A stretch of DNA of 64,000 nt from Maribacter aestuarii (lineage in GTDB: Bacteria; Bacteroidota; Bacteroidia; Flavobacteriales; Flavobacteriaceae), in contig NZ_CP107031.2 of assembly GCF_027474845.2 (NCBI RefSeq), forward strand, positions 3,735,001 through 3,799,000. The letters run 5' to 3'. This document shows positions 1 to 64,000 of the stretch, one piece after another. The position numbers and the translations under genes were made by a program. The notes beneath the pieces were generated by a model that saw nothing but the letters and a program-made list of their open reading frames with translations, was not told the origin of the DNA and ran no database searches. Positions within the stretch are counted from its first letter, which is position 1. Each line of letters begins with the position of its first letter.

Positions 1-229
1 GCATCCTGCTTTCATTCGTTACAATGATGCCAGTGAAGGTGGTCCCGTAGCAATTACATTGAATGAATGTACCTGTTCTGTGAGCGAAACAGTTGTTTCT
101 AAATTAGATGGAGGTGCTAGTATCAATTACGACGGATTACTCAAACTTGATGGCCATATTACAATACATGAGAGTCCAGAAGATCTAGAAACAATAGTTT
201 CGGTTGCGAATATCGGTTCCAACGAATAA
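1..229 (+). CDS. C-terminal end of an unrecognised protein (5' end outside window)
   Basis: An open frame runs from base 2 to a TAA at 227-229, giving the last 75 residues of a protein whose start lies outside the window. The segment is polar, contains a CTC motif and ends in SNE. I do not recognise a family. It is followed by a strong rho-independent terminator on the same strand, which supports a real gene end here. CDS status is supported only by the uninterrupted frame and the terminator. Confidence 0.6.
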   Translation, partial: HPAFIRYNDASEGGPVAITLNECTCSVSETVVSKLDGGASINYDGLLKLDGHITIHESPEDLETIVSVANIGSNE

Positions 230-256
230 GACTAATTTAGTTTTTAAAATATTCGG

Positions 257-288
257 AAAAGGTCTAATGAATTAGACCTTTTTTTTGT
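257..288 (+). terminator. Rho-independent terminator
   Basis: A perfect 8-bp inverted repeat, GGTCTAAT-GA-ATTAGACC, at 261-278 is preceded by A residues and followed by a run of eight T. It sits 30 bp after the stop of the partial plus-strand gene. The coiled-coil gene on the minus strand ends at 297, so the site may also serve that gene. Confidence 0.85.
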
Positions 289-296
289 TTGGAATT

Positions 297-638
297 TTAC
301 GAATTTTCAAGTTTGCGCTGCAAAATGGCCATGTAATTCATTATTCCCTCCTCAAGCCGTTTTGCCTCTTTTAGCTGTTCATTTATATTGGATAAGTGTT
401 GATTCAAGCTGTTTTTGTTGTTCCTATATATTTCCAACAACGCCAAATGACCTTTGGACAACTTGGCTATTTTTTTCTTTAGTTCTTCCCGCTCTTTGTA
501 TTGGTCAACAGTACACGGTTCAAATAGATAAGAACTTAACTGTTCCTTAAACTGAAGAAGATTTCTGTAACTACGCTCAATACGCACCAAATAAGCATTA
601 ACCTCTTTGAGTCCATCGCTTTTGTTTGAAGTTTCCAT
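297..638 (-). CDS. Small coiled-coil protein, unknown function
   Basis: This encodes 113 residues with no signal peptide or membrane segment. The sequence is rich in Lys, Glu, Leu and Asn and is almost entirely predicted helix, with heptad-like leucines in residues 20-35 and 70-112, so a cytoplasmic coiled coil is likely. No catalytic motif is visible and I do not recognise a named family. It is monocistronic: convergent with the partial gene before it and divergent from the hibernation factor gene. The ATG at 638 is the only sensible start. Confidence 0.65.
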   Translation of the reverse strand: METSNKSDGLKEVNAYLVRIERSYRNLLQFKEQLSSYLFEPCTVDQYKEREELKKKIAKLSKGHLALLEIYRNNKNSLNQHLSNINEQLKEAKRLEEGIMNYMAILQRKLENS

Positions 639-842
639 AGCTAAGCATTTTAATTTTTGGGGCTTAAATCAATTAACTACTATTCTGTTCCTTAAGTTAC
701 TTAATTATTCGATTCGATTCTACCTATAATTATCAGATTTTCAATCTTTAACATAATTAGAATAATTTGCTTCCATCAATTCATATGAATTTATCCTGTG
801 AATCATTCTAGAAATCCCTATCTTCTACTAAACTTTCAAAGA

Positions 843-1145
843 ATGAACATAAATTTTGAATACGATGACGTAAAAGCCAGTAATCGTTTGGAAATTATGG
901 CTGCCAAAAAGCTCGAAAAGCTTTTGGATAAATTTGATTTTATCGTGAGAGCGGACGTTTTTTTTAAAAAGGAAAACACTTCATCGCCAGATACGGGAAT
1001 GGTTTGCAATATTCGTTTAAGTATGCCTGGACCAAGAATGTTTGCGGAGTCAAGCTTGGATAGTTTTGAAGCGTCTATTGCAAATTCTGTGGATGAGCTA
1101 CACCGACAGTTACAGAAAAGAAAGGCTAAGATGAAATCCCGGTAA
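843..1145 (+). CDS. hpf: Ribosome hibernation-promoting factor (HPF/RaiA family)
   Basis: This is a 100-residue short-form HPF/YfiA protein, a family that binds the 30S decoding region and inactivates ribosomes in stationary phase or stress. The frame has the family layout: an N-terminal strand, a first helix (about residues 9-28, ASNRLEIMAAKKLEKLLDK), two strands in the middle, and a Lys/Arg-rich C-terminal helix carrying the HRQLQKRKAKMK tail. An in-frame upstream ATG at 798 would add 15 residues with no family similarity, so I chose the ATG at 843. It stands alone. The long-form C-terminal dimerisation domain is absent. Confidence 0.85.
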   Translation: MNINFEYDDVKASNRLEIMAAKKLEKLLDKFDFIVRADVFFKKENTSSPDTGMVCNIRLSMPGPRMFAESSLDSFEASIANSVDELHRQLQKRKAKMKSR

Positions 1146-1158
1146 CACTATTTGAAGT

Positions 1159-1494
1159 CTAATCTTTTACATCGTCCTCAAAGTCGGTCTCTGCCAAAAT
1201 TGTTCTGGTTATCCGATCAGAAAAGGGGCTTTTTCGAAGTTCGCGCGTTAATTTTCTTCTTTTTCTATCTGAAATATCCAAAGTGTCCAGCATACGCTTG
1301 GTAGTACGTTGGTGCGCGATTCGCTTCTTTTTTAAGAGCAACACGCTCCTCCACCGGTTTGACTAAAGAAGGCTCAAATTGTGCCATAAGCGTCCGTTTT
1401 TGGACCTTATGTTCTTTGTTATCTGTTGTTTGAGCTAGTATGAAGAAAGTACCGCTAAAAAAAGAAATAAACAGGATTTAAATCTCCTTCTCAT
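1159..1494 (-). pseudogene. Secreted flavobacterial hypothetical protein, broken by two compensating frameshifts
   Basis: A minus-strand ATG at 1494 begins a good signal peptide (MRRRFKSCLFLFLAVLSS), but the frame hits TAG at once. Moving one base restores LAQTTDNKEHKVQKR and about 40 more plausible residues. A second one-base shift near 1290 returns to the first frame and gives the Arg/Lys-rich tail KRMLDTLDISDRKRRKL through FEDDVKD, ending at 1159. Read with both shifts repaired, the product is a 111-residue exported protein with a basic C-terminal motif (RELRKSPFSDR) of a kind I associate with small hypothetical proteins of Flavobacteriaceae. It may be a true pseudogene or carry sequence errors. 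The function is unknown either way. Confidence 0.5.
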
Positions 1495-1636
1495 TTTTAT
1501 AATCGTAAAGTGTCCCTTTTAAATGTAGTATATTTTAATCATACCTTCTATATTTAGGGGTTCTAAAAGTGCTGCATCGATTTTTAAATGCAGTTCATCG
1601 ATTTTGAATTTTGTATAAACCTTTCTTTGAATTAAA

Positions 1637-2149
1637 ATGAGAGTAATAATTGCTTTAATCTTGATATTAAGCCTTAAAACGGCCATTAGGGCTCAAACCC
1701 CAAGTGAAATTTCTTCCGCAGAAATTACGTTCAACTTTCTTGAAAAAGATGTGGATGGAAGTATTGGAGGGTTCACCTCAAAATCTAGTATCGACTGGAA
1801 CGCCATAGAAAACTCTACTATTTCGGGTTCAGTAGAAACCGAAACCATTAAAACGGGAAACTTTATAAGGGATTGGTCCCTGAGAGGAAGCAAATATTTT
1901 GATGCGGACCAATATCCAAAAATTACCTTCACAAGCAATAAGATAGCCAATGAAGGTGCTGATGTTTTGGTCGATGGCTTACTTACTATAAAAGGAATTT
2001 CCAAACCGGTGCAAATCCAGTTTAAACGGGAGGGTAAGCAATTACTTGGAACCACTACCCTATTCTGTTCTGATTTTGATATTACGATACTGAAGAAAGG
2101 GCGAGAGGCTAATAAAGTTTTAGTACAATTTAATCTTCAATGGAAATAG
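1637..2149 (+). CDS. YceI family protein, exported
   Basis: This 170-residue protein has an N-terminal signal peptide (about residues 1-19, cleaved near IRAQ) and a single YceI/polyisoprenoid-binding lipocalin-like barrel. Family hallmarks visible are the alternating strands with SAEITFNFLEKDVDGSIGGF near the start, the DWSLRGSKYFDADQYPKITFTS segment and the LTIKGISKPVQI strand. Members bind isoprenoid or amphipathic ligands in the periplasm, but the ligand here is unknown. The gene stands alone and converges on the next gene with only 2 bp between stops. Confidence 0.85.
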   Translation: MRVIIALILILSLKTAIRAQTPSEISSAEITFNFLEKDVDGSIGGFTSKSSIDWNAIENSTISGSVETETIKTGNFIRDWSLRGSKYFDADQYPKITFTSNKIANEGADVLVDGLLTIKGISKPVQIQFKREGKQLLGTTTLFCSDFDITILKKGREANKVLVQFNLQWK

Positions 2150-2151
2150 TG

Positions 2152-2529
2152 TTAGTGGTTCACCTTTCCCACTTCTACCACAACAGGCTGGTATCTTTTC
2201 TTTAGCTTTTTATAGTATCTCCACTGTGGCCTGGTAAGAATATTCCGCATCTCGGCGGTTTCCTGTGTTAATAATCTCGTCAAGGTTTTCAGTTTATCCC
2301 TAACGGACATATCCAGGTTTTTAATCTTATCCTCTCGTATAAGAAATTCAATCAATTTATTTTCAAACAAGATGCGCTGTTCCGCACCCATACTCAATTC
2401 TTTATCATACTTCTCTAAAATCATTTGTGCCAATGCTTCAGCCCTTTCATCACCTTTTTGAAGGTAGGGGTCTTGCGCCGTCATTATAAAATTGAAACCC
2501 AGAAACAGTGCAATTGCTATTGTCTTCAT
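2152..2529 (-). CDS. Exported hypothetical protein
   Basis: This encodes 125 residues with a signal peptide (residues 1-18, cleaved after MTA). The mature part is helical and charged and ends in a basic motif, LTRPQWRYYKKLKKRYQP, that recalls small periplasmic Spy- or CpxP-like helical proteins. I recognise it only as a conserved flavobacterial hypothetical. It is divergent from the TerC-type gene and convergent with the YceI gene. Confidence 0.65.
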   Translation of the reverse strand: MKTIAIALFLGFNFIMTAQDPYLQKGDERAEALAQMILEKYDKELSMGAEQRILFENKLIEFLIREDKIKNLDMSVRDKLKTLTRLLTQETAEMRNILTRPQWRYYKKLKKRYQPVVVEVGKVNH

Positions 2530-2647
2530 CTTTTTTACTTACAAGCTACAGAACTTCAGTAAAATTAATAACCCAATAATTATAAAGATTGATTCAATTC
2601 ATATTCTGTTGTCAAGAATTATATAAGAACAAAAAGGATGATTAAAT

Positions 2648-3622
2648 TTGCAACTTCAATTATTCTATATGTTGGTCTGGATTGTTTTTATAGCGTGTGT
2701 TTTAATCTTCTTAGCTTTGGATTTAGGGGTTTTTAACAAGGAAGACCATGTTATAAAATCCAAGGAGGCCGGAATGTGGACTGCTATTTGGGTGACCATA
2801 GCCTTATCCTTTAGTGGAGTCATTTACTGGCTATTTTCTTCCGGTCTAACGGAAAACCCTACCAATCTAACGCCTAACGACGCCGTGTTAAAATACATCA
2901 CCGGCTATTTAATAGAACTCTCCCTGAGCGTTGACAATGTGTTTGTTATCGCGGTCATATTTACAGCATTTAAGATTCCACCCATATTCCAACATCGGGT
3001 ACTTTTTTGGGGAATTCTGGGTGCCATTATTTTTAGGGCATTGATGATTTTATTCGGGGTCGCCCTAATTACCCAGTTTGAATGGATTATTTATGTGTTC
3101 GGTGTTTTTCTGCTCTATACAGCCTACAAGATGCTGAAAAGTGGTGATACCGATTTTGATCCAAAAGAATCCGTCGTCTTCAAGCAATTAAAAAAGATAT
3201 ATCCCATTACCACAACCATTGATGGACATAATTTTTTCGTCCGTAAAATGGGGGTAAAAGCCGCTACACCACTCTTTGTTGCGTTGATTGTAATAGAACT
3301 GACCGATATTCTTTTTGCCTTGGACAGTATTCCGGCTATTTTGGCGATTACCGCTGATCCGTTCATTGTTTTTAGCTCAAACATATTGGCAATACTCGGA
3401 TTGCGATCCATGTATTTCCTTATTTCAAGGATGCTTGCCAAATTCCGTTATATCAATTACAGTCTGGTGGTCATTTTAGCCTTTGTGGGCTCAAAAATGC
3501 TGGTTTCCCATTATATTGAATTTCCGGAGTGGGTGTCCCTTACGGTTATTTCAGTGTCCCTTATTTCAGGTATATTGGCATCCCTCTATATTCCTGAGAA
3601 AGGAAAGGTTTTAGATAGTTAA
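2648..3622 (+). CDS. TerC/Alx family integral membrane protein
   Basis: This 324-residue polytopic protein has about nine hydrophobic segments. TerC/Alx hallmarks are the intramembrane acidic motifs ALDLGVF (about 22-28), ELSLSVDNVFVIAVIF (about 91-106) and ELTDILFALDSIPAILAIT (about 218-236). The family is implicated in manganese export and in supporting metalation of secreted enzymes. The longest frame begins with TTG at 2648, where an AAGG stretch lies about 10 bp upstream. An ATG at 2669 (residue 8) is the alternative start. It is a single gene and no riboswitch-like leader is obvious. Confidence 0.85.
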   Translation: MQLQLFYMLVWIVFIACVLIFLALDLGVFNKEDHVIKSKEAGMWTAIWVTIALSFSGVIYWLFSSGLTENPTNLTPNDAVLKYITGYLIELSLSVDNVFVIAVIFTAFKIPPIFQHRVLFWGILGAIIFRALMILFGVALITQFEWIIYVFGVFLLYTAYKMLKSGDTDFDPKESVVFKQLKKIYPITTTIDGHNFFVRKMGVKAATPLFVALIVIELTDILFALDSIPAILAITADPFIVFSSNILAILGLRSMYFLISRMLAKFRYINYSLVVILAFVGSKMLVSHYIEFPEWVSLTVISVSLISGILASLYIPEKGKVLDS

Positions 3623-3638
3623 TTCGTTAAACTTTGAT

Positions 3639-4079
3639 TTACTTATCTATTATTTTTTTTCTGAAAACGGTATGATAGATTTTTTCGACTAGCCAATTTC
3701 CCAAAGGGAAATACAACGCAAAAAATAAGGCCATTCCCAGCGCGAACGTACGTAACCCAAAAAATTGATCTAATAGATTGTTGGGATACGCGTACGACGT
3801 TTCTAAAGCGTATCCTCCAAATTCCAATAGGCCCATAGCTATTAGGCCATAAGCATATTGCGTATGAAAAGGAAGTTTTCTAAGTAATAGGGAAATAGGT
3901 ACCATATACAGCAGGTAACAGGTTACCACCTGCCACCAATAAGTGAACTTTGCAATTTCCATTTGGGTGCCGAACCAGTTCATAATCATGCCCCATAAAA
4001 AATAGACAACACAATAGATTAAAATCAACTTGCTATCAACGTTGAATTTTACTCTGGCCCATTTCAGAAATTCAATCAT
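3639..4079 (-). CDS. Small integral membrane protein, last gene of the polyketide operon
   Basis: This encodes 146 residues with about four membrane segments (roughly 17-36, 48-66, 75-90 and 110-130) and a basic C-terminal tail. I recognise no family. It overlaps the preceding membrane protein gene by 8 bp, so the two are translationally coupled and belong to the operon that makes the putative type III polyketide product. A role in export or in anchoring the enzymes is inference from position only. It converges on the TerC-type gene. Confidence 0.65.
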   Translation of the reverse strand: MIEFLKWARVKFNVDSKLILIYCVVYFLWGMIMNWFGTQMEIAKFTYWWQVVTCYLLYMVPISLLLRKLPFHTQYAYGLIAMGLLEFGGYALETSYAYPNNLLDQFFGLRTFALGMALFFALYFPLGNWLVEKIYHTVFRKKIIDK

Positions 4080-4302
4080 TTTTCTTGAGTTGGTTTTCTA
4101 AACTACTTGCTTTTAGTAGTAGTATAAGACCAAACATTACTATGCAAAGGGAAACTGTTCCGGCAAGCACCCATTGATACCAAGGGGCGTCTCCATATTT
4201 TAGAAAACCGCTTTCGACAAGACAGCACAGACCAAAACCGAAGAGGGAGGCCCCTATTCCACCCATAAACAACCATTTCTTTCGAAGTTTTTTCCGCTCC
4301 AT
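4072..4302 (-). CDS. Small two-helix membrane protein
   Basis: The ATG at 4302 gives 76 residues: a basic N-terminus (MERKKLRKKW), a first membrane helix with a CC pair (about 10-29), a second helix (about 42-61) and a charged tail. The frame stays open upstream to 4344, but that would overlap the ACP gene, so the start 14 bp after the ACP stop is preferred. It overlaps the next gene by 8 bp. The function is unknown and its operon position suggests a membrane partner of the biosynthetic enzymes. Confidence 0.65.
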   Translation of the reverse strand: MERKKLRKKWLFMGGIGASLFGFGLCCLVESGFLKYGDAPWYQWVLAGTVSLCIVMFGLILLLKASSLENQLKKND

Positions 4303-4315
4303 GGCAGTACTAGAT

Positions 4316-4570
4316 TTATAACTTACCGGTAAGTTTTGTGTCAATAATTTTTAAGGCATCCTTAACCGTAACCATTTGGTCCATGTCCTCGTTTTCCAAA
4401 CGAATGTCAAAGGCATCCTCCACGTCCAGGACAATATCCACTAGGTTAGCCGAATTGATATTCAGCTCATTAAGGAAATCGCTCTCAGGTGAAACCTCAT
4501 CTACGGAAACATCCTCCGGAAGGTATATTTTAATAATTCCCTTAAGCTTATTGTAGTGTTCTTCGTTCAT
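4316..4570 (-). CDS. Acyl carrier protein of the polyketide operon
   Basis: This 84-residue acidic helical protein has the ACP fold. Helix II follows the phosphopantetheine attachment serine, Ser40 in NINSANLVDIVL, and helix III contains EDAFDIRLENED. The usual Asp-Ser-Leu motif is replaced by Asn-Ser-Ala, so this is a specialised carrier rather than the housekeeping AcpP. It lies directly downstream of the KAS gene and in the same operon as dehydratase and reductase genes. It presumably carries the acyl chain that primes the type III synthase. Confidence 0.85.
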   Translation of the reverse strand: MNEEHYNKLKGIIKIYLPEDVSVDEVSPESDFLNELNINSANLVDIVLDVEDAFDIRLENEDMDQMVTVKDALKIIDTKLTGKL

Positions 4571-4609
4571 TATTAATTGTGGATTATGCTAGGATTTACT
4601 GATGAAGAA

Positions 4610-5884
4610 TCAGTCGTTAAAAGCAGCAAAAATAACACATGCGTTTACATCTCCAAAACCAAAACTGGCCTTAGCAATGACTTTGGGTCTATAAGGAATC
4701 GTTTTCTGCGGAATCTTATGGTTAGCAACCATGGCGCTTATTTCCGGATGCACATCGTCACAGTTAACATTACCGAAAACCATTCCCTCCTCAAACTGCA
4801 AAACAGCGGCAACACATTCGATACTTCCGGCTGCAGCTAAACAATGCCCGATCATTCCCTTAAAAGAATTAATATAGGGAAAATCTGTACCACTACGACC
4901 CAAAGCAACGCTCCAATTCTTAATTTCTAGGGAATCTTTTACCGTAGCGGTTAAATGACCATTGATAACATCAATATCCTCGGCCGCTATTCCGGAATTT
5001 ATCACCGCATTGCGGATACAACGTTGCACTGCAATGCTGTTGGGTGCCGTCATGGAACCTTCGCCCATTTGTCCACCACTATTTATCTCGCCCCCCAATA
5101 CCTCTCCGTAAATTTTAGCTCCCCTTTTTTTTGCACTTTCCAAGGATTCAAGCACCAATGCCCCTGCTCCACTCCCAGGTACAAAACCGCTAGCAGTTGC
5201 ACTCATAGGTCGGCTTGCCTTAGTAGGTTGGTCGTTGAAATTTCTAGGAAGTATCCGCATAGCATCAAATCCGCCCCATACATAAGGCCCACTATCGCTA
5301 CAACTCCCCGTAAGCACAATTTCTGCCTTTCCGTTGGAAATGCGCTCAAAAGCCATCAAAATACCTTCTGTGCCGGTCGTACATGCAGATGAATTGGTTG
5401 TAACCTGATTACCGCAGCCCAGAATACCACCTAAATAAGCGCTAATACCACTAGCCATCGTCTGTATTACCGTGGTACTTCCCAAACGCCTGACATTTTT
5501 TTCATCCACCAGATAGATGGATTCCCTAAACTTGTCCACACCAAGAATACCTGTACCGAAGATTACACCGTAGTCCCAAAAAGGCTCGGATGAAGTATTA
5601 GCTGAAAGACCTGCATCTTTCCATGCGTCGACTCCTGCTATAACGCCGTAAACCAGTCCCGAAGCATTCAATCCACGCTGTTGTAGTGGAGTGAAGTAAT
5701 TGTTTAATACATTATCCCTAATCAATGGCTCTGCAGCGACTTGACAGCCAAAATTTAATTGTTCCAGTTGTGAGTGATGCCGTATCCCGGATTTACCGTC
5801 GGTCAAAGCTTGGGTAAAGTCTTTTATGCCTACGCCGTTCGGTGCACAGACTCCTAATCCTGTAATAACTACACGTTTTCCCAT
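4610..5884 (-). CDS. Beta-ketoacyl-ACP synthase, KAS I/II type
   Basis: This 424-residue thiolase-fold condensing enzyme extends an acyl chain with malonyl-ACP. The catalytic triad is visible: Cys168 in NSSACTTG, His310 in NGHLTATVKD and His347 in KGMIGHCLAAAG, with the conserved Lys342. The first His motif departs from the usual HGTxT, which suggests a secondary-metabolism enzyme rather than housekeeping FabF. The gene starts 1 bp after the FabZ-like stop and precedes the ACP gene by 39 bp, so all are in one operon. Together they would build a dedicated acyl chain. Confidence 0.9.
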   Translation of the reverse strand: MGKRVVITGLGVCAPNGVGIKDFTQALTDGKSGIRHHSQLEQLNFGCQVAAEPLIRDNVLNNYFTPLQQRGLNASGLVYGVIAGVDAWKDAGLSANTSSEPFWDYGVIFGTGILGVDKFRESIYLVDEKNVRRLGSTTVIQTMASGISAYLGGILGCGNQVTTNSSACTTGTEGILMAFERISNGKAEIVLTGSCSDSGPYVWGGFDAMRILPRNFNDQPTKASRPMSATASGFVPGSGAGALVLESLESAKKRGAKIYGEVLGGEINSGGQMGEGSMTAPNSIAVQRCIRNAVINSGIAAEDIDVINGHLTATVKDSLEIKNWSVALGRSGTDFPYINSFKGMIGHCLAAAGSIECVAAVLQFEEGMVFGNVNCDDVHPEISAMVANHKIPQKTIPYRPKVIAKASFGFGDVNACVIFAAFND

Positions 5885-5885
5885 C

Positions 5886-6332
5886 TTATTTAATTCCTAC
5901 CATTCCGGCAATTATGCCCTTGCACAGCAGATCGCCTGAAGCATTGTGCATTTTAACCTCACATTTAAGCTTATTAAACCTGTAATATAATTTTGTGGAG
6001 GTAACCGTCACTTTTTCTCTCGGAAAGACTGGTTTTAGAAATTCCATTTGAGAACTGCTTAGGCCTATTTTCACTTTTTCCAGGTTTATTTTTTCCTCTT
6101 TTAAAATAAACAGTCCCAAACAGACCAGACCAATTTGAGCACAACACTCGGTTAAAATAACCCCTGGCGTAACCGGATTTCCTTTAAAATGTCCCTTGTA
6201 AAAGTCTAAATCCTCACGAAAGGTAAAATTGCCCTTTGCCCCCGATTCATCCACATGTACTAGCTCATCTACAAAAAGAAAAGGATTTTGATAGGGTAAA
6301 TATGTCAAAAGAGACTTCGAATCCATACGCAT
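5886..6332 (-). CDS. FabZ-like 3-hydroxyacyl-ACP dehydratase
   Basis: This 148-residue single hotdog domain has the central helix and catalytic pair spaced as in FabZ: His48 in FYKGHFKGNPVTPG and Glu62 in GVILTE. It removes water from 3-hydroxyacyl-ACP in the cytosol. The start may be the ATG at 6332 or the one at 6326. It lies between the enoyl reductase-like SDR (9 bp upstream) and the KAS (1 bp downstream), as expected for a small chain-building module. Confidence 0.88.
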   Translation of the reverse strand: MRMDSKSLLTYLPYQNPFLFVDELVHVDESGAKGNFTFREDLDFYKGHFKGNPVTPGVILTECCAQIGLVCLGLFILKEEKINLEKVKIGLSSSQMEFLKPVFPREKVTVTSTKLYYRFNKLKCEVKMHNASGDLLCKGIIAGMVGIK

Positions 6333-6341
6333 TTCGCTAAC

Positions 6342-7121
6342 CTATCTTAAACTTTCGCCCCCGTCTACTTTGATAACGGTCCCTGTAATCCATTTGGCCT
6401 CTTCCCTTGTTAGTAAATAGACTGCATTTGCCACATCTTCTGGTGTAGTGAGGCGTCCGCTTGGATTACGTTTTAAGGCGTGTTCCTTAATTTTCTCTTG
6501 TCCGGGAATCATTTGAAAAGATTTGGTCAAGGTGATACCGGCTTGGATACAATTGGCCTTAATTCCCATCGGGGCAAATTCAAGCGCTATATTCCGGGTT
6601 AGTGCTTCCAAAGCTACTTTTGCAACGGAAACGGCTCCATAATTGGGCATGGCCTTGGTATTCCCTTCACTGGTAAAAGATATAATTCGTGAATCTTTTG
6701 AAAATAATCCTGCTTGTACCAATGCTTTTGTCCAATCATATAGGCTTAAAGCCATCGCCTCAAAAGTAATCTTGAAATCTTGATCGGATAAAGTGCTATT
6801 GGTTTCACTGTACATAGGCTTTAGACTCCCTTTGGCAATACTATGTACAAGCACCGATATTTTGTGGTCTTTTGGGAGTACTTCGCTCATTTCTTGAATC
6901 AACTCACTCCTTTTATCGGAATTGAGCGCATCCGCATTGAACGTTTTAACCTGAACACCAAAGTTTCTAATTTCTTCAAAGGCAGATTCAATCGCCTCCG
7001 CATCAGAACGCCTATCCCTGTGTACGATGAAGATATGATAACCATGCCGCCCCAGCTTTTTGGCAGTCGCTAAGCCCAGCCCGTTGCTTCCTCCTAAAAT
7101 CAAGGCCCAATTTTTGCTCAT
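6342..7121 (-). CDS. Short-chain dehydrogenase of the FabI/FabL enoyl-ACP reductase type
   Basis: This 259-residue Rossmann protein has a nucleotide-binding GGSNGLG near residue 10. It carries HSIA at 93-96, which resembles the FabI segment, and Tyr161 with Lys168, that is Y-x6-K rather than the Y-x3-K of ordinary ketoreductases. This spacing is characteristic of enoyl-ACP reductases. It probably reduces the trans-2-enoyl chain made by the neighbouring KAS and dehydratase. No separate FabG-like ketoreductase lies in the operon, so that step must be supplied from elsewhere or by this enzyme. Confidence 0.82.
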   Translation of the reverse strand: MSKNWALILGGSNGLGLATAKKLGRHGYHIFIVHRDRRSDAEAIESAFEEIRNFGVQVKTFNADALNSDKRSELIQEMSEVLPKDHKISVLVHSIAKGSLKPMYSETNSTLSDQDFKITFEAMALSLYDWTKALVQAGLFSKDSRIISFTSEGNTKAMPNYGAVSVAKVALEALTRNIALEFAPMGIKANCIQAGITLTKSFQMIPGQEKIKEHALKRNPSGRLTTPEDVANAVYLLTREEAKWITGTVIKVDGGESLR

Positions 7122-7148
7122 TTTAATTTTACTGGTTTAAGAATTCAA

Positions 7149-8204
7149 CTACCATTCCAATAATACGCGTTGTGCCGAAAAGCCAGGTCCAAAGCTTAAA
7201 ACAAGCCCCTGTTCTCCCTGCGGTATATCTTTTTCCAAAAAGCGTTCCAACACATATAAAACTGTAGCGCTACTCATATTTCCATATAACTGTAACACAG
7301 CTCTTGTGTCGTCTATATTCTTCCCCAGCTTACCAAAGAGCTCTTCTACGGTTTGCACGATTTTTTTACCGCCGGGATGAAATATTAAATGGTCTACTTG
7401 GGAAATATCACTTTCAAATTTTTCTAAAAAAGGATGTACGATCTCCGGAAAGTGTTCCGCAATGGTCTCAGGCACCACGGGATCTAATATCATTTTCAAG
7501 CCATGGTTGGTCAAATCAAAACCCATTAAGTGGGTAGCATCCTTAAAATGGTACATCTCCTCTCCAATAATGTGGGGGCCAGTGGCCTCCTCCTCTGACG
7601 ACAACAGTACACAGGCCGCCCCATCCCCAAATATCGCGGCACTGACCATATTCGCCATGGAATAATCGTTCTGTTGAAAAGTAGCCGTAGGACTCTCTAC
7701 GGCGACGAGCGCAATTCTTTTATTGGGATTTGACTTTAAAAAGTTATGGGCGTAAATAAGTCCCGAGACTCCCGCAGCACAGCCCATTTCAGTTACCGGC
7801 AGCCTTACAATATCCTTTCGTAAATCCAATCCATTAATAAGATAAGCGTCTAAGGACGGAATCATGATACCCGTACAACTAACTGTTATTATATAATCCA
7901 AGGATTCCGGTGCCCACTTCGCCTTTTTTAGTGCACGCTGCAAAACAGCAGTACCTAATTTTTTAGACTCCCTAACGTAAATAGCATTCTTATCCTCAAA
8001 AGAGGTAGACAGAAACACTTCCTCAATGGGCATTATGCCGTAACGCTTGTCAACCGCAGCACCTTCGAAGATTTTTACCACCTTTCTTTTAAACCGTTCT
8101 TCTTGTCCTTGAAGCCAAACGTCCACAAAAGGTATGATGTCCTTGGTATATCTACAATGCTCCGGCAGCTCTTTCGTTACCGCTACAATTTTCGTTTTGC
8201 TCAT
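7149..8204 (-). CDS. Type III polyketide synthase (chalcone synthase superfamily)
   Basis: This 351-residue thiolase-fold protein has the type III PKS catalytic triad: Cys142 in TEMGCAAGVSGL, His276 in LIFHPGGKK and Asn309 in YGNMSSATV. It also has the C-terminal GFGPG-like loop (SFGPGFSAQ). It would condense malonyl-CoA with an acyl starter and cyclise it to a resorcinol, pyrone or related ring. I chose the ATG at 8204 because it forms a 4-bp ATGA overlap with the methyltransferase stop; the frame extends 11 residues further upstream. The adjacent methyltransferase and flavoprotein genes recall the srs phenolic-lipid operon of Streptomyces griseus, but the product here is not known. Confidence 0.92.
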   Translation of the reverse strand: MSKTKIVAVTKELPEHCRYTKDIIPFVDVWLQGQEERFKRKVVKIFEGAAVDKRYGIMPIEEVFLSTSFEDKNAIYVRESKKLGTAVLQRALKKAKWAPESLDYIITVSCTGIMIPSLDAYLINGLDLRKDIVRLPVTEMGCAAGVSGLIYAHNFLKSNPNKRIALVAVESPTATFQQNDYSMANMVSAAIFGDGAACVLLSSEEEATGPHIIGEEMYHFKDATHLMGFDLTNHGLKMILDPVVPETIAEHFPEIVHPFLEKFESDISQVDHLIFHPGGKKIVQTVEELFGKLGKNIDDTRAVLQLYGNMSSATVLYVLERFLEKDIPQGEQGLVLSFGPGFSAQRVLLEW

Positions 8205-8923
8205 ATATTCGTAAGTCGCCTTTTTCTCATGATCCATACATATCTAAAGGCCCATTTCCATTTGATTTCATGTGACACATCGGGAATTTTCTTTGCCAAC
8301 AGTTCCAACTCTTCCCTTTTAAAGCCTTTTCTTATGGATATAGACCCGTCTATCTTAGCTACTTTTGTTTTGATAAAAATAAGCCCAAAAACCTGAAACA
8401 AATAATAAGCCAAGACACTTCGTTCAAGGTCGTTTATGACCACTCCAATAGTCGCCAGTTGTATAAAGCGCTTTAAGAATGATAAAATTTCCTCATTTTC
8501 AAAGTGATGCATGGTTAAAGTTGTAATTACGATATCGCAATTGAAATCGGAAAAATCAGCTCCCAAAATATCCTTTTTTGTATAGCTAATCTCAGGAAAA
8601 TCCGCTGTTTCTTGGCGTGCCAGTGTCAATGCATCGCCATTTAAATCTACACCGATGAACGATATTGGAATATTACGTTTCCGTGCCTCTACCGCAAGTG
8701 TTTTAAGCATATATCCGTCACCACACCCCATGTCCAAAATCGTATACGATTCTCTGGAAACCTCTCCAATCAGCTTGAATACAGCGTTCACCGTGATATC
8801 ATTCCCGCCAAGTATATGATTTACTCGATTTATGTCCTTAAAAATATATGGAAGGTCAGCACGGCTATCTTGAAAGTTATCCATGATTTCCAGACCATCA
8901 TGACGCTTTGTAAAATCAATCAT
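8201..8923 (-). CDS. Class I SAM-dependent methyltransferase
   Basis: This 240-residue protein has a Rossmann SAM-binding core: motif I LDMGCGDGYM (about 63-72), an acidic end of strand 2 (FIGVDLNG) and motif IV (CDIVITTLTMHHF). A hydrophobic C-terminal part (VLAYYLFQVFGLIFI) may touch the membrane or a lipid substrate. It overlaps the flavoprotein gene by 8 bp and the type III synthase by 4 bp, so the three are tightly coupled. The likely role is O- or C-methylation of the ring formed by the synthase. The acceptor is unknown. Confidence 0.87.
   Translation of the reverse strand: MIDFTKRHDGLEIMDNFQDSRADLPYIFKDINRVNHILGGNDITVNAVFKLIGEVSRESYTILDMGCGDGYMLKTLAVEARKRNIPISFIGVDLNGDALTLARQETADFPEISYTKKDILGADFSDFNCDIVITTLTMHHFENEEILSFLKRFIQLATIGVVINDLERSVLAYYLFQVFGLIFIKTKVAKIDGSISIRKGFKREELELLAKKIPDVSHEIKWKWAFRYVWIMRKRRLTNI
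8739..8750. repeat. Copy of 12-bp palindrome ATCGTATACGAT inside the methyltransferase gene
   Basis: An exact copy lies within the minus-strand methyltransferase gene, just before motif I. Confidence 0.6.
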
Positions 8924-10040
8924 AGTGTATGGGTTTTCCGTGCGTTCTGGCGATAACCGATTTTAACAGTCGCTCCGAAAATAATGAAGTCCTCAAGGCA
9001 GCATTCATCCAATTTCGATTCAGCAAAACATGTTGTAATTTGCGTCCAATCCATAGTCTATTCCTAAAAGTCCTATTCCAAGCAGCAGTGTATTCCTTTT
9101 CCATGGTCAACCGATCAAAATCGGTATTATCCAAATACTTTCGAATACTGAAAGCAGCAAGTTTTGCGCTATGAATGGCCATTGCCATACCGTTTCCGCA
9201 TAAGGGATGTATTAACCCAGCCGTATCCCCACACATGAGAATATGATTGACGATAGGCTGCTTTTTCTCAAAAGAGATTTGAGCTATAGATAGTGGCTTT
9301 TCGAAAATAGGCTCCGATTCGCCTAAAAATTCTTTCAGATATCTGTTTTTTGATACTACTTTCAAGTTGAAGTCCTGAATATCCGTATATTTTTTAAAAC
9401 TATTATAATGGACCAAATAACAAAAATTTACATCGCCTGTCTCTGTTTTTGATAATCCACCATAACCACCTTCAAAATTATGCAAGGCAACTAAATTTTC
9501 TGGGAACTTATCATTCCTATAATGCTCCTTCACGGCAAGCCAAGAGTGTTTCCTTGTCATAAAATCCCTTTGTAGGCTTTTATCCAGGCCCGAACGCTTT
9601 CCGTAGGCTCCTATTACTATTTTGGCTTTATAGGATATCCTTTCCTGACAATTAACCTGAAAATCGTCATTTTGAAATTTGATGTCTTGGACCTTTGTAA
9701 AATTAAAGGTCACGCCTTGCTCTTTTGCTCTTTCGTACAGTAAATAATCAAAGGCGTACCTGCTTATCCCCAACCCCCCCATAGAAAGCCTGGTAGTTAC
9801 TTTTTTACCGTCGACCGTGCTCATTTCAAAATTAGAGATTTTTACTGCCCCTTCGGCTTCGAGGTCTATACCAAGACCTTTTAAATAGGGTGTTACTTCC
9901 TGAGAGACGTATTCGCCGCATACTTTGTGATGAGGATAAGGATTAGTTTCAAAGACCAGGATTTCGTATCCATAACGCGATAAATCTATGGCTGCCGTTA
10001 GCCCTGCCAAACCTCCTCCCACTATGATTACATCATACAT
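8916..10040 (-). CDS. FAD-dependent oxidoreductase, geranylgeranyl reductase/monooxygenase-like
   Basis: This is the first gene of the polyketide operon and encodes 374 residues. It has an N-terminal FAD dinucleotide motif (VGGGLAGLTAA, residues 7-17), the PxxKxCGE segment of the geranylgeranyl reductase-like flavoproteins, and the second FAD motif GDTAGLIHPLCGNGMAMA. It could hydroxylate the aromatic ring or reduce double bonds; sequence alone does not decide. I chose the ATG at 10040, which gives MYDVIIVGGG; a GTG two codons upstream is possible. The gene is preceded by the terminator of the OmpA lipoprotein gene, so the operon probably has its own promoter in the short gap. Confidence 0.87.
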   Translation of the reverse strand: MYDVIIVGGGLAGLTAAIDLSRYGYEILVFETNPYPHHKVCGEYVSQEVTPYLKGLGIDLEAEGAVKISNFEMSTVDGKKVTTRLSMGGLGISRYAFDYLLYERAKEQGVTFNFTKVQDIKFQNDDFQVNCQERISYKAKIVIGAYGKRSGLDKSLQRDFMTRKHSWLAVKEHYRNDKFPENLVALHNFEGGYGGLSKTETGDVNFCYLVHYNSFKKYTDIQDFNLKVVSKNRYLKEFLGESEPIFEKPLSIAQISFEKKQPIVNHILMCGDTAGLIHPLCGNGMAMAIHSAKLAAFSIRKYLDNTDFDRLTMEKEYTAAWNRTFRNRLWIGRKLQHVLLNRNWMNAALRTSLFSERLLKSVIARTHGKPIHYD

Positions 10041-10067
10041 TTTCACTTACGGGAAGTTACACCATTC

Positions 10068-10106
10068 CAAAAAAAATCCCTGCAATAGCAGGGATAATTT
10101 TTAAGC
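10068..10106 (-). terminator. Terminator between OmpA lipoprotein gene and polyketide operon
   Basis: The inverted repeat ATCCCTGC-AATA-GCAGGGAT is flanked by A-rich and T-rich runs on both sides. On the minus strand it follows the OmpA stop at 10128 and ends in a run of eight T, so it should stop transcription before the flavoprotein gene. Confidence 0.8.
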
Positions 10107-10127
10107 TTAAGGAATTAATCGTTCAAA

Positions 10128-10823
10128 TTATCCTTTTGTCTTTTGCACAGCTTCCTCTTTCAACTCTTCGCTGGCTACAATGGCAAGCTCTACCCTACGG
10201 TTTTTAGCTTTACCCTCTGTGGTGCTATTATCACCTACAGGCTGTGCTTCCCCGTACCATTTCGTGGTAAACCTAGTAGGAGACAAATTTTTGGATATCA
10301 GATAATTGGTAACCGATTCCGCTCGTTGTTTCGAGAGATTCATGTTATAGTCATCTGGACCGGCACTATCGGTATGACCTTCTACTAAAATATTGGAATT
10401 AGGGTATTCTTTAAAAATACCCGCTAATTTATCTAAAGTAGTTGCCGAGGCACCTTTAACATTGGATTTGTTGGTATCAAAGTAAACGCCCGCATCTTGC
10501 GTAAATGTTACGTTTATCCCTTCACCTACTCTTTTTACTTCGGCACCTGGAATCTCTTCCTCTATACGCTCCGCTTGACGGTCCATTCTATTTCCAATGT
10601 ATCCACCCGCAGCTCCACCTATGGCAGCGCCCAAGATTGCGCCGAGTGCCGTATTGTTTCCACTTCCGACGTTGTTCCCGATGACACCACCGATTACAGC
10701 ACCTCCTGTGGCACCTATAACAGCTCCTTTTTGCGTTTTATTGGCATTTTTAACCGTACTACAGCTCATTACTAAAGCCAAGGTCAATAAATAACTCGTA
10801 TTCTTTATTATTCTTGTTTTCAT
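10128..10823 (-). CDS. OmpA family lipoprotein with glycine-zipper domain
   Basis: This encodes 231 residues. A lipoprotein signal ends at Cys21 (VMSC). A glycine-zipper segment rich in GAxIGG repeats spans about residues 33-80 and may insert into the membrane. A C-terminal OmpA peptidoglycan-binding domain (about 105-215) includes the hallmark VEGHTDSAGPDDYNMNLSKQRA and the Arg-rich KAKNRRVELAI. It anchors the outer membrane to the wall. It lies 30 bp downstream of the lipocalin-like lipoprotein gene, so the two form a small operon. Confidence 0.9.
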   Translation of the reverse strand: MKTRIIKNTSYLLTLALVMSCSTVKNANKTQKGAVIGATGGAVIGGVIGNNVGSGNNTALGAILGAAIGGAAGGYIGNRMDRQAERIEEEIPGAEVKRVGEGINVTFTQDAGVYFDTNKSNVKGASATTLDKLAGIFKEYPNSNILVEGHTDSAGPDDYNMNLSKQRAESVTNYLISKNLSPTRFTTKWYGEAQPVGDNSTTEGKAKNRRVELAIVASEELKEEAVQKTKG

Positions 10824-10853
10824 GTTATTGTTTTTATTTAAAGTAGGTTTCTA

Positions 10854-11330
10854 TTATTTTTTTGTAAAATCATATATGACCGTAACGTTTTCACCGTCCA
10901 CATTTACAAAGGACTTTAACCTCATGGCTTGTTCGGTGAGTGTTTCGATATTCAAACGGTATCCGACACCACCGGATATATCATTTCTCTTTTCGTCAAT
11001 AAACTTAAATTGTAATTGACTTGTACCTCCTTGCTCTACTACAGACCATCTTATAAAGCGGTCTCCGGCGTTACATAGTGTAGAGGGACTTATAGTATAG
11101 CGTCCGGTACTGTTATTGTCCCTAAAAAACCAATCACTACCCTCAAGACAAATATCTTCAGCGTCGTTGAATAGCACAGCTTTAAAGTTTCCGGCATTAT
11201 TTGCAAAAGAAATATCGTTCAAAGTCCAAGAACCGCTTAACATGTTTCTTTTACCTCTAGCATCTTTTGATATTGCGCATGATGATACGATAAGCATCAA
11301 AGCACTTGCAAGCAAAATTATTTTTCTCAT
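10854..11330 (-). CDS. Lipocalin-like lipoprotein
   Basis: This 158-residue lipoprotein has a signal ending at Cys18 (VSSC). The mature part is a small beta-rich domain starting with LSGSWTLNDISF, and the paired cysteines in DICLEGSDWFF and STLCNAGDRF fit the lipocalin-like families common in Bacteroidota. The ligand is unknown. It is the first gene of a two-gene unit with the OmpA lipoprotein, which suggests a role at the outer membrane. Confidence 0.72.
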   Translation of the reverse strand: MRKIILLASALMLIVSSCAISKDARGKRNMLSGSWTLNDISFANNAGNFKAVLFNDAEDICLEGSDWFFRDNNSTGRYTISPSTLCNAGDRFIRWSVVEQGGTSQLQFKFIDEKRNDISGGVGYRLNIETLTEQAMRLKSFVNVDGENVTVIYDFTKK

Positions 11331-11476
11331 TATTAATTTGATTTAATGGTTAACACTATATACGTTCACTTTCCATAATTGGACGGGAAGTTTCAATATT
11401 CTTTTAATAGTGTTGCAAAGTTGAAGATTATTATCTTTTTGGTTTAGCTCTTTCAGTATTATAGTTGATGGATACA

Positions 11477-13453
11477 CTAATAGGCAATCAATTCCTTTAG
11501 TTCTTTTTGAAACCTATCCTTCGGAAGGTAATTTTTTTCCAAGTCAGCGTTGAAAGGAATAGGCGTTTCCAGGCTGGCTACCCTTTTTATGGGACCATCG
11601 AGATATTCAAAACAGTTTTCCATGACCAAAGCGGAAATATCACTGGCGACCCCGCCAAAAAGACTATCTTCTTGAAGTATAATTAACTTACCGGTTTTTT
11701 TAACGGAGGCATATATACTTTCCATATCCAAGGGTTGTAGTGTCCTTAAATCCAAAAGGTCCGCTTTAATCTCGGTAAGTTCGTTTAACGTACCCAAAGC
11801 CCAATGCACACCTGCACCATAACTCACAATGGTAATTTCCGAGCCTTCTTTTAAAAGATTTGCCTTCCCGAAAGGTAAATTATAAGCATTGGTGGGAACA
11901 TCTTGGTAAACACTTCTGTACAAGCCCTTATGTTCAAAGAAAAGCACAGGATTAGGGTCGTCTATGGCCGTTGCCAGCAATCCTTTGGCATCTTCTGGAA
12001 AAGCAGGGTAAACTACCTTAAGCCCAGGAGTCTTCGTGAACCAAGCTTCATTGGTCTGGGAATGGAACGGCCCTGCGGCTACACCTCCCCCACAAGGCAT
12101 GCGAATAACCACATCTACCTTTTCACCCCAACGGTAATGGGTTTTTGCCAAGTAATTAACAATAGGATTAAAACCACTACTCGCAAAATCTGCGAACTGC
12201 ATTTCCATTACGGCCTTCATGCCATTAATGGAAAGTCCCATAGCGGCGGACACGATGGCCGATTCACAGATGGGTGTATTCCTTACACGTTCCTTACCAA
12301 AAGCTTCCACAAAACCTTCTGTAATCTTAAATACCCCACCGTATTCGGCTACATCCTGACCCATAATTACAAGGTTATCGTGCTTTTCCATCGCACCTCG
12401 AAAGCCATCTGAAATCGCATCAATAAGTCGAATATTTTTTTTATGAATAACAGGTTTAACCTCCTGATATTCAAAATCATAATATACTTCGTTTAATTCT
12501 TTGGTTACGTCAACAGTAATGGGCGCTTCATCGAATGCTTTTTGAAGATTTAATTCTATTTCTTCTGTAATTGCTTCCCGATAGTCCTGTTCCGCGGTTT
12601 CGGACAACAATCCAGTTTCCCTTAAGTATGCAGAATAATTATCCAGAGGGTCCTTTTCAGCCCAGGTATCCATAAGATTTTGCGGAACATATTTTGTACC
12701 ACTCGCTTCTTCATGACCGCGCATGCGAAAGGTCTTGAATTCGAGTAACACGGGTCTGGGATTTTTACGCATGTCCACGCACAACTCGTCCACCTTGGTA
12801 TACACTTCAAGGATGTTGTTCCCTTCAATGATATGGGATTCCATACCATACCCTATGCCCTTATCAGCTAAATCCTTACATTTAAATTGCTCATCTGTTG
12901 GGGTGGACAGCCCATAGCCGTTGTTTTCTATACAAAACAAGACTGGTAAATCCCAAACTGCAGCTACGTTAAGCGCTTCGTGAAAATCTCCTTCGCTCGT
13001 TGCTCCTTCCCCAGTAAAGACGGCGGTAACCTTTTGCTCTTTCCTAAGTTTATGGGCCAATGCTATGCCATCGGCTACGCCAAGTTGCGGACCCAAATGC
13101 GATATCATGCCTATAATTTTGTACTCCTGGGTGCCAAAATGAAAACTCCGATCCCTACCCTTGGTAAAACCACTTTCTTTTCCCTGCCACTGCGCAAAAA
13201 GACGGTACAATGGGATACTGCGGGTGGTAAAAACCCCTAGATTTCGGTGCATCGGTAAAATATACTCATCGGATTCCAAAGCGGTGGCAATACCTACCGA
13301 AATAGCTTCTTGACCAATACCACTGAACCATTTGGAAATCTTACCCTGCCGCAGCAGAATCAACATTTTTTCCTCTATCATCCGCGGCTTTAACATAGCC
13401 GTATAAAGCTTCAACTTTATATCATCCGCTATTTGAAAATTACTGTAGTCCAT
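11477..13453 (-). CDS. 2-oxoacid dehydrogenase E1 component, fused alpha and beta subunits
   Basis: This 658-residue thiamine-diphosphate enzyme decarboxylates a 2-oxoacid and passes the acyl group to lipoyl-E2. The alpha part (about 1-320) has the ThDP motif GEGATSEG followed by the closing NN of ENNGYG. The beta part (about 335-650) has the transketolase pyrimidine domain (GQDVAEYGGVF) and the C-terminal domain. The fusion of alpha and beta chains and overall similarity point to the branched-chain or broad-specificity enzyme usual in flavobacteria. No E2 or E3 gene is adjacent, so those are supplied from elsewhere. Confidence 0.88.
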   Translation of the reverse strand: MDYSNFQIADDIKLKLYTAMLKPRMIEEKMLILLRQGKISKWFSGIGQEAISVGIATALESDEYILPMHRNLGVFTTRSIPLYRLFAQWQGKESGFTKGRDRSFHFGTQEYKIIGMISHLGPQLGVADGIALAHKLRKEQKVTAVFTGEGATSEGDFHEALNVAAVWDLPVLFCIENNGYGLSTPTDEQFKCKDLADKGIGYGMESHIIEGNNILEVYTKVDELCVDMRKNPRPVLLEFKTFRMRGHEEASGTKYVPQNLMDTWAEKDPLDNYSAYLRETGLLSETAEQDYREAITEEIELNLQKAFDEAPITVDVTKELNEVYYDFEYQEVKPVIHKKNIRLIDAISDGFRGAMEKHDNLVIMGQDVAEYGGVFKITEGFVEAFGKERVRNTPICESAIVSAAMGLSINGMKAVMEMQFADFASSGFNPIVNYLAKTHYRWGEKVDVVIRMPCGGGVAAGPFHSQTNEAWFTKTPGLKVVYPAFPEDAKGLLATAIDDPNPVLFFEHKGLYRSVYQDVPTNAYNLPFGKANLLKEGSEITIVSYGAGVHWALGTLNELTEIKADLLDLRTLQPLDMESIYASVKKTGKLIILQEDSLFGGVASDISALVMENCFEYLDGPIKRVASLETPIPFNADLEKNYLPKDRFQKELKELIAY

Positions 13454-13579
13454 GGGTATAAAAAGCTTTATTTATAAGCCGATGTAAATGTAACAAAAAA
13501 CCATGTTAGCAATAATTGTGCAACTGCACACCAACTAAGCAATAATTCGTAATTTTACGTAAATAGTTAAAAAAGCAGT

Positions 13580-14530
13580 ATGAGTTTGGTACCTAGTGTA
13601 GACCTTTCCGATTTTATCTCGGGAAACCCAAAAAGAAAACAGCAGTTTATTGATGAAATTGGTAAAGCTTTTGAGGAAATTGGTTTTGTTGCTTTGAGCG
13701 GCCACTTTCTATCGGAAGAATTGGTGGAAGATCTCTATGCGGAAATCAAAAAATTCTTTGATTTGCCACAAGAAGTAAAGGATAGTTACGAAATTGAAGG
13801 AATTGGAGGACAGCGTGGGTACACTTCCTTCGGAAAGGAACATGCAAAAGGCAGGAAAGAGGGCGATTTAAAGGAGTTTTGGCATTTTGGACAATACGTA
13901 ACGGACAATCCGAAACTAGAAGCAGAATACCCAGATAACGTTTTCGTAAAGGAGCTTCCAAAGTTCAACGAGGTGGGAAAAGAGACCTTTAAGATGCTGG
14001 AAAAAACGGCTCGCTATGTTTTACGTGCTTTGGCGCTGCATTTAGAATTGGAGGAAACCTATTTTGACGAATTTATCACCAATGGAAACTCCATTTTACG
14101 GCCCATTCACTATCCGCCTATTACGTCGGAACCCAAGAACGCCGTTCGCGCGGCTGCTCATGGGGACATCAATCTTATTACTTTATTAATGGGTGCTCAC
14201 GGAAAGGGTTTACAGGTCAAAAACCATAAGGGAGAATGGATTGATGCTATTGCAAGGCCCGACCAGCTCATGATCAATGTCGGGGATATGCTGTCCCGAC
14301 TAAGCAATAATAAATTGAAGTCTACCATACATCAAGTGGTTAATCCGCCCAAAGAATTGTGGGGAACCTCTAGATATTCCGTGCCGTTCTTTATGCACCC
14401 TATTAGTGAAATGCCGTTGAACTGTCTGGAAAATTGTGTCGATGAGGAACATCCCAAACAATTTGAGGATATCACGGCCGGCGAATTTCTTCATGAACGG
14501 CTTATTGAATTAGGACTGATAAAGCAATAG
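13580..14530 (+). CDS. 2-oxoglutarate/Fe(II)-dependent dioxygenase, isopenicillin N synthase family
   Basis: This 316-residue double-stranded beta-helix oxygenase has an N-terminal DIOX_N domain (about 3-120). The iron ligands are His194, Asp196 (AAHGDIN) and His251 (STIHQVV), and the 2-oxoglutarate-binding RxS motif is Arg265-Tyr-Ser267 (RYSVPFF). All catalytic residues are present. The substrate is unknown. It lies 2 bp before a SUI1-family gene on the same strand, which makes a co-transcribed pair. It is divergent from the fused E1 gene. Confidence 0.9.
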   Translation: MSLVPSVDLSDFISGNPKRKQQFIDEIGKAFEEIGFVALSGHFLSEELVEDLYAEIKKFFDLPQEVKDSYEIEGIGGQRGYTSFGKEHAKGRKEGDLKEFWHFGQYVTDNPKLEAEYPDNVFVKELPKFNEVGKETFKMLEKTARYVLRALALHLELEETYFDEFITNGNSILRPIHYPPITSEPKNAVRAAAHGDINLITLLMGAHGKGLQVKNHKGEWIDAIARPDQLMINVGDMLSRLSNNKLKSTIHQVVNPPKELWGTSRYSVPFFMHPISEMPLNCLENCVDEEHPKQFEDITAGEFLHERLIELGLIKQ

Positions 14531-14532
14531 GA

Positions 14533-14859
14533 ATGGACCTACAAGACCAACTCAAGAACCTGTTTCCGGACCATACTCCGGAAGAAATTCCTAAAACGGA
14601 AAAGAAAGCGAACGTTTGGCTCCAAGAAGATCCTATTCTGTGTAAATATGAAAAGCGAAAAGGAAAACCTATCACTATTTTGGAGGGATACACCGGTGCG
14701 GATTCGGATTTTAAAAAGCTTGCTAAAGAACTAAAGACCAAATTAAGTGTGGGCGGTAGTTTTAAGGATGATAAGATTATAATTCAGGGTGATTATCGAG
14801 ATAAAATCATGGAAATTTTGAAGGCCAAAGGGTTTAATGTTAAAAGGGTCGGAGGATGA
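14533..14859 (+). CDS. SUI1/eIF1-like translation factor (YciH family)
   Basis: This 108-residue protein has a C-terminal SUI1 domain (about 40-105) with the conserved KGKPITILEGYTG and SVGGSFKDDKIIIQGDYR segments. Bacterial YciH-type proteins resemble eukaryotic eIF1 and are thought to affect start-codon fidelity. It begins 2 bp after the 2OG oxygenase stop, so the two are translationally coupled. The N-terminal 40 residues are a polar extension typical of bacterial homologues. Confidence 0.88.
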   Translation: MDLQDQLKNLFPDHTPEEIPKTEKKANVWLQEDPILCKYEKRKGKPITILEGYTGADSDFKKLAKELKTKLSVGGSFKDDKIIIQGDYRDKIMEILKAKGFNVKRVGG

Positions 14860-14971
14860 ATCCCTTAGAAATAAAATCAATTCGAACGGGTTGCGTTGAT
14901 TTCTGTTAAATTATTTTGTTTTTTTCTATTTAATGTTACTTTTATAAGTCAGAACCTAAACGACACTGGAA

Positions 14972-15904
14972 ATGAGTTCCCTTCTGCATATTACGAATGG
15001 AGACAGTTTTACAAAACGTCTTGGCAACTTAAATTTAAAAGGGGATGTCATTACTTGGCGTGAAATGCTTTGTGAAGGAGAAACCCTAACAAATGTGGGC
15101 AGTGAGTCCTTTTGGAAGAAACGCTACGAATTTCTGCACAAGAACTACAAAGTTTCTAAATCCTGGTTCATAGAAAAGACTCTAAAAGAATACCGATCGC
15201 TTTGTAACCATAAACAACAGGATCAGATAGTTCTTTGGTTTGAATACGACCTGTTTTGCCAAGTAAATATGTTAGCGGTCATAAGTTGGTTGTTGGCGAA
15301 TAGGAAATATGCCGAAATTTCATTGGTTTGCAGTGGAAAAGAGGATGAAAGTGACCAACTTTACGGTTTAAACGAGTTAACGGACGAACAATTACTTTCA
15401 CTCTACCGCAACAAAAAGGTACTTTCCCAAGATGATATTGAATATGCGGATTATGTATGGCAACTATATTGCAGTAACAATCCGATCCGTTTGGAAAATC
15501 TATCCGATTATGAGGACTTTCAGTTCGATTATCTGGGCGATGCCGTAAAATCCCATTTAAGAAGGTTTCCTAGTATAGCCAATGGCTTGAATGAAATGGA
15601 AAACAACATTCTAAGATTGGGCAATGAAAAAAAACCAGGTTCCAAGGGTGAGTTTCTGGGTGCCATTTTACGTAACCAAGGTAATCTTGGCTTTGGTGAC
15701 ACTCAACATGAGCGCGCATTGAGTAGGCTCAAGCCCCTGTTTACCAATTTTAATCCAGTCCGCCTATCTAAAAAGGGTAAGGAAATCTTAGAAGGCAAAA
15801 CTAGCTATTACTCCTGCATTAAGGATAACGATGTCTATTTAGGAGGGTCGTTAAAGTATAACTTCCTTTACAACACGGAATCCAACCGCATTCTTAAATT
15901 ATAG
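14972..15904 (+). CDS. DUF1835 domain-containing protein
   Basis: This 310-residue cytosolic protein has an N-terminal DUF1835 domain, recognisable from LLHITNGDSF at residue 4 and the WREMLCEGE motif near residue 32. The middle is acidic and helical and the C-terminus ends YNFLYNTESNRILKL. The biochemical function of the family is not established. The stop is 1 bp before the nucleoside phosphorylase ATG, so the two are coupled, which is a hint of a nucleotide-related role but no more. Confidence 0.78.
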   Translation: MSSLLHITNGDSFTKRLGNLNLKGDVITWREMLCEGETLTNVGSESFWKKRYEFLHKNYKVSKSWFIEKTLKEYRSLCNHKQQDQIVLWFEYDLFCQVNMLAVISWLLANRKYAEISLVCSGKEDESDQLYGLNELTDEQLLSLYRNKKVLSQDDIEYADYVWQLYCSNNPIRLENLSDYEDFQFDYLGDAVKSHLRRFPSIANGLNEMENNILRLGNEKKPGSKGEFLGAILRNQGNLGFGDTQHERALSRLKPLFTNFNPVRLSKKGKEILEGKTSYYSCIKDNDVYLGGSLKYNFLYNTESNRILKL

Positions 15905-15905
15905 C

Positions 15906-16781
15906 ATGCAATTAAGCCCCTCTGAGCTTATTCTAAATGCTGATGGCAGTATTTACCACCTCAACCTTCTTCCAACTGATATAGCACACATCATTATTAC
16001 CGTCGGTGACCCCGACAGGGTGCTAGAAGTTTCGAAGCATTTTGACTCCGTAGAAATTCGGAAAGGGAAGCGGGAGTTTTTGACGCATACGGGTCGTCTA
16101 AATGGCAAACGTTTAAGTGTCATATCCACTGGAATTGGAACTGACAATATTGACATTGTTCTGAACGAGCTGGATGCCCTCGTTAACATCGATTTTAAAA
16201 CCAGAACCATTAACCAAAATCGTATACGATTACAAATTGTGCGTGTCGGCACTTCGGGAGCCATACAGAAGGATATTCCGGTCGACTCCTTTCTTATGAG
16301 TCAATATTCCATCGGGTTTGATGGACTTCTACACTTCTACAAAAACGAAAATAACCTACATTCCCAAATGGAGGATGCCTTTATGGAACAAACGGACTGG
16401 TCCCCTTCCAAAGCACGGCCTTACATCACTGAATTTTCCAAAAATCTGGGCTCACATTTTATCGACAATCATATACGATTAGGCTTTACTGCCACTAGTA
16501 CAGGGTTTTACGGACCACAGGGAAGGCGACTAAGACTTGCTTCTAGCGATGGGGAGTTCATTCAAAAAATTGGCCGCTTCAGTTATGAAAATAGGCAGAT
16601 TACCAACCTGGAAATGGAAACATCAGGGATTTATGCACTTTCAAAACTGTTAGGTCACGAAGCGGTGTCCTTGAATTGTATCTTGGCCAATAGGGCCACG
16701 GGGGAGTTCTCAAAAAATCCACCAAAATCCGTATCCGACCTTATCCAGTTCACTTTAGAACGGATAACAAAACACACTTAG
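15906..16781 (+). CDS. Nucleoside phosphorylase (PNP/UDP family)
   Basis: This 291-residue enzyme belongs to the uridine/purine nucleoside phosphorylase superfamily, which splits a nucleoside with phosphate. The phosphate-binding VGDPDRV (about 33-39), the STGIGTDN loop (about 78-85) and the nucleoside/ribose-binding NLEMETSGIYALS (about 238-250) are clear. The preferred base cannot be read from the motifs; uridine phosphorylase-like is the best guess. It is coupled to the DUF1835 gene upstream. Confidence 0.85.
   Translation: MQLSPSELILNADGSIYHLNLLPTDIAHIIITVGDPDRVLEVSKHFDSVEIRKGKREFLTHTGRLNGKRLSVISTGIGTDNIDIVLNELDALVNIDFKTRTINQNRIRLQIVRVGTSGAIQKDIPVDSFLMSQYSIGFDGLLHFYKNENNLHSQMEDAFMEQTDWSPSKARPYITEFSKNLGSHFIDNHIRLGFTATSTGFYGPQGRRLRLASSDGEFIQKIGRFSYENRQITNLEMETSGIYALSKLLGHEAVSLNCILANRATGEFSKNPPKSVSDLIQFTLERITKHT
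16219..16230. repeat. Copy of 12-bp palindrome ATCGTATACGAT inside the nucleoside phosphorylase gene
   Basis: An exact copy of the palindrome lies within coding sequence, read as Asn-Arg-Ile-Arg. A one-mismatch copy (ATCATATACGAT) lies about 250 bp downstream in the same gene. Confidence 0.6.
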
Positions 16782-16877
16782 GCATCACTCAATCTTTAAA
16801 TTTTATTATCCACGTTTACATAACTAGCTGTTGATGATTCTTATTTGAAGATTAGCTATTTTTGATGAAATTTTTCC

Positions 16878-18917
16878 ATGAAAAGAAACGAATTCAAGCA
16901 TCGGGATATCAATTGGCTCTTTTTCAACGAAAGAGTCCTGTTGGAAGCCGAAAATGAATCCACTCCCCTACTGGAACGCTTAAAGTTTCTAGCGATTTTT
17001 TCTTCAAACCTGGACGAATTTTTTAAAGTCCGTGTTTCGCAACTCCGTCAAATTAAGAGCATCAAGAAAAAATTGAGAAAAAAGCTAATGTCCAAGGCGA
17101 ACAAGACTTTAAAAACGGTTCTGCATATCATCAGTCAACAACAGGAGCATTTTGGAGACGTGCTGGACAATATCATCTCCGCTTTGAAAGAACACGATAT
17201 CCAAATAAGAAAAATCACCGAATTAAATCAGGAACAGCGAGACTATGTCAAAGAACTATTTCAAAAAGAAGTAAGGCACCATTGCGAAATTGTAGACGAT
17301 AGCACGGTTTCTAAACTCCAGGACGGTTATTTATTTCTCACCGTGGCCCATCCGGACAACAGTTTTGGTCTGGTTTTAATCCCTTCAAAGAAAATAGCCA
17401 GATTTCAATCGATTCCAGGTCCAGGCCACCAATTTATTTATTTGGATGATATTATCAAGTTCAACATAGACCAGTTATTCCCAAATAAACATGTAACCGG
17501 ATGCTATGCGATTAAAATGTCCAGGGATGCAGAACTTTATCTGGAAGATGACTACACGGATAATGCGCTTGTAGAAAAGATTTACGCCTCTCTGGACAAG
17601 CGGAAGTCGGGCCAGCCCACAAGGCTCTTATACGATGCCCATATGCCCAGTTGGCTACGGAACCGATTAAAAGATGTGCTAAACCTCACGGAACTAGACC
17701 TGTTTAAAGGTGCGGCATATCATAATTCTTCGGATTTTTTCGATTTTCCAAGACCAGAGGGCACAGCACATTTACAATACGAGGAAAAACCCCCATTAAA
17801 ACATCCCGTGTTGTCCCTTACAAAGGATATGTTTGAGGCGATAAAAAGTAACGATCAACTAATTCACTTTCCTTATCAGGAATTTGATGTGGTGGAGAAT
17901 TTTATCAAAAAAGCTGCAGTAGACCCTAAGGTGACCCAAATTCGTATGACGATTTATCGCATGGCGAAAATCTCCGTCCTGTCCGATGCGCTACTCAAGG
18001 CCTTGGAAAACAAAAAGCAAGTGACCTTGTTCGTAGAAGCACAGGCACGGTTCGATGAGAAGAACAACATCAAATGGGGTCGTATATTTGAAGAGAAGGG
18101 TGCTAAGGTTATTTTCAGCGTTCCCAATATAAAGGTGCATTCCAAAATATTAATGATCGATCGGGAAGAGGAGGATGACCTACAGAGCTACGCTTATATC
18201 GGTACCGGAAATTTTAATGCTAAAACGGCTAGAATCTACTGCGACCATGGGTTATTTACGGTGAATAAAAAAATCACTAATGATTTAAAACAGGTTTTTG
18301 AGGTATTGGAACGCAAATTGATCATACCCAAGCTAAAAAAGCTATTGGTTTCTCCGTTCACGACCAGGACTACTTTTACGAACCTTATTCAAAATGAAAT
18401 CGATGCCGCAAAGCGAGGAGAACCGGCGCGCATAACCGCTAAAATGAACAGCCTTGAGGATAAAGAAATGATTTCGGCCCTATACAGGGCCTGTGAGGCG
18501 GGCGTGGAAGTACGTCTTCTGGTTCGCGGCTTCTGCTGTTTCCTTAACAGTTCATTGGATAAGGAGGAAAACTTGGTGTACCCTCACATCACCAGTATTG
18601 TGGACCGCTTCCTAGAGCATGGACGGATTTATTTGTTCGAGAATGGAGGAAAGGAAAAAATGTACATCGGCTCTGCGGATTGGATGACTCGTAATTTAGA
18701 CAGACGTATAGAGGTGCTTACCCCTATTTTGGATAAGGCAGTGTTTGGTGAGTTGAAAACAATATTAAATTTACAATTAAATGATACCGTTAAGGCGAGG
18801 GTGCTAGATGACGAGAATACGAATCAACTTGTAAATCGAATCAAGGGAGAGCCTGCCATTAGGTCGCAATACGCCATTTATGATTACCTAAAAGCAAAGA
18901 TTGATGAAAAAAGTTAG
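16878..18917 (+). CDS. ppk1: Polyphosphate kinase 1
   Basis: This 679-residue protein has the four PPK1 domains: N-terminal (FNERVLLEAENESTPLLERLKFLAIFSSNLDEFF), middle, and two phospholipase D-like catalytic domains. The catalytic histidine motif is KVHSKILMI, about residue 422, and the second active-site segment is YCDHGLFTV. It makes polyphosphate from ATP. The gene overlaps the start of the next gene by 14 bp. Confidence 0.95.
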   Translation: MKRNEFKHRDINWLFFNERVLLEAENESTPLLERLKFLAIFSSNLDEFFKVRVSQLRQIKSIKKKLRKKLMSKANKTLKTVLHIISQQQEHFGDVLDNIISALKEHDIQIRKITELNQEQRDYVKELFQKEVRHHCEIVDDSTVSKLQDGYLFLTVAHPDNSFGLVLIPSKKIARFQSIPGPGHQFIYLDDIIKFNIDQLFPNKHVTGCYAIKMSRDAELYLEDDYTDNALVEKIYASLDKRKSGQPTRLLYDAHMPSWLRNRLKDVLNLTELDLFKGAAYHNSSDFFDFPRPEGTAHLQYEEKPPLKHPVLSLTKDMFEAIKSNDQLIHFPYQEFDVVENFIKKAAVDPKVTQIRMTIYRMAKISVLSDALLKALENKKQVTLFVEAQARFDEKNNIKWGRIFEEKGAKVIFSVPNIKVHSKILMIDREEEDDLQSYAYIGTGNFNAKTARIYCDHGLFTVNKKITNDLKQVFEVLERKLIIPKLKKLLVSPFTTRTTFTNLIQNEIDAAKRGEPARITAKMNSLEDKEMISALYRACEAGVEVRLLVRGFCCFLNSSLDKEENLVYPHITSIVDRFLEHGRIYLFENGGKEKMYIGSADWMTRNLDRRIEVLTPILDKAVFGELKTILNLQLNDTVKARVLDDENTNQLVNRIKGEPAIRSQYAIYDYLKAKIDEKS

Positions 18918-19749
18918 GATTATTGGAGTCCCCGAACATTTTAACCTGCCATGGCATCTCCCCATAGAGGAAGGTGCCTTTACGGAACGCGGAATAGATT
19001 TGCAATGGAGGGATATCCCCGAAGGAACGGGAAAAATGTGCCAATTATTGGAAAAACGGGAAACCGACCTCGCTATTATTCTTACGGAAGGTATCATAAA
19101 AAGTATTACGGAGGGAAACCCGTCAAAAATTATACAAACGTATATTGGCACACCATTGCTTTGGGGGATTCATGTTGCGGCTAATAGCGAATACAGCACG
19201 ATTGATGACCTAAAGGGCACTAAAGCGGCCATCAGTCGTTATGGAAGCGGCAGTCATCTAATGGCCTATGTAAATGCAAAGAATCAAGGTTGGGATCCTA
19301 GTACATTACAATTCGAAATCATCAACAATCTAGACGGTGCCATAGAAGGTCTTACATCCGGAAAGGCCGATTATTTTATGTGGGAACATTTCACTACCAA
19401 ACCATTAGTAGATCAAGGGGTTTTTAGAAGATTGGGATATTGCCCAACGCCTTGGCCCTGTTTCTTGCTTGTGGGGACGAATAAATTCTTGAAAGAAAAT
19501 GGTAGTACTGTAGACCATATCCTGGAAATCATCAATATGTACACCTTGGAGTTTAGGAATATACCCAGTATAGACCGCACATTGTCCAACAGATACGGGC
19601 AACAGCTAGAAGATATCCAACAATGGATGGGTATCACGCAGTGGAGCCAGTCACAACTTCCAGTGGACACCTTGACCGCAGTACAAGAAACGCTTATAGA
19701 ATTGGAACTAATTAATGAAAAGTTGCCACCTGAAACCTTCTTGTATTAA
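18904..19749 (+). CDS. Periplasmic-binding-protein-like domain protein without signal peptide
   Basis: This 281-residue protein has the NMT1/THI5-like type 2 periplasmic binding fold: the family opening VRIIGVPEHFNLPWHLPIEEGAF, DLAIILTEGIIKSI and DDLKGTKAAISRYGSGSHLM. It resembles the Ca3427-like subgroup. There is no export signal, so it is predicted to be cytosolic and probably not part of an ABC importer; no permease or ATPase gene is nearby. I chose the ATG at 18904, which overlaps the ppk1 end by 14 bp and implies co-expression. The ligand and role are unknown. Confidence 0.78.
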   Translation: MKKVRIIGVPEHFNLPWHLPIEEGAFTERGIDLQWRDIPEGTGKMCQLLEKRETDLAIILTEGIIKSITEGNPSKIIQTYIGTPLLWGIHVAANSEYSTIDDLKGTKAAISRYGSGSHLMAYVNAKNQGWDPSTLQFEIINNLDGAIEGLTSGKADYFMWEHFTTKPLVDQGVFRRLGYCPTPWPCFLLVGTNKFLKENGSTVDHILEIINMYTLEFRNIPSIDRTLSNRYGQQLEDIQQWMGITQWSQSQLPVDTLTAVQETLIELELINEKLPPETFLY

Positions 19750-19759
19750 TCAACCTTGA

Positions 19760-20188
19760 TTAGGCCATTTCCAACGAAAAATGCTTGTTGATCAGTTTTT
19801 TGATCGTAGAGTCCGATAATGGCTTTTGCGAGTAATCCGCAATATGGATGTTAGCATCTGCGCGCTCCTTATCCTCACTGTTATCGCTAATGGTTACCAA
19901 TACGATGATAATCTGATCCTTTAATTTCTGGGGTACTTGCTCCTCATAATTTCTCATGAATTCCCAGCCGTCCATAACTGGCATTCTTAGGTCCAAAAGC
20001 ACCATACAGGGAAGATCCAGTTTTTCTACACCTTTGTCCAAGATAAAGTCCAACGCTTCCTGTCCGTTCAAGGCGGAATTGACGTCAATGTCTAAACCTA
20101 TTTTATTGATGAAGATGGAATGAAGAAAGTTACTGGCCTCATCATCGTCTACCAGCAAAATCGATTTTAGATTGTCAAATTTTTTCAT
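19760..20188 (-). CDS. Single-domain response regulator
   Basis: This encodes 142 residues with only a receiver domain. The acidic pair VDDDE at the N-terminus, the phosphoacceptor Asp in LLDLRMPVMDGWEF, the Thr/Ser switch (LVTISDN) and the conserved Lys (YSQKPL) are all present. No output domain exists, so it acts by protein contact. The frame opens upstream to 20257, but the ATG at 20188 gives the family N-terminus (MKKFDNLKSILLVDDDE). No histidine kinase is adjacent. It lies just downstream of the broken ung gene on the same strand. Confidence 0.85.
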   Translation of the reverse strand: MKKFDNLKSILLVDDDEASNFLHSIFINKIGLDIDVNSALNGQEALDFILDKGVEKLDLPCMVLLDLRMPVMDGWEFMRNYEEQVPQKLKDQIIIVLVTISDNSEDKERADANIHIADYSQKPLSDSTIKKLINKHFSLEMA

Positions 20189-20250
20189 AGTTTGATTTGA
20201 TTCGTCAGAAAATACGGTAGTTAAATTACCAAAAATCTTATGATGAAAAC

Positions 20251-20915
20251 TTACCAAACAATGTTTTTATTGTCCTTTGATGCTAAAATTTTATTGCATT
20301 GGCTAAAATGACGGTTGCCAAACCAGTAACCCCTATTCGCACTCAAGGGCGAAGGATGCCCAGAAGTCAATACGTGGTGCTTCGTAATATCGATTAAGGT
20401 CTGTTTCTTTTTGGCAAAACCGCCCCATAACAAAAACACCAAACCCTCTTTTTTTCGGACAGTTTGCTAATCGCTGCATCCGTAAAAATTTCCCAGCCTT
20501 TGCCTTGATGGCTTCCTGCCTCGTGCGACCTTACGGTAAGTGTAGCGTTTAAGAGCAACACCCCTTGATCGGCCCAACGTTCCAAGTTTCCACTTTGGGG
20601 ATAAGTTATGCCCAAGTCCGTCTGGATTTCTTTAAAAATATTGATAAGGGATGGCGGATGCGGAATCCCATCCTTTACGGAAAAACAGAGCCCGTTGGCC
20701 TGCCCGGGCCCATGATAGGGGTCCTGCCCAATGATGACCACTTTGGTCTCGTCGAACGGACAATGGTCAAAAGCTGCAAAAATATCTGAACCATTAGGGT
20801 AGCACGTATGCAGGCTATATTCGGCTTTTACAAAACTTATGAGGTTTTTAAAATAAGGCTGTTCAAATTCTTTTTTTAACTGAATCTTCCAACTGAGATC
20901 TATGTTTACGGACAT
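20251..20915 (-). pseudogene. ung: Uracil-DNA glycosylase family 1, split by a one-base frameshift
   Basis: Reading from the ATG at 20915, the first frame carries the catalytic motif GQDPYHGPGQANGL (Asp65) and the LNATLTVR strand. It goes out of frame after SEKK at a run of seven A (minus strand, 20449-20455). The next frame continues with GLVFLLWGGFAKKK and the DNA-intercalating HPSPLSANRG loop and stops at 20251. Adding one A gives a 221-residue protein, the normal size of bacterial Ung. As written, the product lacks the uracil-flipping leucine loop and should be inactive. It is either a real loss of Ung or a homopolymer error. Confidence 0.85.
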
Positions 20916-21181
20916 TATATACGCTGTAATTTTAATCTTTTCCACTTAGTGCTTAGGTCGATTTCCACATGAGTGGAACAAAAGGCAAAAATACTCAAAA
21001 CTTAGGGATAGTTATACCGATTACATCTGGCATATTCTTGTTCTTCGCGTCCATCTGAGAAAGGACTATGCGCTATCTATTTCATGAACGCCATGATTCA
21101 AAAGAACTTCAGGCAACCTTTGCTGATGTTTCTGCGTCTATGTAATAAAGAAGCCAATACGAACCACTAACCTTAAAAACA

Positions 21182-22045
21182 ATGAGACACTTCTTACTCC
21201 TTTCAATTGCTATACTTTTCCTTAGTTGTCAACAAAGCCATGAAAATAATGTTACTAGCAATATTGCGGACGATATAAATCAGAAGGAAATATTACTCAT
21301 AGGAACGTTGCACTATGACAATCCCGGTGCAGACGTAGCTAAAATCAAGTCTTTTGACATCTTAAACAAAAAAACACAAGGTGAGCTTGAATATATTTCA
21401 AAGAGCACTACACAATATAGCCCAACCAGAATATTCGTAGAATGGCCATATGACGAGCAAAAGGAATTAGATTCCCTTTATCAGCTTTACGTAAACGATC
21501 AATATTTTACTAATGACAGTCTTTCGGATTTTTACCTGAAAAACGAGATTTTTCAGCTGGCGTTTAGAGTGGCCAAAGCTAATAAACTGGATAAAGTTTA
21601 TGCGATAGACTATGCAACCCCGTTTCCCTTTGAGGAGGTAATGAATGACATTGAAAAAAATAACCAATTAGAGCTTAAATCAAGCATACAAGATGGTATA
21701 ACTGACCTCACATCGGAAATCGACAATAGAATAGAAGCGGGAATTTCACTGATTGAGCTTACTCACTTCATCAATAGTAGCGAATTTCGTAAGCTTTCCA
21801 ATAACTGGCATAACAACCTGATGCTTTTGGCAGGGGCTCCAGATGATTTTACAGGTCCTGAGCTTACCTCTGAGTGGTTTAAGCGCAACTTGTACATGTG
21901 GTCCCTGATTCAGAAAAATACTTTGAATTCCGATGAAAGAATTATGGTGTTGGTCGGCGGAAGCCATGCGGCTATGCTGGAGTTGTTTATTGCGCATAAT
22001 GACCATTATAAAGTAATCGAATTAAAGGATATTCTGGAACAATAA
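21182..22045 (+). CDS. DUF5694 domain lipoprotein
   Basis: This 287-residue protein has a lipoprotein signal ending at Cys16 (LSCQQ). The mature domain begins KEILLIGTLHYDNPG and ends with a GGSHAAMLELF motif. The opening GTxHxDN and closing GxxH segments recall the TraB/TIKI-type putative metal-dependent hydrolase fold, and they match what I know of DUF5694. The activity is unproven. It stands alone, with about 265 bp of non-coding DNA before it and 340 bp after it. Confidence 0.72.
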   Translation: MRHFLLLSIAILFLSCQQSHENNVTSNIADDINQKEILLIGTLHYDNPGADVAKIKSFDILNKKTQGELEYISKSTTQYSPTRIFVEWPYDEQKELDSLYQLYVNDQYFTNDSLSDFYLKNEIFQLAFRVAKANKLDKVYAIDYATPFPFEEVMNDIEKNNQLELKSSIQDGITDLTSEIDNRIEAGISLIELTHFINSSEFRKLSNNWHNNLMLLAGAPDDFTGPELTSEWFKRNLYMWSLIQKNTLNSDERIMVLVGGSHAAMLELFIAHNDHYKVIELKDILEQ

Positions 22046-22387
22046 TTTGCTTGTCCATACAAATGAACCACCTCACCGTTACTTCATACTCGCCTTTAAT
22101 TTGACAGTTTGGATATACTTACCATCCACAGAATTTTAGGGGTTCAAACCTACTTGGATCAGATAAAAACTCCGGTATCTCTTAATTAGCTTTGGTTTTG
22201 AACCAAAATTTTTAAAGAACTAACTTTGTTATCGATGGACAAAAACCATTTAAAAAGATTCATCTCACCAAATGTTATGGGCAAGATTTAGGCGATAGAA
22301 AACGAAAGAATGACAAAAGTAAAAATGAGGACTTAATGCAAAAATGAAGTTTACTCAAAACTTAACCAAGTAATTAAAATTAATGAG
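22046..22387. other. Intergenic stretch of 342 bp with no recognisable gene
   Basis: No open frame of useful length, RNA gene or terminator is visible. A TAACTTTG string at 22221-22228 matches the Bacteroidota -7 element and could start a transcript with a long leader for the small membrane protein at 22388, but no -33 TTG stands at the right distance. Confidence 0.4.
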
Positions 22388-22801
22388 ATGAAGGTTAGTA
22401 TTAAAATTATTCATTGGTTGCCAAGGGTTATATGTATACTGGCAATCCTGTTTATCAGTATGTTCGCGCTCGATGCTTTTAATCACGAAAAAACAATCTG
22501 GCAACAGATTGGTGATTTTCTTATGCATCTCATTCCGTCTTTTGTTTTAATCGTTTTTCTGATCATTGCATGGAAAAGGGAATTTATAGGTGGTATAATA
22601 TTTATTTTAATCGGGATTGGATTTAGCCCATTTATCTTCATGCATAATTATAATATGAACCAATCTGTATCGATGAGTCTTATGATTATTCTTATTATTA
22701 CAATCCCGTTTATGATTGTAGGAATTCTTTTCATTTTGAGTCATAGAATGAAGAAAAAGAATCTTCCATCTTCAACTAAAAACCATGAAAAGAGCCCATA
22801 A
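22388..22801 (+). CDS. Small four-helix membrane protein
   Basis: This encodes 137 residues with four hydrophobic segments (about 12-27, 47-63, 67-85 and 98-119) and a charged C-terminal tail. It resembles the small DUF7670-type membrane proteins, but I cannot assign a function. It is monocistronic between long non-coding stretches. The start is the second of two close ATG-like positions and is the one in frame. Confidence 0.6.
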   Translation: MKVSIKIIHWLPRVICILAILFISMFALDAFNHEKTIWQQIGDFLMHLIPSFVLIVFLIIAWKREFIGGIIFILIGIGFSPFIFMHNYNMNQSVSMSLMIILIITIPFMIVGILFILSHRMKKKNLPSSTKNHEKSP

Positions 22802-22963
22802 CAGCATATATTATTAATTGTTTGGTTCTGTGTGTACTTTTAGAAAATCTAGCAGATTTTCCTATGGTTTGTTTTCTTTTATTGATATAGACCTAGCCAA
22901 AACAACTAATCATAAACAAACGCGATAACAAAACTTCCCATTTCCCATCTCGACCCCAATCCG

Positions 22964-22971
22964 TACCTTTG
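22964..22971 (+). promoter_or_regulatory. Bacteroidota -7 promoter element TACCTTTG for mutS2
   Basis: TACCTTTG matches the sigma-ABfr consensus TAnnTTTG and lies 19 bp before the GTG start of the mutS2-like gene. No clear -33 TTG is seen at the standard distance. Confidence 0.55.
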
Positions 22972-22990
22972 CCGCTGAATTTACAGATAC

Positions 22991-25163
22991 GTGGCTAATA
23001 TATATTCCAAAACACTCCAAGACCTAGAATTTCCTGTCGTTTTACAACAGGTGGCTGCCCGTTGCAACACGGAGTTGGGCAAGCAAGTGGCGTTGGAAAT
23101 CGTACCCCTTGCGGATGCCGCTGAAATGGAAGAGGCCCTGGGCAAAACGTCAGAGTATCTTTCTTCGTTAATCAGTGAAAATCGTATACCCAATCACGGT
23201 TTTGACCAAATCAACGGAGAGCTGCAATTGCTCAAGATAGAGAATACAACCCTGGAACTCCAAGGGTTTAAGCGTATCGCCACCATTTGCAGCACCGTTG
23301 CAACCCACCAAAAATTCTTTAAAAAATTTAAGGAGTACTACCCCCTACTCCATGATTTTGCGGCGGAGTTGGAGCCTAATACCGAAATACCATTGCTCAT
23401 CAATAACGTCATCGACCGTTTTGGAGAGGTCAAGGATAACGCATCGGACGCTTTGTTGAGCATTAGAAGGCAGATGAACCATGTACGGGGGAAAATTACC
23501 CAGAGCTTCGGTAGTGCTTTGGCCACCTACCAATCGTCGGACTATCTGGACGAGATTCGGGAGTCGGTCGTGGAGAACCGTCGGGTCCTTGCAGTAAAGG
23601 CCATGTACCGCAAGAAGATTAAGGGAAGCGTAATGGGAACTTCCAAAACCGGAAGTATCGTTTACATCGAACCCGAAGCCACCTTACGGTACAGTCGGGA
23701 ACTCAATAACCTACAATTTGAGGAGAAAGAAGAAGTGCAACGCATCCTGAATCAGCTTACAAATCAAATCAGGCCATTTAGAGCTCTTTTAAGCGATTAT
23801 CAAAATTATTTAAGCCAAATAGACGTTACAGCGGCAAAAGCAAAATACGCGCAAGATATTAACGCTTTAAAGCCAAACTTCGGCACAATGCGCAGACTCT
23901 ATTTACGGGATGCCTATCATCCGCTGCTCTATTTGAACAACAAAAGAAAGAACGAAAAGACTTATCCGCAGACCATCGAACTGCATCCGGAGAACCGTAT
24001 TATCGTGATTTCCGGTCCCAACGCAGGCGGGAAAAGTATTACCCTAAAGACCATAGGCCTGTTACAGGTTATGGCCCAGAGCGGACTGCTGATTCCAGTG
24101 CACGAACGTAGTGAAATCTGTTTCTTTGACAAGATATTGACGGATATCGGGGACAACCAATCCATTGAAAATCATTTAAGTACGTACAGTTACCGGCTTA
24201 AGAACATGAACCAGTTCTTAAAACGTTGTAATGACCGTACCCTATTCTTAATCGATGAATTCGGAACGGGTAGTGATCCGGAATTGGGCGGTGCATTGGC
24301 CGAAGCCTTCTTGGAAATTTTTTATGAACGGGAATCGTATGGCGTTATCACCACTCACTATGCCAATCTAAAGGCTTTGGCGAACGAATTGCCCCATGCG
24401 ACCAACGCGAACATGCTTTTTGATGGCAAAACCTTGGAACCTACATTTCAGTTAATTTTAGGGCAGGCCGGTAGTTCCTTCACTTTTGAGGTGGCGCAAA
24501 AGAACGGTATCCCCTACTCGCTTATCAACAAAGCCAAGAAGAAGATAGAACGCGGCAAGGTGCGTTTTGATGCTACCATAGCCAAGTTGCAAAAAGAACG
24601 CAGTAAAATGGCGGAAACGGGTTCCAAACTCAAGCAGGAGGAATCGAAAGCACGTGAAGAAGCCGCCCGCTTGGAAAAAATTGAACGCCAAGGTCAAATC
24701 CAAATTGGAGAATTACCAAGAACTGTACGACCATGATCAACGTATGATACAATTGGGCAACAAAGTAAATACGGCTGCGGACAAGTACTTTCACGACAAA
24801 AAGAAACGACCCTTGGTTTCAGAATTGCTACGCATCGTAGAAACCGAAAACAGTAAACGAAAGAAAAAAAGTGCCAACCAAGCCAAAGCCGAACGTTCTA
24901 AAAAAGCGCAAGTTGCGCAGGAAGTTCAAAAAGAAGTGAAGGTCATTCGCGAAAAAAAGAAAGTTCAAAAGAAAAAAGCCGTAGTAGCCGAAAAGAACAA
25001 ACCAAGACCGGTTTTTAAGGTTGGTGACCGTGTACGCATGTTCGACGGTAAGGCCGTGGGCAGTATAGATTTGCTCGAAAAAGGGAAAGCTATCGTTAAT
25101 TACGGCATGTTTACGACCAATGTAAGCGTTGACCAATTGGAATTGGTAGAAAGGAAAAAATAA
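22991..25163 (+). pseudogene. mutS2: MutS2-like DNA mismatch/recombination ATPase, frameshifted, no Smr domain
   Basis: The GTG at 22991 starts MANIYSKTLQDLEFPVVLQQV, a MutS2 N-terminus. The MutS core and clamp follow, then the ATPase with Walker A GPNAGGKS (about 345-352), Walker B TLFLIDEFGTGSD and the TTHYANLK switch. After EEAARLEK a run of six A at 24675-24680 shifts the frame, and the first frame stops at 24736. Removing one A joins it to KLNAKVKSKLENYQELY and a basic coiled coil that ends in a KOW-like domain (FKVGDRVRMFDG) at 25163, 723 residues in all. No C-terminal Smr nuclease domain is present even after repair. As written, the ATPase is intact but the tail is lost. Confidence 0.82.
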
Positions 25164-25200
25164 CCTTCTATATAATTTGATTATTAAATATTTACGCTAA

Positions 25201-25212
25201 ATCGTATACGAT
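25201..25212. repeat. Intergenic copy of palindrome ATCGTATACGAT
   Basis: An exact copy lies in the 170-bp gap between the mutS2-like gene and the 3' end of the cytolysin-like gene. Confidence 0.6.
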
Positions 25213-25333
25213 ACATGAATCGATAGATATCCGTTATTCTTTGCATGTTTTTGGCGATTTAGTAAAAGAACAGCCGGCATCAAGTTGTTGAACCCAACCT
25301 GAGCGGCCGACTGCCATTCGCTTACTAAAAAAC

Positions 25334-26905
25334 TTATTTTATTCTGCTTACACTAAAGTTTGCCCGAACATCATGCTGAGGCTTTTCATCAAATCGCAAT
25401 TGTACTCCGGTGACTGCAGCAGCGGGTACTAAATCTTTTAACATTACTCTACTCGACCTTGAGCCAAGGAAGTCATCAGAAGTTGTATCTTCATCTGTAA
25501 GGCTGCCTGATAATTCTACGTAATCTACATCATAATTCGGCCTGTACAATTCAATTTCAATGGCTTGATTAACATTGTGCAATCCAGTAAATCGCAAGTT
25601 GTTAGATTTGCTTCTGCTCCATTTAACCTCTTTGCTTGATGTGTTAATTTTACCTTTTACGATACCATATACTTCTAAATGAGAGCCCTCCAAACCACCT
25701 GGTGTATCCGCAATACGGAGACTATTAATACTTATCCTAAATATCGGATAAGCCAAATCACACGTTCTAATTGGATATTCAGATGTTAATACCACGCGGG
25801 CGACCGGTGTTCCTTTTTTAATATAACGAAGTTTATATGCCAATGGAGCACCTGGGGAGTCTTTGGAATAATCGCCTCCTTCAGCAATAAACTTATATAC
25901 ATCCGCTGGACCATTTATAGCTTGTGCTGCATCGCTTCCTGAACCTCCAATAATCAAAGCTTTAATATTGGATTCGTTAATGGTCTTCTCATATTCAGTA
26001 TCAATACTACCGTCAGCAGAGGCAAAAGATGCGCTAAATGCAGCATTAATCTCCGTTTGACTGGCGTTCGTTTCAATGGTGTATAATACCATTCTGCCGT
26101 AAGCTACTGAGGCGACATATACGGGACTAGTTGACCCAAGTGAGTTAAAATCCGGAACTGAGGTAAAAAGATCGCTTGGGTTGTTCGGCGGATCCATATC
26201 AATTGTATAATACGTTTGAAGATATTTTAGCACGAATTTGTTTTTAAGAGTGGATTGGTTGAAATCAAAAGCCCCGGAAACACTTGTACCTGCAGATCTA
26301 TAATTTGCACCAATAGCAACACTCAGTTGCTCCGAAGAATACACTTGTTGTATTTCAAAATTGATTCTTGCTGGTGTGGCTCCAGTTACTTCTTGATCCA
26401 AAATAGTTTTAATTTCCTGTCTGACTGTTGAAAGCTTGGGGTCTGATACAGAAACTACGGGACTTCCACTAATATTGGTCAGCGAAGCAGATAGTGTGAT
26501 GGGAGCTCTATTTGTGGTAATTGGAATATACTCCCCTGTCGGTATGGATTCGCCTTTTAAAAGAGCTCCTGGGAAAATTACATCAGTTGAAGGGTCTAAG
26601 GCCAACATCTCATCATAACCAGGCGCCGCCTTGAAAGTTTTTGTAAAACATTCCAAAGCTATGTCCTCGGTGTCCCGTTCAGGTTCAGACGCTTCTAATT
26701 CTTGAGGTTCACTAAGTTCAGTTGACTGTTGAAAAAATTGCAATTCTGCTACCTTTTCATTGAATTCAGTAGCTTCACCTCCTGAAATAGGATCGGTAAC
26801 GGTATTTACCTCATCTTTTGTACATGAGATAGTTGTTAAAACGGCTATGCCTAAAATTAAATAGGACAGTATTCTACTTTGTTTTTGTTGGATACTTGTT
26901 TTCAT
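25334..26905 (-). CDS. Lipoprotein of the cholesterol-dependent cytolysin (thiol-activated cytolysin) superfamily
   Basis: This encodes 523 residues. The lipoprotein signal ends at Cys28, followed by TKDE, which fits a Bacteroidota surface-export signal. From about residue 95 to 380 the sequence follows the pore-forming core of perfringolysin-type toxins. The markers are YDEMLALDPSTDVIFPGALLK, the TIDMDPPNNPSDLF hairpin segment (234-247), the SVAYGR motif (266-271), the Gly-Gly pair in ALIIGGSGSD (320-321) and SPGAPLAYKLRYIKKG (350-365). The last 135 residues form a beta-rich domain without the Trp-rich undecapeptide of classical domain 4, so cholesterol binding is not predicted. It is best called a CDC-like protein. 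A target in competitors, eukaryotes or another setting is open. Confidence 0.88.
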   Translation of the reverse strand: MKTSIQQKQSRILSYLILGIAVLTTISCTKDEVNTVTDPISGGEATEFNEKVAELQFFQQSTELSEPQELEASEPERDTEDIALECFTKTFKAAPGYDEMLALDPSTDVIFPGALLKGESIPTGEYIPITTNRAPITLSASLTNISGSPVVSVSDPKLSTVRQEIKTILDQEVTGATPARINFEIQQVYSSEQLSVAIGANYRSAGTSVSGAFDFNQSTLKNKFVLKYLQTYYTIDMDPPNNPSDLFTSVPDFNSLGSTSPVYVASVAYGRMVLYTIETNASQTEINAAFSASFASADGSIDTEYEKTINESNIKALIIGGSGSDAAQAINGPADVYKFIAEGGDYSKDSPGAPLAYKLRYIKKGTPVARVVLTSEYPIRTCDLAYPIFRISINSLRIADTPGGLEGSHLEVYGIVKGKINTSSKEVKWSRSKSNNLRFTGLHNVNQAIEIELYRPNYDVDYVELSGSLTDEDTTSDDFLGSRSSRVMLKDLVPAAAVTGVQLRFDEKPQHDVRANFSVSRIK

Positions 26906-26935
26906 AATTTCTTGGGTTTTATAGATTCAACACCT

Positions 26936-26943
26936 CAAAACTA
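26936..26943 (-). promoter_or_regulatory. Candidate -7 element TAGTTTTG of the cytolysin-like gene
   Basis: On the minus strand TAGTTTTG fits TAnnTTTG, 31 bp before the ATG at 26905. No TTG stands about 20 bp further upstream. The nearest CATGGACA pair lies there instead, which suggests activator-dependent transcription (inference). Confidence 0.45.
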
Positions 26944-26974
26944 TCTAGTTATCAAACCCTTATCTAATTATGTC

Positions 26975-27138
26975 CATGGACAAAGCATGGACAAACTCAA
27001 TTAATTTATTCGTTTTTGACCATGGACATCATAAAGTATAGTGTACTATAAAAAGCTATTAAACCCAATAAAAACAGGGCTTCCCTGAGCTTTATTCATA
27101 ATATTAACAACTTGATATGCATGGACAAATCATGGACA
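26975..27138. repeat. Array of five CATGGACA repeats, two pairs spaced exactly 11 bp
   Basis: CATGGACA occurs at 26975, 26986, 27021, 27120 and 27131. The first two and the last two form direct-repeat pairs with 11-bp periodicity, both fitting CATGGACAAANCATGGACA. The array lies in the otherwise empty region upstream of the cytolysin-like gene. Direct repeats one helical turn apart are typical of binding sites for dimeric regulators. Confidence 0.75.
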
Positions 27139-27274
27139 GCGGCTTTTTTGAGATTACCAACATCTTTTTTTCAAAAACTATAATCCTTAACTTGTTTTGG
27201 ATAAACAAATTAAACCCATACGTCCAACCAAGTATTTTTTTGATGTCATTAGTAAACATATATTGCGCTACACA

Positions 27275-27686
27275 GGAGAAGTAGAAAGAACTTACCCGTC
27301 AAAAATCACGCTCGGAGCAGAAGAAAATGTTAACCAAAAATGGTGATGGAAAACTTGGAGAATATCAAGAATTCCCTGGAAAAGTTTAAAATGGAGGTTC
27401 TTCCTATTGTAATACTGATCAAGAAAGAAAATATTTCGGACGAATGTTGGGTAATATTAAAAGGCTACTTTGTTGAGGTTCATAAAGACTTTGACCAAAA
27501 ACTAAAATCCCTTTACGCTGAAATATTAGGCTTGGAAATTTATCTCACAACTTTTTTGGACATGAGCCGTACTACGAAGGAGATTGTGCAAATCTTGAAA
27601 TTTAAATCTGAAAATGTACAAATACAAAACACCGTCTAAAAAAGCTATTGGAACTAGTAAAAGAAGCCGATTTAAACCAATTTTGA
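27275..27686 (+). pseudogene. Degenerate partial copy of the C-terminal part of the adjacent TPR/HTH regulator
   Basis: Three frames together mirror the C-terminal region of the gene at 27695-29562. The first is KELTRQ at about 27290 (compare KELTSQ). The second is an open frame from 27340, MENLENIKNSLEKFK through LTTFLDMSRTTKEIVQ (compare MENLENIKKSPELFK and LAAFLRMNLTTKEIAA). The third, after another frame change, is HRLKKLLELVKEADLNQF ending in TGA at 27684-27686 (compare YRLKKKLNLDKETDLTTF). No TPR part is present. It is a decayed duplicate, ending 8 bp before the start of the full-length relative. Confidence 0.78.
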
Positions 27687-27694
27687 AATGTACT

Positions 27695-29562
27695 ATGAAA
27701 AAATTAATCCTATTACTGCTTTTGTCACCTTCACCGTGTATAGCACAAGTCACTATCACTGATAGTCTCACTAATATTCTAAAAAATATCCCAAGTGTTG
27801 AAGCGAAAATGGATACGTTAGCAACACTTTATAACAATGCTATCTATAGCGACCCAAAAAAAGCATTAGTCTACGTGCAAAAAAGACTTTCGATAGCAGA
27901 CTCGACCAATTTAAAAAAATATGTAATGGATTCTTACCATCTTCTAGGATCCAATCATAATTACCTTGGCAATATGGACTCCTCAATATTTTATCATAAG
28001 AGAACCAAGGAACTTGCACTCGAGTTAAAGGATGATAGAACGTTAGCAATGGCTTTATCAGACATAGGAAATCATTACGGACTGTACGGAGAGTATGAAA
28101 AATCCTTTGAAACCTATGAAGAAGCCATTGAATTGTTTAAGAAAGTGAATGACTATGTAAGATTTGGTGTTACTACTGGCCATTTAGGAACAATTCATAT
28201 GACCAAGGGTAATTACAATATTGCACAATTAAAATTTTCAAAAGCGCTACAAATTTTGGATACTTTAGATACGGAACCATATATGCAGGCTGATATCTTG
28301 CGGAAAATTGGCCACATACAGTACAATCTTAAAAATTATCAAGAGTCGATTGATTATTATGAAAAAGCTCTAAAGGTATATTTGGCGACCGATGACAATG
28401 TTTTTGCAGCTGAAGCTTATATAGATATAGGGGCTTCCTTCTTGGATATGGGGGAAAAAGAAATGGCGATAAGCAATTTTAAATATGCTATTGAACTTTG
28501 CGAAAAGTACAATTTGGAAGGCACTGCTGCCGTAGGTTATACGAATTTGGGCGGGGCTTACATAAAAACTGGTCAATATAATTTGGCACGAGAATACTTA
28601 GACAAAAGTTGGGACTTTCACAAAAATAAGGGCTTCATAAATAATAGAATTCAAATTTTACAGAATAAGGCTGAACTGTATTTAGGCAAACAGGATATAA
28701 TCAAAAGCCTATCTTATACGAATACTGCTTTAAAAATTGCCGATTCTGTTAAGTCTTTGGATTATCAGTCCAATCTACGCCTTTTTAGATCCAAACTGCA
28801 CGAAGCCTTAAGTAATGAGTCGTTGGCTCTAGAGGATAGAAAATCATACGAAATCTATAAGGATAGTATCTATGACCTTAAAAAGACCAATCAAATCGAA
28901 GAATTAAAAACTATATATGAGACCGAAAAAAAGAAGCCGAAATTGCATTAAAAGAAGAAGAAATTGATACGTTGAATGAAAAGGCTAAGGTAGATAAATT
29001 AACAAAGGGCCTATATGCCGGAGGAGCCCTTTCTGGTGTTGCTTTATCCGGGTTACTATTTTTTGGTTTCCGTCAGCGAATCAAAAAAAATAGGATTGAA
29101 AGGGAAAAACAAGAAGAAATTTTTAAACAGGAAATCGAACATAAAAAGAAAGAATTAACTAGTCAAACCCTTCATTTGGTTCAGAAAAATACCTTTATAC
29201 AAGAGTTAATGGAAAACCTAGAGAATATTAAAAAGTCTCCGGAACTTTTTAAAACCCAGTTTAGACGTATTGTTATGCTCCTTAAAAAGGAGAATGCTTC
29301 TGACAAGGATTGGGAAGTTTTTAAAACCTACTTCGCTGAGGTTCATAACGACTTTGACCAGAAATTAAAGACCCTCTACGCCGATATCTCTGAAAAAGAG
29401 ATACGACTAGCCGCTTTTTTACGAATGAATTTGACCACCAAGGAGATTGCGGCCACCTTAAATGTGTTGCCCGATAGTATTTTAAAGTCAAAATATCGAT
29501 TGAAAAAGAAGTTAAATTTAGATAAGGAGACTGATTTGACCACTTTCTTAAATACTTTATAA
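27695..29562 (+). pseudogene. TPR-repeat sensor/regulator with LuxR-type HTH, frameshifted
   Basis: The first part starts at ATG 27695 with a signal peptide (about 1-17) and has five or more tetratricopeptide repeats, for example SIFYHKRTKELALELKDD and QESIDYYEKALKVYLATDD. At 28926-28932, a run of seven A, the frame moves and stops at 28951. One extra A would join it to EAEIALKEEEIDTL, a membrane helix (GLYAGGALSGVALSGLLFFGF), a coiled coil and a C-terminal LuxR-type helix-turn-helix (TTKEIAATLNVLPDSILKSKYRLKKKL). Repaired, it is 622 residues, the architecture of flavobacterial membrane-bound TPR regulators. It is divergent from the cytolysin-like gene and could regulate it (inference). Confidence 0.8.
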
Positions 29563-29601
29563 ATTTTAGGTGCAAGTTACGACCTGACGTATCTTTACAG
29601 T

Positions 29602-30006
29602 GTGGAAGAACCTAAAAAAATAGTATTGTTTGATGGTGTTTGCAATCTGTGTAATGACGCCATCCAGTTCGTCATAAAAAGGGACAAAGAAGACAAGTTT
29701 CGCTTTGCGGCCTTGCAATCCGAAATAGGTCAGAATTTGGTGGCAGAACGCGGAATAGATACTTCTAAGGTCGATTCCATCATTTTAATCGACCCGGGTG
29801 TGGCCTACTACACTAAATCTGAAGCTGCTTTGGAAATTGGAACCGAATTAAAAGGCTATCGAACCCTTTCCAATATTTTACGGCTGATTCCCAGTAGTTT
29901 ATCAAATATCGTATACGATTTTATTGCAAGAAATCGCTATAAATGGTACGGTAAAAAAGAGTCCTGTATGATTCCAACTCCGGAATTGCAAGCCAAATTC
30001 CTTTAG
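29602..30006 (+). CDS. DCC family thiol-disulfide oxidoreductase (DUF393)
   Basis: This 134-residue protein has the family signature D-G-x-C-x-x-C at residues 11-17 (FDGVCNLC), with SIILIDPGVAYYTKSEAAL and a C-terminal RYKWYGKKESCMIP. The thioredoxin-like fold suggests disulfide exchange; partners are unknown. It begins with GTG at 29602, just after a TATCTTTA string that is one base off the -7 consensus. It lies between the broken TPR/HTH gene and the broken DUF1206 gene. Confidence 0.85.
   Translation: MEEPKKIVLFDGVCNLCNDAIQFVIKRDKEDKFRFAALQSEIGQNLVAERGIDTSKVDSIILIDPGVAYYTKSEAALEIGTELKGYRTLSNILRLIPSSLSNIVYDFIARNRYKWYGKKESCMIPTPELQAKFL
29908..29919. repeat. Copy of palindrome ATCGTATACGAT inside the DCC-family gene
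   Basis: An exact copy lies in coding sequence, read as Asn-Ile-Val-Tyr-Asp, which is a different reading frame from the other coding copies. Confidence 0.6.
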
Positions 30007-30081
30007 TTTTTCAATTTCATTGCATTACTAAGATTCGCTAACAAGTTATTTGGAATATCCTTCATTTTAAATATTCGCCGT

Positions 30082-30541
30082 ATGGACGAAAAAATAATAC
30101 TAGTGGCCAGGACTGGATTTGTGGCCAAAGGAATGGTCCATTTGTTTACTGAGGTCTTCGCTTTTTAGCCACGTTTCACTTGGGAGGACAAAAGGCAGGT
30201 AAGTTGCAAGTCATCGATTTTTTGGAAAATCAACCATTCGGGAAAGTAATTCTAGGGGCACTTGGCTTTGTGCTTTGCTAAGTGCTTTAGCGGTTTATTC
30301 GAACCTAGAAAACTCAGGAAAAATTAGGCTTGACACCAAAGGAGAGAGATTAAGCGCATAAACTATTTTTATAAGTGGACTTATTTATATGGGGCTTGGT
30401 ATTGTTTTTTGCGTTAAAAATTTCTCAAAGAGCACTGCCGGAGGTCCAAAATCGTTTATGATACCGGCCGATTTACAAGGGATAGGGCTCATTGCCGCCG
30501 GAATAGCATGCTACGGCATTTCCAAGTTTACTATGGCATAA
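30082..30541 (+). pseudogene. DUF1206 membrane protein, decayed
   Basis: Fragments of a DUF1206 protein appear in several frames. MDEKIILVARTGFVAKGMVHL (from 30082) is the first repeat start and runs into TAG. A shifted frame gives the typical HLGGQKAGKLQVIDFLENQPFGKVILGALG and then stops. A later frame gives SGLIYMGLGIVFCVKNFS and ends LQGIGLIAAGIACYGISKFTMA with TAA at 30539-30541. The middle repeat is missing and at least two stops intervene, so this is not a simple homopolymer error but a decayed gene. Confidence 0.78.
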
Positions 30542-30603
30542 TACTGTTGTTTGAAATAACATTACGTATTGATATGCAATAAATTACCAGAAGAGATTTA
30601 AAA

Positions 30604-30615
30604 ATCGTATACGAT
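30604..30615. repeat. Intergenic copy of palindrome ATCGTATACGAT
   Basis: An exact copy, extended to AAATCGTATACGATTT, lies in the gap after the decayed DUF1206 gene. The rest of the 280-bp gap up to 30823 shows no gene. Confidence 0.6.
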
Positions 30616-30823
30616 TTTAGGATATTGGGAATGACTAATGCTTTGATAAGCATGCCTGAATTTCACTACATTTTGTTAGGTAATTACCTTTATGAAAAAA
30701 TCTTTTCCAGTTTCCCAGCTGTAATTAATAACCATATCCATTTTGAAGGTATGAGATGGTAAAAAAAATTAAAGGGAGTGGATTGCAAAGCAGCCAATAT
30801 GAAATACAACCCCAACCTAAATA

Positions 30824-32158
30824 CTATTCTTTTCTATATACTTCATCCAAGTGGTCGTCCCAATTTTGAACCTTGGGCTTTCCTAATTTTCCAACAGATT
30901 TGGCCACCATCATGGCCACTGTGGCATCTCCTGTAACGTTCACAACGGTCCTACACATATCCAAGGGTCTGTCCACCGCAAAAATCAATGCAAGACCAAT
31001 TGCCAATTTATCTGGAGGGAAACCGATGGATTCCAGAACGATAACCAGCATCACCATTCCTGCACCCGGCACCGCAGCCGAACCGATAGAGGCCAACAAA
31101 GCCGTTAGAACAATCGTAAGCTGATCTGCAAAGGTCAGGTCAAAACTTAAGGCCTGTGCTATAAAAACGGCCGCAACACCTTGGTATAGACTGGTCCCGT
31201 CCATATTTATTGTGGCGCCTACAGGTAGCACAAAGCTGGAAACCTCTTTATCCACGCCAATATGCTCTTCCACCCTTTCCATGGTTACGGGCAAGGTTGC
31301 CGCACTGGAGCTTGTTGAAAAAGCCAACAATTGGGCTGGACTTATTTTACTCAGAAAGGTTAACGGGTTATACCGAGTAAACGTTGATACTACCAAGCAA
31401 TAAAATCCAATCATTAGACCGAGGCCCAGAACCACCACACCTGCATATTTCAAAAGAGCGTACAATAAATCGGGGTCTCCGGAAGAAACCACGACGTTCG
31501 CCAGTAAAGCAAAAACCGCTACCGGAGCGGTCAACATGATCAAATCCACCATCTTCAAGACTACATCATTTAACGAATCGAAGAAGTCCTTGAGCGGCTT
31601 TGCCCTTTTTTCACCAATCAACAGCATAGAGATTCCCAAGAAAATGGTGAAGAAAATAACCTGCAACATCAGGCTATTATCGCCCAGGGCATTAAAGGCA
31701 TTATCCGGCACCATGTCCTGTAAAAATTGTAAAGGTCCGCTATCCTTTTGACGAGAGGCCTCTTCCAGTTTTGAAGTTACCCCGCTGTCATTAGAATAAG
31801 TCTCCGTGAGTTTAGTGATTGTTTCCTCAGAAATACCAATACCTGGTTTTAAAACATTTACAAGAAGAAGACCAATGGTAATAGCGACCACGGTAGTACT
31901 AATATAAATGCCAATCGTACGCAGACCGATATTACGAAACTTGGAAATATCCTTTAAATCCGAGATGCCCTTGACCAAGGATGCCAAAATAAGTGGTATG
32001 GCGATAAGTTTTAAAAGTTTTACGAAGATGGTGCCTAACGGATTGATCCAATCGTTTACAAAATCTGCTCCCCATTCCAATTGGGTCATAGCGAACCCAA
32101 AAAGAATACCCAAAACCATTCCGATTAGGATTTTCCAGTGTAATTCCAGTTTCTTCAT
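30824..32158 (-). CDS. Dicarboxylate/amino acid:cation symporter (DAACS family)
   Basis: This 444-residue inner-membrane transporter has the glutamate/dicarboxylate symporter fold. It shows about eight membrane segments, the serine-rich re-entrant loop AFSTSSSAATLPVT (about 276-289), the substrate and cation site GATINMDGTSLYQGVAAVFIAQ (about 311-332) and the second loop motif PGAGMVML. It imports glutamate, aspartate or C4-dicarboxylates with Na+ or H+; the substrate cannot be fixed from the sequence. It is downstream of aroC with a 57-bp gap. Confidence 0.92.
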   Translation of the reverse strand: MKKLELHWKILIGMVLGILFGFAMTQLEWGADFVNDWINPLGTIFVKLLKLIAIPLILASLVKGISDLKDISKFRNIGLRTIGIYISTTVVAITIGLLLVNVLKPGIGISEETITKLTETYSNDSGVTSKLEEASRQKDSGPLQFLQDMVPDNAFNALGDNSLMLQVIFFTIFLGISMLLIGEKRAKPLKDFFDSLNDVVLKMVDLIMLTAPVAVFALLANVVVSSGDPDLLYALLKYAGVVVLGLGLMIGFYCLVVSTFTRYNPLTFLSKISPAQLLAFSTSSSAATLPVTMERVEEHIGVDKEVSSFVLPVGATINMDGTSLYQGVAAVFIAQALSFDLTFADQLTIVLTALLASIGSAAVPGAGMVMLVIVLESIGFPPDKLAIGLALIFAVDRPLDMCRTVVNVTGDATVAMMVAKSVGKLGKPKVQNWDDHLDEVYRKE

Positions 32159-32215
32159 ATAAAAATTTTAATCCGGGTAAGATACCATATTGAAACGAAA
32201 CCCCGTAATTGGCTT

Positions 32216-33280
32216 CTATAATTTTATTGTTCGGTTGAGTAAGGCATAGTCCGCCAAAACTAAAGCCGTCATGGCTTCCACGATAGGGACGGCCCTTGGA
32301 ACCACACAAGGGTCATGCCTGCCCTTTCCTTGGGTTTGGACCTTATTCCCTTCTTTATTAATAGTTTCGTAGGCCTGTATGATGGTGGCCACGGGCTTAA
32401 ATGCGACATTGAAATAGATATCCATTCCGTTGCTTATTCCTCCTTGCACACCTCCACTGTGATTAGTCTTTGTGGACCCGTCGGTATTGAACTGGTCATT
32501 ATGTTGACTACCCTTCATTTTCACTCCTTCAAAGCCACTACCGTATTCAAAGCCCTTTACCGCATTTATAGAGAGCATAGCTTTCCCTAGTTCCGCGTGA
32601 AGTTTATCAAAAACCGGTTCTCCCAATCCAACAGGCACGTTTTTGGCAACGCAGGTAATTATTCCGCCAATGGTATCCCCATCCTTTTTAACGGATTTGA
32701 TATACTCCTCCATTCTAGCGGCAGTTTCAGGGTCAGGACAACGTACGGCATTGGACTCCGTTAACGATAAATCCAAATCTAGATAGCTCTTCTCCAGTTT
32801 CATGTCACCTACCTGAGATACGAAGGCATTAATTTCTACGTCTTTCAAGAATTGCTTGGCTATGGCACCGGCCACTACCCTACTCGCCGTTTCCCGAGCT
32901 GAACTACGCCCACCCCCACGGTAGTCCCTAAAGCCATATTTCTTATCATATACGTAATCGGCATGGGAAGGTCGGTACGAATCCTTTATATGACCATAGT
33001 CCTTGGATTTCTGATTGGTGTTATGAATAGCAAATCCGATAGGAGTGCCGGTGGTCTTACCTTCAAAAATTCCAGAAAAAAATTCCACTTCGTCCGGTTC
33101 CTTTCGCTGTGTTACAATTGCTGATTGACCTGGTTTTCTCCGGTTTAAATCCCGTTGTATAGCTTCAAGGTCGATTTCCAAGCCTGATGGACATCCATCT
33201 AAAACACCGCCTATTGCGACGCCATGTGATTCCCCAAAAGTTGTTATTTTAAAAAGGTTTCCGAAGGTATTTCCTGCCAT
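32216..33280 (-). CDS. aroC: Chorismate synthase
   Basis: This 354-residue enzyme converts EPSP to chorismate with reduced FMN, the last step of the shikimate pathway. The three family signatures are present: [18 protein letters not shown] near residue 14, [20 protein letters not shown] (about 119-138) and [15 protein letters not shown] near the C-terminus. It is a single gene with a well-formed promoter upstream. Confidence 0.97.
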
Positions 33281-33302
33281 TGGTTTGGTTAAATGTGAGT
33301 AG

Positions 33303-33333
33303 CAAAGGTAAATCTTAAATTATTGTCTTCAAA
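33303..33333 (-). promoter_or_regulatory. Bacteroidota promoter of aroC (TTG-N20-TACCTTTG)
   Basis: On the minus strand a -33 TTG (33331-33333) and a -7 TACCTTTG (33303-33310) are separated by 20 bp, the standard sigma-ABfr layout, and lie 23 bp before the aroC ATG. Confidence 0.75.
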
Positions 33334-33348
33334 AATGGCAAAACCACT

Positions 33349-36258
33349 TTAAGCCAAAGCCTCCTTGAGTATACTTACTGGGTGTTTGGCCATCCTTTTT
33401 GTACCGTCAAAAATTTGATGTCTGCAACTGGTTCCGTTAGCAGCTATTATTGTTTTTGGATTAGCCTTGGTAACTGCCGGAAATAGCGTTAACCCTCCAA
33501 TTTTCATACTCACTTCATAATGCTCTTGCTCATATCCGAACGAACCGGCCATACCACAGCATCCGGAAGGTATTATAGTCACCTTATAATTTTTTGGAAG
33601 ATTTAGGACATCAAACGTAACTTTTTGATTACTTAATGCTTTTTGATGGCAATGGTTATGAATTTTAACGTCTTTTGCATCCTCTGTGAACATTGAGGCA
33701 TCCAAAATACCCTTTTCAATTTCGCTGGATAGAAACTCTTCAATCAAAAAACTGTTGTTTGCGATGGCTTCAGCCGTTTTAGTATTATCCGTCATGCGTT
33801 TATACTCATCCCTAAAGGATAATATGGCGGAGGGTTCCAAACCTAGAACCGGCCATCCCTTTTCCGCAAATACCTTTAGGTTTTCGCTGTTCTGTTCGGC
33901 CAGTTTTTTTGCTTGTTTTAAGAACCCTTTGGATAGGTAAGTTCGACCACTTTCTGCATAAAAAAGCTCCACCTCATAACCAAGTTTGGACAAGAGTTCA
34001 ATAGCGTCCTTACCTACTTCAATGTCCAGGTAGCGTGTAAACTCATCAATATACAACACCACTTTTTTTAATTCTTTAATACTCTTATTGTCAATATTCT
34101 GTAAGTACCTATCGAAATTGAAACTATAAACTTTTGGAAGGCTCCTTTTCTGAGCTACCCCGCTTACACTCTTTAGAGCGCCTCCTAGAATAGAGGAATC
34201 GTAAACAGCATTCGTAAATCCCGCTACCTTGCTGCCTAGTCGGTTTAAACGGGTATTGTAGGCAAAAAGTTTGCTTCTTAGGGGATAGCCGTTTGCTTCC
34301 TGATATTGATAAAGAAATTCCGCTTTCAAGGTTGCCACGTCCACATTACTTGGGCATTCACTGGCGCAAGCCTTGCAACTAAGGCACAAATCGAACACTT
34401 CCTTCAACTCCTTACTATCAAAAGCATTCTTTTTTTCTGGATGGGTAAGAAACTCTCTTAAAGCATTCGCCCGACCCCGAGTCGTGTCTTTCTCGTTTTT
34501 GGTGGCATGGTAGCTAGGACACATACCTCCGGACATATGATGCGTTTTTCTACAATCTCCACTACCATTACATTTTTCTGCAGCTTTAAGAATACCCTCA
34601 CTATCAGAAAAGTCCAGCAACGTTTTTATCTCAGGTTCCTGTCGGTCTACTTCATATCGAAAAGACTCATCCATGGGATACGGGTCCACTATTTTACCGG
34701 GATTGAAAATATTGTTCGGGTCAAAATAAGATTTAACACGTCTGAGCAATTCATAATTCTTTTCACCCACCATTAATGAAATGAACTCCGCCCGTACAAT
34801 GCCATCGCCATGTTCTCCACTAAAGGAACCCCTATATTTTTTCGTCAATTTGGCTACATCCGTGGTAATGGCACGAAAAAGGGAGACATCCGTTGATTTT
34901 TTAAGGTTAAGAATAGGTCTTAAATGCAACTCCCCTGCTCCGGCATGTGCATAATAAACGGCTTTTTGCCCATATCCTTTCATGATTTGGGAGAACTCTC
35001 CGATAAAGTCCTTCAGGTCTTCGAGTGCTACGGCCGTATCTTCAATACAAGCAACAGCCTTCATATCACCAACTATATTCCCGAGAAGTCCAAGACCCGC
35101 TTTTCTTAATTCGATAGCCTTTCCGATATCATCCCCAAAAAGCACGGGGCTGGAATAGCTCAGCCCAGATTTTTTAATTGTGTTTAATAAGTTGTCAATG
35201 GATGTCTTCAATTCTTCTTCGTTATGAGCGCTTACCTGAAGCATCAAAAGTGCCTCCGGATCTCCGTCCACGAAAAATCGATTGGCCATCTGCGCCCTAT
35301 TGTTCTTAGTGCAGTCCAAAATCACCCTATCCATCATCTCACAGAGCTGTAATGGATGTTCCATAACCGGGGCTACATCCATAAGACAATCTTCCAAGGT
35401 TCGATAATGCGTTACGACCATGGCGGATAGCGCTGGTGGCAAGTCGTCCAATTGTAAAGTTATCTCTGTAGTAAAGGCCAGGGTGCCTTCACTTCCAGCC
35501 AGCAGTTTGGATAGGTTTAGTCCCGCTTCGGGCCCTCCAAAAACCTCATATTTTAAGAGTTCGTCCACGGCATAACCAGTGTTACGGCGATGGATTTCAG
35601 GTTTTGGGAAATTCTCTATTATTTCCTTTGCTATTTCCTTATTAATTAATTCTTTATATATATTCTTATAAAGTGATGATTCAAAATTATTACCATTCTG
35701 TTTTGAGTTAAAATCCTCTAATTCCAGTGTTCCAAACTCCGCTTCACTGCCATCGGATAGAATAGTTTTTAAGGATAGCACCTTATCCCTGGTTACACCA
35801 TACTGTATGGAAGTAGTACCTGATGAATTATTTCCCACCATACCCCCTATCATACATCGATTGGACGTTGAGGTGTTGGGTCCAAAAAATAATCCATGAG
35901 GTTTTAGAAATTGGTTCAATTCATCACGGATAACACCCGGTTGTACAGTAACCTGCTTTTTGGTTTTATCCAATGCAATTATCTCCGTGAAATGTTTAGA
36001 TACATCCACTACGATTCCATCGCCGACGCATTGCCCAGCCAAGGAAGTTCCTGCAGTTCTAGGAATAAGTCCCACTTTATGGGTTTTCGCAAAATGAACC
36101 AACCGCTTTATGTCTTCATTAGTTTTTGGAAAAGCCACCGCCATTGGTATTTTACGGTATACTGAAGCATCTGTAGCGTAAAGGACTTTCAAAAGTTTGT
36201 CCGTTCGTAACTCTCCCTCTAATCCTTCTTCTAAGTGCGTTAAAATTTTATCCGTCAA
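33349..36258 (-). CDS. FAD-linked oxidase fused to Fe-S/CCG domains (D-lactate or glycolate dehydrogenase type)
   Basis: This 969-residue protein has an N-terminal FAD_binding_4 domain (about 35-170, with RTAGTSLAGQCVG and MVGNNSSGT). An FAD-oxidase C domain (about 280-530) ends with SGEHGDGI. A 4Fe-4S segment (CLSCKACASECPS) follows, and then a C-terminal CCG-type cysteine-rich region (HCHQKAL, PSGCCGMAGSFGYE). The layout matches YdiJ/GlcD-GlcF-like D-2-hydroxyacid dehydrogenases that feed electrons to the respiratory chain. The start appears to be TTG at 36258. It is monocistronic and divergent from the outer-membrane protein gene. Confidence 0.9.
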   Translation of the reverse strand: MTDKILTHLEEGLEGELRTDKLLKVLYATDASVYRKIPMAVAFPKTNEDIKRLVHFAKTHKVGLIPRTAGTSLAGQCVGDGIVVDVSKHFTEIIALDKTKKQVTVQPGVIRDELNQFLKPHGLFFGPNTSTSNRCMIGGMVGNNSSGTTSIQYGVTRDKVLSLKTILSDGSEAEFGTLELEDFNSKQNGNNFESSLYKNIYKELINKEIAKEIIENFPKPEIHRRNTGYAVDELLKYEVFGGPEAGLNLSKLLAGSEGTLAFTTEITLQLDDLPPALSAMVVTHYRTLEDCLMDVAPVMEHPLQLCEMMDRVILDCTKNNRAQMANRFFVDGDPEALLMLQVSAHNEEELKTSIDNLLNTIKKSGLSYSSPVLFGDDIGKAIELRKAGLGLLGNIVGDMKAVACIEDTAVALEDLKDFIGEFSQIMKGYGQKAVYYAHAGAGELHLRPILNLKKSTDVSLFRAITTDVAKLTKKYRGSFSGEHGDGIVRAEFISLMVGEKNYELLRRVKSYFDPNNIFNPGKIVDPYPMDESFRYEVDRQEPEIKTLLDFSDSEGILKAAEKCNGSGDCRKTHHMSGGMCPSYHATKNEKDTTRGRANALREFLTHPEKKNAFDSKELKEVFDLCLSCKACASECPSNVDVATLKAEFLYQYQEANGYPLRSKLFAYNTRLNRLGSKVAGFTNAVYDSSILGGALKSVSGVAQKRSLPKVYSFNFDRYLQNIDNKSIKELKKVVLYIDEFTRYLDIEVGKDAIELLSKLGYEVELFYAESGRTYLSKGFLKQAKKLAEQNSENLKVFAEKGWPVLGLEPSAILSFRDEYKRMTDNTKTAEAIANNSFLIEEFLSSEIEKGILDASMFTEDAKDVKIHNHCHQKALSNQKVTFDVLNLPKNYKVTIIPSGCCGMAGSFGYEQEHYEVSMKIGGLTLFPAVTKANPKTIIAANGTSCRHQIFDGTKRMAKHPVSILKEALA

Positions 36259-36325
36259 CTGTGCGCAATTTTAATCACGAAAATAAGTTTTATTGATTGA
36301 GCTCAACACTTTAAAAGCTAATTTT

Positions 36326-36333
36326 TAACTTTG
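36326..36333 (+). promoter_or_regulatory. -7 promoter element TAACTTTG
   Basis: TAACTTTG fits TAnnTTTG and lies 18 bp before the ATG of the outer-membrane beta-barrel gene. A -33 TTG at the standard spacing is not obvious. Confidence 0.55.
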
Positions 36334-36351
36334 AACACTAAATGTTAACAT

Positions 36352-36846
36352 ATGAAAATTTTAAATTTTTTATCAGTAATTCTAATGTTTGTATGCATCT
36401 CTGCAGGTGCTCAGGATATTTCCGACCATGCTTTAGGCCTTAGATTGGGTGATAGCGATGGTTTTGGCGCAGAAGTTTCCTATCAAAAATCGCTTGGTAG
36501 AGCTAATCGATTAGAGCTTGACCTTGGTTGGAGGGACAGTCGAAACTTTGATGCATTTAAATTGGCTGCGCTCTATCAATGGGTAAGGCCTATTGAAGGC
36601 GGTTTTAATTGGTATTATGGCGTAGGTGGCGGTGTAGGAAGTGTAGACTTTGCTCCTGTATTCAACTCAGATGACGATGGCGGTGTATTTGTTTTTGCAG
36701 CGGGCGATATCGGAATTGAATACAACTTTGATATTCCTCTCTTACTTTCTTTGGATTTTAGACCAGAATTAGGGGTTCTTGGTTACGATGGATTCTCGGA
36801 TAATTTCGATTTTGATATTGGGTTAGGTATTCGCTATCAGTTCTAA
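36352..36846 (+). CDS. Small outer-membrane beta-barrel protein
   Basis: This 164-residue protein has a signal peptide (about 1-20, ending SAGAQ). The mature part is alternating amphipathic strands rich in Gly, Asp, Phe and Tyr (LGLRLGDSDGFGAEVSYQKSL) and ends in the outer-membrane insertion signature GIRYQF with a C-terminal Phe. It is probably an eight-stranded OmpW/OmpX-like barrel. The function is unknown. A strong terminator follows. Confidence 0.85.
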   Translation: MKILNFLSVILMFVCISAGAQDISDHALGLRLGDSDGFGAEVSYQKSLGRANRLELDLGWRDSRNFDAFKLAALYQWVRPIEGGFNWYYGVGGGVGSVDFAPVFNSDDDGGVFVFAAGDIGIEYNFDIPLLLSLDFRPELGVLGYDGFSDNFDFDIGLGIRYQF

Positions 36847-36864
36847 GAAAAAATCTTTAATACA

Positions 36865-36899
36865 AAAGACCCCTGCCGTAATGGTAGGGGTCTTTTTTT
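36865..36899 (+). terminator. Rho-independent terminator
   Basis: The stem AGACCCCTGCC with its near-complement GGTAGGGGTCT and a GTAAT loop is followed by seven T and sits 20 bp after the beta-barrel stop. Confidence 0.9.
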
Positions 36900-36916
36900 A
36901 TGTTCCAATATATAAG

Positions 36917-36924
36917 TACCTTTG
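36917..36924 (+). promoter_or_regulatory. -7 promoter element TACCTTTG
   Basis: This is a consensus match just after the terminator, 22 bp before the ATG at 36947 of the thioredoxin-like lipoprotein. It supports choosing that ATG over the upstream in-frame start at 36881, which would lie before the promoter. Confidence 0.65.
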
Positions 36925-36946
36925 CGCTGATTTAATTCAAAAATTT

Positions 36947-38071
36947 ATGAAAAATTGTTTGCTAATTGTAGGGATTACCTTGCTCATGTTCGGTTGTAAT
37001 CAAGAACCGGATGGATATATCATCGAAGGGTCCTTGCGAGGAGAATTTGAAGAGGGGACCAATGTGTTTTTAAAGAAAATAGGCGATGATAATCAACCCG
37101 TCGAAGTAGATACCGCTAAAATATCAGAGGGTCAGTTTCAGTTCAAGGGCGTTTCCAACGCACCGGAGCTACATTATATTTTTGTAGATGAAACACCAGG
37201 GTATACCGCTGTAATCTTGGAAAATGGCACTATTGAATTCAATGCCCAAAAAGATAGCTTAGGTTTTGCTGAAATTAAGGGAACGCCCCAGAATGATGTA
37301 TTCGCAGACTATCTTGAAAAATCACGGGAACTCTCTAGTAGACGATTGGCAATCCAAAAGGATATGCAGGAAGCGTCGGGTCAAGAAGCCGTTATCACTG
37401 GTCTAAGGGACGAGATGGAGGAATTGATTGAAGAGTACAAAGGTTTTGAAGTGACTTATATTGAAAAAAATCCAGGTGCATTGATATCTGCCCTTCTTTT
37501 AGATCGTGCCATTGCAACCAAAGGATTGCCAAGTGATGAAATAGAAAAACTTTATAATGCACTTTCCCAAGAAATTAAGGATTCCAAACCTGGACAACGT
37601 GTTATGAATGGATTGGAAGCGTTAAAGAAAGCTGAAGAATCCAATAAAAGTACCGAAATAGGCGCCAAGGCACCTGAATTTTCAGGTCCTAATCCCGATG
37701 GAAAGACCATTGCGTTATCCGATGTAATGGGTAAGGTTACTTTAATAGACTTTTGGGCGGCATGGTGCCGACCTTGTAGAGCGGAAAACCCCAATGTAGT
37801 AGCCGTCTACAATAAATACCATGACAAAGGTTTGAATGTTATAGGAGTATCTTTGGATAGAACGGCCGAGGCCTGGAAAAAAGCCATTGCCGATGATGGA
37901 CTGGAATGGAACCACATTTCCAATGTTGCTTATTTTGATGATCAAATCGCAAAACTTTACAACGTTGATGCTATTCCCGCTGCTTTTCTTTTGGATGAAA
38001 ATGGGGTTATAGTAGCTAAAAATTTAAGGGGACCGGCCTTAGAGGAAAAGGTCGCCGAATTATTGAATTAG
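36947..38071 (+). CDS. TlpA-like thioredoxin lipoprotein with DUF4369 domain
   Basis: This 374-residue lipoprotein has a signal ending in FGC. An N-terminal DUF4369 beta domain (about 25-115) is followed by a helical linker and a C-terminal AhpC/TlpA thioredoxin domain with the redox motif WCRPC (Cys274 and Cys277). It acts as a cell-envelope disulfide reductase, possibly in cytochrome or periplasmic protein maturation. It is monocistronic with its own promoter and a hairpin terminator. Confidence 0.9.
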   Translation: MKNCLLIVGITLLMFGCNQEPDGYIIEGSLRGEFEEGTNVFLKKIGDDNQPVEVDTAKISEGQFQFKGVSNAPELHYIFVDETPGYTAVILENGTIEFNAQKDSLGFAEIKGTPQNDVFADYLEKSRELSSRRLAIQKDMQEASGQEAVITGLRDEMEELIEEYKGFEVTYIEKNPGALISALLLDRAIATKGLPSDEIEKLYNALSQEIKDSKPGQRVMNGLEALKKAEESNKSTEIGAKAPEFSGPNPDGKTIALSDVMGKVTLIDFWAAWCRPCRAENPNVVAVYNKYHDKGLNVIGVSLDRTAEAWKKAIADDGLEWNHISNVAYFDDQIAKLYNVDAIPAAFLLDENGVIVAKNLRGPALEEKVAELLN

Positions 38072-38091
38072 AAGAAATAACTTTAAAAAAC

Positions 38092-38132
38092 TAAAAGCCC
38101 GAACAGTTTAACTGTTCGGGCTTTCTTTTTTT
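38092..38132. terminator. Bidirectional terminator between convergent genes
   Basis: GCCCGAACAG-TTTAA-CTGTTCGGGC is a perfect 10-bp stem flanked by A-rich and T-rich runs. It lies between the thioredoxin lipoprotein (plus) and the LVIVD lipoprotein (minus) and can serve both. Confidence 0.92.
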
Positions 38133-38148
38133 GGTTAAGTTATTACCT

Positions 38149-39792
38149 TTAGAACTTATTCTTAATATCGAAGAAAGTACCGCTTACTACAACTTCACCG
38201 TTTCTAATTACACTTCCGAAGATATTGACGACAGAGCTCTCCCCTATGAATTCTAAAGTGGCGCCATCGTTCAGTACCAAATCTCCATAAATTGAAAGAT
38301 TCCCTTCTACACGCATGGTTCCGCCAGTATCTACCGTAACGTCACGTCTTCTATTGTTACGTCCAACCACAAAAGTTCCGTTCATATCAAATGAAGCATC
38401 GGCATTTATATTTGCATGCTCCTTGACCGTCCAAGATCCGCATAATAAGAGCTGACCATTTACATCAAAGGAATTGAAACGTTTCGCACCTCTGTATGCC
38501 AAATCTTCCCCTTCATTAATGATAAGATTTGCAGAAACCTCATAAATAGGAAGCGAATTACAAGTGGCCGTTAAGCTTTCATCCGGGCGATTCAATTTTA
38601 TTATTTGCAATCCCTCCTTACCAGAGGCGGCAAATATATAATCTCCTTTGGAAGCCACATAGTTAATAGAACCTTCCAATTGAATTATACCAACCAACTC
38701 AGTGTTATCCTGTTGTTCTTCCGACAAACAAAGTCCGGCTCCACCATTGGCCATAAGAAGTACCTCTTCATTGCCGGCAACAGCGTTTGTTACTATATCC
38801 GAACCGTCTACATTGTCTGGGCTTATTAAAATTGGCACATACTCTACAAAATTTCCCGTAGCAGCATTATAAACTCCTGCGCCCCTTGATCCTTCTGCTA
38901 CAACAATATTTTCTCCATTAAAATCGAGTGTACGTTTTGTATTAACTCCAAAATCGGAATCAATTGCTATGTTGCTCACGACTCCTAGATTTTGATCCAG
39001 AATACTGATACCTTGACTTGCGTCCAAAACTGCTATGCTGTTATCCTTAACGGCTACCGAACGTAAGTCCATGAAGGCGGCTTCATTTACAGTTGTTAAG
39101 TCAGATTTGTTATAGATAGTCACAAAACCTTCTTGACCACTGGTTACAATAACCTGAGAAGCAGTCACTTCTATGTCTGTTGCATTAAAGCCTTCTTGAA
39201 ATCCGTAGACAATACCTGCATCTAAGTTAAAGCTTCCATTAGAAGCCATAATTTTTGCCACAAAAGAATTTGAAGTCGCCGTTACTGATCTTTCCGCATC
39301 GACCCCTCCTGCTAAATACACAAAGCCGTTATCATATCTAAGCGCATTTATATCAGCGTTCGAATAATAAAGTCTAGAAGTTACCCTAGGATTAGTAGGG
39401 TCGCTGATATTTATAATATCCACGCCACCAACATAACCTTCGGCCACTGTATTATACGACACATAGGCATAGTCTCCTGAGACATCCACATGGGAAGCAG
39501 TCAGATTCTCCCCTCCATTAAAGGAGGGTACATCAACTTGGGCCACCAATGTCAATGGATAATCACCGGCTGTTTCATTTTTTGCGGATAAGGCTGATTT
39601 TCCAGTAACGGTAGCCTCATCCAATATGTCCAATACACCTGCCTTATCGTAAACTACGCTGTTCTCCAGTACAGTTTCATTGGTTTCAACCCTAAGATTT
39701 TCTTGAGGATCTTCATTATAAACTGTAGTTTCATCACTACATGAAACTATCAAAAGAAAAGGGATTAATAATAAAATGTAAAATCTTTTCAT
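38149..39792 (-). CDS. LVIVD-repeat lipoprotein, probable surface beta-propeller
   Basis: This encodes 547 residues with a lipoprotein signal ending at Cys18 (IVSC), then SDETTVYNEDP. Repeats of the LVIVD type, such as GGVDIINISDPTNPRVTS, SVAVKDNSIAVLDASQGISILD and YIFAASGKEGLQIIKL, span about residues 80-410 and fold as a propeller. The last 120 residues form a right-handed beta-solenoid-like region (MNGTFVVGRNN, MRVEGNLSIYGDL, FIGESSVVNIFG). It is likely exposed on the cell surface. No enzymatic residue is visible. Confidence 0.82.
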   Translation of the reverse strand: MKRFYILLLIPFLLIVSCSDETTVYNEDPQENLRVETNETVLENSVVYDKAGVLDILDEATVTGKSALSAKNETAGDYPLTLVAQVDVPSFNGGENLTASHVDVSGDYAYVSYNTVAEGYVGGVDIINISDPTNPRVTSRLYYSNADINALRYDNGFVYLAGGVDAERSVTATSNSFVAKIMASNGSFNLDAGIVYGFQEGFNATDIEVTASQVIVTSGQEGFVTIYNKSDLTTVNEAAFMDLRSVAVKDNSIAVLDASQGISILDQNLGVVSNIAIDSDFGVNTKRTLDFNGENIVVAEGSRGAGVYNAATGNFVEYVPILISPDNVDGSDIVTNAVAGNEEVLLMANGGAGLCLSEEQQDNTELVGIIQLEGSINYVASKGDYIFAASGKEGLQIIKLNRPDESLTATCNSLPIYEVSANLIINEGEDLAYRGAKRFNSFDVNGQLLLCGSWTVKEHANINADASFDMNGTFVVGRNNRRRDVTVDTGGTMRVEGNLSIYGDLVLNDGATLEFIGESSVVNIFGSVIRNGEVVVSGTFFDIKNKF

Positions 39793-39933
39793 AATAAGCT
39801 ACTTCAGATTTGGTTAAATAAGTCCTACAAGAACGAACCAATTCCTTTTCTCTTATTTAGTACTGAGGTTTTTCGATGAACTGCAGCATTTGTCTACTAA
39901 ACAACGTAAAATGTGGTGAAAATCCTTTTCTCT

Positions 39934-40584
39934 CTATATTTTTCCTAGCTTTTCCAGTACAAACAGGAGTACTATTGGTAAAGCCAAAAGAATGACCATT
40001 AAGGTATCGGTCTGCAGAAGACTTGGTAGGAAGATAAGTGTAGTAGCATAACCCCCTATAGCCCCACCAAAATGAGCCGTGTGGCCAATATTCCCCAAAC
40101 GGCTTTTCATACCGTAGATAGAATACAACAAATAGCCAATTCCTAAAACATAAGCAGGAATGGGAATGGGAATGAACATGATGCCCAAGCTATCATTAGG
40201 CTGCAATAGAATCGCAGCATATAAAATACCGGTTACTGCTCCACTTGCACCCACCGCACTGTAATAGGGCTCGTTTTTATGAAAGAACAGCGCCAATAGG
40301 CTTCCGGCCAAGAGGCTTATAAAATAGATGATAATGAACTTTCCGGGACCGAACCAGCTTATGACCACATCGGCAAAAAAGTATAGGGTAAACATGTTAA
40401 AAAAGAGGTGCGCAATGTCCACATGTAAAAATCCGGATGTTACCATACGCTCTTTCTGACCTGCTTTTATGGCCCCAATACCAAACTTGTACCTATCAAA
40501 GAAATAAGAATCATTAAAACCTTTTAAGGAAACTAGGATATTGGCTGCGATAACGGCAATAGTGGCAATGTGCAGGTCGTTCAT
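39934..40584 (-). CDS. Rhomboid family intramembrane serine protease
   Basis: This 216-residue, six-helix protein has the catalytic dyad Ser114 in GASGAVTG and His171 in HTAHFGGAIGG, plus the conserved Asn in HLFFNMFTLYFF. It cleaves membrane proteins within the bilayer. The frame extends to 40608, but the -7 promoter element for this strand lies at 40606-40613, so I chose the ATG at 40584. It is divergent from the acyltransferase gene. Confidence 0.9.
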   Translation of the reverse strand: MNDLHIATIAVIAANILVSLKGFNDSYFFDRYKFGIGAIKAGQKERMVTSGFLHVDIAHLFFNMFTLYFFADVVISWFGPGKFIIIYFISLLAGSLLALFFHKNEPYYSAVGASGAVTGILYAAILLQPNDSLGIMFIPIPIPAYVLGIGYLLYSIYGMKSRLGNIGHTAHFGGAIGGYATTLIFLPSLLQTDTLMVILLALPIVLLFVLEKLGKI

Positions 40585-40605
40585 TGTAAGCGTGATGTTT
40601 GGATT

Positions 40606-40623
40606 CAAATATAGCTATATTTG
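40606..40623. promoter_or_regulatory. 18-bp palindrome made of two divergent -7 elements
   Basis: CAAATATAGCTATATTTG is a perfect palindrome. Read on plus it gives TATATTTG for the acyltransferase (ATG 40641); read on minus it gives TATATTTG for the rhomboid gene (ATG 40584). The two -7 elements are back to back with 2 bp between them. Confidence 0.65.
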
Positions 40624-40640
40624 CCCTTATATTTTAACAC

Positions 40641-41537
40641 ATGCAATTCCTAATATTTATTCTGGTATACCCATTTTTATGGGTTATCTCTATTTTACCG
40701 TACCGATTGTTTTATGGCTTCTCGGATGTAGTTTTTTTCATAGTTTATTATGTGGTTGGCTATCGAAGGAAAGTAGTGCAGAATAATTTGAAACTGGTCT
40801 TTCCGGAGAAAGAACCCTCTGAAATACGTCGTATTGAAAAAGCCTTTTTTAGACATATGTGCGATATGTTTTTAGAAACGGTAAAAACCATGAATTTGTC
40901 CAAAGAAGATGTTCGCAAAAGGTATAAAGTTCTGAATATTGATGTACTGAGAGAACTGGAAAAGGAGCGGAGCATCCTGATCGTATGCTCACATTTTGCC
41001 AACTGGGAATGGAATGTAAGCATTAATAACTATGTGGATTCCAAGGGTTATGCGGTTTATCAGAAAATAGGAAACGTCTATTTTGATAATTTTATTAAAA
41101 AGGTCAGGGCGAGATGGAATACTACCTTAATTACGCAGCAACAAACCGTAACAACCGTTGTAAGGAATAAACGAGACGGTATAAAAGGAATTTTTGGTAT
41201 GGTCAGCGATCAATCCCCACAGGCCCACAGGGCACAATATTGGACGGACTTCATGGGCATTCGGGTTCCCATTTTCAATGGCGCGGAAACCATGGCCCGT
41301 AAATTGGGACTAGCAGTAGTCTTCCTAAAAGTTAGTAAAGTAAAACGTGGATATTATCAGGCTGAGTTTATTACTATTACTGAAAATGGAAAGAATACCT
41401 CCGAAAATGAGATTACCGATACCTTTCTTAGATTAACGGAACAACAGATTCGCGAAAAACCGGAACATTACCTATGGACACATAAACGTTGGAAACACAG
41501 GGAAAAAGAGCCTGCTCCCTTTGCGAAAATCTCCTGA
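40641..41537 (+). CDS. Lysophospholipid/lipid A acyltransferase (LpxL/HtrB family)
   Basis: This 298-residue protein has an N-terminal membrane anchor and the LpxL-type catalytic core: HFANWEW (about 117-123, the HX4D/E-like motif), MVSDQSP, and the C-terminal PEHYLWTHKRWKHR. It adds a secondary acyl chain to lipid A or an aminolipid on the inner face of the inner membrane. It is monocistronic and convergent with glmM. Confidence 0.9.
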   Translation: MQFLIFILVYPFLWVISILPYRLFYGFSDVVFFIVYYVVGYRRKVVQNNLKLVFPEKEPSEIRRIEKAFFRHMCDMFLETVKTMNLSKEDVRKRYKVLNIDVLRELEKERSILIVCSHFANWEWNVSINNYVDSKGYAVYQKIGNVYFDNFIKKVRARWNTTLITQQQTVTTVVRNKRDGIKGIFGMVSDQSPQAHRAQYWTDFMGIRVPIFNGAETMARKLGLAVVFLKVSKVKRGYYQAEFITITENGKNTSENEITDTFLRLTEQQIREKPEHYLWTHKRWKHREKEPAPFAKIS

Positions 41538-41549
41538 CAATTTTACACT

Positions 41550-42938
41550 TTAAATACCAGCCACTTTCTTAATCTCTACAATAATCCTATCCGCCAAAGT
41601 ATCGGCTTCTGCTTGACTCCTAGCCTCGGTATAAATTCGGATAATAGGCTCCGTATTGGATTTTCTTAGATGAACCCAGTTTTCGGCAAAATCGATTTTT
41701 ACTCCATCGATAGTTGAAATTTCGTCATCCTTGTATTTTTCTGCCATCGCAGTTAAAATTCCATCCACATCTAATCCTGGTGTCAGCTGAATTTTCTTCT
41801 TACTCATAAAATAGCTCGGGTAACTTGCCCTGAGTTCGGCTACGGTTCCACCTTTTTCTGCCATTAACATCAAAAACAAAGCAGTACCTACCAAAGAATC
41901 GCGTCCGTAATGGCTTTCAGGATAAATGATTCCCCCGTTACCTTCACCACCTATTATGGCATTGTTCTCCTTCATTTTTGTAACCACATTCACCTCACCC
42001 ACTGCAGCCGCTTCATATGAACCGCCATGTTTTTCGGTAATATCCCGCAAAGCCCGTGATGATGATAGGTTGGAGACGGTATTTCCTTTAGTTTTACCTA
42101 GCACATAGTCAGCACAGGCAACTAAAGTATACTCTTCTCCGAACATCTCCCCATCGTTACTTATAAAAGCCAAACGATCCACATCTGGATCTACCACAAT
42201 CCCAAAATCGGCCTTTTCCTTAACCACCAATTCACAGATGTCCTTCAAATGCTCTTTTAATGGTTCAGGATTATGTGGAAAGTGTCCTGTTGGGTCACAA
42301 TACAGTTCCACCACTTCCACACCCAATTCCTTTAGAAGCTTTGGAATGGCAATACCTCCCGTGGAATTGACTCCATCAACGACAACTTTAAATTTTACCT
42401 TGCGTATAACATCAGCCTCTACTAAGGATAGATTTAAGACTTCATCAATATGGATATCGATATAACTATCGTTCCTGATAATTTCGCCCAAATCATCCAC
42501 TTCGGAAAAATCGAAAGCTTCCTCCTCAGCGATTTCCAATATTTTTGCGCCTTGGGCAGCATCTAAGAACTCGCCTTTTTCGTTTAGCAGCTTTAAAGCG
42601 TTCCACTGCTTGGGATTGTGACTCGCGGTCAAGATAATACCTCCATCCGCCTTCTCTAAGGGTACGGCAATTTCAACCGTAGGGGTGGTGGACAGGTCTA
42701 AATCAATGACATCGATACCAAGGCCCACCAAGGTGGAAACCACTAAATTTTGAATCATTTCCCCGGATAAACGGGCATCACGTCCAATGACAACTTTCAA
42801 TTTATCCTTTTTAGAATAACCCTTTAACCATATCCCGTACGAAGCGGCAAACTTCACCGCATCAATAGGAGTTAAATTGTCTCCGGGCTTCCCCCCTATG
42901 GTGCCCCTTATTCCAGAAATAGATTTGATTAGTGTCAT
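41550..42938 (-). CDS. glmM: Phosphoglucosamine mutase
   Basis: This 462-residue member of the alpha-D-phosphohexomutase family has the phosphoserine loop TASHNP (Ser106), the metal-binding DPDVDRLAF, the sugar-binding GEGNGGI and the C-terminal phosphate-binding RKSNTEPIIRIYTEA. It interconverts glucosamine-6-P and glucosamine-1-P for cell-wall precursors; a phosphomannomutase role is the alternative. I chose the ATG at 42938 (MTLIKSISGIRGT) because the longer frame to 42995 runs back through the promoter. Confidence 0.9.
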   Translation of the reverse strand: MTLIKSISGIRGTIGGKPGDNLTPIDAVKFAASYGIWLKGYSKKDKLKVVIGRDARLSGEMIQNLVVSTLVGLGIDVIDLDLSTTPTVEIAVPLEKADGGIILTASHNPKQWNALKLLNEKGEFLDAAQGAKILEIAEEEAFDFSEVDDLGEIIRNDSYIDIHIDEVLNLSLVEADVIRKVKFKVVVDGVNSTGGIAIPKLLKELGVEVVELYCDPTGHFPHNPEPLKEHLKDICELVVKEKADFGIVVDPDVDRLAFISNDGEMFGEEYTLVACADYVLGKTKGNTVSNLSSSRALRDITEKHGGSYEAAAVGEVNVVTKMKENNAIIGGEGNGGIIYPESHYGRDSLVGTALFLMLMAEKGGTVAELRASYPSYFMSKKKIQLTPGLDVDGILTAMAEKYKDDEISTIDGVKIDFAENWVHLRKSNTEPIIRIYTEARSQAEADTLADRIIVEIKKVAGI

Positions 42939-42957
42939 ATATTCAATTAAGTTTCTG

Positions 42958-42965
42958 CAAATATA
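42958..42965 (-). promoter_or_regulatory. -7 promoter element TATATTTG of glmM
   Basis: On the minus strand TATATTTG fits TAnnTTTG and lies 19 bp before the chosen ATG. No -33 TTG is seen at exactly 20 bp. Confidence 0.5.
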
Positions 42966-43031
42966 AAGGTCTGTTATCAATTGAGAGTTTAGCAATTCGT
43001 AAATTCGGCCTTACTTTAATATCCTCGGTCA

Positions 43032-43616
43032 ATGAACTTTCTTGCCCACATTTACTTATCATTCAACGACCCAGAAATTACCATCGGGAATTTTATCGCC
43101 GACAGTATTAGGGGGAATAGGTTCAAGCATCTGCCGCCAAGAATTCAAAAAGGTATTAAGCTGCACCGTCAAATCGATACATATACGGATATGCATCCCA
43201 TTCCAAAAATTAGTAGCAAGAGACTTCATTTAAACTATAGTCATTACAGCCGAGTAATAGTAGATATCTATTACGATCACTTTTTGGCTAAGAATTGGAC
43301 CAATTATTCCGATGTCCCATTGGAAATTTTTGTGAACAATTTCTATGACCTTTTAGAGGACCGTTACACTATTTTACCAGAAGGAGTCAAACGTATGATG
43401 CCCTATATGATTGCCGATAACTGGATTTACAATTACGCAAAAATGGAAGGTATTGCCAAGGTTCTTAATGGTATGAACCGTAGGACAAAGAACAAATCTA
43501 AAATGAATTTCGCCATAGTAGACCTTGAGGAAAACTACGCCGATTTTGAAAAAGAATTCACGCAGTTTTTTGAGGAATTGATTATCTTTTCGCATCAAAA
43601 ATTCAAATTACTCTAA
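43032..43616 (+). CDS. Acyl carrier protein phosphodiesterase (AcpH, DUF479)
   Basis: This 194-residue helical HD-like protein begins MNFLAHIYLSF, the AcpH family start. The metal-binding residues are in GNFIADSIRG and GIKLHRQIDTYTD, with VDIYYDHFLAKNW in the middle. It removes the 4'-phosphopantetheine group from ACP. It is followed by ggt with a 32-bp gap. Confidence 0.88.
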   Translation: MNFLAHIYLSFNDPEITIGNFIADSIRGNRFKHLPPRIQKGIKLHRQIDTYTDMHPIPKISSKRLHLNYSHYSRVIVDIYYDHFLAKNWTNYSDVPLEIFVNNFYDLLEDRYTILPEGVKRMMPYMIADNWIYNYAKMEGIAKVLNGMNRRTKNKSKMNFAIVDLEENYADFEKEFTQFFEELIIFSHQKFKLL

Positions 43617-43648
43617 CTAAACCAATTTCTAAACCACGCCTATTTCAA

Positions 43649-45334
43649 ATGAAAAGAATTTCCCTTTTTATTGTTTGCCTATTCTTAGTATCACAATGTA
43701 AAAAAGCACCAGCTGAACCTATAGGATTGGTTACCGAAAAGGCGATGGTCGTATCGGCCCGGGAGGAGGCCTCAAAAATAGGGGTTGAAATCATGAAAAA
43801 AGGTGGAAATGCATTTGATGCGATGGTAGCAACGGAAATGGCTCTGGTCGTAGCCTATCCTTTTGCCGGAAACCTTGGTGGTGGTGGATTCATGGTTTAC
43901 AGAAAGTCCAATGGTGATGTAGGAGGACTAGATTATCGTGAAAAGGCGCCCCTTGCAGGGCATAAAGATATGTATTTGGATTCCCTCGGGAATGTAATTC
44001 CCGACATGAGTACGTTAGGCGCTACAGCGGTAGGTGTTCCTGGCACCGTTGCCGGAATTATTAAAGTTCATAAAAAATTCGGTTCCCTCCCCCTCAAAGA
44101 TATTTTTGAACCGGTAATAGCCTTGGCGGAAAAAGGAGTTGTAGTTACCGCAAACCAAGAAAAAAGACTGGCAAGCCAACGGGAAAAATTTATCGAGGTT
44201 AACGGTGATAACACAAAATTTGCCACAGAATTCAAGGAAGGAGACGTTATTGCCTATCCCGCTTTGGCCAATACTATGCGTAGTATAGCGGAAAAGGGAA
44301 GGGACGGATTTTACAAAGGGGAAGTCGCCCAAAAGTTAGCTACTTTCATACAGGAAAAAGGAGGTTTTGTTACGGAAGAGGACTTGGCCAGATATGAAGC
44401 CGTTTGGCGCCAACCTATCATTTTTGATTATAAGGACCTGCGGATTATTTCCATGAGCCCCCCAAGTAGTGGCGGTGTAACGATCAACCAGATATTCAAA
44501 ATGATGGAACCCTATGATGTGGCCGATTTTGGTCACAACTCGGCCAAAACCATACAATTATTCACCGAAGCATCTCGAAGGGCCTATGCCGATCGCAACT
44601 ATTATCTAGGTGATCCTGATTTTGTGGATATTCCATTGGATGTTCTTTTAAGTGGTGGCTATTTAAAAGAACGGATGCAAAATTTTTCCTTTGATAGGGC
44701 CACCAAATCGTCCGAAGTGGAGCATGGAAATATAGAAATTGTAGAAAGTATGGAAACTACGCATTACTCTATCGTAGACGCCGAGGGTAATGCCGTATCC
44801 GTAACCACCACCTTGAACGGTGCCTATGGTTCTAAACTGTACTCCGATGAATTGGGCTTCTTTTTAAACAATGAAATGGACGATTTTAGTTCAAAACCGG
44901 GCGTTCCCAATATGTTCGGACTTATAGGCGCAGAAGCCAATAGCATTGCTCCTGAAAAGCGTATGCTGAGCAGTATGACGCCGACCATTGTGGAGCGGGA
45001 CGGGAAATTGTGGCTTGTGGTCGGCACCCCTGGTGGATCCACAATTATTACGGCAGTAGCCCAAACGATTTTGAATGCATACGAATTTAATATGAGCATG
45101 CAAGAGGCCGTAAATGCACCTCGCTTTCACCACCAGTGGTTGCCGGATATGGTGATTTTTGAACCAGAAGGTTTTCCGGAGACCCTAAAAGAGGAAATGA
45201 AATCAAAGGGGTATATCATTAATGAAGAACGCACCCCTATTATTGGAAAAGTCGATGCAATCCGTATTCTACCCGATGGAAAATTAGAAGGCGGCGCCGA
45301 TAAACGAGGAGATGATGCTGCGGTAGGATATTAA
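43649..45334 (+). CDS. ggt: Gamma-glutamyltransferase
   Basis: This 561-residue Ntn-hydrolase precursor self-cleaves before the nucleophile Thr371 in METTHYSIVD. Substrate-binding segments are ADRNYYLGD, FFLNNEMDDF and VVGTPGGSTIITAV. The N-terminal signal ends with VSQC and may make it a lipoprotein. It hydrolyses glutathione and other gamma-glutamyl compounds in the periplasm or at the surface. Confidence 0.95.
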   Translation: MKRISLFIVCLFLVSQCKKAPAEPIGLVTEKAMVVSAREEASKIGVEIMKKGGNAFDAMVATEMALVVAYPFAGNLGGGGFMVYRKSNGDVGGLDYREKAPLAGHKDMYLDSLGNVIPDMSTLGATAVGVPGTVAGIIKVHKKFGSLPLKDIFEPVIALAEKGVVVTANQEKRLASQREKFIEVNGDNTKFATEFKEGDVIAYPALANTMRSIAEKGRDGFYKGEVAQKLATFIQEKGGFVTEEDLARYEAVWRQPIIFDYKDLRIISMSPPSSGGVTINQIFKMMEPYDVADFGHNSAKTIQLFTEASRRAYADRNYYLGDPDFVDIPLDVLLSGGYLKERMQNFSFDRATKSSEVEHGNIEIVESMETTHYSIVDAEGNAVSVTTTLNGAYGSKLYSDELGFFLNNEMDDFSSKPGVPNMFGLIGAEANSIAPEKRMLSSMTPTIVERDGKLWLVVGTPGGSTIITAVAQTILNAYEFNMSMQEAVNAPRFHHQWLPDMVIFEPEGFPETLKEEMKSKGYIINEERTPIIGKVDAIRILPDGKLEGGADKRGDDAAVGY

Positions 45335-45404
45335 GCCCACAAATAGAAAATAAGTAAAAAATCACCTGTACGGCCTTGTGAAGTCCAAATCCTATAATTA
45401 CAAA

Positions 45405-46124
45405 ATGAGAAGAATTTTGAAAATCTTACTGAAAATAGTTTTAGGGGTACTAATTCTTGGGTTAGTAGCCTTTGGGATTATTTATGCCATATATAACGAA
45501 AAACTTCCTGAGGGACGATCTGGTCCAGAGGCTGATGCCCTTGCCGAAAATATGCTAGCCACTCTAAATTACAAGCAATACCAAAACACCCGCTTTTTGG
45601 AATGGTCTTACCAAGGAGGAAAAAACAAATACAAGTGGGATAAAGAAAATGGTTCTGTGGTCGTAAAATGGGATAATTATGAGGTAAAGGTCGATTTAAT
45701 TGCGCCAGAATCTAGTTTGGCTTTTAAAAACGGCGAACGTTTAAATGAAAATGAAAATCAGGATATAGTTGAGAAAGCTATAGACTATTTTAATAATGAC
45801 TCCTTTTGGCTTGTGGCGCCTTACAAGGTTTTTGATAAAGGCGCATTGCGCAGTATCGTTGCTTTAGAAGATGGTTCGGAAGCACTTTTGGTTACCTACA
45901 CCTCTGGAGGGACCACCCCGGGCGATTCTTATCTATGGATATTGCAGCCCAACGGCTTTCCTAAAAGTTTTAAAATGTGGGTAAAAATCATTCCCATTGG
46001 TGGACTTGAAGCGACTTGGGACGATTGGTTGGTGACCCGGAGTGGAGCGTTCCTGCCCAAATCCCATGAATTCGGTCCCTTTACGCTCTCGTTGGGAGAT
46101 GTAGAAGGTTACAATAATCCCTAA
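45405..46124 (+). CDS. Membrane-anchored hypothetical protein
   Basis: This encodes 239 residues: an N-terminal membrane helix (about 7-27) and a periplasmic beta-rich domain with YQNTRFLEWSYQGGKNKYKWDKENG and YIWILQ-like strands. It resembles lipoprotein carrier-like folds but I cannot name the family. I chose the ATG at 45405; a GTG at 45378 would add nine residues. It overlaps the next, convergent gene by 4 bp. Confidence 0.65.
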   Translation: MRRILKILLKIVLGVLILGLVAFGIIYAIYNEKLPEGRSGPEADALAENMLATLNYKQYQNTRFLEWSYQGGKNKYKWDKENGSVVVKWDNYEVKVDLIAPESSLAFKNGERLNENENQDIVEKAIDYFNNDSFWLVAPYKVFDKGALRSIVALEDGSEALLVTYTSGGTTPGDSYLWILQPNGFPKSFKMWVKIIPIGGLEATWDDWLVTRSGAFLPKSHEFGPFTLSLGDVEGYNNP

Positions 46125-47191
46125 AGTTCCGCTAGCCCATACTCGTTCAGCACAATTTCCCATTCTTTGGATTCCATGATTTCCAAAATGCGCTGTGATA
46201 TCTGTTGCTCCAACAGCGTGTGCGTTTTTGGAAGTCCAAAAGCATAGAACTGCACATCAAATTTTATGGGTAATAGTTGAAGTTCCCGTAAGGAGGAATC
46301 CTTTTGAATCCTATATTTTAATATGGGTTCATCGTATAGGAATGCATCTATCTTTCCCTTTTTAACATCGGTTAGGCCGGGCACAACACTCGGATAAGTG
46401 CTCACATTCTTAAAAAAATGTTCGGATAAGAAGGTGCGGGTACCGGATTTGGCTATAGTGCCAACTTTTCTGTTCTTAAATTCGTTAAACCCTTCCGGAT
46501 TATTACTCATCTGGTTTACGGTTAGACTGGAAGCTATACTCGCCGTGAGTCCGGAAATGAACAAAAGTCCGCCGAACATTAATACCAAGGCGGAAATTTT
46601 GCCCATCCGTGTTTTGGGCGCCTTATCACCATACCCGACCGTGGTTAAGGTTACTGCGGACCACCACAGTCCGTCCCAAATACCTCTATACGTTGGTCTG
46701 AAATTTTCAGGATTTCTTTTTCGTTCAAAATACCACCCAAAAAATCCGAAGATTAAAATAATCAATAATAGCAAAAACAATCCCTTGAGAAAATTGAGGT
46801 TAAAGAAACCTTTTATAAAGGTCATGAATTTACTGAAAGACGAAACTTGGGCTACCGTAACTGTGGAATTGGATGCAAAGAAAGAATGGGTAAACTCCAT
46901 CTCCTTGCTTCTATTGCTAGTAATGGTTAAAGGGTTAATGCTTACGTCTATACCTCCCGTTTTTAAGGAGTCTAGCATATCGGAAAAGTTCATCTGCACC
47001 ATCTTATACGGTTTACCTATATCTTTAGCAACCTGCTTCCATAACCAAACATTTAGACCGTCCAGTTTACCTTCATTTTCAACGATAAAGGGTGCAGCGG
47101 GTGTAAACCCGACCAATAGTGTGTCGTTAACCTTTTGACCATTTGTAGCCAAACAGCATAAAAATCCCAGCATGTATAAAATTCGTTTCAT
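46121..47191 (-). CDS. Ligand-gated ion channel of prokaryotic glutamate-receptor (GluR0) type
   Basis: This encodes 356 residues with a signal peptide (about 1-17). A type 2 periplasmic binding domain (LLVGFTPAAPFIVENEGKLDGLNVWLWKQV) is split by a pore module: TM1 (about 135-153), a P-loop with potassium filter TVGYGD (184-189) and TM2 (198-222). The second half of the binding domain follows (RKVGTIAKSGTRTFL). This is the architecture of GluR0, without the third eukaryotic helix. It is probably a potassium-selective channel opened by an amino acid or other ligand. It is divergent from a GNAT gene. Confidence 0.9.
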   Translation of the reverse strand: MKRILYMLGFLCCLATNGQKVNDTLLVGFTPAAPFIVENEGKLDGLNVWLWKQVAKDIGKPYKMVQMNFSDMLDSLKTGGIDVSINPLTITSNRSKEMEFTHSFFASNSTVTVAQVSSFSKFMTFIKGFFNLNFLKGLFLLLLIILIFGFFGWYFERKRNPENFRPTYRGIWDGLWWSAVTLTTVGYGDKAPKTRMGKISALVLMFGGLLFISGLTASIASSLTVNQMSNNPEGFNEFKNRKVGTIAKSGTRTFLSEHFFKNVSTYPSVVPGLTDVKKGKIDAFLYDEPILKYRIQKDSSLRELQLLPIKFDVQFYAFGLPKTHTLLEQQISQRILEIMESKEWEIVLNEYGLAEL

Positions 47192-47305
47192 GCGTATGAT
47201 GTATTTGAAAGCTACTAAATATACAGTATTTTAGAAAAAAGTTGTGTTTGTAAGAGGATGAAGAAAAAGGTATATTTTTTATAACTACAGTAAAATCAAA
47301 ATCCC

Positions 47306-47734
47306 ATGACAATAAGACTATTGCAACCTGAAGATATTACACAACAGCTCCAAGGCCAATTGACCGAACTGTATCATCAATTAAATTCAGAAATAAAACA
47401 ACTCTCTTTAAAAACCATTTTAGAAGTTCCAGATGCTATCGATGTGGTTTGTTGTATGGACGGGAATACACTAATCGGTATTGCTATGATGGCCAACTAC
47501 AAGGTAGTCTCAGGTTTTAAGGGCATGGTGGAGGACGTTGTTGTTTCGGAACTTCATCGGGGCAAGGGCATCGGTCGTAAATTGATGGAAAAACTGTTGG
47601 AACGGGCCACTCAAAGAAATCTGAACGATATATTACTTTTTAGCGGTCATCATAGGACAGCGGCCATCAGTCTCTACAAGAGCTTGGGATTCAATTTAAA
47701 AAGTAGTGGACTCTACGTTAAGAAGTTAAACTAA
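47306..47734 (+). CDS. GNAT family N-acetyltransferase
   Basis: This 142-residue GNAT domain has the acetyl-CoA-binding motif A (VEDVVVSELHRGKGIGRKLMEKLLERA, about 76-102) and a C-terminal GHHRTAAISLYKSLGF strand-helix. The acceptor is unknown. It converges on the XRE-S24 gene with 3 bp between stops. Confidence 0.88.
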   Translation: MTIRLLQPEDITQQLQGQLTELYHQLNSEIKQLSLKTILEVPDAIDVVCCMDGNTLIGIAMMANYKVVSGFKGMVEDVVVSELHRGKGIGRKLMEKLLERATQRNLNDILLFSGHHRTAAISLYKSLGFNLKSSGLYVKKLN

Positions 47735-47737
47735 TTT

Positions 47738-48505
47738 CTATTCTACCTTTTTGACGTGTTGCAACTGGTTTTTAAGTTCTTGCATGGATTCCTGCAACTG
47801 GCGTAACAATCCACTATCTGTTGTAGCATCTACATTAAAGGTAATCTTACTGCTTACCTCCCATATTTCCTGAACTTGAAACGGTTTTATATCGTAAGGT
47901 GGGTAAGTTTCGTTCAGCGAAACTAAAGTAATGTTATTGGAATTTGGCCGTTTTTCTATTTTCTTGACCATAATCGAGTCTTGAAGTACCACTACATACA
48001 TCTTGTTTGCGCTTACATGGTCTATATGCTCTATGGCCCTCGCCAGTACCCATTCACCTGGGTGCAAATTGGGCAACATACTATCTCCCTCAATTTGAAA
48101 ACCACGATAGGTGGCATTTCTGAATTCAGGTATGGGCAGATCAAAAGCGGGTAGTTGTCGGTACCAACTGGTGTCCGATATATTTTGCGGATAACCGGCC
48201 GCGGCTTTCGCGTTCACCAAGACCATGTTATCACTATCCGAGGAATCTACGGTTACTACTTTAGGAATAACACTGGTGTTGGAGGTTTCCAAATACTGTT
48301 GGTCACTTTCCCCGAATAACCACAAGGGATTTATTTTAAACTGCTTTAAAAGCTCGGAAACCACTTTCCCGGATAATTTGGTGCGCCCCCGTTCAATGTC
48401 CGCAGTGGTATTGGATACGCCAAGCAGGGCTGCAAAATCGGCCTGTGTGTAGCCTAATTCTCTGCGTATATCCGTAAATCTTTTTAAAGTAAGTTCATTT
48501 TCCAT
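47738..48505 (-). CDS. XRE-type repressor with S24 (LexA-like) self-cleaving domain
   Basis: This 255-residue protein has an N-terminal Cro/C1 helix-turn-helix (about 8-60, GYTQADFAALLGVSNTT). A linker carries an Ala-Gly cleavage site (AAAGY, Ala103-Gly104), and the S24 peptidase domain has Ser142 (GDSMLPNL) and Lys181/182 (SIMVKKIEK). It probably inactivates itself on DNA damage. I chose the ATG at 48505; a TTG two codons upstream is possible. It is divergent from the radical SAM repair gene, with operator-like repeats between them. A C-terminal coiled coil (QLQESMQELKNQLQ) may aid dimerisation. Confidence 0.9.
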   Translation of the reverse strand: MENELTLKRFTDIRRELGYTQADFAALLGVSNTTADIERGRTKLSGKVVSELLKQFKINPLWLFGESDQQYLETSNTSVIPKVVTVDSSDSDNMVLVNAKAAAGYPQNISDTSWYRQLPAFDLPIPEFRNATYRGFQIEGDSMLPNLHPGEWVLARAIEHIDHVSANKMYVVVLQDSIMVKKIEKRPNSNNITLVSLNETYPPYDIKPFQVQEIWEVSSKITFNVDATTDSGLLRQLQESMQELKNQLQHVKKVE

Positions 48506-48524
48506 ACTCAAATATAGTGATTAT

Positions 48525-48596
48525 GGATTATATCCAAAATTTTATTTGGATTATTTCCATAATTAGGAATATATCCATAATTTTGGAATATATACC
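48525..48596. promoter_or_regulatory. Four operator-like inverted repeats GGA-N5/6-(T/A)CC
   Basis: The 97 bp between the repressor and radical SAM starts holds GGATTATATCC (48525-48535), GGATTATTTCC (48548-48558), GGAATATATCC (48566-48576) and GGAATATATACC (48585-48596). Their centres are about 18-23 bp apart. All are flanked by A/T, often TAA or ATAA on the right. The layout suggests cooperative binding of the XRE-S24 dimer and control of both genes. Confidence 0.75.
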
Positions 48597-48602
48597 ATAA
48601 CT

Positions 48603-49865
48603 ATGAACTTTGAGCGTATAAAGGAAAAGTTGAACATTTTGGCGGACGCCGCCAAGTATGATGTGTCTTGTTCCAGCAGCGGTAGTAATCGCACTAATAA
48701 GAACAAGGGTCTTGGCGACAGTACCGGAATGGGCATTTGTCATAGTTATACGGAAGATGGCAGATGCGTGTCCCTTCTTAAAATTCTATTGACCAACCAT
48801 TGCATTTTTGATTGCGCTTATTGCGTAACACGTAAGAGTAATGATGTGAAGCGTGCGGCCTTTAAGATTCAAGAGGTCGTTGATTTGACCATCAATTTTT
48901 ATAGAAGGAATTATATTGAAGGCTTGTTCTTAAGCTCGGGAATCTTTAAAAGTCCAGACTACACCATGGAACGTTTGGTGGCCGTCGCCAAAAAATTGAG
49001 GGAAGAGGAAAACTTCAACGGCTATATTCATTTAAAATCCATTCCAGGGGCAAGCGATGAATTGATGTACGAGGCCGGATTATATGCAGATCGGTTATCT
49101 GTAAATATCGAAATCCCCACTATTTCCGGCCTTAAATTACTTGCACCGGATAAAAAGCACGAAGATTTCCTGAAGCCAATGCTTAAAGTAAAGAATGAAA
49201 TTGTTCGCTATAAGGCCGAAAAGAAAATCATTAGGAGTACACCCAAATACGCTCCCGCCGGTCAAAGCACCCAAATGATAGTGGGCGCCACGGGTGAGTC
49301 CGACAAAGATATCATGTATTCCGCAACTCATTTTTACAAGAACTATAATATGAAGCGTGTGTACTATTCCGGTTATGTTCCCGTAGCGGATGATAAGCGA
49401 TTGCCCGCCATAGGCACGCAGGTTCCTATGTTAAGGGAAAACAGGTTGTACCAGACCGATTGGTTACTCCGTTTTTATGGTTTTGCAGTGAACGAAATTG
49501 TGAACGACGACCATCCCAATTTGGATATGGATGTGGACCCTAAGTTATCATGGGCACTTCGAAACCTGCATCACTTTCCTGTGGATATCAATAAGGCGGA
49601 TAAACAAATGTTGGCACGGATACCGGGCTTAGGAATGCGTTCGGTTCATAAAATAATGCAGGCAAGAAAGTTCCGAAAACTGAATTGGGAACATTTGCAG
49701 AAAATTGGATTAGCCCTAAACCGCGCCAAATATTTTGTGGTATGTGATTCCCGAGATTGGGAACGACGCGATTTGGATGCAGGTAGAATCAAAGGAATGA
49801 TTTTACAAACATCAGCTGGAAAATTTCGAAATCAATACAGCAGTCAATTATCATTATTTAATTAA
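48603..49865 (+). CDS. Putative DNA modification/repair radical SAM protein (TIGR03916 type)
   Basis: This 420-residue protein has a radical SAM [4Fe-4S] motif CxxxCxxC at Cys67, Cys71 and Cys74 (HCIFDCAYC). A TIM-barrel core includes STQMIVGATGESDKDI, and a C-terminal helix-hairpin-helix-like DNA-binding segment (ADKQMLARIPGLGMRSVHKI, about 336-355) follows. The family is known for constant linkage to the DUF4130 partner found downstream, but its reaction is not established. Its promoter overlaps the operator cluster, and its ATG lies 6 bp after the last operator-like site. Confidence 0.88.
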   Translation: MNFERIKEKLNILADAAKYDVSCSSSGSNRTNKNKGLGDSTGMGICHSYTEDGRCVSLLKILLTNHCIFDCAYCVTRKSNDVKRAAFKIQEVVDLTINFYRRNYIEGLFLSSGIFKSPDYTMERLVAVAKKLREEENFNGYIHLKSIPGASDELMYEAGLYADRLSVNIEIPTISGLKLLAPDKKHEDFLKPMLKVKNEIVRYKAEKKIIRSTPKYAPAGQSTQMIVGATGESDKDIMYSATHFYKNYNMKRVYYSGYVPVADDKRLPAIGTQVPMLRENRLYQTDWLLRFYGFAVNEIVNDDHPNLDMDVDPKLSWALRNLHHFPVDINKADKQMLARIPGLGMRSVHKIMQARKFRKLNWEHLQKIGLALNRAKYFVVCDSRDWERRDLDAGRIKGMILQTSAGKFRNQYSSQLSLFN

Positions 49866-49866
49866 G

Positions 49867-50031
49867 ATGCTCATGAATAATTTAAATAACCTTCCTACAC
49901 GACAAAAGACCCATTTTTTAGAACAAGGCCGTGAAACCTTATTGAATTTGGGATACCGATACATAACTTTTAAAAGTAAGGTGAGAAAAAGGTTGACGAA
50001 GTTTGTGAAAATTCCAAAGTCAGTGGAATAA
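49867..50031 (+). CDS. Possible small basic protein between the repair genes
   Basis: An ATG 2 bp after the radical SAM stop opens a 54-residue frame (ATG 49867 or 49873) to TAA at 50029-50031. It encodes a basic peptide with THFLEQGRETLLNLGYRYITFKSK. There is no known family. Its tight spacing behind the radical SAM gene makes translation possible, but it may be chance. Confidence 0.3.
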   Translation: MLMNNLNNLPTRQKTHFLEQGRETLLNLGYRYITFKSKVRKRLTKFVKIPKSVE

Positions 50032-50103
50032 CCTTCGGAATGAAGATTTAAATCGTCATTAGCCTTTCAAAATAAAAGTATAGAGGAACTTAAATAAAAA
50101 AGT

Positions 50104-50880
50104 ATGAATACGTCAAAAACATTAATCTACGATGGAAGTTTCAACGGATTCCTAACGGCTGTTTTTGTCGCTTTTGAGGAAAAAATTGAGGTAGCTGACA
50201 TTCAACGCAAAGGGCAAACACAAAATGGGCTGTTCGCGGAAACGGAAACGATTTTCACCCACTTGGAGAAAGCCAAACGGGTATGGAACGGTATCCGAAA
50301 CCGGAGTAACACCGCTATAAAAAACATCTACTTTGCTTTTTTGAGCGAAAAAAAAGGGATAGAGCCCCTACTCTTCCATTATATCAAAAAATTGATGAGC
50401 GGTACTCAAAATAAAGCCTCTGACTTTTCTGATGATTGTATTTTAAAAATCAGTCAGCTCGCACAGAAAGTGGGAAGGGAAAAACACCGTATGGAAGCCT
50501 TTGTACGGTTTCAATTGACCCAGGACAACGTTTATTTCGCGAATATTGAGCCGGACTTTGATGTGCTTCCTTTAATTTCAAAACATTTTCGTAGCCGCTA
50601 TGCGGACCAGCAATGGATCATTTATGACGTAAAGCGCAAATACGGTATTTATTATGACCTGAATAAAGTGGAAATAATTTCATTAGACCTTGAGGACACG
50701 TATGCCAATAGCCTAAATAAAAATAAGGCGTTCACATCAGAAGAATATGAATATCAGGACCTGTGGAACAATTACTTTCAAAGTACCAATATTAAATCCC
50801 GAATCAATAAAAAACTACATACACAACATGTGCCCAAACGCTATTGGAAATATTTAAGTGAGAAGAAAGAGGCGGTTTAG
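50104..50880 (+). CDS. TIGR03915/DUF4130 putative DNA metabolism protein
   Basis: This 258-residue protein has the family opening LIYDGSFNGFLTAVFVAFEEK, the KAKRVWNGIRNRSNTAIKNIYFAFLSE segment and the DUF4130 core HRMEAFVRFQLTQDNVYFANIEPDFDVLPLISKHFRSRYADQQW. It ends with PKRYWKYLSEKKEA. In other genomes this domain is paired with the radical SAM partner and is sometimes fused to a UdgX-like uracil-DNA-binding domain, which is absent here. It probably acts in the damage-inducible module headed by the XRE-S24 repressor. Confidence 0.88.
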   Translation: MNTSKTLIYDGSFNGFLTAVFVAFEEKIEVADIQRKGQTQNGLFAETETIFTHLEKAKRVWNGIRNRSNTAIKNIYFAFLSEKKGIEPLLFHYIKKLMSGTQNKASDFSDDCILKISQLAQKVGREKHRMEAFVRFQLTQDNVYFANIEPDFDVLPLISKHFRSRYADQQWIIYDVKRKYGIYYDLNKVEIISLDLEDTYANSLNKNKAFTSEEYEYQDLWNNYFQSTNIKSRINKKLHTQHVPKRYWKYLSEKKEAV

Positions 50881-51048
50881 TGCCAATAAATATAAATTAA
50901 GAACTTAGTTGCCAAAATCTTAAAATAAAATGTAGAAATTCTTAATTTCGTTATGCAGACATAAATTTAATTAAAGTTCTAGTTAGCTATACGCTGTAAA
51001 ATTTTTTACCAAAGAGGAAAAATTTATTGATGTTTAAATAAAGAGATT

Positions 51049-51429
51049 TTGAAATTAAAAATACTTTTTTTTGTTTTTTTTATTCAAATGCTATCCGCTC
51101 AAACAGAAGAATTAGAAAAGAATCTTTGTTTTGTTAAATGGCACAAGTCTTATTGGATAGGCGGTGATTGTCAACCAAACTTTTATTCAATGCCCGTAAG
51201 CTATGGACATTGGGTGATTTTCTATCCTAACGGTACGACTAAAGTAAGTGACGGCCCAAGGCCATATTTTGGTGAATGGAAATTCGACCCCAAGAGAAAG
51301 ATGCTCATTACTGTAGACAGAAAGGGCTTAAATCAGAATAAAATAGTTAGACTAACTGAAGCTGAATTCGTTTATAGAACTATAAAGCCCGGTGGAGAGG
51401 TTACGTATGGATTAAAAAAAATAGAATAA
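51049..51429 (+). CDS. Exported hypothetical protein
   Basis: This encodes 126 residues starting with TTG at 51049, with a signal peptide (about 1-18, ending LSAQ). The mature domain is beta-rich with cysteines in KNLCFVKW and GGDCQPNFY and a YFGEWKFDPKRKMLITV strand pair. I recognise no family. It is monocistronic between two non-coding gaps. Confidence 0.5.
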   Translation: MKLKILFFVFFIQMLSAQTEELEKNLCFVKWHKSYWIGGDCQPNFYSMPVSYGHWVIFYPNGTTKVSDGPRPYFGEWKFDPKRKMLITVDRKGLNQNKIVRLTEAEFVYRTIKPGGEVTYGLKKIE

Positions 51430-51621
51430 CTAAATAAGTCTCTATATCTGATAATTAGCAATCCAGAATCTCAATAATAAATTCAAAACAAGTATAAAAA
51501 ATTCTTAGTAAAGCATTACGAAATGTTTAGTATTTATATAGGGTCCATCAATCCGAACACTATCGTTTTTTCTGCCTAGGTTTCATATAGTAGACCGAAA
51601 ACGAAACCGGACTTATAATAA

Positions 51622-52146
51622 TCACTTTCGCTCTCCAATAAACTGGTCGCTCTTATTTTTAAACAGCACATTAAAAGTGGTTAGGCTACCATAAATTCGA
51701 GTAATATACTGCTGCAGGTCTACCTTCTCCTGATCATCCAAATTTTTACTGCTGTTTATTTTTTGTTCCATAACGCGGATACGGTCCCTCACCATCACTA
51801 TTTTGTGAAAAAACGTATCAATGGGAATTTCCTTATTGCTCAACCCCGTTTCACCAGGCTCTAAGACGAGGTTACCACCTTTCCACTTGTCGGCAATGGC
51901 CACACGTTGGGTAGCATCACTCCATTTTTGAAGAATGGTGACCAACGAGCTCTCTACATCAAAAAAACTAACGGTATCCACTTCATTTTCAACCGATTCG
52001 ATAACCTCAAAATCGCTATCAATTTCAATGGTCTCCAACCCATTTTCCAAAAAAGTGACCCAATACTGCGAGGCGGATACATTGGTGACAACACCTTTTC
52101 CGTATTCCGGATGATTAATTCTAGAGCCAATTCCCAATAATTGCAT
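51622..52146 (-). CDS. Conserved hypothetical cytosolic protein with SH3-like N-terminus
   Basis: This 174-residue protein begins MQLLGIGSRINHPEYGKGVVTNV, a small SH3/Tudor-like beta fold seen in proteins that bind RNA polymerase or nucleic acid. It continues with a helical domain (VTILQKWSDATQRVAIADKWKGG and DTFFHKIVMVRDRIRVMEQKI). The function is unknown. I chose the ATG at 52146, as the upstream extension lacks coding character. Confidence 0.7.
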   Translation of the reverse strand: MQLLGIGSRINHPEYGKGVVTNVSASQYWVTFLENGLETIEIDSDFEVIESVENEVDTVSFFDVESSLVTILQKWSDATQRVAIADKWKGGNLVLEPGETGLSNKEIPIDTFFHKIVMVRDRIRVMEQKINSSKNLDDQEKVDLQQYITRIYGSLTTFNVLFKNKSDQFIGERK

Positions 52147-52306
52147 GTATACCAAATTATAGTTCTTTAACAAATTTATACCCTGGTCCCTAGAATTCCA
52201 AGATTGTACTTCACTTTACAAGAAGAAACTTAAATCCTGTTTTCGTTTTATTATTTAGTGTATTTTAAGGCATTATCTTTTTTAGTAACCACGAATTACA
52301 CTTCTT

Positions 52307-53350
52307 ATGAAAAAATTGACCATACTATTCCTTTTAGCCTCCTTGGTTGTCGCCTGTGGAAAGCAACAAAAAGAGGTCCCAAAACAAAAGCCAATTAGTA
52401 AACAAAAAGTTTTGATCATTGACGGTCAGAACAATCACTACATCTGGCCTAAAACGACCATGATGATGAAAGATTATTTGGAACAAACTGGATTGTTCGA
52501 GGTTGAGATCCGTAGAATGGATTCCGTTTGGTTAGGGATAAAATACAACGAGAACAGACCGGAACCCTATACCATGTTTATTGAAAAATACCCCGTGGGC
52601 AATGCTTCATACGCTATTTCCCACGAGCCCATAAAGACCTCCAATTTTTCTATGGATTTTGATAAGTATGATGTAATTGTATCCAACCTAGGTTTTGATG
52701 CGGCCTTATGGCCGGAGGCTACCAGAAAAGAATTTGAGGACTATATGAACAATGGTGGCGGACTCTTGGTGGTACATGCGGCCAATAATTCATGGGGCAA
52801 TTGGGAAGAATACAATAAAATGATTGGTTTGGGTGCTTGGGGAGGGCGTGATACAAGTTCTGGTCCATACGTGTATTATAATGATGATGGTGAAGTTGTG
52901 CGAGATAGTACCGATGGGGTTTGCGGCTCTCACGGAATAGAATATGAGTTTGAAATCACTACTCGCGAAAAAGAGCATCCTATTATGAAAGGATTACCTG
53001 CAAAATGGTTACACACGCAAGATGAGATGTACGAGCGCATGCGCGGTCCTTTTGAAAATGCGACTATTTTGGCTACCGCCTATGCCGATGTTGAAAAGAA
53101 TGCTCCCCCATGGGACCCTAACGTTAAAGGTCTAGGGCAGCATGTGCCTATGTTAATGGCTATAAACTATGGTAAAGGAAGGATTTTCCATACCACTCTG
53201 GGTCATTTTGACTATTCTATGGAGTGTGTCGGTTTTATAACCACATTGCAACGTGGTGCGGAATGGGCGGCTACCGGAAAGGTGACCCAAAAAATTCCAG
53301 AGGATTTCCCATCCACCGGCAAAACTTCATCAAGGAAATGGGGCGAGTAA
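52307..53350 (+). CDS. ThuA-like domain lipoprotein
   Basis: This 347-residue lipoprotein has a signal ending VVAC. The ThuA/trehalose-utilisation class I glutamine amidotransferase-like fold is clear from KVLIIDGQNNHYIWPKT near residue 34, NGGGLLVVHAANNSWG, HGIEYEFEITTREKEHPIMKGLP, HTQDEMYERMRGP and the C-terminal GRIFHTTLGH. In Bacteroidota such proteins accompany sugar or glycan metabolism, but no such genes are adjacent. Confidence 0.85.
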   Translation: MKKLTILFLLASLVVACGKQQKEVPKQKPISKQKVLIIDGQNNHYIWPKTTMMMKDYLEQTGLFEVEIRRMDSVWLGIKYNENRPEPYTMFIEKYPVGNASYAISHEPIKTSNFSMDFDKYDVIVSNLGFDAALWPEATRKEFEDYMNNGGGLLVVHAANNSWGNWEEYNKMIGLGAWGGRDTSSGPYVYYNDDGEVVRDSTDGVCGSHGIEYEFEITTREKEHPIMKGLPAKWLHTQDEMYERMRGPFENATILATAYADVEKNAPPWDPNVKGLGQHVPMLMAINYGKGRIFHTTLGHFDYSMECVGFITTLQRGAEWAATGKVTQKIPEDFPSTGKTSSRKWGE

Positions 53351-53380
53351 TGACTACGTATGTTTATTACTAACGATGAA

Positions 53381-53842
53381 TTATCGAAGTCTATTATCGC
53401 ACCCCTCCCTCCTACGGGTATCGATTAGGTAAATGATTTTCCAAGCATGCGCCTCCTTGAAAAGTTGGAAGGAATTAACTCCACAATGGTGAAACTCGCT
53501 ATTCAGCCAAAATTCATAGGGGGTCCAAACATTGGCCATTGGGCCATCTATCTCAACGGAATAATCTAAAATCTTTTCCTCAAATTTTACAGAATCGGGA
53601 ATACTCACAATGGAACGAATCATATCCTCAAAGCGCTCCGTTCGTAAACGCTGCACTCCATCTTTTCCCGCACCTATGGTTTGAAGTGTAATTTCTTGAT
53701 GTACCAGACTTTGCATTCCTACCGAATCTTGTGCGTGAAATGATTCGAAAAATTTCTTTATGGTATTTTTCACCGCCTCCTCTTCTTGAGACCATCCAAT
53801 TGCAAAAGTGAGACTGAAAAAAAGAATCATTAACTTTTTCAT
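53381..53842 (-). CDS. Exported SnoaL/NTF2-like protein
   Basis: This 153-residue protein has a signal peptide (about 1-18, ending GWSQ) and one NTF2-like cone fold: AVKNTIKKFFESFHAQDSVGMQSLVH, then DSVKFEEKILDYSVEIDGPMANVWTPYEFW and FQLFKEAHAWKIIYLIDTRRR. Members bind small ligands or act as simple isomerases. I chose the ATG at 53842, which begins the signal peptide. Confidence 0.82.
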   Translation of the reverse strand: MKKLMILFFSLTFAIGWSQEEEAVKNTIKKFFESFHAQDSVGMQSLVHQEITLQTIGAGKDGVQRLRTERFEDMIRSIVSIPDSVKFEEKILDYSVEIDGPMANVWTPYEFWLNSEFHHCGVNSFQLFKEAHAWKIIYLIDTRRREGCDNRLR

Positions 53843-53973
53843 GATATTCCGCTTTTTAAAAGAGTAGGCTAAAAATAACGATATTCTACCTATTGGCAGA
53901 GATGTGCGCATTATTGTACCAGAATCATAATCTCGCCAAAACTCCTTATTTTTATCCGCTTAAATACAATTAG

Positions 53974-54792
53974 ATGTCCATAGCTAAAAAAGAATACAAA
54001 AGAATAACAGTAAAGTCCTTGGTGGACATGAAAAAGAACGGCGAGAAGATTTCCATGCTAACCGCTTATGACTATTCCATGGCCAAAATAGTAGATGCCG
54101 CCAAAGTAGACGTTATCCTTGTGGGTGACTCCGCAAGTAACGTGATGGCTGGTCATGAGACTACCTTACCGATTACCTTAGACCAAATGATATACCATGC
54201 TTCTTCCGTAATTAGGGCAACCGAAAGGGCATTGGTAGTTGTGGATTTACCGTTCGGAAGCTACCAGAGTGATCCAAAGGAAGCTTTACGGTCAGCTATT
54301 CGAATTATGAAAGAAAGCGGTGCACATGCCGTAAAAGTGGAAGGTGGAGCTGAAATCAAGGAATCCGTTAAACGTATTTTAGCGGCGGGTATTCCAGTTA
54401 TGGGACATTTGGGACTTACCCCACAATCCATTTATAAATTTGGGACCTATACGGTTAGGGCCAAAGAAGACGAAGAAGCTGATAAATTAAAGGAAGATGC
54501 CTTAATGCTGGAAAAACTGGGCTGTTTTGGTATTGTCTTGGAAAAGATACCTGCCGAGCTCACTAAAAAAGTTTCTGAAAGTCTTACCATACCCACCATT
54601 GGTATTGGAGGTGGCAAACATGCGGATGGCCAGGTATTGGTCATTCATGATCTTTTGGGCATGACACACGAGTTCAATCCGAGATTTTTAAGGCGATACA
54701 TGAATTTATATGAGGAAATGGGCAATGCCATTTCCCATTATGTAAAAGATGTAAAGAACAAGGATTTTCCGAGCGATGAAGAACAATACTAG
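53974..54792 (+). CDS. panB: 3-methyl-2-oxobutanoate hydroxymethyltransferase
   Basis: This 272-residue TIM-barrel enzyme of pantothenate synthesis transfers a hydroxymethyl group to 2-oxoisovalerate. Motifs present are [34 protein letters not shown] (metal site), HAVKVEGG and [10 protein letters not shown]. It lies 11 bp before lspA on the same strand; panC is not adjacent. Confidence 0.95.
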
Positions 54793-54803
54793 TCGTCATT
54801 ACC

Positions 54804-55301
54804 ATGCAAAAGCACTTCATCCTTAATCGTTTTTATATTTTGGTCCTGGTCCTTTTAAATGTAGGCTGTGATCAAATTTCCAAGGAAGTGGTTCGTACCA
54901 ACGTTGCGCAACAAGACTATATACCGTTAATCGAACACTATTTTATTTTGACCAATGTCGAAAATACAGGAGCAATGCTGGGTTTTGGTCAAAACTTTTC
55001 ACCGTTTATGAAAATGGTTTTGTTACAGGGGTTACCGCTTTTGGTTTTGCTGATAATTTTATTTCGAATGTTGACCAAAACTAACTTAAACCCTTGGATG
55101 GTGATTGGTTTTGCCTTTGTCATCGGGGGCGGTATGGGTAATTTAATAGACCGCATATTTTATGGTTCAGTAACCGATTTTTTCCAAATACGATTGGGCA
55201 TTTTTACGACCGGAATATTCAATATGGCTGATGTAGCCGTTACTCTGGGGGTAATCATAATTTTAGCATTAAGTATTAAGAGAAAAGAAGCGACTTTTTA
55301 A
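54804..55301 (+). CDS. lspA: Lipoprotein signal peptidase (signal peptidase II)
   Basis: This 165-residue, four-helix protein has catalytic aspartates Asp116 (GNLIDR) and Asp143 (FNMADV), plus the N-terminal CDQISK and VENTGAMLG motifs. It processes the many lipoproteins seen in this window. It lies between panB and the pseudouridine synthase gene. Confidence 0.93.
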   Translation: MQKHFILNRFYILVLVLLNVGCDQISKEVVRTNVAQQDYIPLIEHYFILTNVENTGAMLGFGQNFSPFMKMVLLQGLPLLVLLIILFRMLTKTNLNPWMVIGFAFVIGGGMGNLIDRIFYGSVTDFFQIRLGIFTTGIFNMADVAVTLGVIIILALSIKRKEATF

Positions 55302-55322
55302 AAATCGATAATCCAAACTCCT

Positions 55323-56018
55323 TTGTCCAAAAAACAACGTTCCAACCCTACCAATCTTCAAGTACTTTTTGAAGACAATCATCTCATTATAATCAATAAA
55401 AGGCCAGGAGATATAGTTCAGGGTGATAAAACAGGGGATACTCCCTTGAGCGAAGTGGTAAAGGAATATCTAAAAGTAAAGTATCAAAAACCCGGAAACG
55501 TATATTTGGGAGTGGTGCATCGTTTGGACAGGCCTACCTCTGGTATCGTATTATTTGCTAGAACCTCAAAAGCCTTACCTAGACTTAACAAGCTTTTTGC
55601 CGAAAAAGAGGCTGAAAAGACCTATTGGGCCATTGTAAAAAACATAAACAAAGAGGAAGATACCCTTATACATTGGTTGAAGCGCAACCCAAAGCAGAAT
55701 AAATCTTACGCGCACATTAATGAGGTGCCGGACAGTAAAAAAGCAATACTTGGTTATCGAACCTTGAAAAAACTAGATCGGTATTTCCTGTTGGAAATCG
55801 ATTTAAAAACAGGTAGACATCACCAAATCCGCTCTCAATTAGCTGCAATCGGAAGTCCTATTAAAGGGGATTTGAAATACGGTTTTGACCGTAGTAATAG
55901 TGATGCAAGTATTCACTTGCACGCCAGAAAACTACATTTTGTACATCCAGTAAAAAAGGAACCCCTCACCATTATAGCTCCCCCGCCAAAAGATCCCATT
56001 TGGGATGCGTGTTCTTAA
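55323..56018 (+). CDS. RluA family RNA pseudouridine synthase
   Basis: This 231-residue protein has the RluA catalytic motif HRLDRPTSG (Asp69), followed by KTYWAIV and the LKTGRHHQIRSQLA loop. It has no S4 domain. It converts uridine to pseudouridine in rRNA or tRNA; the site is unknown. The likely start is TTG at 55323, 21 bp after the lspA stop. Confidence 0.88.
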   Translation: MSKKQRSNPTNLQVLFEDNHLIIINKRPGDIVQGDKTGDTPLSEVVKEYLKVKYQKPGNVYLGVVHRLDRPTSGIVLFARTSKALPRLNKLFAEKEAEKTYWAIVKNINKEEDTLIHWLKRNPKQNKSYAHINEVPDSKKAILGYRTLKKLDRYFLLEIDLKTGRHHQIRSQLAAIGSPIKGDLKYGFDRSNSDASIHLHARKLHFVHPVKKEPLTIIAPPPKDPIWDACS

Positions 56019-56061
56019 TATTTGTATTTTTAGAATTCCATAACAACACTAAAAAAGAATT

Positions 56062-56592
56062 ATGATTAAGAAAATATCGGCTTTTTTACTTTTTTGCCTA
56101 TTGGTCAATTGTGGAAGTTATAATTCTATCGACACCTTCTACAACACCCATAAAAATGATGATCAAGTTACCGCGATTCGCGTGCCACAATTCATGCTTA
56201 CCCTAATTAGTGGAATTTCACCCGAAATGGAATCCTTGGTGGGCAATACCAAGGATTTAAGATATATGCAATTTCCCAGTGCAACTCCGGCTAGAACCGA
56301 TTTCTTGAATAAACAAATGAACGGCATAACCGGGAATTCCTTTATTGAGGTTTATCGTAAAAACGACAATTTGAAACGAAATATCGTTTCTATACGAGAG
56401 AAGAAAAATACCGTTAAGGAAATATTGATTTATAATAATAACAATCAGACAGGTTCTTTCCTTTACTTCAATGGAAATTTTGACCCCGTAAAAATAAGGG
56501 ACATGGCCAAAAACAATGAATTCGAGACCCTAGGCGATGGATTGCTCAATCAATTTGGAGCAGGCACTCCCGGCATCAGTCCCGAAGATTAG
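56062..56592 (+). CDS. DUF4252 domain lipoprotein
   Basis: This 176-residue protein has a signal ending VNC and a DUF4252 domain (VTAIRVPQFMLTLISGISPEMESL, FIEVYRKNDN, KEILIYNNNNQTGSFLYFNGNF). Such proteins are common in Bacteroidota and often sit near sigma factor/anti-sigma genes, which are not present here. The role is unknown. Confidence 0.8.
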   Translation: MIKKISAFLLFCLLVNCGSYNSIDTFYNTHKNDDQVTAIRVPQFMLTLISGISPEMESLVGNTKDLRYMQFPSATPARTDFLNKQMNGITGNSFIEVYRKNDNLKRNIVSIREKKNTVKEILIYNNNNQTGSFLYFNGNFDPVKIRDMAKNNEFETLGDGLLNQFGAGTPGISPED

Positions 56593-56603
56593 TATTCTTG
56601 GGT

Positions 56604-58148
56604 TTATCGAGAATAGGCAAGCGCTTTTTCCCTGATTATCTGTGAGACCGGTTTATTTTCCAAATGACTTTCTAACCACGAGATAATGTCCAAGTACAGA
56701 AAGGCACGCTTCTCGTAAGGGTGATTCTCATATTTCTTTAGTTCGGTATGCAGTTTTTGGAACTCAGACCTTAGTTCATTCGGGTAGATGCCACCAAGAT
56801 TTCTGAGGAATTTTATCATTTCTTTTTGAACTGCGTGTAAATCGTTCATCTTTAATAAAAACTTATAGGTGCTTTTTAATTGTACCTCTAAATGGTAATC
56901 CATTCCGGCCTCATAATGCGCCACCAGGCTCAAAACCCTTGCGAAGCACATAAGGTCCTCTCGCATCTTTAGGCTCTTATTATCAATTATCTTCTTCAGA
57001 TAAAGAATACACGTTTTATTATCGCCAACGCCAAAATACAAACAGGCAATCTTATAATACAGTACCAGAATATGGTGGGCATCTATGCGATCTTTATGTT
57101 TGTTGATGCCAAACTCTATTATTTTTACCAGATAAAGACCTTTTTCAAAAGTGCCTTCTAGAAAATGTAGATTAAGTTTATTGGCATTCAGGTAAATGAA
57201 AGCCAATGAATTTACGTTGTCATTTTTAGGAAAATCCTTTTCTTGAATAGTCTGTTCCAAACGTTCTAGTACTTCTTTAAACTGAGAGCTGTATTTTACA
57301 TAAAACAAGGATTCTAATAAATAATGATTTCCTTTTAAAAAGAAAACCGGATTTAAATAAATCATCTCCTTATTCTCATAAAATAAGTCTACCCATTTAC
57401 TGGCATACTTGTAACAGGAAAGAAAATCCTGTGTTAGAAAACTATACCAAAGGTGAGCCTTGTAAAGCCATAATTTTTCCCGGAAGCCCAAAGTATCTAA
57501 ATCGTATTTTGGCAGATGTTTTTCGAAGTATTTTTTAACCTGTTGGTAATCCTCATCACTTCTAACGTAACCTACCTTTAACATCATCCCGTAAAGCTGA
57601 AGGGATAAGTTAGAGAGTTTGCTTGTCATTACGTTCTGCCCAGACAATTCCTTCGCCTGTACCGCCAGCTCATCCGCCCGGTCCGGTATGCTCCGTGTTA
57701 TATATTGGGTCTCAATAATTTTCTCCAACTCCACAATTTCATAGGCTATATTCTTCTCCTCGTTTTCTATCGCAACAGTCTTGGCCTTGTCCAAAATCTT
57801 AAGGCTTTGTTTGTACAATCCCTTTTGGTATAAGATGGTCGCGAAATCCAATTGCTCCCGGATTTGAACACGGATATTTTGGTTTACCGGATTCAACCGT
57901 AAACTCACAAGAATCTGCTTGTATAGGTGTGCCTTTAAATTGGAAAGTTGTGCTTTTTTTACAATACCACTTTCTAAAATGGTCTTCTCGTCATAATTTT
58001 TTAATTTGTCCAACAGATTGAACAATGCCAGAAACTTGGCATCGGTATTTACACCCAACCTGCCAACGTACAGTTTAAATTGTCGTTTCTCAGATTTGGA
58101 AAGTGATTTAACCAGAATGAACAGCGCATCTTTATGTGCATTTGTCAT
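56604..58148 (-). CDS. Long helical-repeat protein, unknown function
   Basis: This 514-residue cytosolic protein is almost all helix, with TPR-like repeats (ATILYQKGLYKQSLKILDKAKTVAIENEE, LVLYYKIACLYFGVGDNKTCILYLKKII). The N-terminus SLSKSEKRQFKLYV is typical of a conserved flavobacterial family that I cannot name. It is divergent from leuA. There are no membrane segments or signal peptide. Confidence 0.72.
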   Translation of the reverse strand: MTNAHKDALFILVKSLSKSEKRQFKLYVGRLGVNTDAKFLALFNLLDKLKNYDEKTILESGIVKKAQLSNLKAHLYKQILVSLRLNPVNQNIRVQIREQLDFATILYQKGLYKQSLKILDKAKTVAIENEEKNIAYEIVELEKIIETQYITRSIPDRADELAVQAKELSGQNVMTSKLSNLSLQLYGMMLKVGYVRSDEDYQQVKKYFEKHLPKYDLDTLGFREKLWLYKAHLWYSFLTQDFLSCYKYASKWVDLFYENKEMIYLNPVFFLKGNHYLLESLFYVKYSSQFKEVLERLEQTIQEKDFPKNDNVNSLAFIYLNANKLNLHFLEGTFEKGLYLVKIIEFGINKHKDRIDAHHILVLYYKIACLYFGVGDNKTCILYLKKIIDNKSLKMREDLMCFARVLSLVAHYEAGMDYHLEVQLKSTYKFLLKMNDLHAVQKEMIKFLRNLGGIYPNELRSEFQKLHTELKKYENHPYEKRAFLYLDIISWLESHLENKPVSQIIREKALAYSR

Positions 58149-58228
58149 CGTAAAAAAAAGAGTTTAAATAATTGATTTTCAATATATTGATTACGCAAAA
58201 AAGTGTCTTAACGTTGTAAATGCTATAA

Positions 58229-58246
58229 CAAAATTTATCAATTTTG
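58229..58246. promoter_or_regulatory. Inverted repeat CAAAATT-N4-AATTTTG upstream of leuA
   Basis: This is a symmetric 18-bp element in the gap between the divergent helical-repeat gene and leuA, 49 bp before the leuA ATG. It could be an operator. The sequence is AT-rich, so chance cannot be excluded. Confidence 0.35.
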
Positions 58247-58294
58247 TGTATAGGGTCATATATTCGTTTAACTAGCTAAAACTACGTAAATATA

Positions 58295-59467
58295 ATGAGT
58301 AAAGATATAGTACAGATTTTTGATACTACATTGAGGGATGGCGAGCAAGTTCCAGGATGTAAACTGGATATGGAGCAAAAGTTGGTGATAGCGGAACGGT
58401 TGGATGAGCTTGGGGTTAACATCATTGAAGCAGGTTTTCCCATATCGAGTCCGGGAGATTTCAGGTCCGTCGAAGCAATTTCCAAAATTGTTAAAAATGC
58501 TACCGTTTGTGGACTTACCAGGGCAGTTAAAAAGGATATTGAAGTAGCAGCCGAAGCATTGAAGCATGCCAAAAAGCCAAGAATACATACGGGTATAGGA
58601 ACTTCCGACTCGCACATAAAATTTAAATTCAATTCTAACCGAGAGGCTATAATTGAACGCGCGGTCGATGCCGTTAGTTATGCGAAGACTTTTGTAGAAG
58701 ACGTAGAATTTTATGCCGAGGATGCAGGAAGAACGGATAACGAATTTTTAGCCAGAATATGTGAAGCCGTGGTAAAAGCAGGAGCTACGGTGCTTAATAT
58801 TCCTGATACCACGGGATATTGCCTTCCAGAGGAGTACGGTGCAAAAATGAAATATCTTAAGGAGAACGTTAAGGGGATAGATAAGGCCATTTTATCTTGC
58901 CACTGTCATAATGATTTAGGCCTTGCAACAGCCAACTCTATCGCAGGTGTTATAAATGGTGCTAGACAGATCGAGTGCACCATAAACGGCATAGGGGAAA
59001 GAGCCGGAAATACATCCTTAGAGGAAGTGGTGATGATCTTAAGGCAACATCCCGATTTAAATTTGGACACCACTATCAATAGCAAATTGCTTTATGACAC
59101 CAGTAAGATGGTTTCCCAAAAAATGGGAATGATGGTGCAACCCAACAAGGCTATTGTTGGTGCCAACGCTTTTGCACATAGTTCAGGGATTCATCAAGAT
59201 GGTGTAATTAAGAACAGGGAAACCTATGAAATAATCGACCCTGCAGATGTAGGGGTAACCGAATCATCTATTGTGCTTACCGCAAGGAGCGGTAGAGCTG
59301 CTTTGGCCTACAGGGCAAAAATTGTGGGATATGAACTCACCAAACTGCAACTGGATGAGGTATATGAGGAGTTCTTAAAGTTTGCGGACAGCAAAAAAGA
59401 GGTCAAAGATGAAGACATACATCAAATCATCGAATTAAGTAAAGTCGACGCCCAAAGCGTCAGTTAA
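58295..59467 (+). CDS. leuA: 2-isopropylmalate synthase
   Basis: This 390-residue protein opens with the DRE-TIM metallolyase signature ([17 protein letters not shown]) and has the metal-binding [14 protein letters not shown] and the [15 protein letters not shown] motif. It condenses acetyl-CoA with 2-oxoisovalerate, the first step of leucine synthesis. The C-terminal regulatory LeuA dimer domain is absent, so it is the short form. leuB follows after 2 bp. Confidence 0.92.
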
Positions 59468-59469
59468 TT

Positions 59470-60588
59470 ATGCATTTAGACATAGCCGTTTTAGGGGGTG
59501 ATGGTATTGGGCCCGAAGTCGTCGCGCAATCCATAAAATGTCTTCGTTCTGTTGAGGAAACATTTGGTCATAGTTTTACGTTTACAAAAGCCAAAGTTGG
59601 TGCCGTTGCCATAAAGGAAACCGGTGAGCCGCTTCCAGAAAAAACACTTGAGATTTGCAAAAAATCAGATGCCGTTCTTTTCGGGGCTATTGGTGCTCCC
59701 GAATATGATGGAAATCCCACGTCTAAAATATGGCCTGAGCAAGGCTTGCTAAGGCTTCGGAAAGAACTAGGCCTTTTTGCCAATATCAGGCCCGTTAAAG
59801 TTTTTCCTACCCTTATAAAACAGTCCCCTTTAGCAAAATCTACCGTACAGCATACTGATCTTGTTATTTATAGAGAACTTTCTGGCGGAATATATTATGG
59901 GGAAAAAATCCAAGATGAAAGTCAGAGTTCAGCCACCGATACCTGTACCTACACCGAGAGCGAAATTAGCAGAATAAGTCATTTGGCATTTAAAGCAGCT
60001 CGTGCAAGACGTAAAAAAGTTACTCTTGTGGATAAGGCCAATGTTTTGGAAACCTCTAGATTATGGCGTAGAGTGGTGCATACCATAGCTGAAAGCTATC
60101 CTGATGTTTCTTTGAATTGTTTATTTATTGATAATGCGGCGGTACAGATGATTTTGAACCCTAGCCAATTCGACGTGATTTTGACCGATAATATGTTCGG
60201 TGATATTTTATCTGACCAAGGAAGTGTTATAGCCGGTTCAATAGGCCTTTTACCCTCAGCTTCGGTGGGAACGGAACACGCCATGTTTGAACCAATTCAT
60301 GGGTCCTACCCAAATGCAAAAAATAAGAACATAGCAAATCCTGTCGCATCCATTCTTAGCACGGCTATGCTTTTACAACATTTTAAAATGGATGAAGAAT
60401 CCGATGCCGTGGTTGCAGCGGTACTCAAATCATTTTCCAAGAAAATTGTTACCCCGGATATTATGGGTAGCAGTAAATATGGCACCAATTATGTGGGTGA
60501 TTTTATTGCCGATAATATTATGGAATTGGATGGAAGTTTCAATATAAACGATGAAAACATCGGTCTGGGAAAATCCACTATTATATAG
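59470..60588 (+). CDS. leuB: 3-isopropylmalate dehydrogenase
   Basis: This 372-residue enzyme has the isopropylmalate/isocitrate dehydrogenase fold: AVLGGDGIGPEVV at the start, the Arg-rich substrate loop RLRKELGLFANIRP, the catalytic YRELSGGIYYGE and KANVLETSRLWR, the metal-binding DNMFGDILSDQ and the NAD loop GTEHAMFEPIHGS. It is coupled to leuA. The isomerase genes leuC and leuD are not in the window. Confidence 0.95.
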   Translation: MHLDIAVLGGDGIGPEVVAQSIKCLRSVEETFGHSFTFTKAKVGAVAIKETGEPLPEKTLEICKKSDAVLFGAIGAPEYDGNPTSKIWPEQGLLRLRKELGLFANIRPVKVFPTLIKQSPLAKSTVQHTDLVIYRELSGGIYYGEKIQDESQSSATDTCTYTESEISRISHLAFKAARARRKKVTLVDKANVLETSRLWRRVVHTIAESYPDVSLNCLFIDNAAVQMILNPSQFDVILTDNMFGDILSDQGSVIAGSIGLLPSASVGTEHAMFEPIHGSYPNAKNKNIANPVASILSTAMLLQHFKMDEESDAVVAAVLKSFSKKIVTPDIMGSSKYGTNYVGDFIADNIMELDGSFNINDENIGLGKSTII

Positions 60589-60596
60589 GTATTAAA

Positions 60597-61823
60597 TTAT
60601 TCCGCCAGAAGACCTTTCAAAAAACTATCAAAATCCTTTTTGAATTCAATATAGGCATCGCCCGTAGCTGGGCCATTGAAACCGGTATGGATTCTTCTAA
60701 CCTCGCCTTTTTTATCAAGGAAAATCGTTGTGGGATAAGATAACACATGATTCAGCATGGGTAGCTTTTCTTGAGCTTGGTCCTTATCGGAAGTCCCGAA
60801 CTGAGCCAATAAAATAGGATACTCCACTCCTATCCTATCCGTTAAGCGTTGTATACTTTTAAAAGCTAAAGCCTCGGTCTTTGCATATTCAAAGGCCAAA
60901 CCTATAACCTTCAAGTCTTCGTGGTTATTTTCGTCCAAATAATCTACCAAAAATTTTGTCTCGTCCAAACAGTTGGGGCACCACGTACCCATAATTTGGA
61001 CTATAACAACCTTATTCCTATACTCGTCATCATTTAATGAAACTACCTCACCTTCACTATTTGGGAATAAAAAGTCTAATTTATCATAGCCTTCTTTAAG
61101 AAAGGTCAGTGAGTCCGGACTAGGTAATTCGTAATCTGCATTTTGAAACGCAACGAAAGGTTCTTTAAAATGATTCCCGGAGTAAAACGTACCGTTCAAA
61201 ATACTATCCTTTAATTGAGCAGCGAACAAAAAAGCGTGTGCCCCATCAAAGGCGGACAATTTTAAGGAGTCGCCATCCATCACGCCTTCCAAAAAGCGAT
61301 AATCTCCGGTCGTGGTTCTAAAAGTACCTGAAACTTTCTGGCCTTTTTGCGTAAAAATTCCTTTACCCATATAACTCTCTTCCGTATCGGGACTAAACTC
61401 AGTTTCCCAAATACCGGATATATCCTTTGTAGTTGGCTTTGGATTGGAGAATCTCTCTTCCATGCCATGTGTCGCGTGAAAAGGAACAATTCTATCCAAA
61501 CTTTCCTTTATAAACTTTCCTTTAATACTGCTATCTGAAAACGTACCAGCGATGTAACCTTCAAACACCGGAGTTCGAATCCATATTGAATCGCCATTGA
61601 CATCAATTTCATCAACTAGAATTTTTTCATCCGCATTAAAGATTTGTAAGGAGTAATCTCCATTTTCGGCCTTGAAAACTTCAAAGTTGAAAGGAAGCTG
61701 CTGGCCATCCATAACATCCAAACGAGCTTGCCAAACACCTTCTTTCAAGTCCTGTGCTTTTTCCGCTTGTTTACAGCCGAAAACCAATATCAAACAAGAA
61801 ATAACAACTAAACGTCTTTTCAT
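60597..61823 (-). CDS. TlpA-like thioredoxin lipoprotein
   Basis: This 408-residue protein has a lipoprotein signal ending FGC. A large N-terminal beta region (about 25-250) with repeated strands such as GVWQARLDVMDGQQLPFNFE and GIWETEFSPD precedes a C-terminal TlpA/AhpC thioredoxin domain with the motif WCPNC (Cys282 and Cys285). It probably works as an envelope disulfide reductase. It converges on leuB. Confidence 0.85.
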   Translation of the reverse strand: MKRRLVVISCLILVFGCKQAEKAQDLKEGVWQARLDVMDGQQLPFNFEVFKAENGDYSLQIFNADEKILVDEIDVNGDSIWIRTPVFEGYIAGTFSDSSIKGKFIKESLDRIVPFHATHGMEERFSNPKPTTKDISGIWETEFSPDTEESYMGKGIFTQKGQKVSGTFRTTTGDYRFLEGVMDGDSLKLSAFDGAHAFLFAAQLKDSILNGTFYSGNHFKEPFVAFQNADYELPSPDSLTFLKEGYDKLDFLFPNSEGEVVSLNDDEYRNKVVIVQIMGTWCPNCLDETKFLVDYLDENNHEDLKVIGLAFEYAKTEALAFKSIQRLTDRIGVEYPILLAQFGTSDKDQAQEKLPMLNHVLSYPTTIFLDKKGEVRRIHTGFNGPATGDAYIEFKKDFDSFLKGLLAE

Positions 61824-61899
61824 CCGAACTTAATTTAGACAGCGAAATAACAACTAAAATGGAAGAATTGAAAATTAAAAACAATTACTGCGGCTCATA

Positions 61900-61930
61900 T
61901 TGAATCTGTTGGGGCATTGTTTTATCTTTA
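61900..61930 (+). promoter_or_regulatory. Candidate promoter of pheT (TTG-N20-TATCTTTA)
   Basis: A TTG at 61900-61902 and a TATCTTTA at 61923-61930 (one base off TAnnTTTG) are 20 bp apart and end 19 bp before the pheT ATG. Confidence 0.55.
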
Positions 61931-61949
61931 CCCACTTTAAAATCGAAGA

Positions 61950-64000
61950 ATGAAGATTTCTTATAACTGGTTAAAACAGTTCATTAATATAGATTGGGAA
62001 TCCCAGAAAACGGCGGCGTTACTTACAGACCTAGGTCTTGAGGTGGAAGGCATTGAACCTTTTGAATCTCTTAAGGGGGGATTGGAAGGAGTTGTCGTTG
62101 GTCATGTTTTAAAGTGCGAAAAGCATTCCAATGCGGACAAACTAAAGGTTACCATGGTGGATATTGGAGCAGCAGAACCTGTTCAAATTGTTTGCGGTGC
62201 CCCGAATGTTGAAAAAGGTCAAAAGGTACCTGTTGCAACCATTGGCACTACCCTCTTTACAAACGAAGGCGAACCTTGGAAGATAAAAAAAGGTAAAATA
62301 CGTGGAGAGGAAAGTCATGGGATGATTTGTGCCGAGGACGAACTAGGTCTTGGAGAAAGCCATGATGGTATTTTAATCTTGAACGATAAGCTAAAGCCAG
62401 GAACGCCCTGTTCGATGATATTCGAAATAGAAAAAGACGAGGTCTTTGAAATAGGCCTAACCCCTAACCGTGCGGATGCCATGAGCCATTATGGAGTGGC
62501 CCGAGACCTCAAAGCAGGTTTAAAGCAGAAAGAGATTACCAAGGAATTGATAACTCCCTCTACCAGTCATTTCAATGTAGACAATAGATCCCTAAAGATT
62601 GATGTTGAGGTAGAAAAAAACGAACTGGCACCAAGATATTGCGGTGTGACGCTGAGCAATCTCATCGTTCAACCTTCTCCTGATTGGCTTAAGCATCGCT
62701 TAAATGCTATCGGAATTACACCAAAGAACAACATCGTGGATGCCACGAACTATGTGTTACATGAACTTGGTCAGCCTCTACATGCCTTTGATGCCAATAA
62801 AATTAAGGGAGGAAAAATTGTAGTGCGGACCATGCCACCAGGTACCAAATTTACAACGCTGGACGGTATAGAGAGAGAACTACACGAGGAAGACCTTATG
62901 ATTTGCGATACTGAAAAGCCCATGTGTATCGCTGGGATTTTTGGTGGGCTGCATTCTGGGGTTACTGAACATACTACTTCTATATTTTTGGAGAGCGCGT
63001 ATTTCAATCCCATTTCCATTCGTAAGTCTGCCAAAAGACATGGGCTTAACACCGATGCGTCCTTTCGTTTTGAAAGAGGGATAGATATTGAAAATGTGGA
63101 ATATAGTCTCAAAAGAGCCGCTTTATTAATAAAGGAAATTGCCGGTGGAGATATCACTTCGGATATTGTTGATATCTATCCGAACAAAATGAAAGATTTT
63201 GAAGTTTTCTTGGCTTTCGAAAAAATAGACAAACTTATTGGCCAGAATATCCCACAAGACACCATAAAATCTATTTTGGCTTCTTTGGATATTAAGGTAA
63301 GGAATGTCACCGAAGCAGGAATGGGATTATCCGTACCTTCCTATAGGGTTGATGTACAGCGACAAGTAGATGTAATAGAAGAGATTCTAAGGGTTTATGG
63401 TTATAACAATATCAATTTTAGTGAAAAACTCAATGCATCCGTTGCACCAACTGGACGCTTGGACGACCATCGAATTCAACATATTATAGGGAACCTTTTG
63501 GCGTCAAAAGGATTTTATGAAATATTGACCAATAGTCTTACATCACCACATTACAACAACTTTTTAGAGGATACCGATAAGGGCACTACCTCCGTGGAGA
63601 TTATAAATCCTCTTAGTGGAGATTTATCAGTACTAAGAAGAAGTTCTCTTTTTTCGGCGTTGGAAGTTGCAAAATATAACATCAATAGAAAGCGATCCAA
63701 TTTAAGGCTGTTCGAGTTCGGAAAGACTTATCACCAATCAAGTTCAAATCGCCATGAAAGAAAATACTTGAGCATTTTGCTTTCTGGTAGTGTTAACGAA
63801 CCAAGTTGGACAGGCGAGAGCGGTCAAACTGGTTTTTTTAAAATGAAATCGATTGTAGAAACAATTCTTTTGAGACTTGGAATAAACGCTACCATTAGTA
63901 TTCCAACGTCGTCTACAGTGTTTTCAGAAGGTATTACCCTTACAAGTCGTGATAAAGCGTTAGTATCGCTCGGCGTCGTAAAAAAATCAATTGCAAAGCA
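61950..64000 (+). CDS. pheT: Phenylalanine-tRNA ligase beta subunit (3' end outside window)
   Basis: The ATG at 61950 opens a frame that reaches the window end after 683 codons; the family length is about 800. The N-terminus MKISYNWLKQFINIDWES, the tRNA-binding EMAP-like domain (VVVGHVLKCEKHSNADKLKV, IVCGAPNV), the B3/B4 editing region and B5 domain (RTMPPGTKFTTLDG, SVPSYRVDVQRQVDVIEEILRVYGY) follow in order. It pairs with PheS to charge tRNA-Phe. pheS is not adjacent upstream. Confidence 0.93.
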   Translation, partial: MKISYNWLKQFINIDWESQKTAALLTDLGLEVEGIEPFESLKGGLEGVVVGHVLKCEKHSNADKLKVTMVDIGAAEPVQIVCGAPNVEKGQKVPVATIGTTLFTNEGEPWKIKKGKIRGEESHGMICAEDELGLGESHDGILILNDKLKPGTPCSMIFEIEKDEVFEIGLTPNRADAMSHYGVARDLKAGLKQKEITKELITPSTSHFNVDNRSLKIDVEVEKNELAPRYCGVTLSNLIVQPSPDWLKHRLNAIGITPKNNIVDATNYVLHELGQPLHAFDANKIKGGKIVVRTMPPGTKFTTLDGIERELHEEDLMICDTEKPMCIAGIFGGLHSGVTEHTTSIFLESAYFNPISIRKSAKRHGLNTDASFRFERGIDIENVEYSLKRAALLIKEIAGGDITSDIVDIYPNKMKDFEVFLAFEKIDKLIGQNIPQDTIKSILASLDIKVRNVTEAGMGLSVPSYRVDVQRQVDVIEEILRVYGYNNINFSEKLNASVAPTGRLDDHRIQHIIGNLLASKGFYEILTNSLTSPHYNNFLEDTDKGTTSVEIINPLSGDLSVLRRSSLFSALEVAKYNINRKRSNLRLFEFGKTYHQSSSNRHERKYLSILLSGSVNEPSWTGESGQTGFFKMKSIVETILLRLGINATISIPTSSTVFSEGITLTSRDKALVSLGVVKKSIAK

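Follow-up and report, generated by a model that had tools for sequence, protein, structure and literature searches.

An operon of Maribacter aestuarii that sets discrete fatty-acid synthase genes beside a type III polyketide synthase: a probable phenolic-lipid pathway

Genes for a methyltransferase, an oxidoreductase, and a type III polyketide synthase (PKS) occur together in the hierridin operon hidA-hidB-hidC of picocyanobacteria and in an operon of planctomycetes, as the available text of the two reports describes them (PMC10896814, PMC8086630). The planctomycete synthases produced pentadecyl- and heptadecylresorcinols when expressed in Corynebacterium glutamicum (PMC10896814), and HidC has been proposed to start from a chain bound to acyl carrier protein (ACP) (PMC8086630). 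CylI, the type III PKS of the cylindrocyclophane cluster, is able to use an ACP-bound substrate; this cluster (cylB for the ACP, type I PKSs, and cylI) passes an ACP-borne chain to the type III PKS, which turns it into a resorcinol (PMC8086630). In Azotobacter vinelandii, the acyl chain of C22–C26 phenolic lipids comes from synthases whose genes adjoin a pair of type III PKS genes (PMC13291983).

The operon described here lies in a window of 64,000 nucleotides from M. aestuarii (contig NZ_CP107031.2). It shares with the hid and planctomycete operons the trio of methyltransferase, oxidoreductase, and type III PKS, a likeness of gene content, and it shares with Azotobacter an acyl-chain synthase encoded beside a type III PKS. 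A β-ketoacyl-ACP synthase (KAS), FabZ, an enoyl reductase, an ACP, and a phosphopantetheinyl transferase are not named in the available text on the three-gene hid and planctomycete operons; M. aestuarii has the first four. The Azotobacter chain builder is of type I and resembles polyunsaturated fatty-acid synthases, whereas M. aestuarii has separate type II enzymes. Unlike the M. aestuarii operon, the cylindrocyclophane cluster feeds CylI with ACP-bound decanoate and type I PKSs, and dimerisation follows. The phenolic-lipid genes of A. vinelandii are called ars, and a 2008 article by Miyanaga, cited in PMC13291983, has direct transfer of starters in its title. The Streptomyces srs operon encodes a PKS, a methyltransferase, and a flavoprotein and, to our knowledge, no acyl-chain genes; its likeness to the M. 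aestuarii operon is one of gene content. Clusters for flexirubins, dialkylresorcinols, and aryl polyenes in Bacteroidota encode discrete KAS, dehydratase, and ACP enzymes, and we know of none with a type III PKS at its core. We rejected a cluster of this type as a reading for M. aestuarii: besides the operon KAS, just one KAS turned up in the genome, the housekeeping FabF (593 bits, above the fabF cut-off of 494), and no such cluster was found.

Nine open reading frames, all on the minus strand, run uninterrupted from position 10040 to 3639. The intergenic gaps in operon order are -8, -4, 27, 9, 1, 39, 13, and -8 bp, with the PKS and the small membrane protein M90 started at 8204 and 4302. This spacing suggests that the nine genes form one transcript. 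The gene order and the overlaps of 8, 4, and 8 bp given in the initial annotation are both reproduced with these starts. Between the operon and the upstream OmpA-like gene lies a terminator-like hairpin (10076–10095, minus strand) with an 8-pair stem followed by seven T; it is a pattern match, of which the region holds nine compared with the 7.1 expected from shuffled sequence.

The type III PKS (7149–8204, minus strand; 351 amino acids) scores well above the curated Pfam cut-off of 27 bits in both of its domains, Chal_sti_synt_N (74.9 bits) and Chal_sti_synt_C (67.5 bits). A longer frame opens at 8237, but the start at 8204 is likelier because each of the 30 best database matches, among the best 120 of 7787 that were listed, is 351 amino acids long. 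The catalytic triad previously placed at Cys142, His276, and Asn309 is numbered correctly from the methionine at 8204; counted from the first ATG at 8237, it becomes Cys153, His287, and Asn320. All three residues are kept in 81 of 81 PKS sequences. The best match of solved structure is Pks11 (185 bits), and CylI is a distant relative (134 bits). Identity to type III PKSs found in the phylum outside its own clade does not exceed 38%, so the ring type and the starter are unsettled by sequence. In the tree, the PKSs linked to fatty-acid synthase (FAS) genes fall on one side of a single branch (support 100/99), separate from the other type III PKSs compared.

The two genes upstream of the PKS encode candidate tailoring enzymes. 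The flavoprotein (8916–10040, minus strand; 374 amino acids) resembles group A flavin oxidoreductases of the geranylgeranyl-reductase and QhpG kind, with matches below cut-off to TIGR02032 (117 bits; cut-off 159) and to the QhpG model (91 bits; cut-off 240). Its AlphaFold model (pLDDT 86.6) matched PltA, RadH, PltM, squalene epoxidase, 3-hydroxybenzoate 6-hydroxylase, and 3oz2 in Foldseek, and the protein is likely a ring hydroxylase. Although halogenases top the Foldseek list, a halogenase is unlikely because WxWxIP, the motif of FAD-dependent halogenases, occurs in none of 80 flavoproteins. The S-adenosylmethionine-dependent methyltransferase (8201–8923, minus strand; 240 amino acids) matches Pfam Methyltransf_25 above cut-off and NF004851 below it (116 bits; cut-off 243); its gene is present in all 74 long loci.

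Four further genes encode chain-building proteins, all discrete and single-domain rather than fused into a multidomain type I builder, and all with intact catalytic residues. The short-chain dehydrogenase/reductase (SDR; 6342–7121, minus strand; 259 amino acids) has as its closest solved structure 3oic, named enoyl-ACP reductase [NADPH]. Tyr and Lys are separated by six residues in 72 of 72 copies, a spacing that we take to be that of enoyl reductases, and none has Lys at Tyr+4; a ketoreductase is therefore unlikely. The initial annotation called the protein FabI-like; its best NCBIfam model is FabL (NF005975; 167 bits, below the cut-off of 328). The FabZ-like 3-hydroxyacyl-ACP dehydratase (5886–6332, minus strand; 148 amino acids) contains a FabA-like Pfam domain above cut-off, and the KAS (4610–5884, minus strand; 424 amino acids) is a FabF-like paralogue that reaches 273 bits against the fabF cut-off. 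The residues that the initial annotation had described as intact are correct as numbered: His48 and Glu62 of the dehydratase are kept in 81 of 81 sequences, and, of the KAS residues, Cys168 is invariant in the 78 rows that cover it, as are His310 and His347 in 77 of 77. The ACP (4316–4570, minus strand; 84 amino acids) has a PP-binding Pfam domain above cut-off, and Ser40, the expected phosphopantetheine site, is Ser in 77 of 77 sequences. A phosphopantetheinyl transferase gene, which follows the ACP gene in 7 of 74 named and 14 of 18 further loci, is absent from the M. aestuarii operon. None of the nine genes encodes a ketoreductase, the sole SDR having the Tyr-x6-Lys arrangement; a FabG equivalog is located elsewhere in the genome. 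Pfam and NCBIfam models recognised neither an acyl-CoA ligase nor a thioesterase among the nine genes, so a direct hand-over from the ACP fits the operon.

The genes for the flavoprotein, methyltransferase, type III PKS, FabZ-like dehydratase, KAS, and ACP follow one another in the same order in all 74 long named loci, and all six are present in each of 18 further orthologous loci; in both sets, the flavoprotein and methyltransferase genes are always adjacent to the PKS gene. The PKS, as one lineage, is carried by 103 of 299 sampled Flavobacteriaceae genomes. A match to the operon KAS at E ≤ 1e-90 turned up in 101 of the 103 and in none of the 196 PKS-negative genomes; one genome (G138) has the PKS half and no detected operon KAS. 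Three genomes (G190, G144, and G276) have a split operon and retain each half. No KAS, FabZ, or ACP of the operon kind was found at any of the 21 distant Bacteroidota type III PKS loci examined. The 232 plasmid type III PKS records are all less than 60% identical to the operon enzyme, and profiles found no such KAS, FabZ, or ACP in three plasmid contexts (from Rhizobium, from Phyllobacterium, and from a Streptomyces record that lacks annotation). The Streptomyces context also gave a weak flavoprotein match (66 bits). By these counts, the operon arrangement is beyond chance. The conserved order expected among flavobacterial genomes is borne out by the six collinear core genes, and the proposed tie between the acyl-chain genes and the PKS holds in KAS occurrence, gene order, and the retention of both halves after splitting. 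The accompanying reading of KAS, FabZ, SDR, and ACP as builder of the starter has to be qualified: the set lacks a ketoreductase, and although 65 of the 74 long named loci have the FabL-like gene, the operons of the remaining 9 and of 4 among the 18 further loci lack it; Arenibacter is a genus with such an operon. Because the FabL-like gene stays with the PKS half in the split genomes and is missing from some operons, its product may be a tailoring enzyme and not part of the FAS.

Taking the observed gene content, residues, co-occurrence, and single PKS lineage together, we think it reasonably probable that the operon encodes a phenolic-lipid (or pyrone-lipid) pathway in which a dedicated, discrete type II FAS primes the type III PKS by acyl-ACP. 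We infer each reaction of this pathway, including the direct hand-over, the ring type, and the tailoring order. The ACP would receive phosphopantetheine, the KAS would join malonyl-ACP to an acyl primer, and the housekeeping FabG would supply keto-reduction, with FabZ and the FabL-like reductase completing each cycle. Acyl-ACP would then pass the chain straight to the PKS cysteine, and the PKS would add about three malonyl units and close the ring, giving a resorcinol by aldol condensation or a pyrone by lactonisation. Hydroxylation of the ring by the flavoprotein and methylation by the methyltransferase would follow, leading to a hierridin-like or quinone-like alkyl lipid, which may be positioned or transported by the membrane proteins. 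The product is probably a methylated phenolic or quinone-like lipid. The planctomycete study, in its available text, left the role of the flavoprotein open (PMC10896814), and the nearest model therefore does not prove the tailoring steps.

Could the PKS act first? It might make a small aromatic acid thioester from malonyl-CoA alone, the only known substrate of DpgA, and the KAS, FabZ, reductase, and ACP would then lengthen a chain from this aryl starter in the manner of flexirubins and aryl polyenes. DpgA is indeed the best NCBIfam model for the PKS, and some loci have KAS, dehydratase, and ACP without the enoyl reductase, a combination that resembles sets of the aryl-polyene type. We consider this order of events unlikely, however, since the DpgA score is 160 bits against a cut-off of 425, which leaves the PKS below the threshold for a DpgA dihydroxyphenylacetyl-CoA synthase; Pfam and NCBIfam recognised among the nine genes neither a loading enzyme nor a chain-length factor nor a partner of the DpgB/C/D kind; and most loci retain the FabL-like gene.

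A non-aromatic lipid, which would result if the synthase linked a pair of fatty acyl chains or went no further than a linear or β-diketone product, seems to us very unlikely: the flavoprotein, whose matching folds include aromatic hydroxylases, and the methyltransferase are encoded in every long locus and suit a ring better. Such a product would be in keeping with the long stem of the PKS clade (1.84 changes per column in the tree) and with the barley wax type III PKS, reported to condense two fatty acyl units (PMC10638390). We regard it as highly improbable that the operon carries a redundant set of housekeeping fatty-acid genes, adjoining the PKS by chance, while the PKS uses ordinary acyl-CoA or acyl-ACP. 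The genome does have its own FabF and FabG, and the three-gene hid and planctomycete operons, as their available text describes them, do without such genes; against this stand the restriction of the operon KAS to PKS-positive genomes, the persistence of both halves in split operons, and the failure to find such genes at the 21 distant loci examined.

Two predicted membrane proteins end the operon. M90 (4072–4302, minus strand; longer frame from 4344) has two helices predicted from hydropathy; its profile matched in 6 of 98 related loci, and in one locus (L217) it adjoins the split-off FAS half. M146 (3639–4079, minus strand) lies outside known families: Pfam and NCBIfam searches gave no match, nor did a fold search at E ≤ 0.001 with its model (pLDDT 75; other models, 57–70). 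Of the 299 genomes, 44 encode it; every one of these carries the PKS as well, and in 17 of them M146 lies away from the operon. Within the stretches examined around these unlinked copies, operon genes are absent except at L216, where a related methyltransferase adjoins M146. The recurring neighbours of unlinked copies, judged by eye, are mostly housekeeping genes. Of 149 loci, only L109 and L186 have a gene for an MMPL transporter next to the operon.

Among the antiSMASH classes in Flavobacteriaceae, a study of 66 bacteria ranked type III PKS clusters second by frequency (9%), according to its available text (PMC7440613). We found no description of this operon or its product in the published open-access literature searched. 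A single PKS lineage, accompanied by a type II chain builder of its own, recurs in 103 of 299 sampled genomes of the family. It may be, although we think it rather doubtful, that one third of the Flavobacteriaceae sampled produce a redox lipid of the membrane that is so far undescribed: a (hydro)quinone with a head from the type III PKS, a saturated alkyl tail from its own ACP-bound synthase, and ubiquinone-like hydroxylation and methylation, placed by M146 in many of them. The operon points to a lipid class worth seeking in common marine bacteria, and to unexplained membrane proteins.

The likeness to phenolic-lipid operons first proposed for this locus stands for the trio, which matches the gene content of the hierridin and planctomycete operons; the in-operon acyl supply, offered as its special feature, is shared with Azotobacter and the cyanobacterial cyl cluster, as far as the available text of those reports extends. 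An acyl supply encoded beside a type III PKS is already known from Azotobacter and from cyanobacterial paracyclophanes, where it comes from large type I-like synthases. Should the chain pass straight from ACP to PKS, the M. aestuarii operon would represent a modular equivalent of the Azotobacter system made of discrete enzymes, and could serve to set the chain length of phenolic lipids.

The operon comprises nine minus-strand genes that extend from 10040 to 3639 and encode, in order, a flavoprotein, a methyltransferase, the type III polyketide synthase (PKS), a FabL-like reductase (SDR), a FabZ-like dehydratase, KAS, ACP, and the small membrane proteins M90 and M146. Successive intergenic gaps measure -8, -4, 27, 9, 1, 39, 13, and -8 bp, which bears out the overlaps of 8, 4, and 8 bp reported in the initial annotation; the nine genes are likely transcribed as one unit. 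Genes for an OmpA-like protein and a 158-aa lipoprotein-like protein lie directly upstream on the same strand (10128-11330), and pattern matching placed a terminator-like hairpin between the OmpA-like gene and the operon. Of the 74 long named loci, 63 have the OmpA-like gene close to the operon and in the same orientation; in the window it stands behind this hairpin. Downstream lies a convergent gene for a TerC-like membrane protein (2648-3622), which occupies the same position in many Maribacter-type loci. The host genome is a single contig of 3.86 Mb, and the closest named relatives of its PKS are from Maribacter, with 90% identity to an uncultured Maribacter copy.

The operon is real and widespread. 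Of 80 named orthologous loci taken, 6 were too short and 74 were counted by BLAST within 6 kb. The check for conserved order suggested in the initial annotation revealed that the flavoprotein, methyltransferase, PKS, FabZ, KAS, and ACP genes occur in this order, all on a single strand, in 74/74. The FabL-like gene is found in 65 of these loci, M146 in 35, M90 in 4, and a phosphopantetheinyl transferase gene in 7. Profile searches of 18 further, hand-picked orthologous loci recovered the six core genes in all 18, a phosphopantetheinyl transferase in 14, and operons lacking the FabL-like gene in 4. In Spirosoma, the identity of the transferase is confirmed by Pfam ACPS. The window's genome contains one PF01648 match, located outside the operon. 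In just two of 149 loci (L109:12477-14726 and L186:1616-3868) is the phosphopantetheinyl transferase gene followed by one for an MMPL-family transporter. In G010 and G242 (loci L227 and L228), the FabZ and KAS frames start about 3 kb apart, so other sequence separates them; in G150 (L184), the PKS reads as two ORFs, which is a frameshift or sequencing error. Nitroreductase-family matches occur in 8/149 loci overall; such a gene adjoins the PKS half of the operon (flavoprotein through FabL-like gene) in Joostella and Galbibacter and the split-off FAS half (FabZ, KAS, and ACP) in two other genomes (L064:5445-6050, L067:5114-5719, L217:7866-8474, L218:5067-5660).

Among 299 genomes of the family searched with PKS (E <= 1e-10), operon KAS (E <= 1e-90), and M146 (E <= 1e-10), PKS matches were found in 122, comprising 103 orthologues (score >= 380 bits) and 19 much weaker matches (<= 188 bits). 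Operon KAS was detected in 101 genomes, all among the 103 PKS orthologue carriers, counts that are uncorrected for shared ancestry. In one of the two exceptions (G293) the contig ends inside KAS; in the other (G138) the PKS half is present and no operon KAS was found. M146 occurs in 44/299 genomes, all within the 103 (counts again uncorrected for shared ancestry), and was not found in the other 59. Since M90 is also rare (profile matches in 6/98 loci), neither membrane protein can be essential everywhere. Seventeen of the 44 M146 copies (L200-L216) lie away from the operon, in genomes that all retain the PKS; 9 of the 17 adjoin a hydrophobic protein of 172-187 aa. One of the 17, in G177 (L216), resides on a separate 7.7-kb contig immediately after a second methyltransferase related to that of the operon (L216:3236-4123).

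The PKS and the fatty-acid chain builder encoded beside it form one unit. Across 395 genomes of the phylum, PKS matches at E <= 1e-40 were found in 96. Of these, 63 are distant, with identity of 38% or less, and 33 are orthologues; 30 of the orthologues belong to the family and 3 to two other families of its class. We inspected 20 of these 63 distant loci together with L191, some of them cut by contig ends. Profile searches found no KAS, FabZ, or ACP of the operon kind in these 21 loci; two of them, L170 and L171, have the methyltransferase and a flavoprotein match, a strong one in the former and a weak one in the latter. In a 60-row PKS tree, a branch with 100/99 support separates the 36 FAS-linked PKSs from the remaining rows; bootstrap values had not yet converged, long branches lead to several of the distant rows, and the root is not placed. 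PKSs from Spirosoma and Pedobacter (L106, L110, L112, L175) are nested among Flavobacteriaceae rows with moderate support and are accompanied by the same operon, which suggests that the whole set was transferred between orders. In G190, G144, and G276 the two operon halves are both retained but lie apart, the break falling between the FabL-like gene and FabZ; because flanking genes are common to G190 and G144, the splits probably reflect two events.

Residues were counted in the window and up to 80 named relatives. The catalytic residues previously described as intact in the PKS, KAS, and dehydratase are retained in all rows that cover the sites: PKS Cys-His-Asn and FabZ His and Glu in 81/81, KAS Cys in 78/78 and both His in 77/77 (2 and 3 gaps of 80 excluded). 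The ACP serine is present in 77/77. The SDR has Tyr-x6-Lys, the spacing of enoyl reductases, in 72/72 and Lys at Tyr+4 in none; its best solved match is 3oic, named as an NADPH enoyl-ACP reductase. Some operons lack the FabL-like gene, and in split operons this gene remains with the PKS half; it may thus encode a tailoring enzyme. The operon KAS scores 273 on fabF (cut-off 494) versus 593 for the one further KAS detected in this genome, indicating that it is not the housekeeping enzyme. No ketoreductase was linked to the operon; a FabG lies outside it (L145, 332 bits, cut-off 298). Because neither an acyl-CoA ligase nor a thioesterase was recognised among the nine genes, the simplest route would be direct passage of acyl-ACP to the PKS. 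Use of acyl-ACP by CylI is reported in PMC8086630, which also puts it forward for HidC.

The predicted model of the flavoprotein (mean pLDDT 86.6) matches flavin monooxygenases, halogenases, and one geranylgeranyl-reductase-like protein. The WxWxIP motif is absent in 80/80 flavoproteins, which argues against a halogenase; we infer a ring hydroxylase. The best solved type III PKS match is Pks11 (185 bits), named as an alpha-pyrone enzyme, whereas the operon itself resembles the alkylresorcinol operons outlined in PMC10896814 and PMC8086630, so the sequence gives no single ring type. The operon probably specifies a phenolic or pyrone lipid by means of a dedicated, discrete chain builder. Against this reading stand the operons that lack the FabL-like gene, the lack of a linked ketoreductase, the patchy occurrence of M90 and M146, and the best NCBIfam model of the PKS, DpgA, whose cut-off is missed by a wide margin.

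The literature surveyed, mostly at listing level, yielded no description of this operon. Type III PKSs make up 9% of Flavobacteriaceae clusters in one study (PMC7440613), and type III PKS clusters of Reichenbachiella show little or no known similarity (PMC10752948). Cyanobacteria carry hierridin and paracyclophane clusters (PMC8086630), and Azotobacter has PUFA-synthase-like genes flanked by type III PKSs (PMC13291983). A planctomycete type III PKS with methyltransferase and oxidoreductase genes produced alkylresorcinols on expression, the oxidoreductase's role being left open (PMC10896814). Type III PKS operons for phenolic lipids are known; in the one described here, the PKS is paired with a discrete, probably dedicated chain builder.
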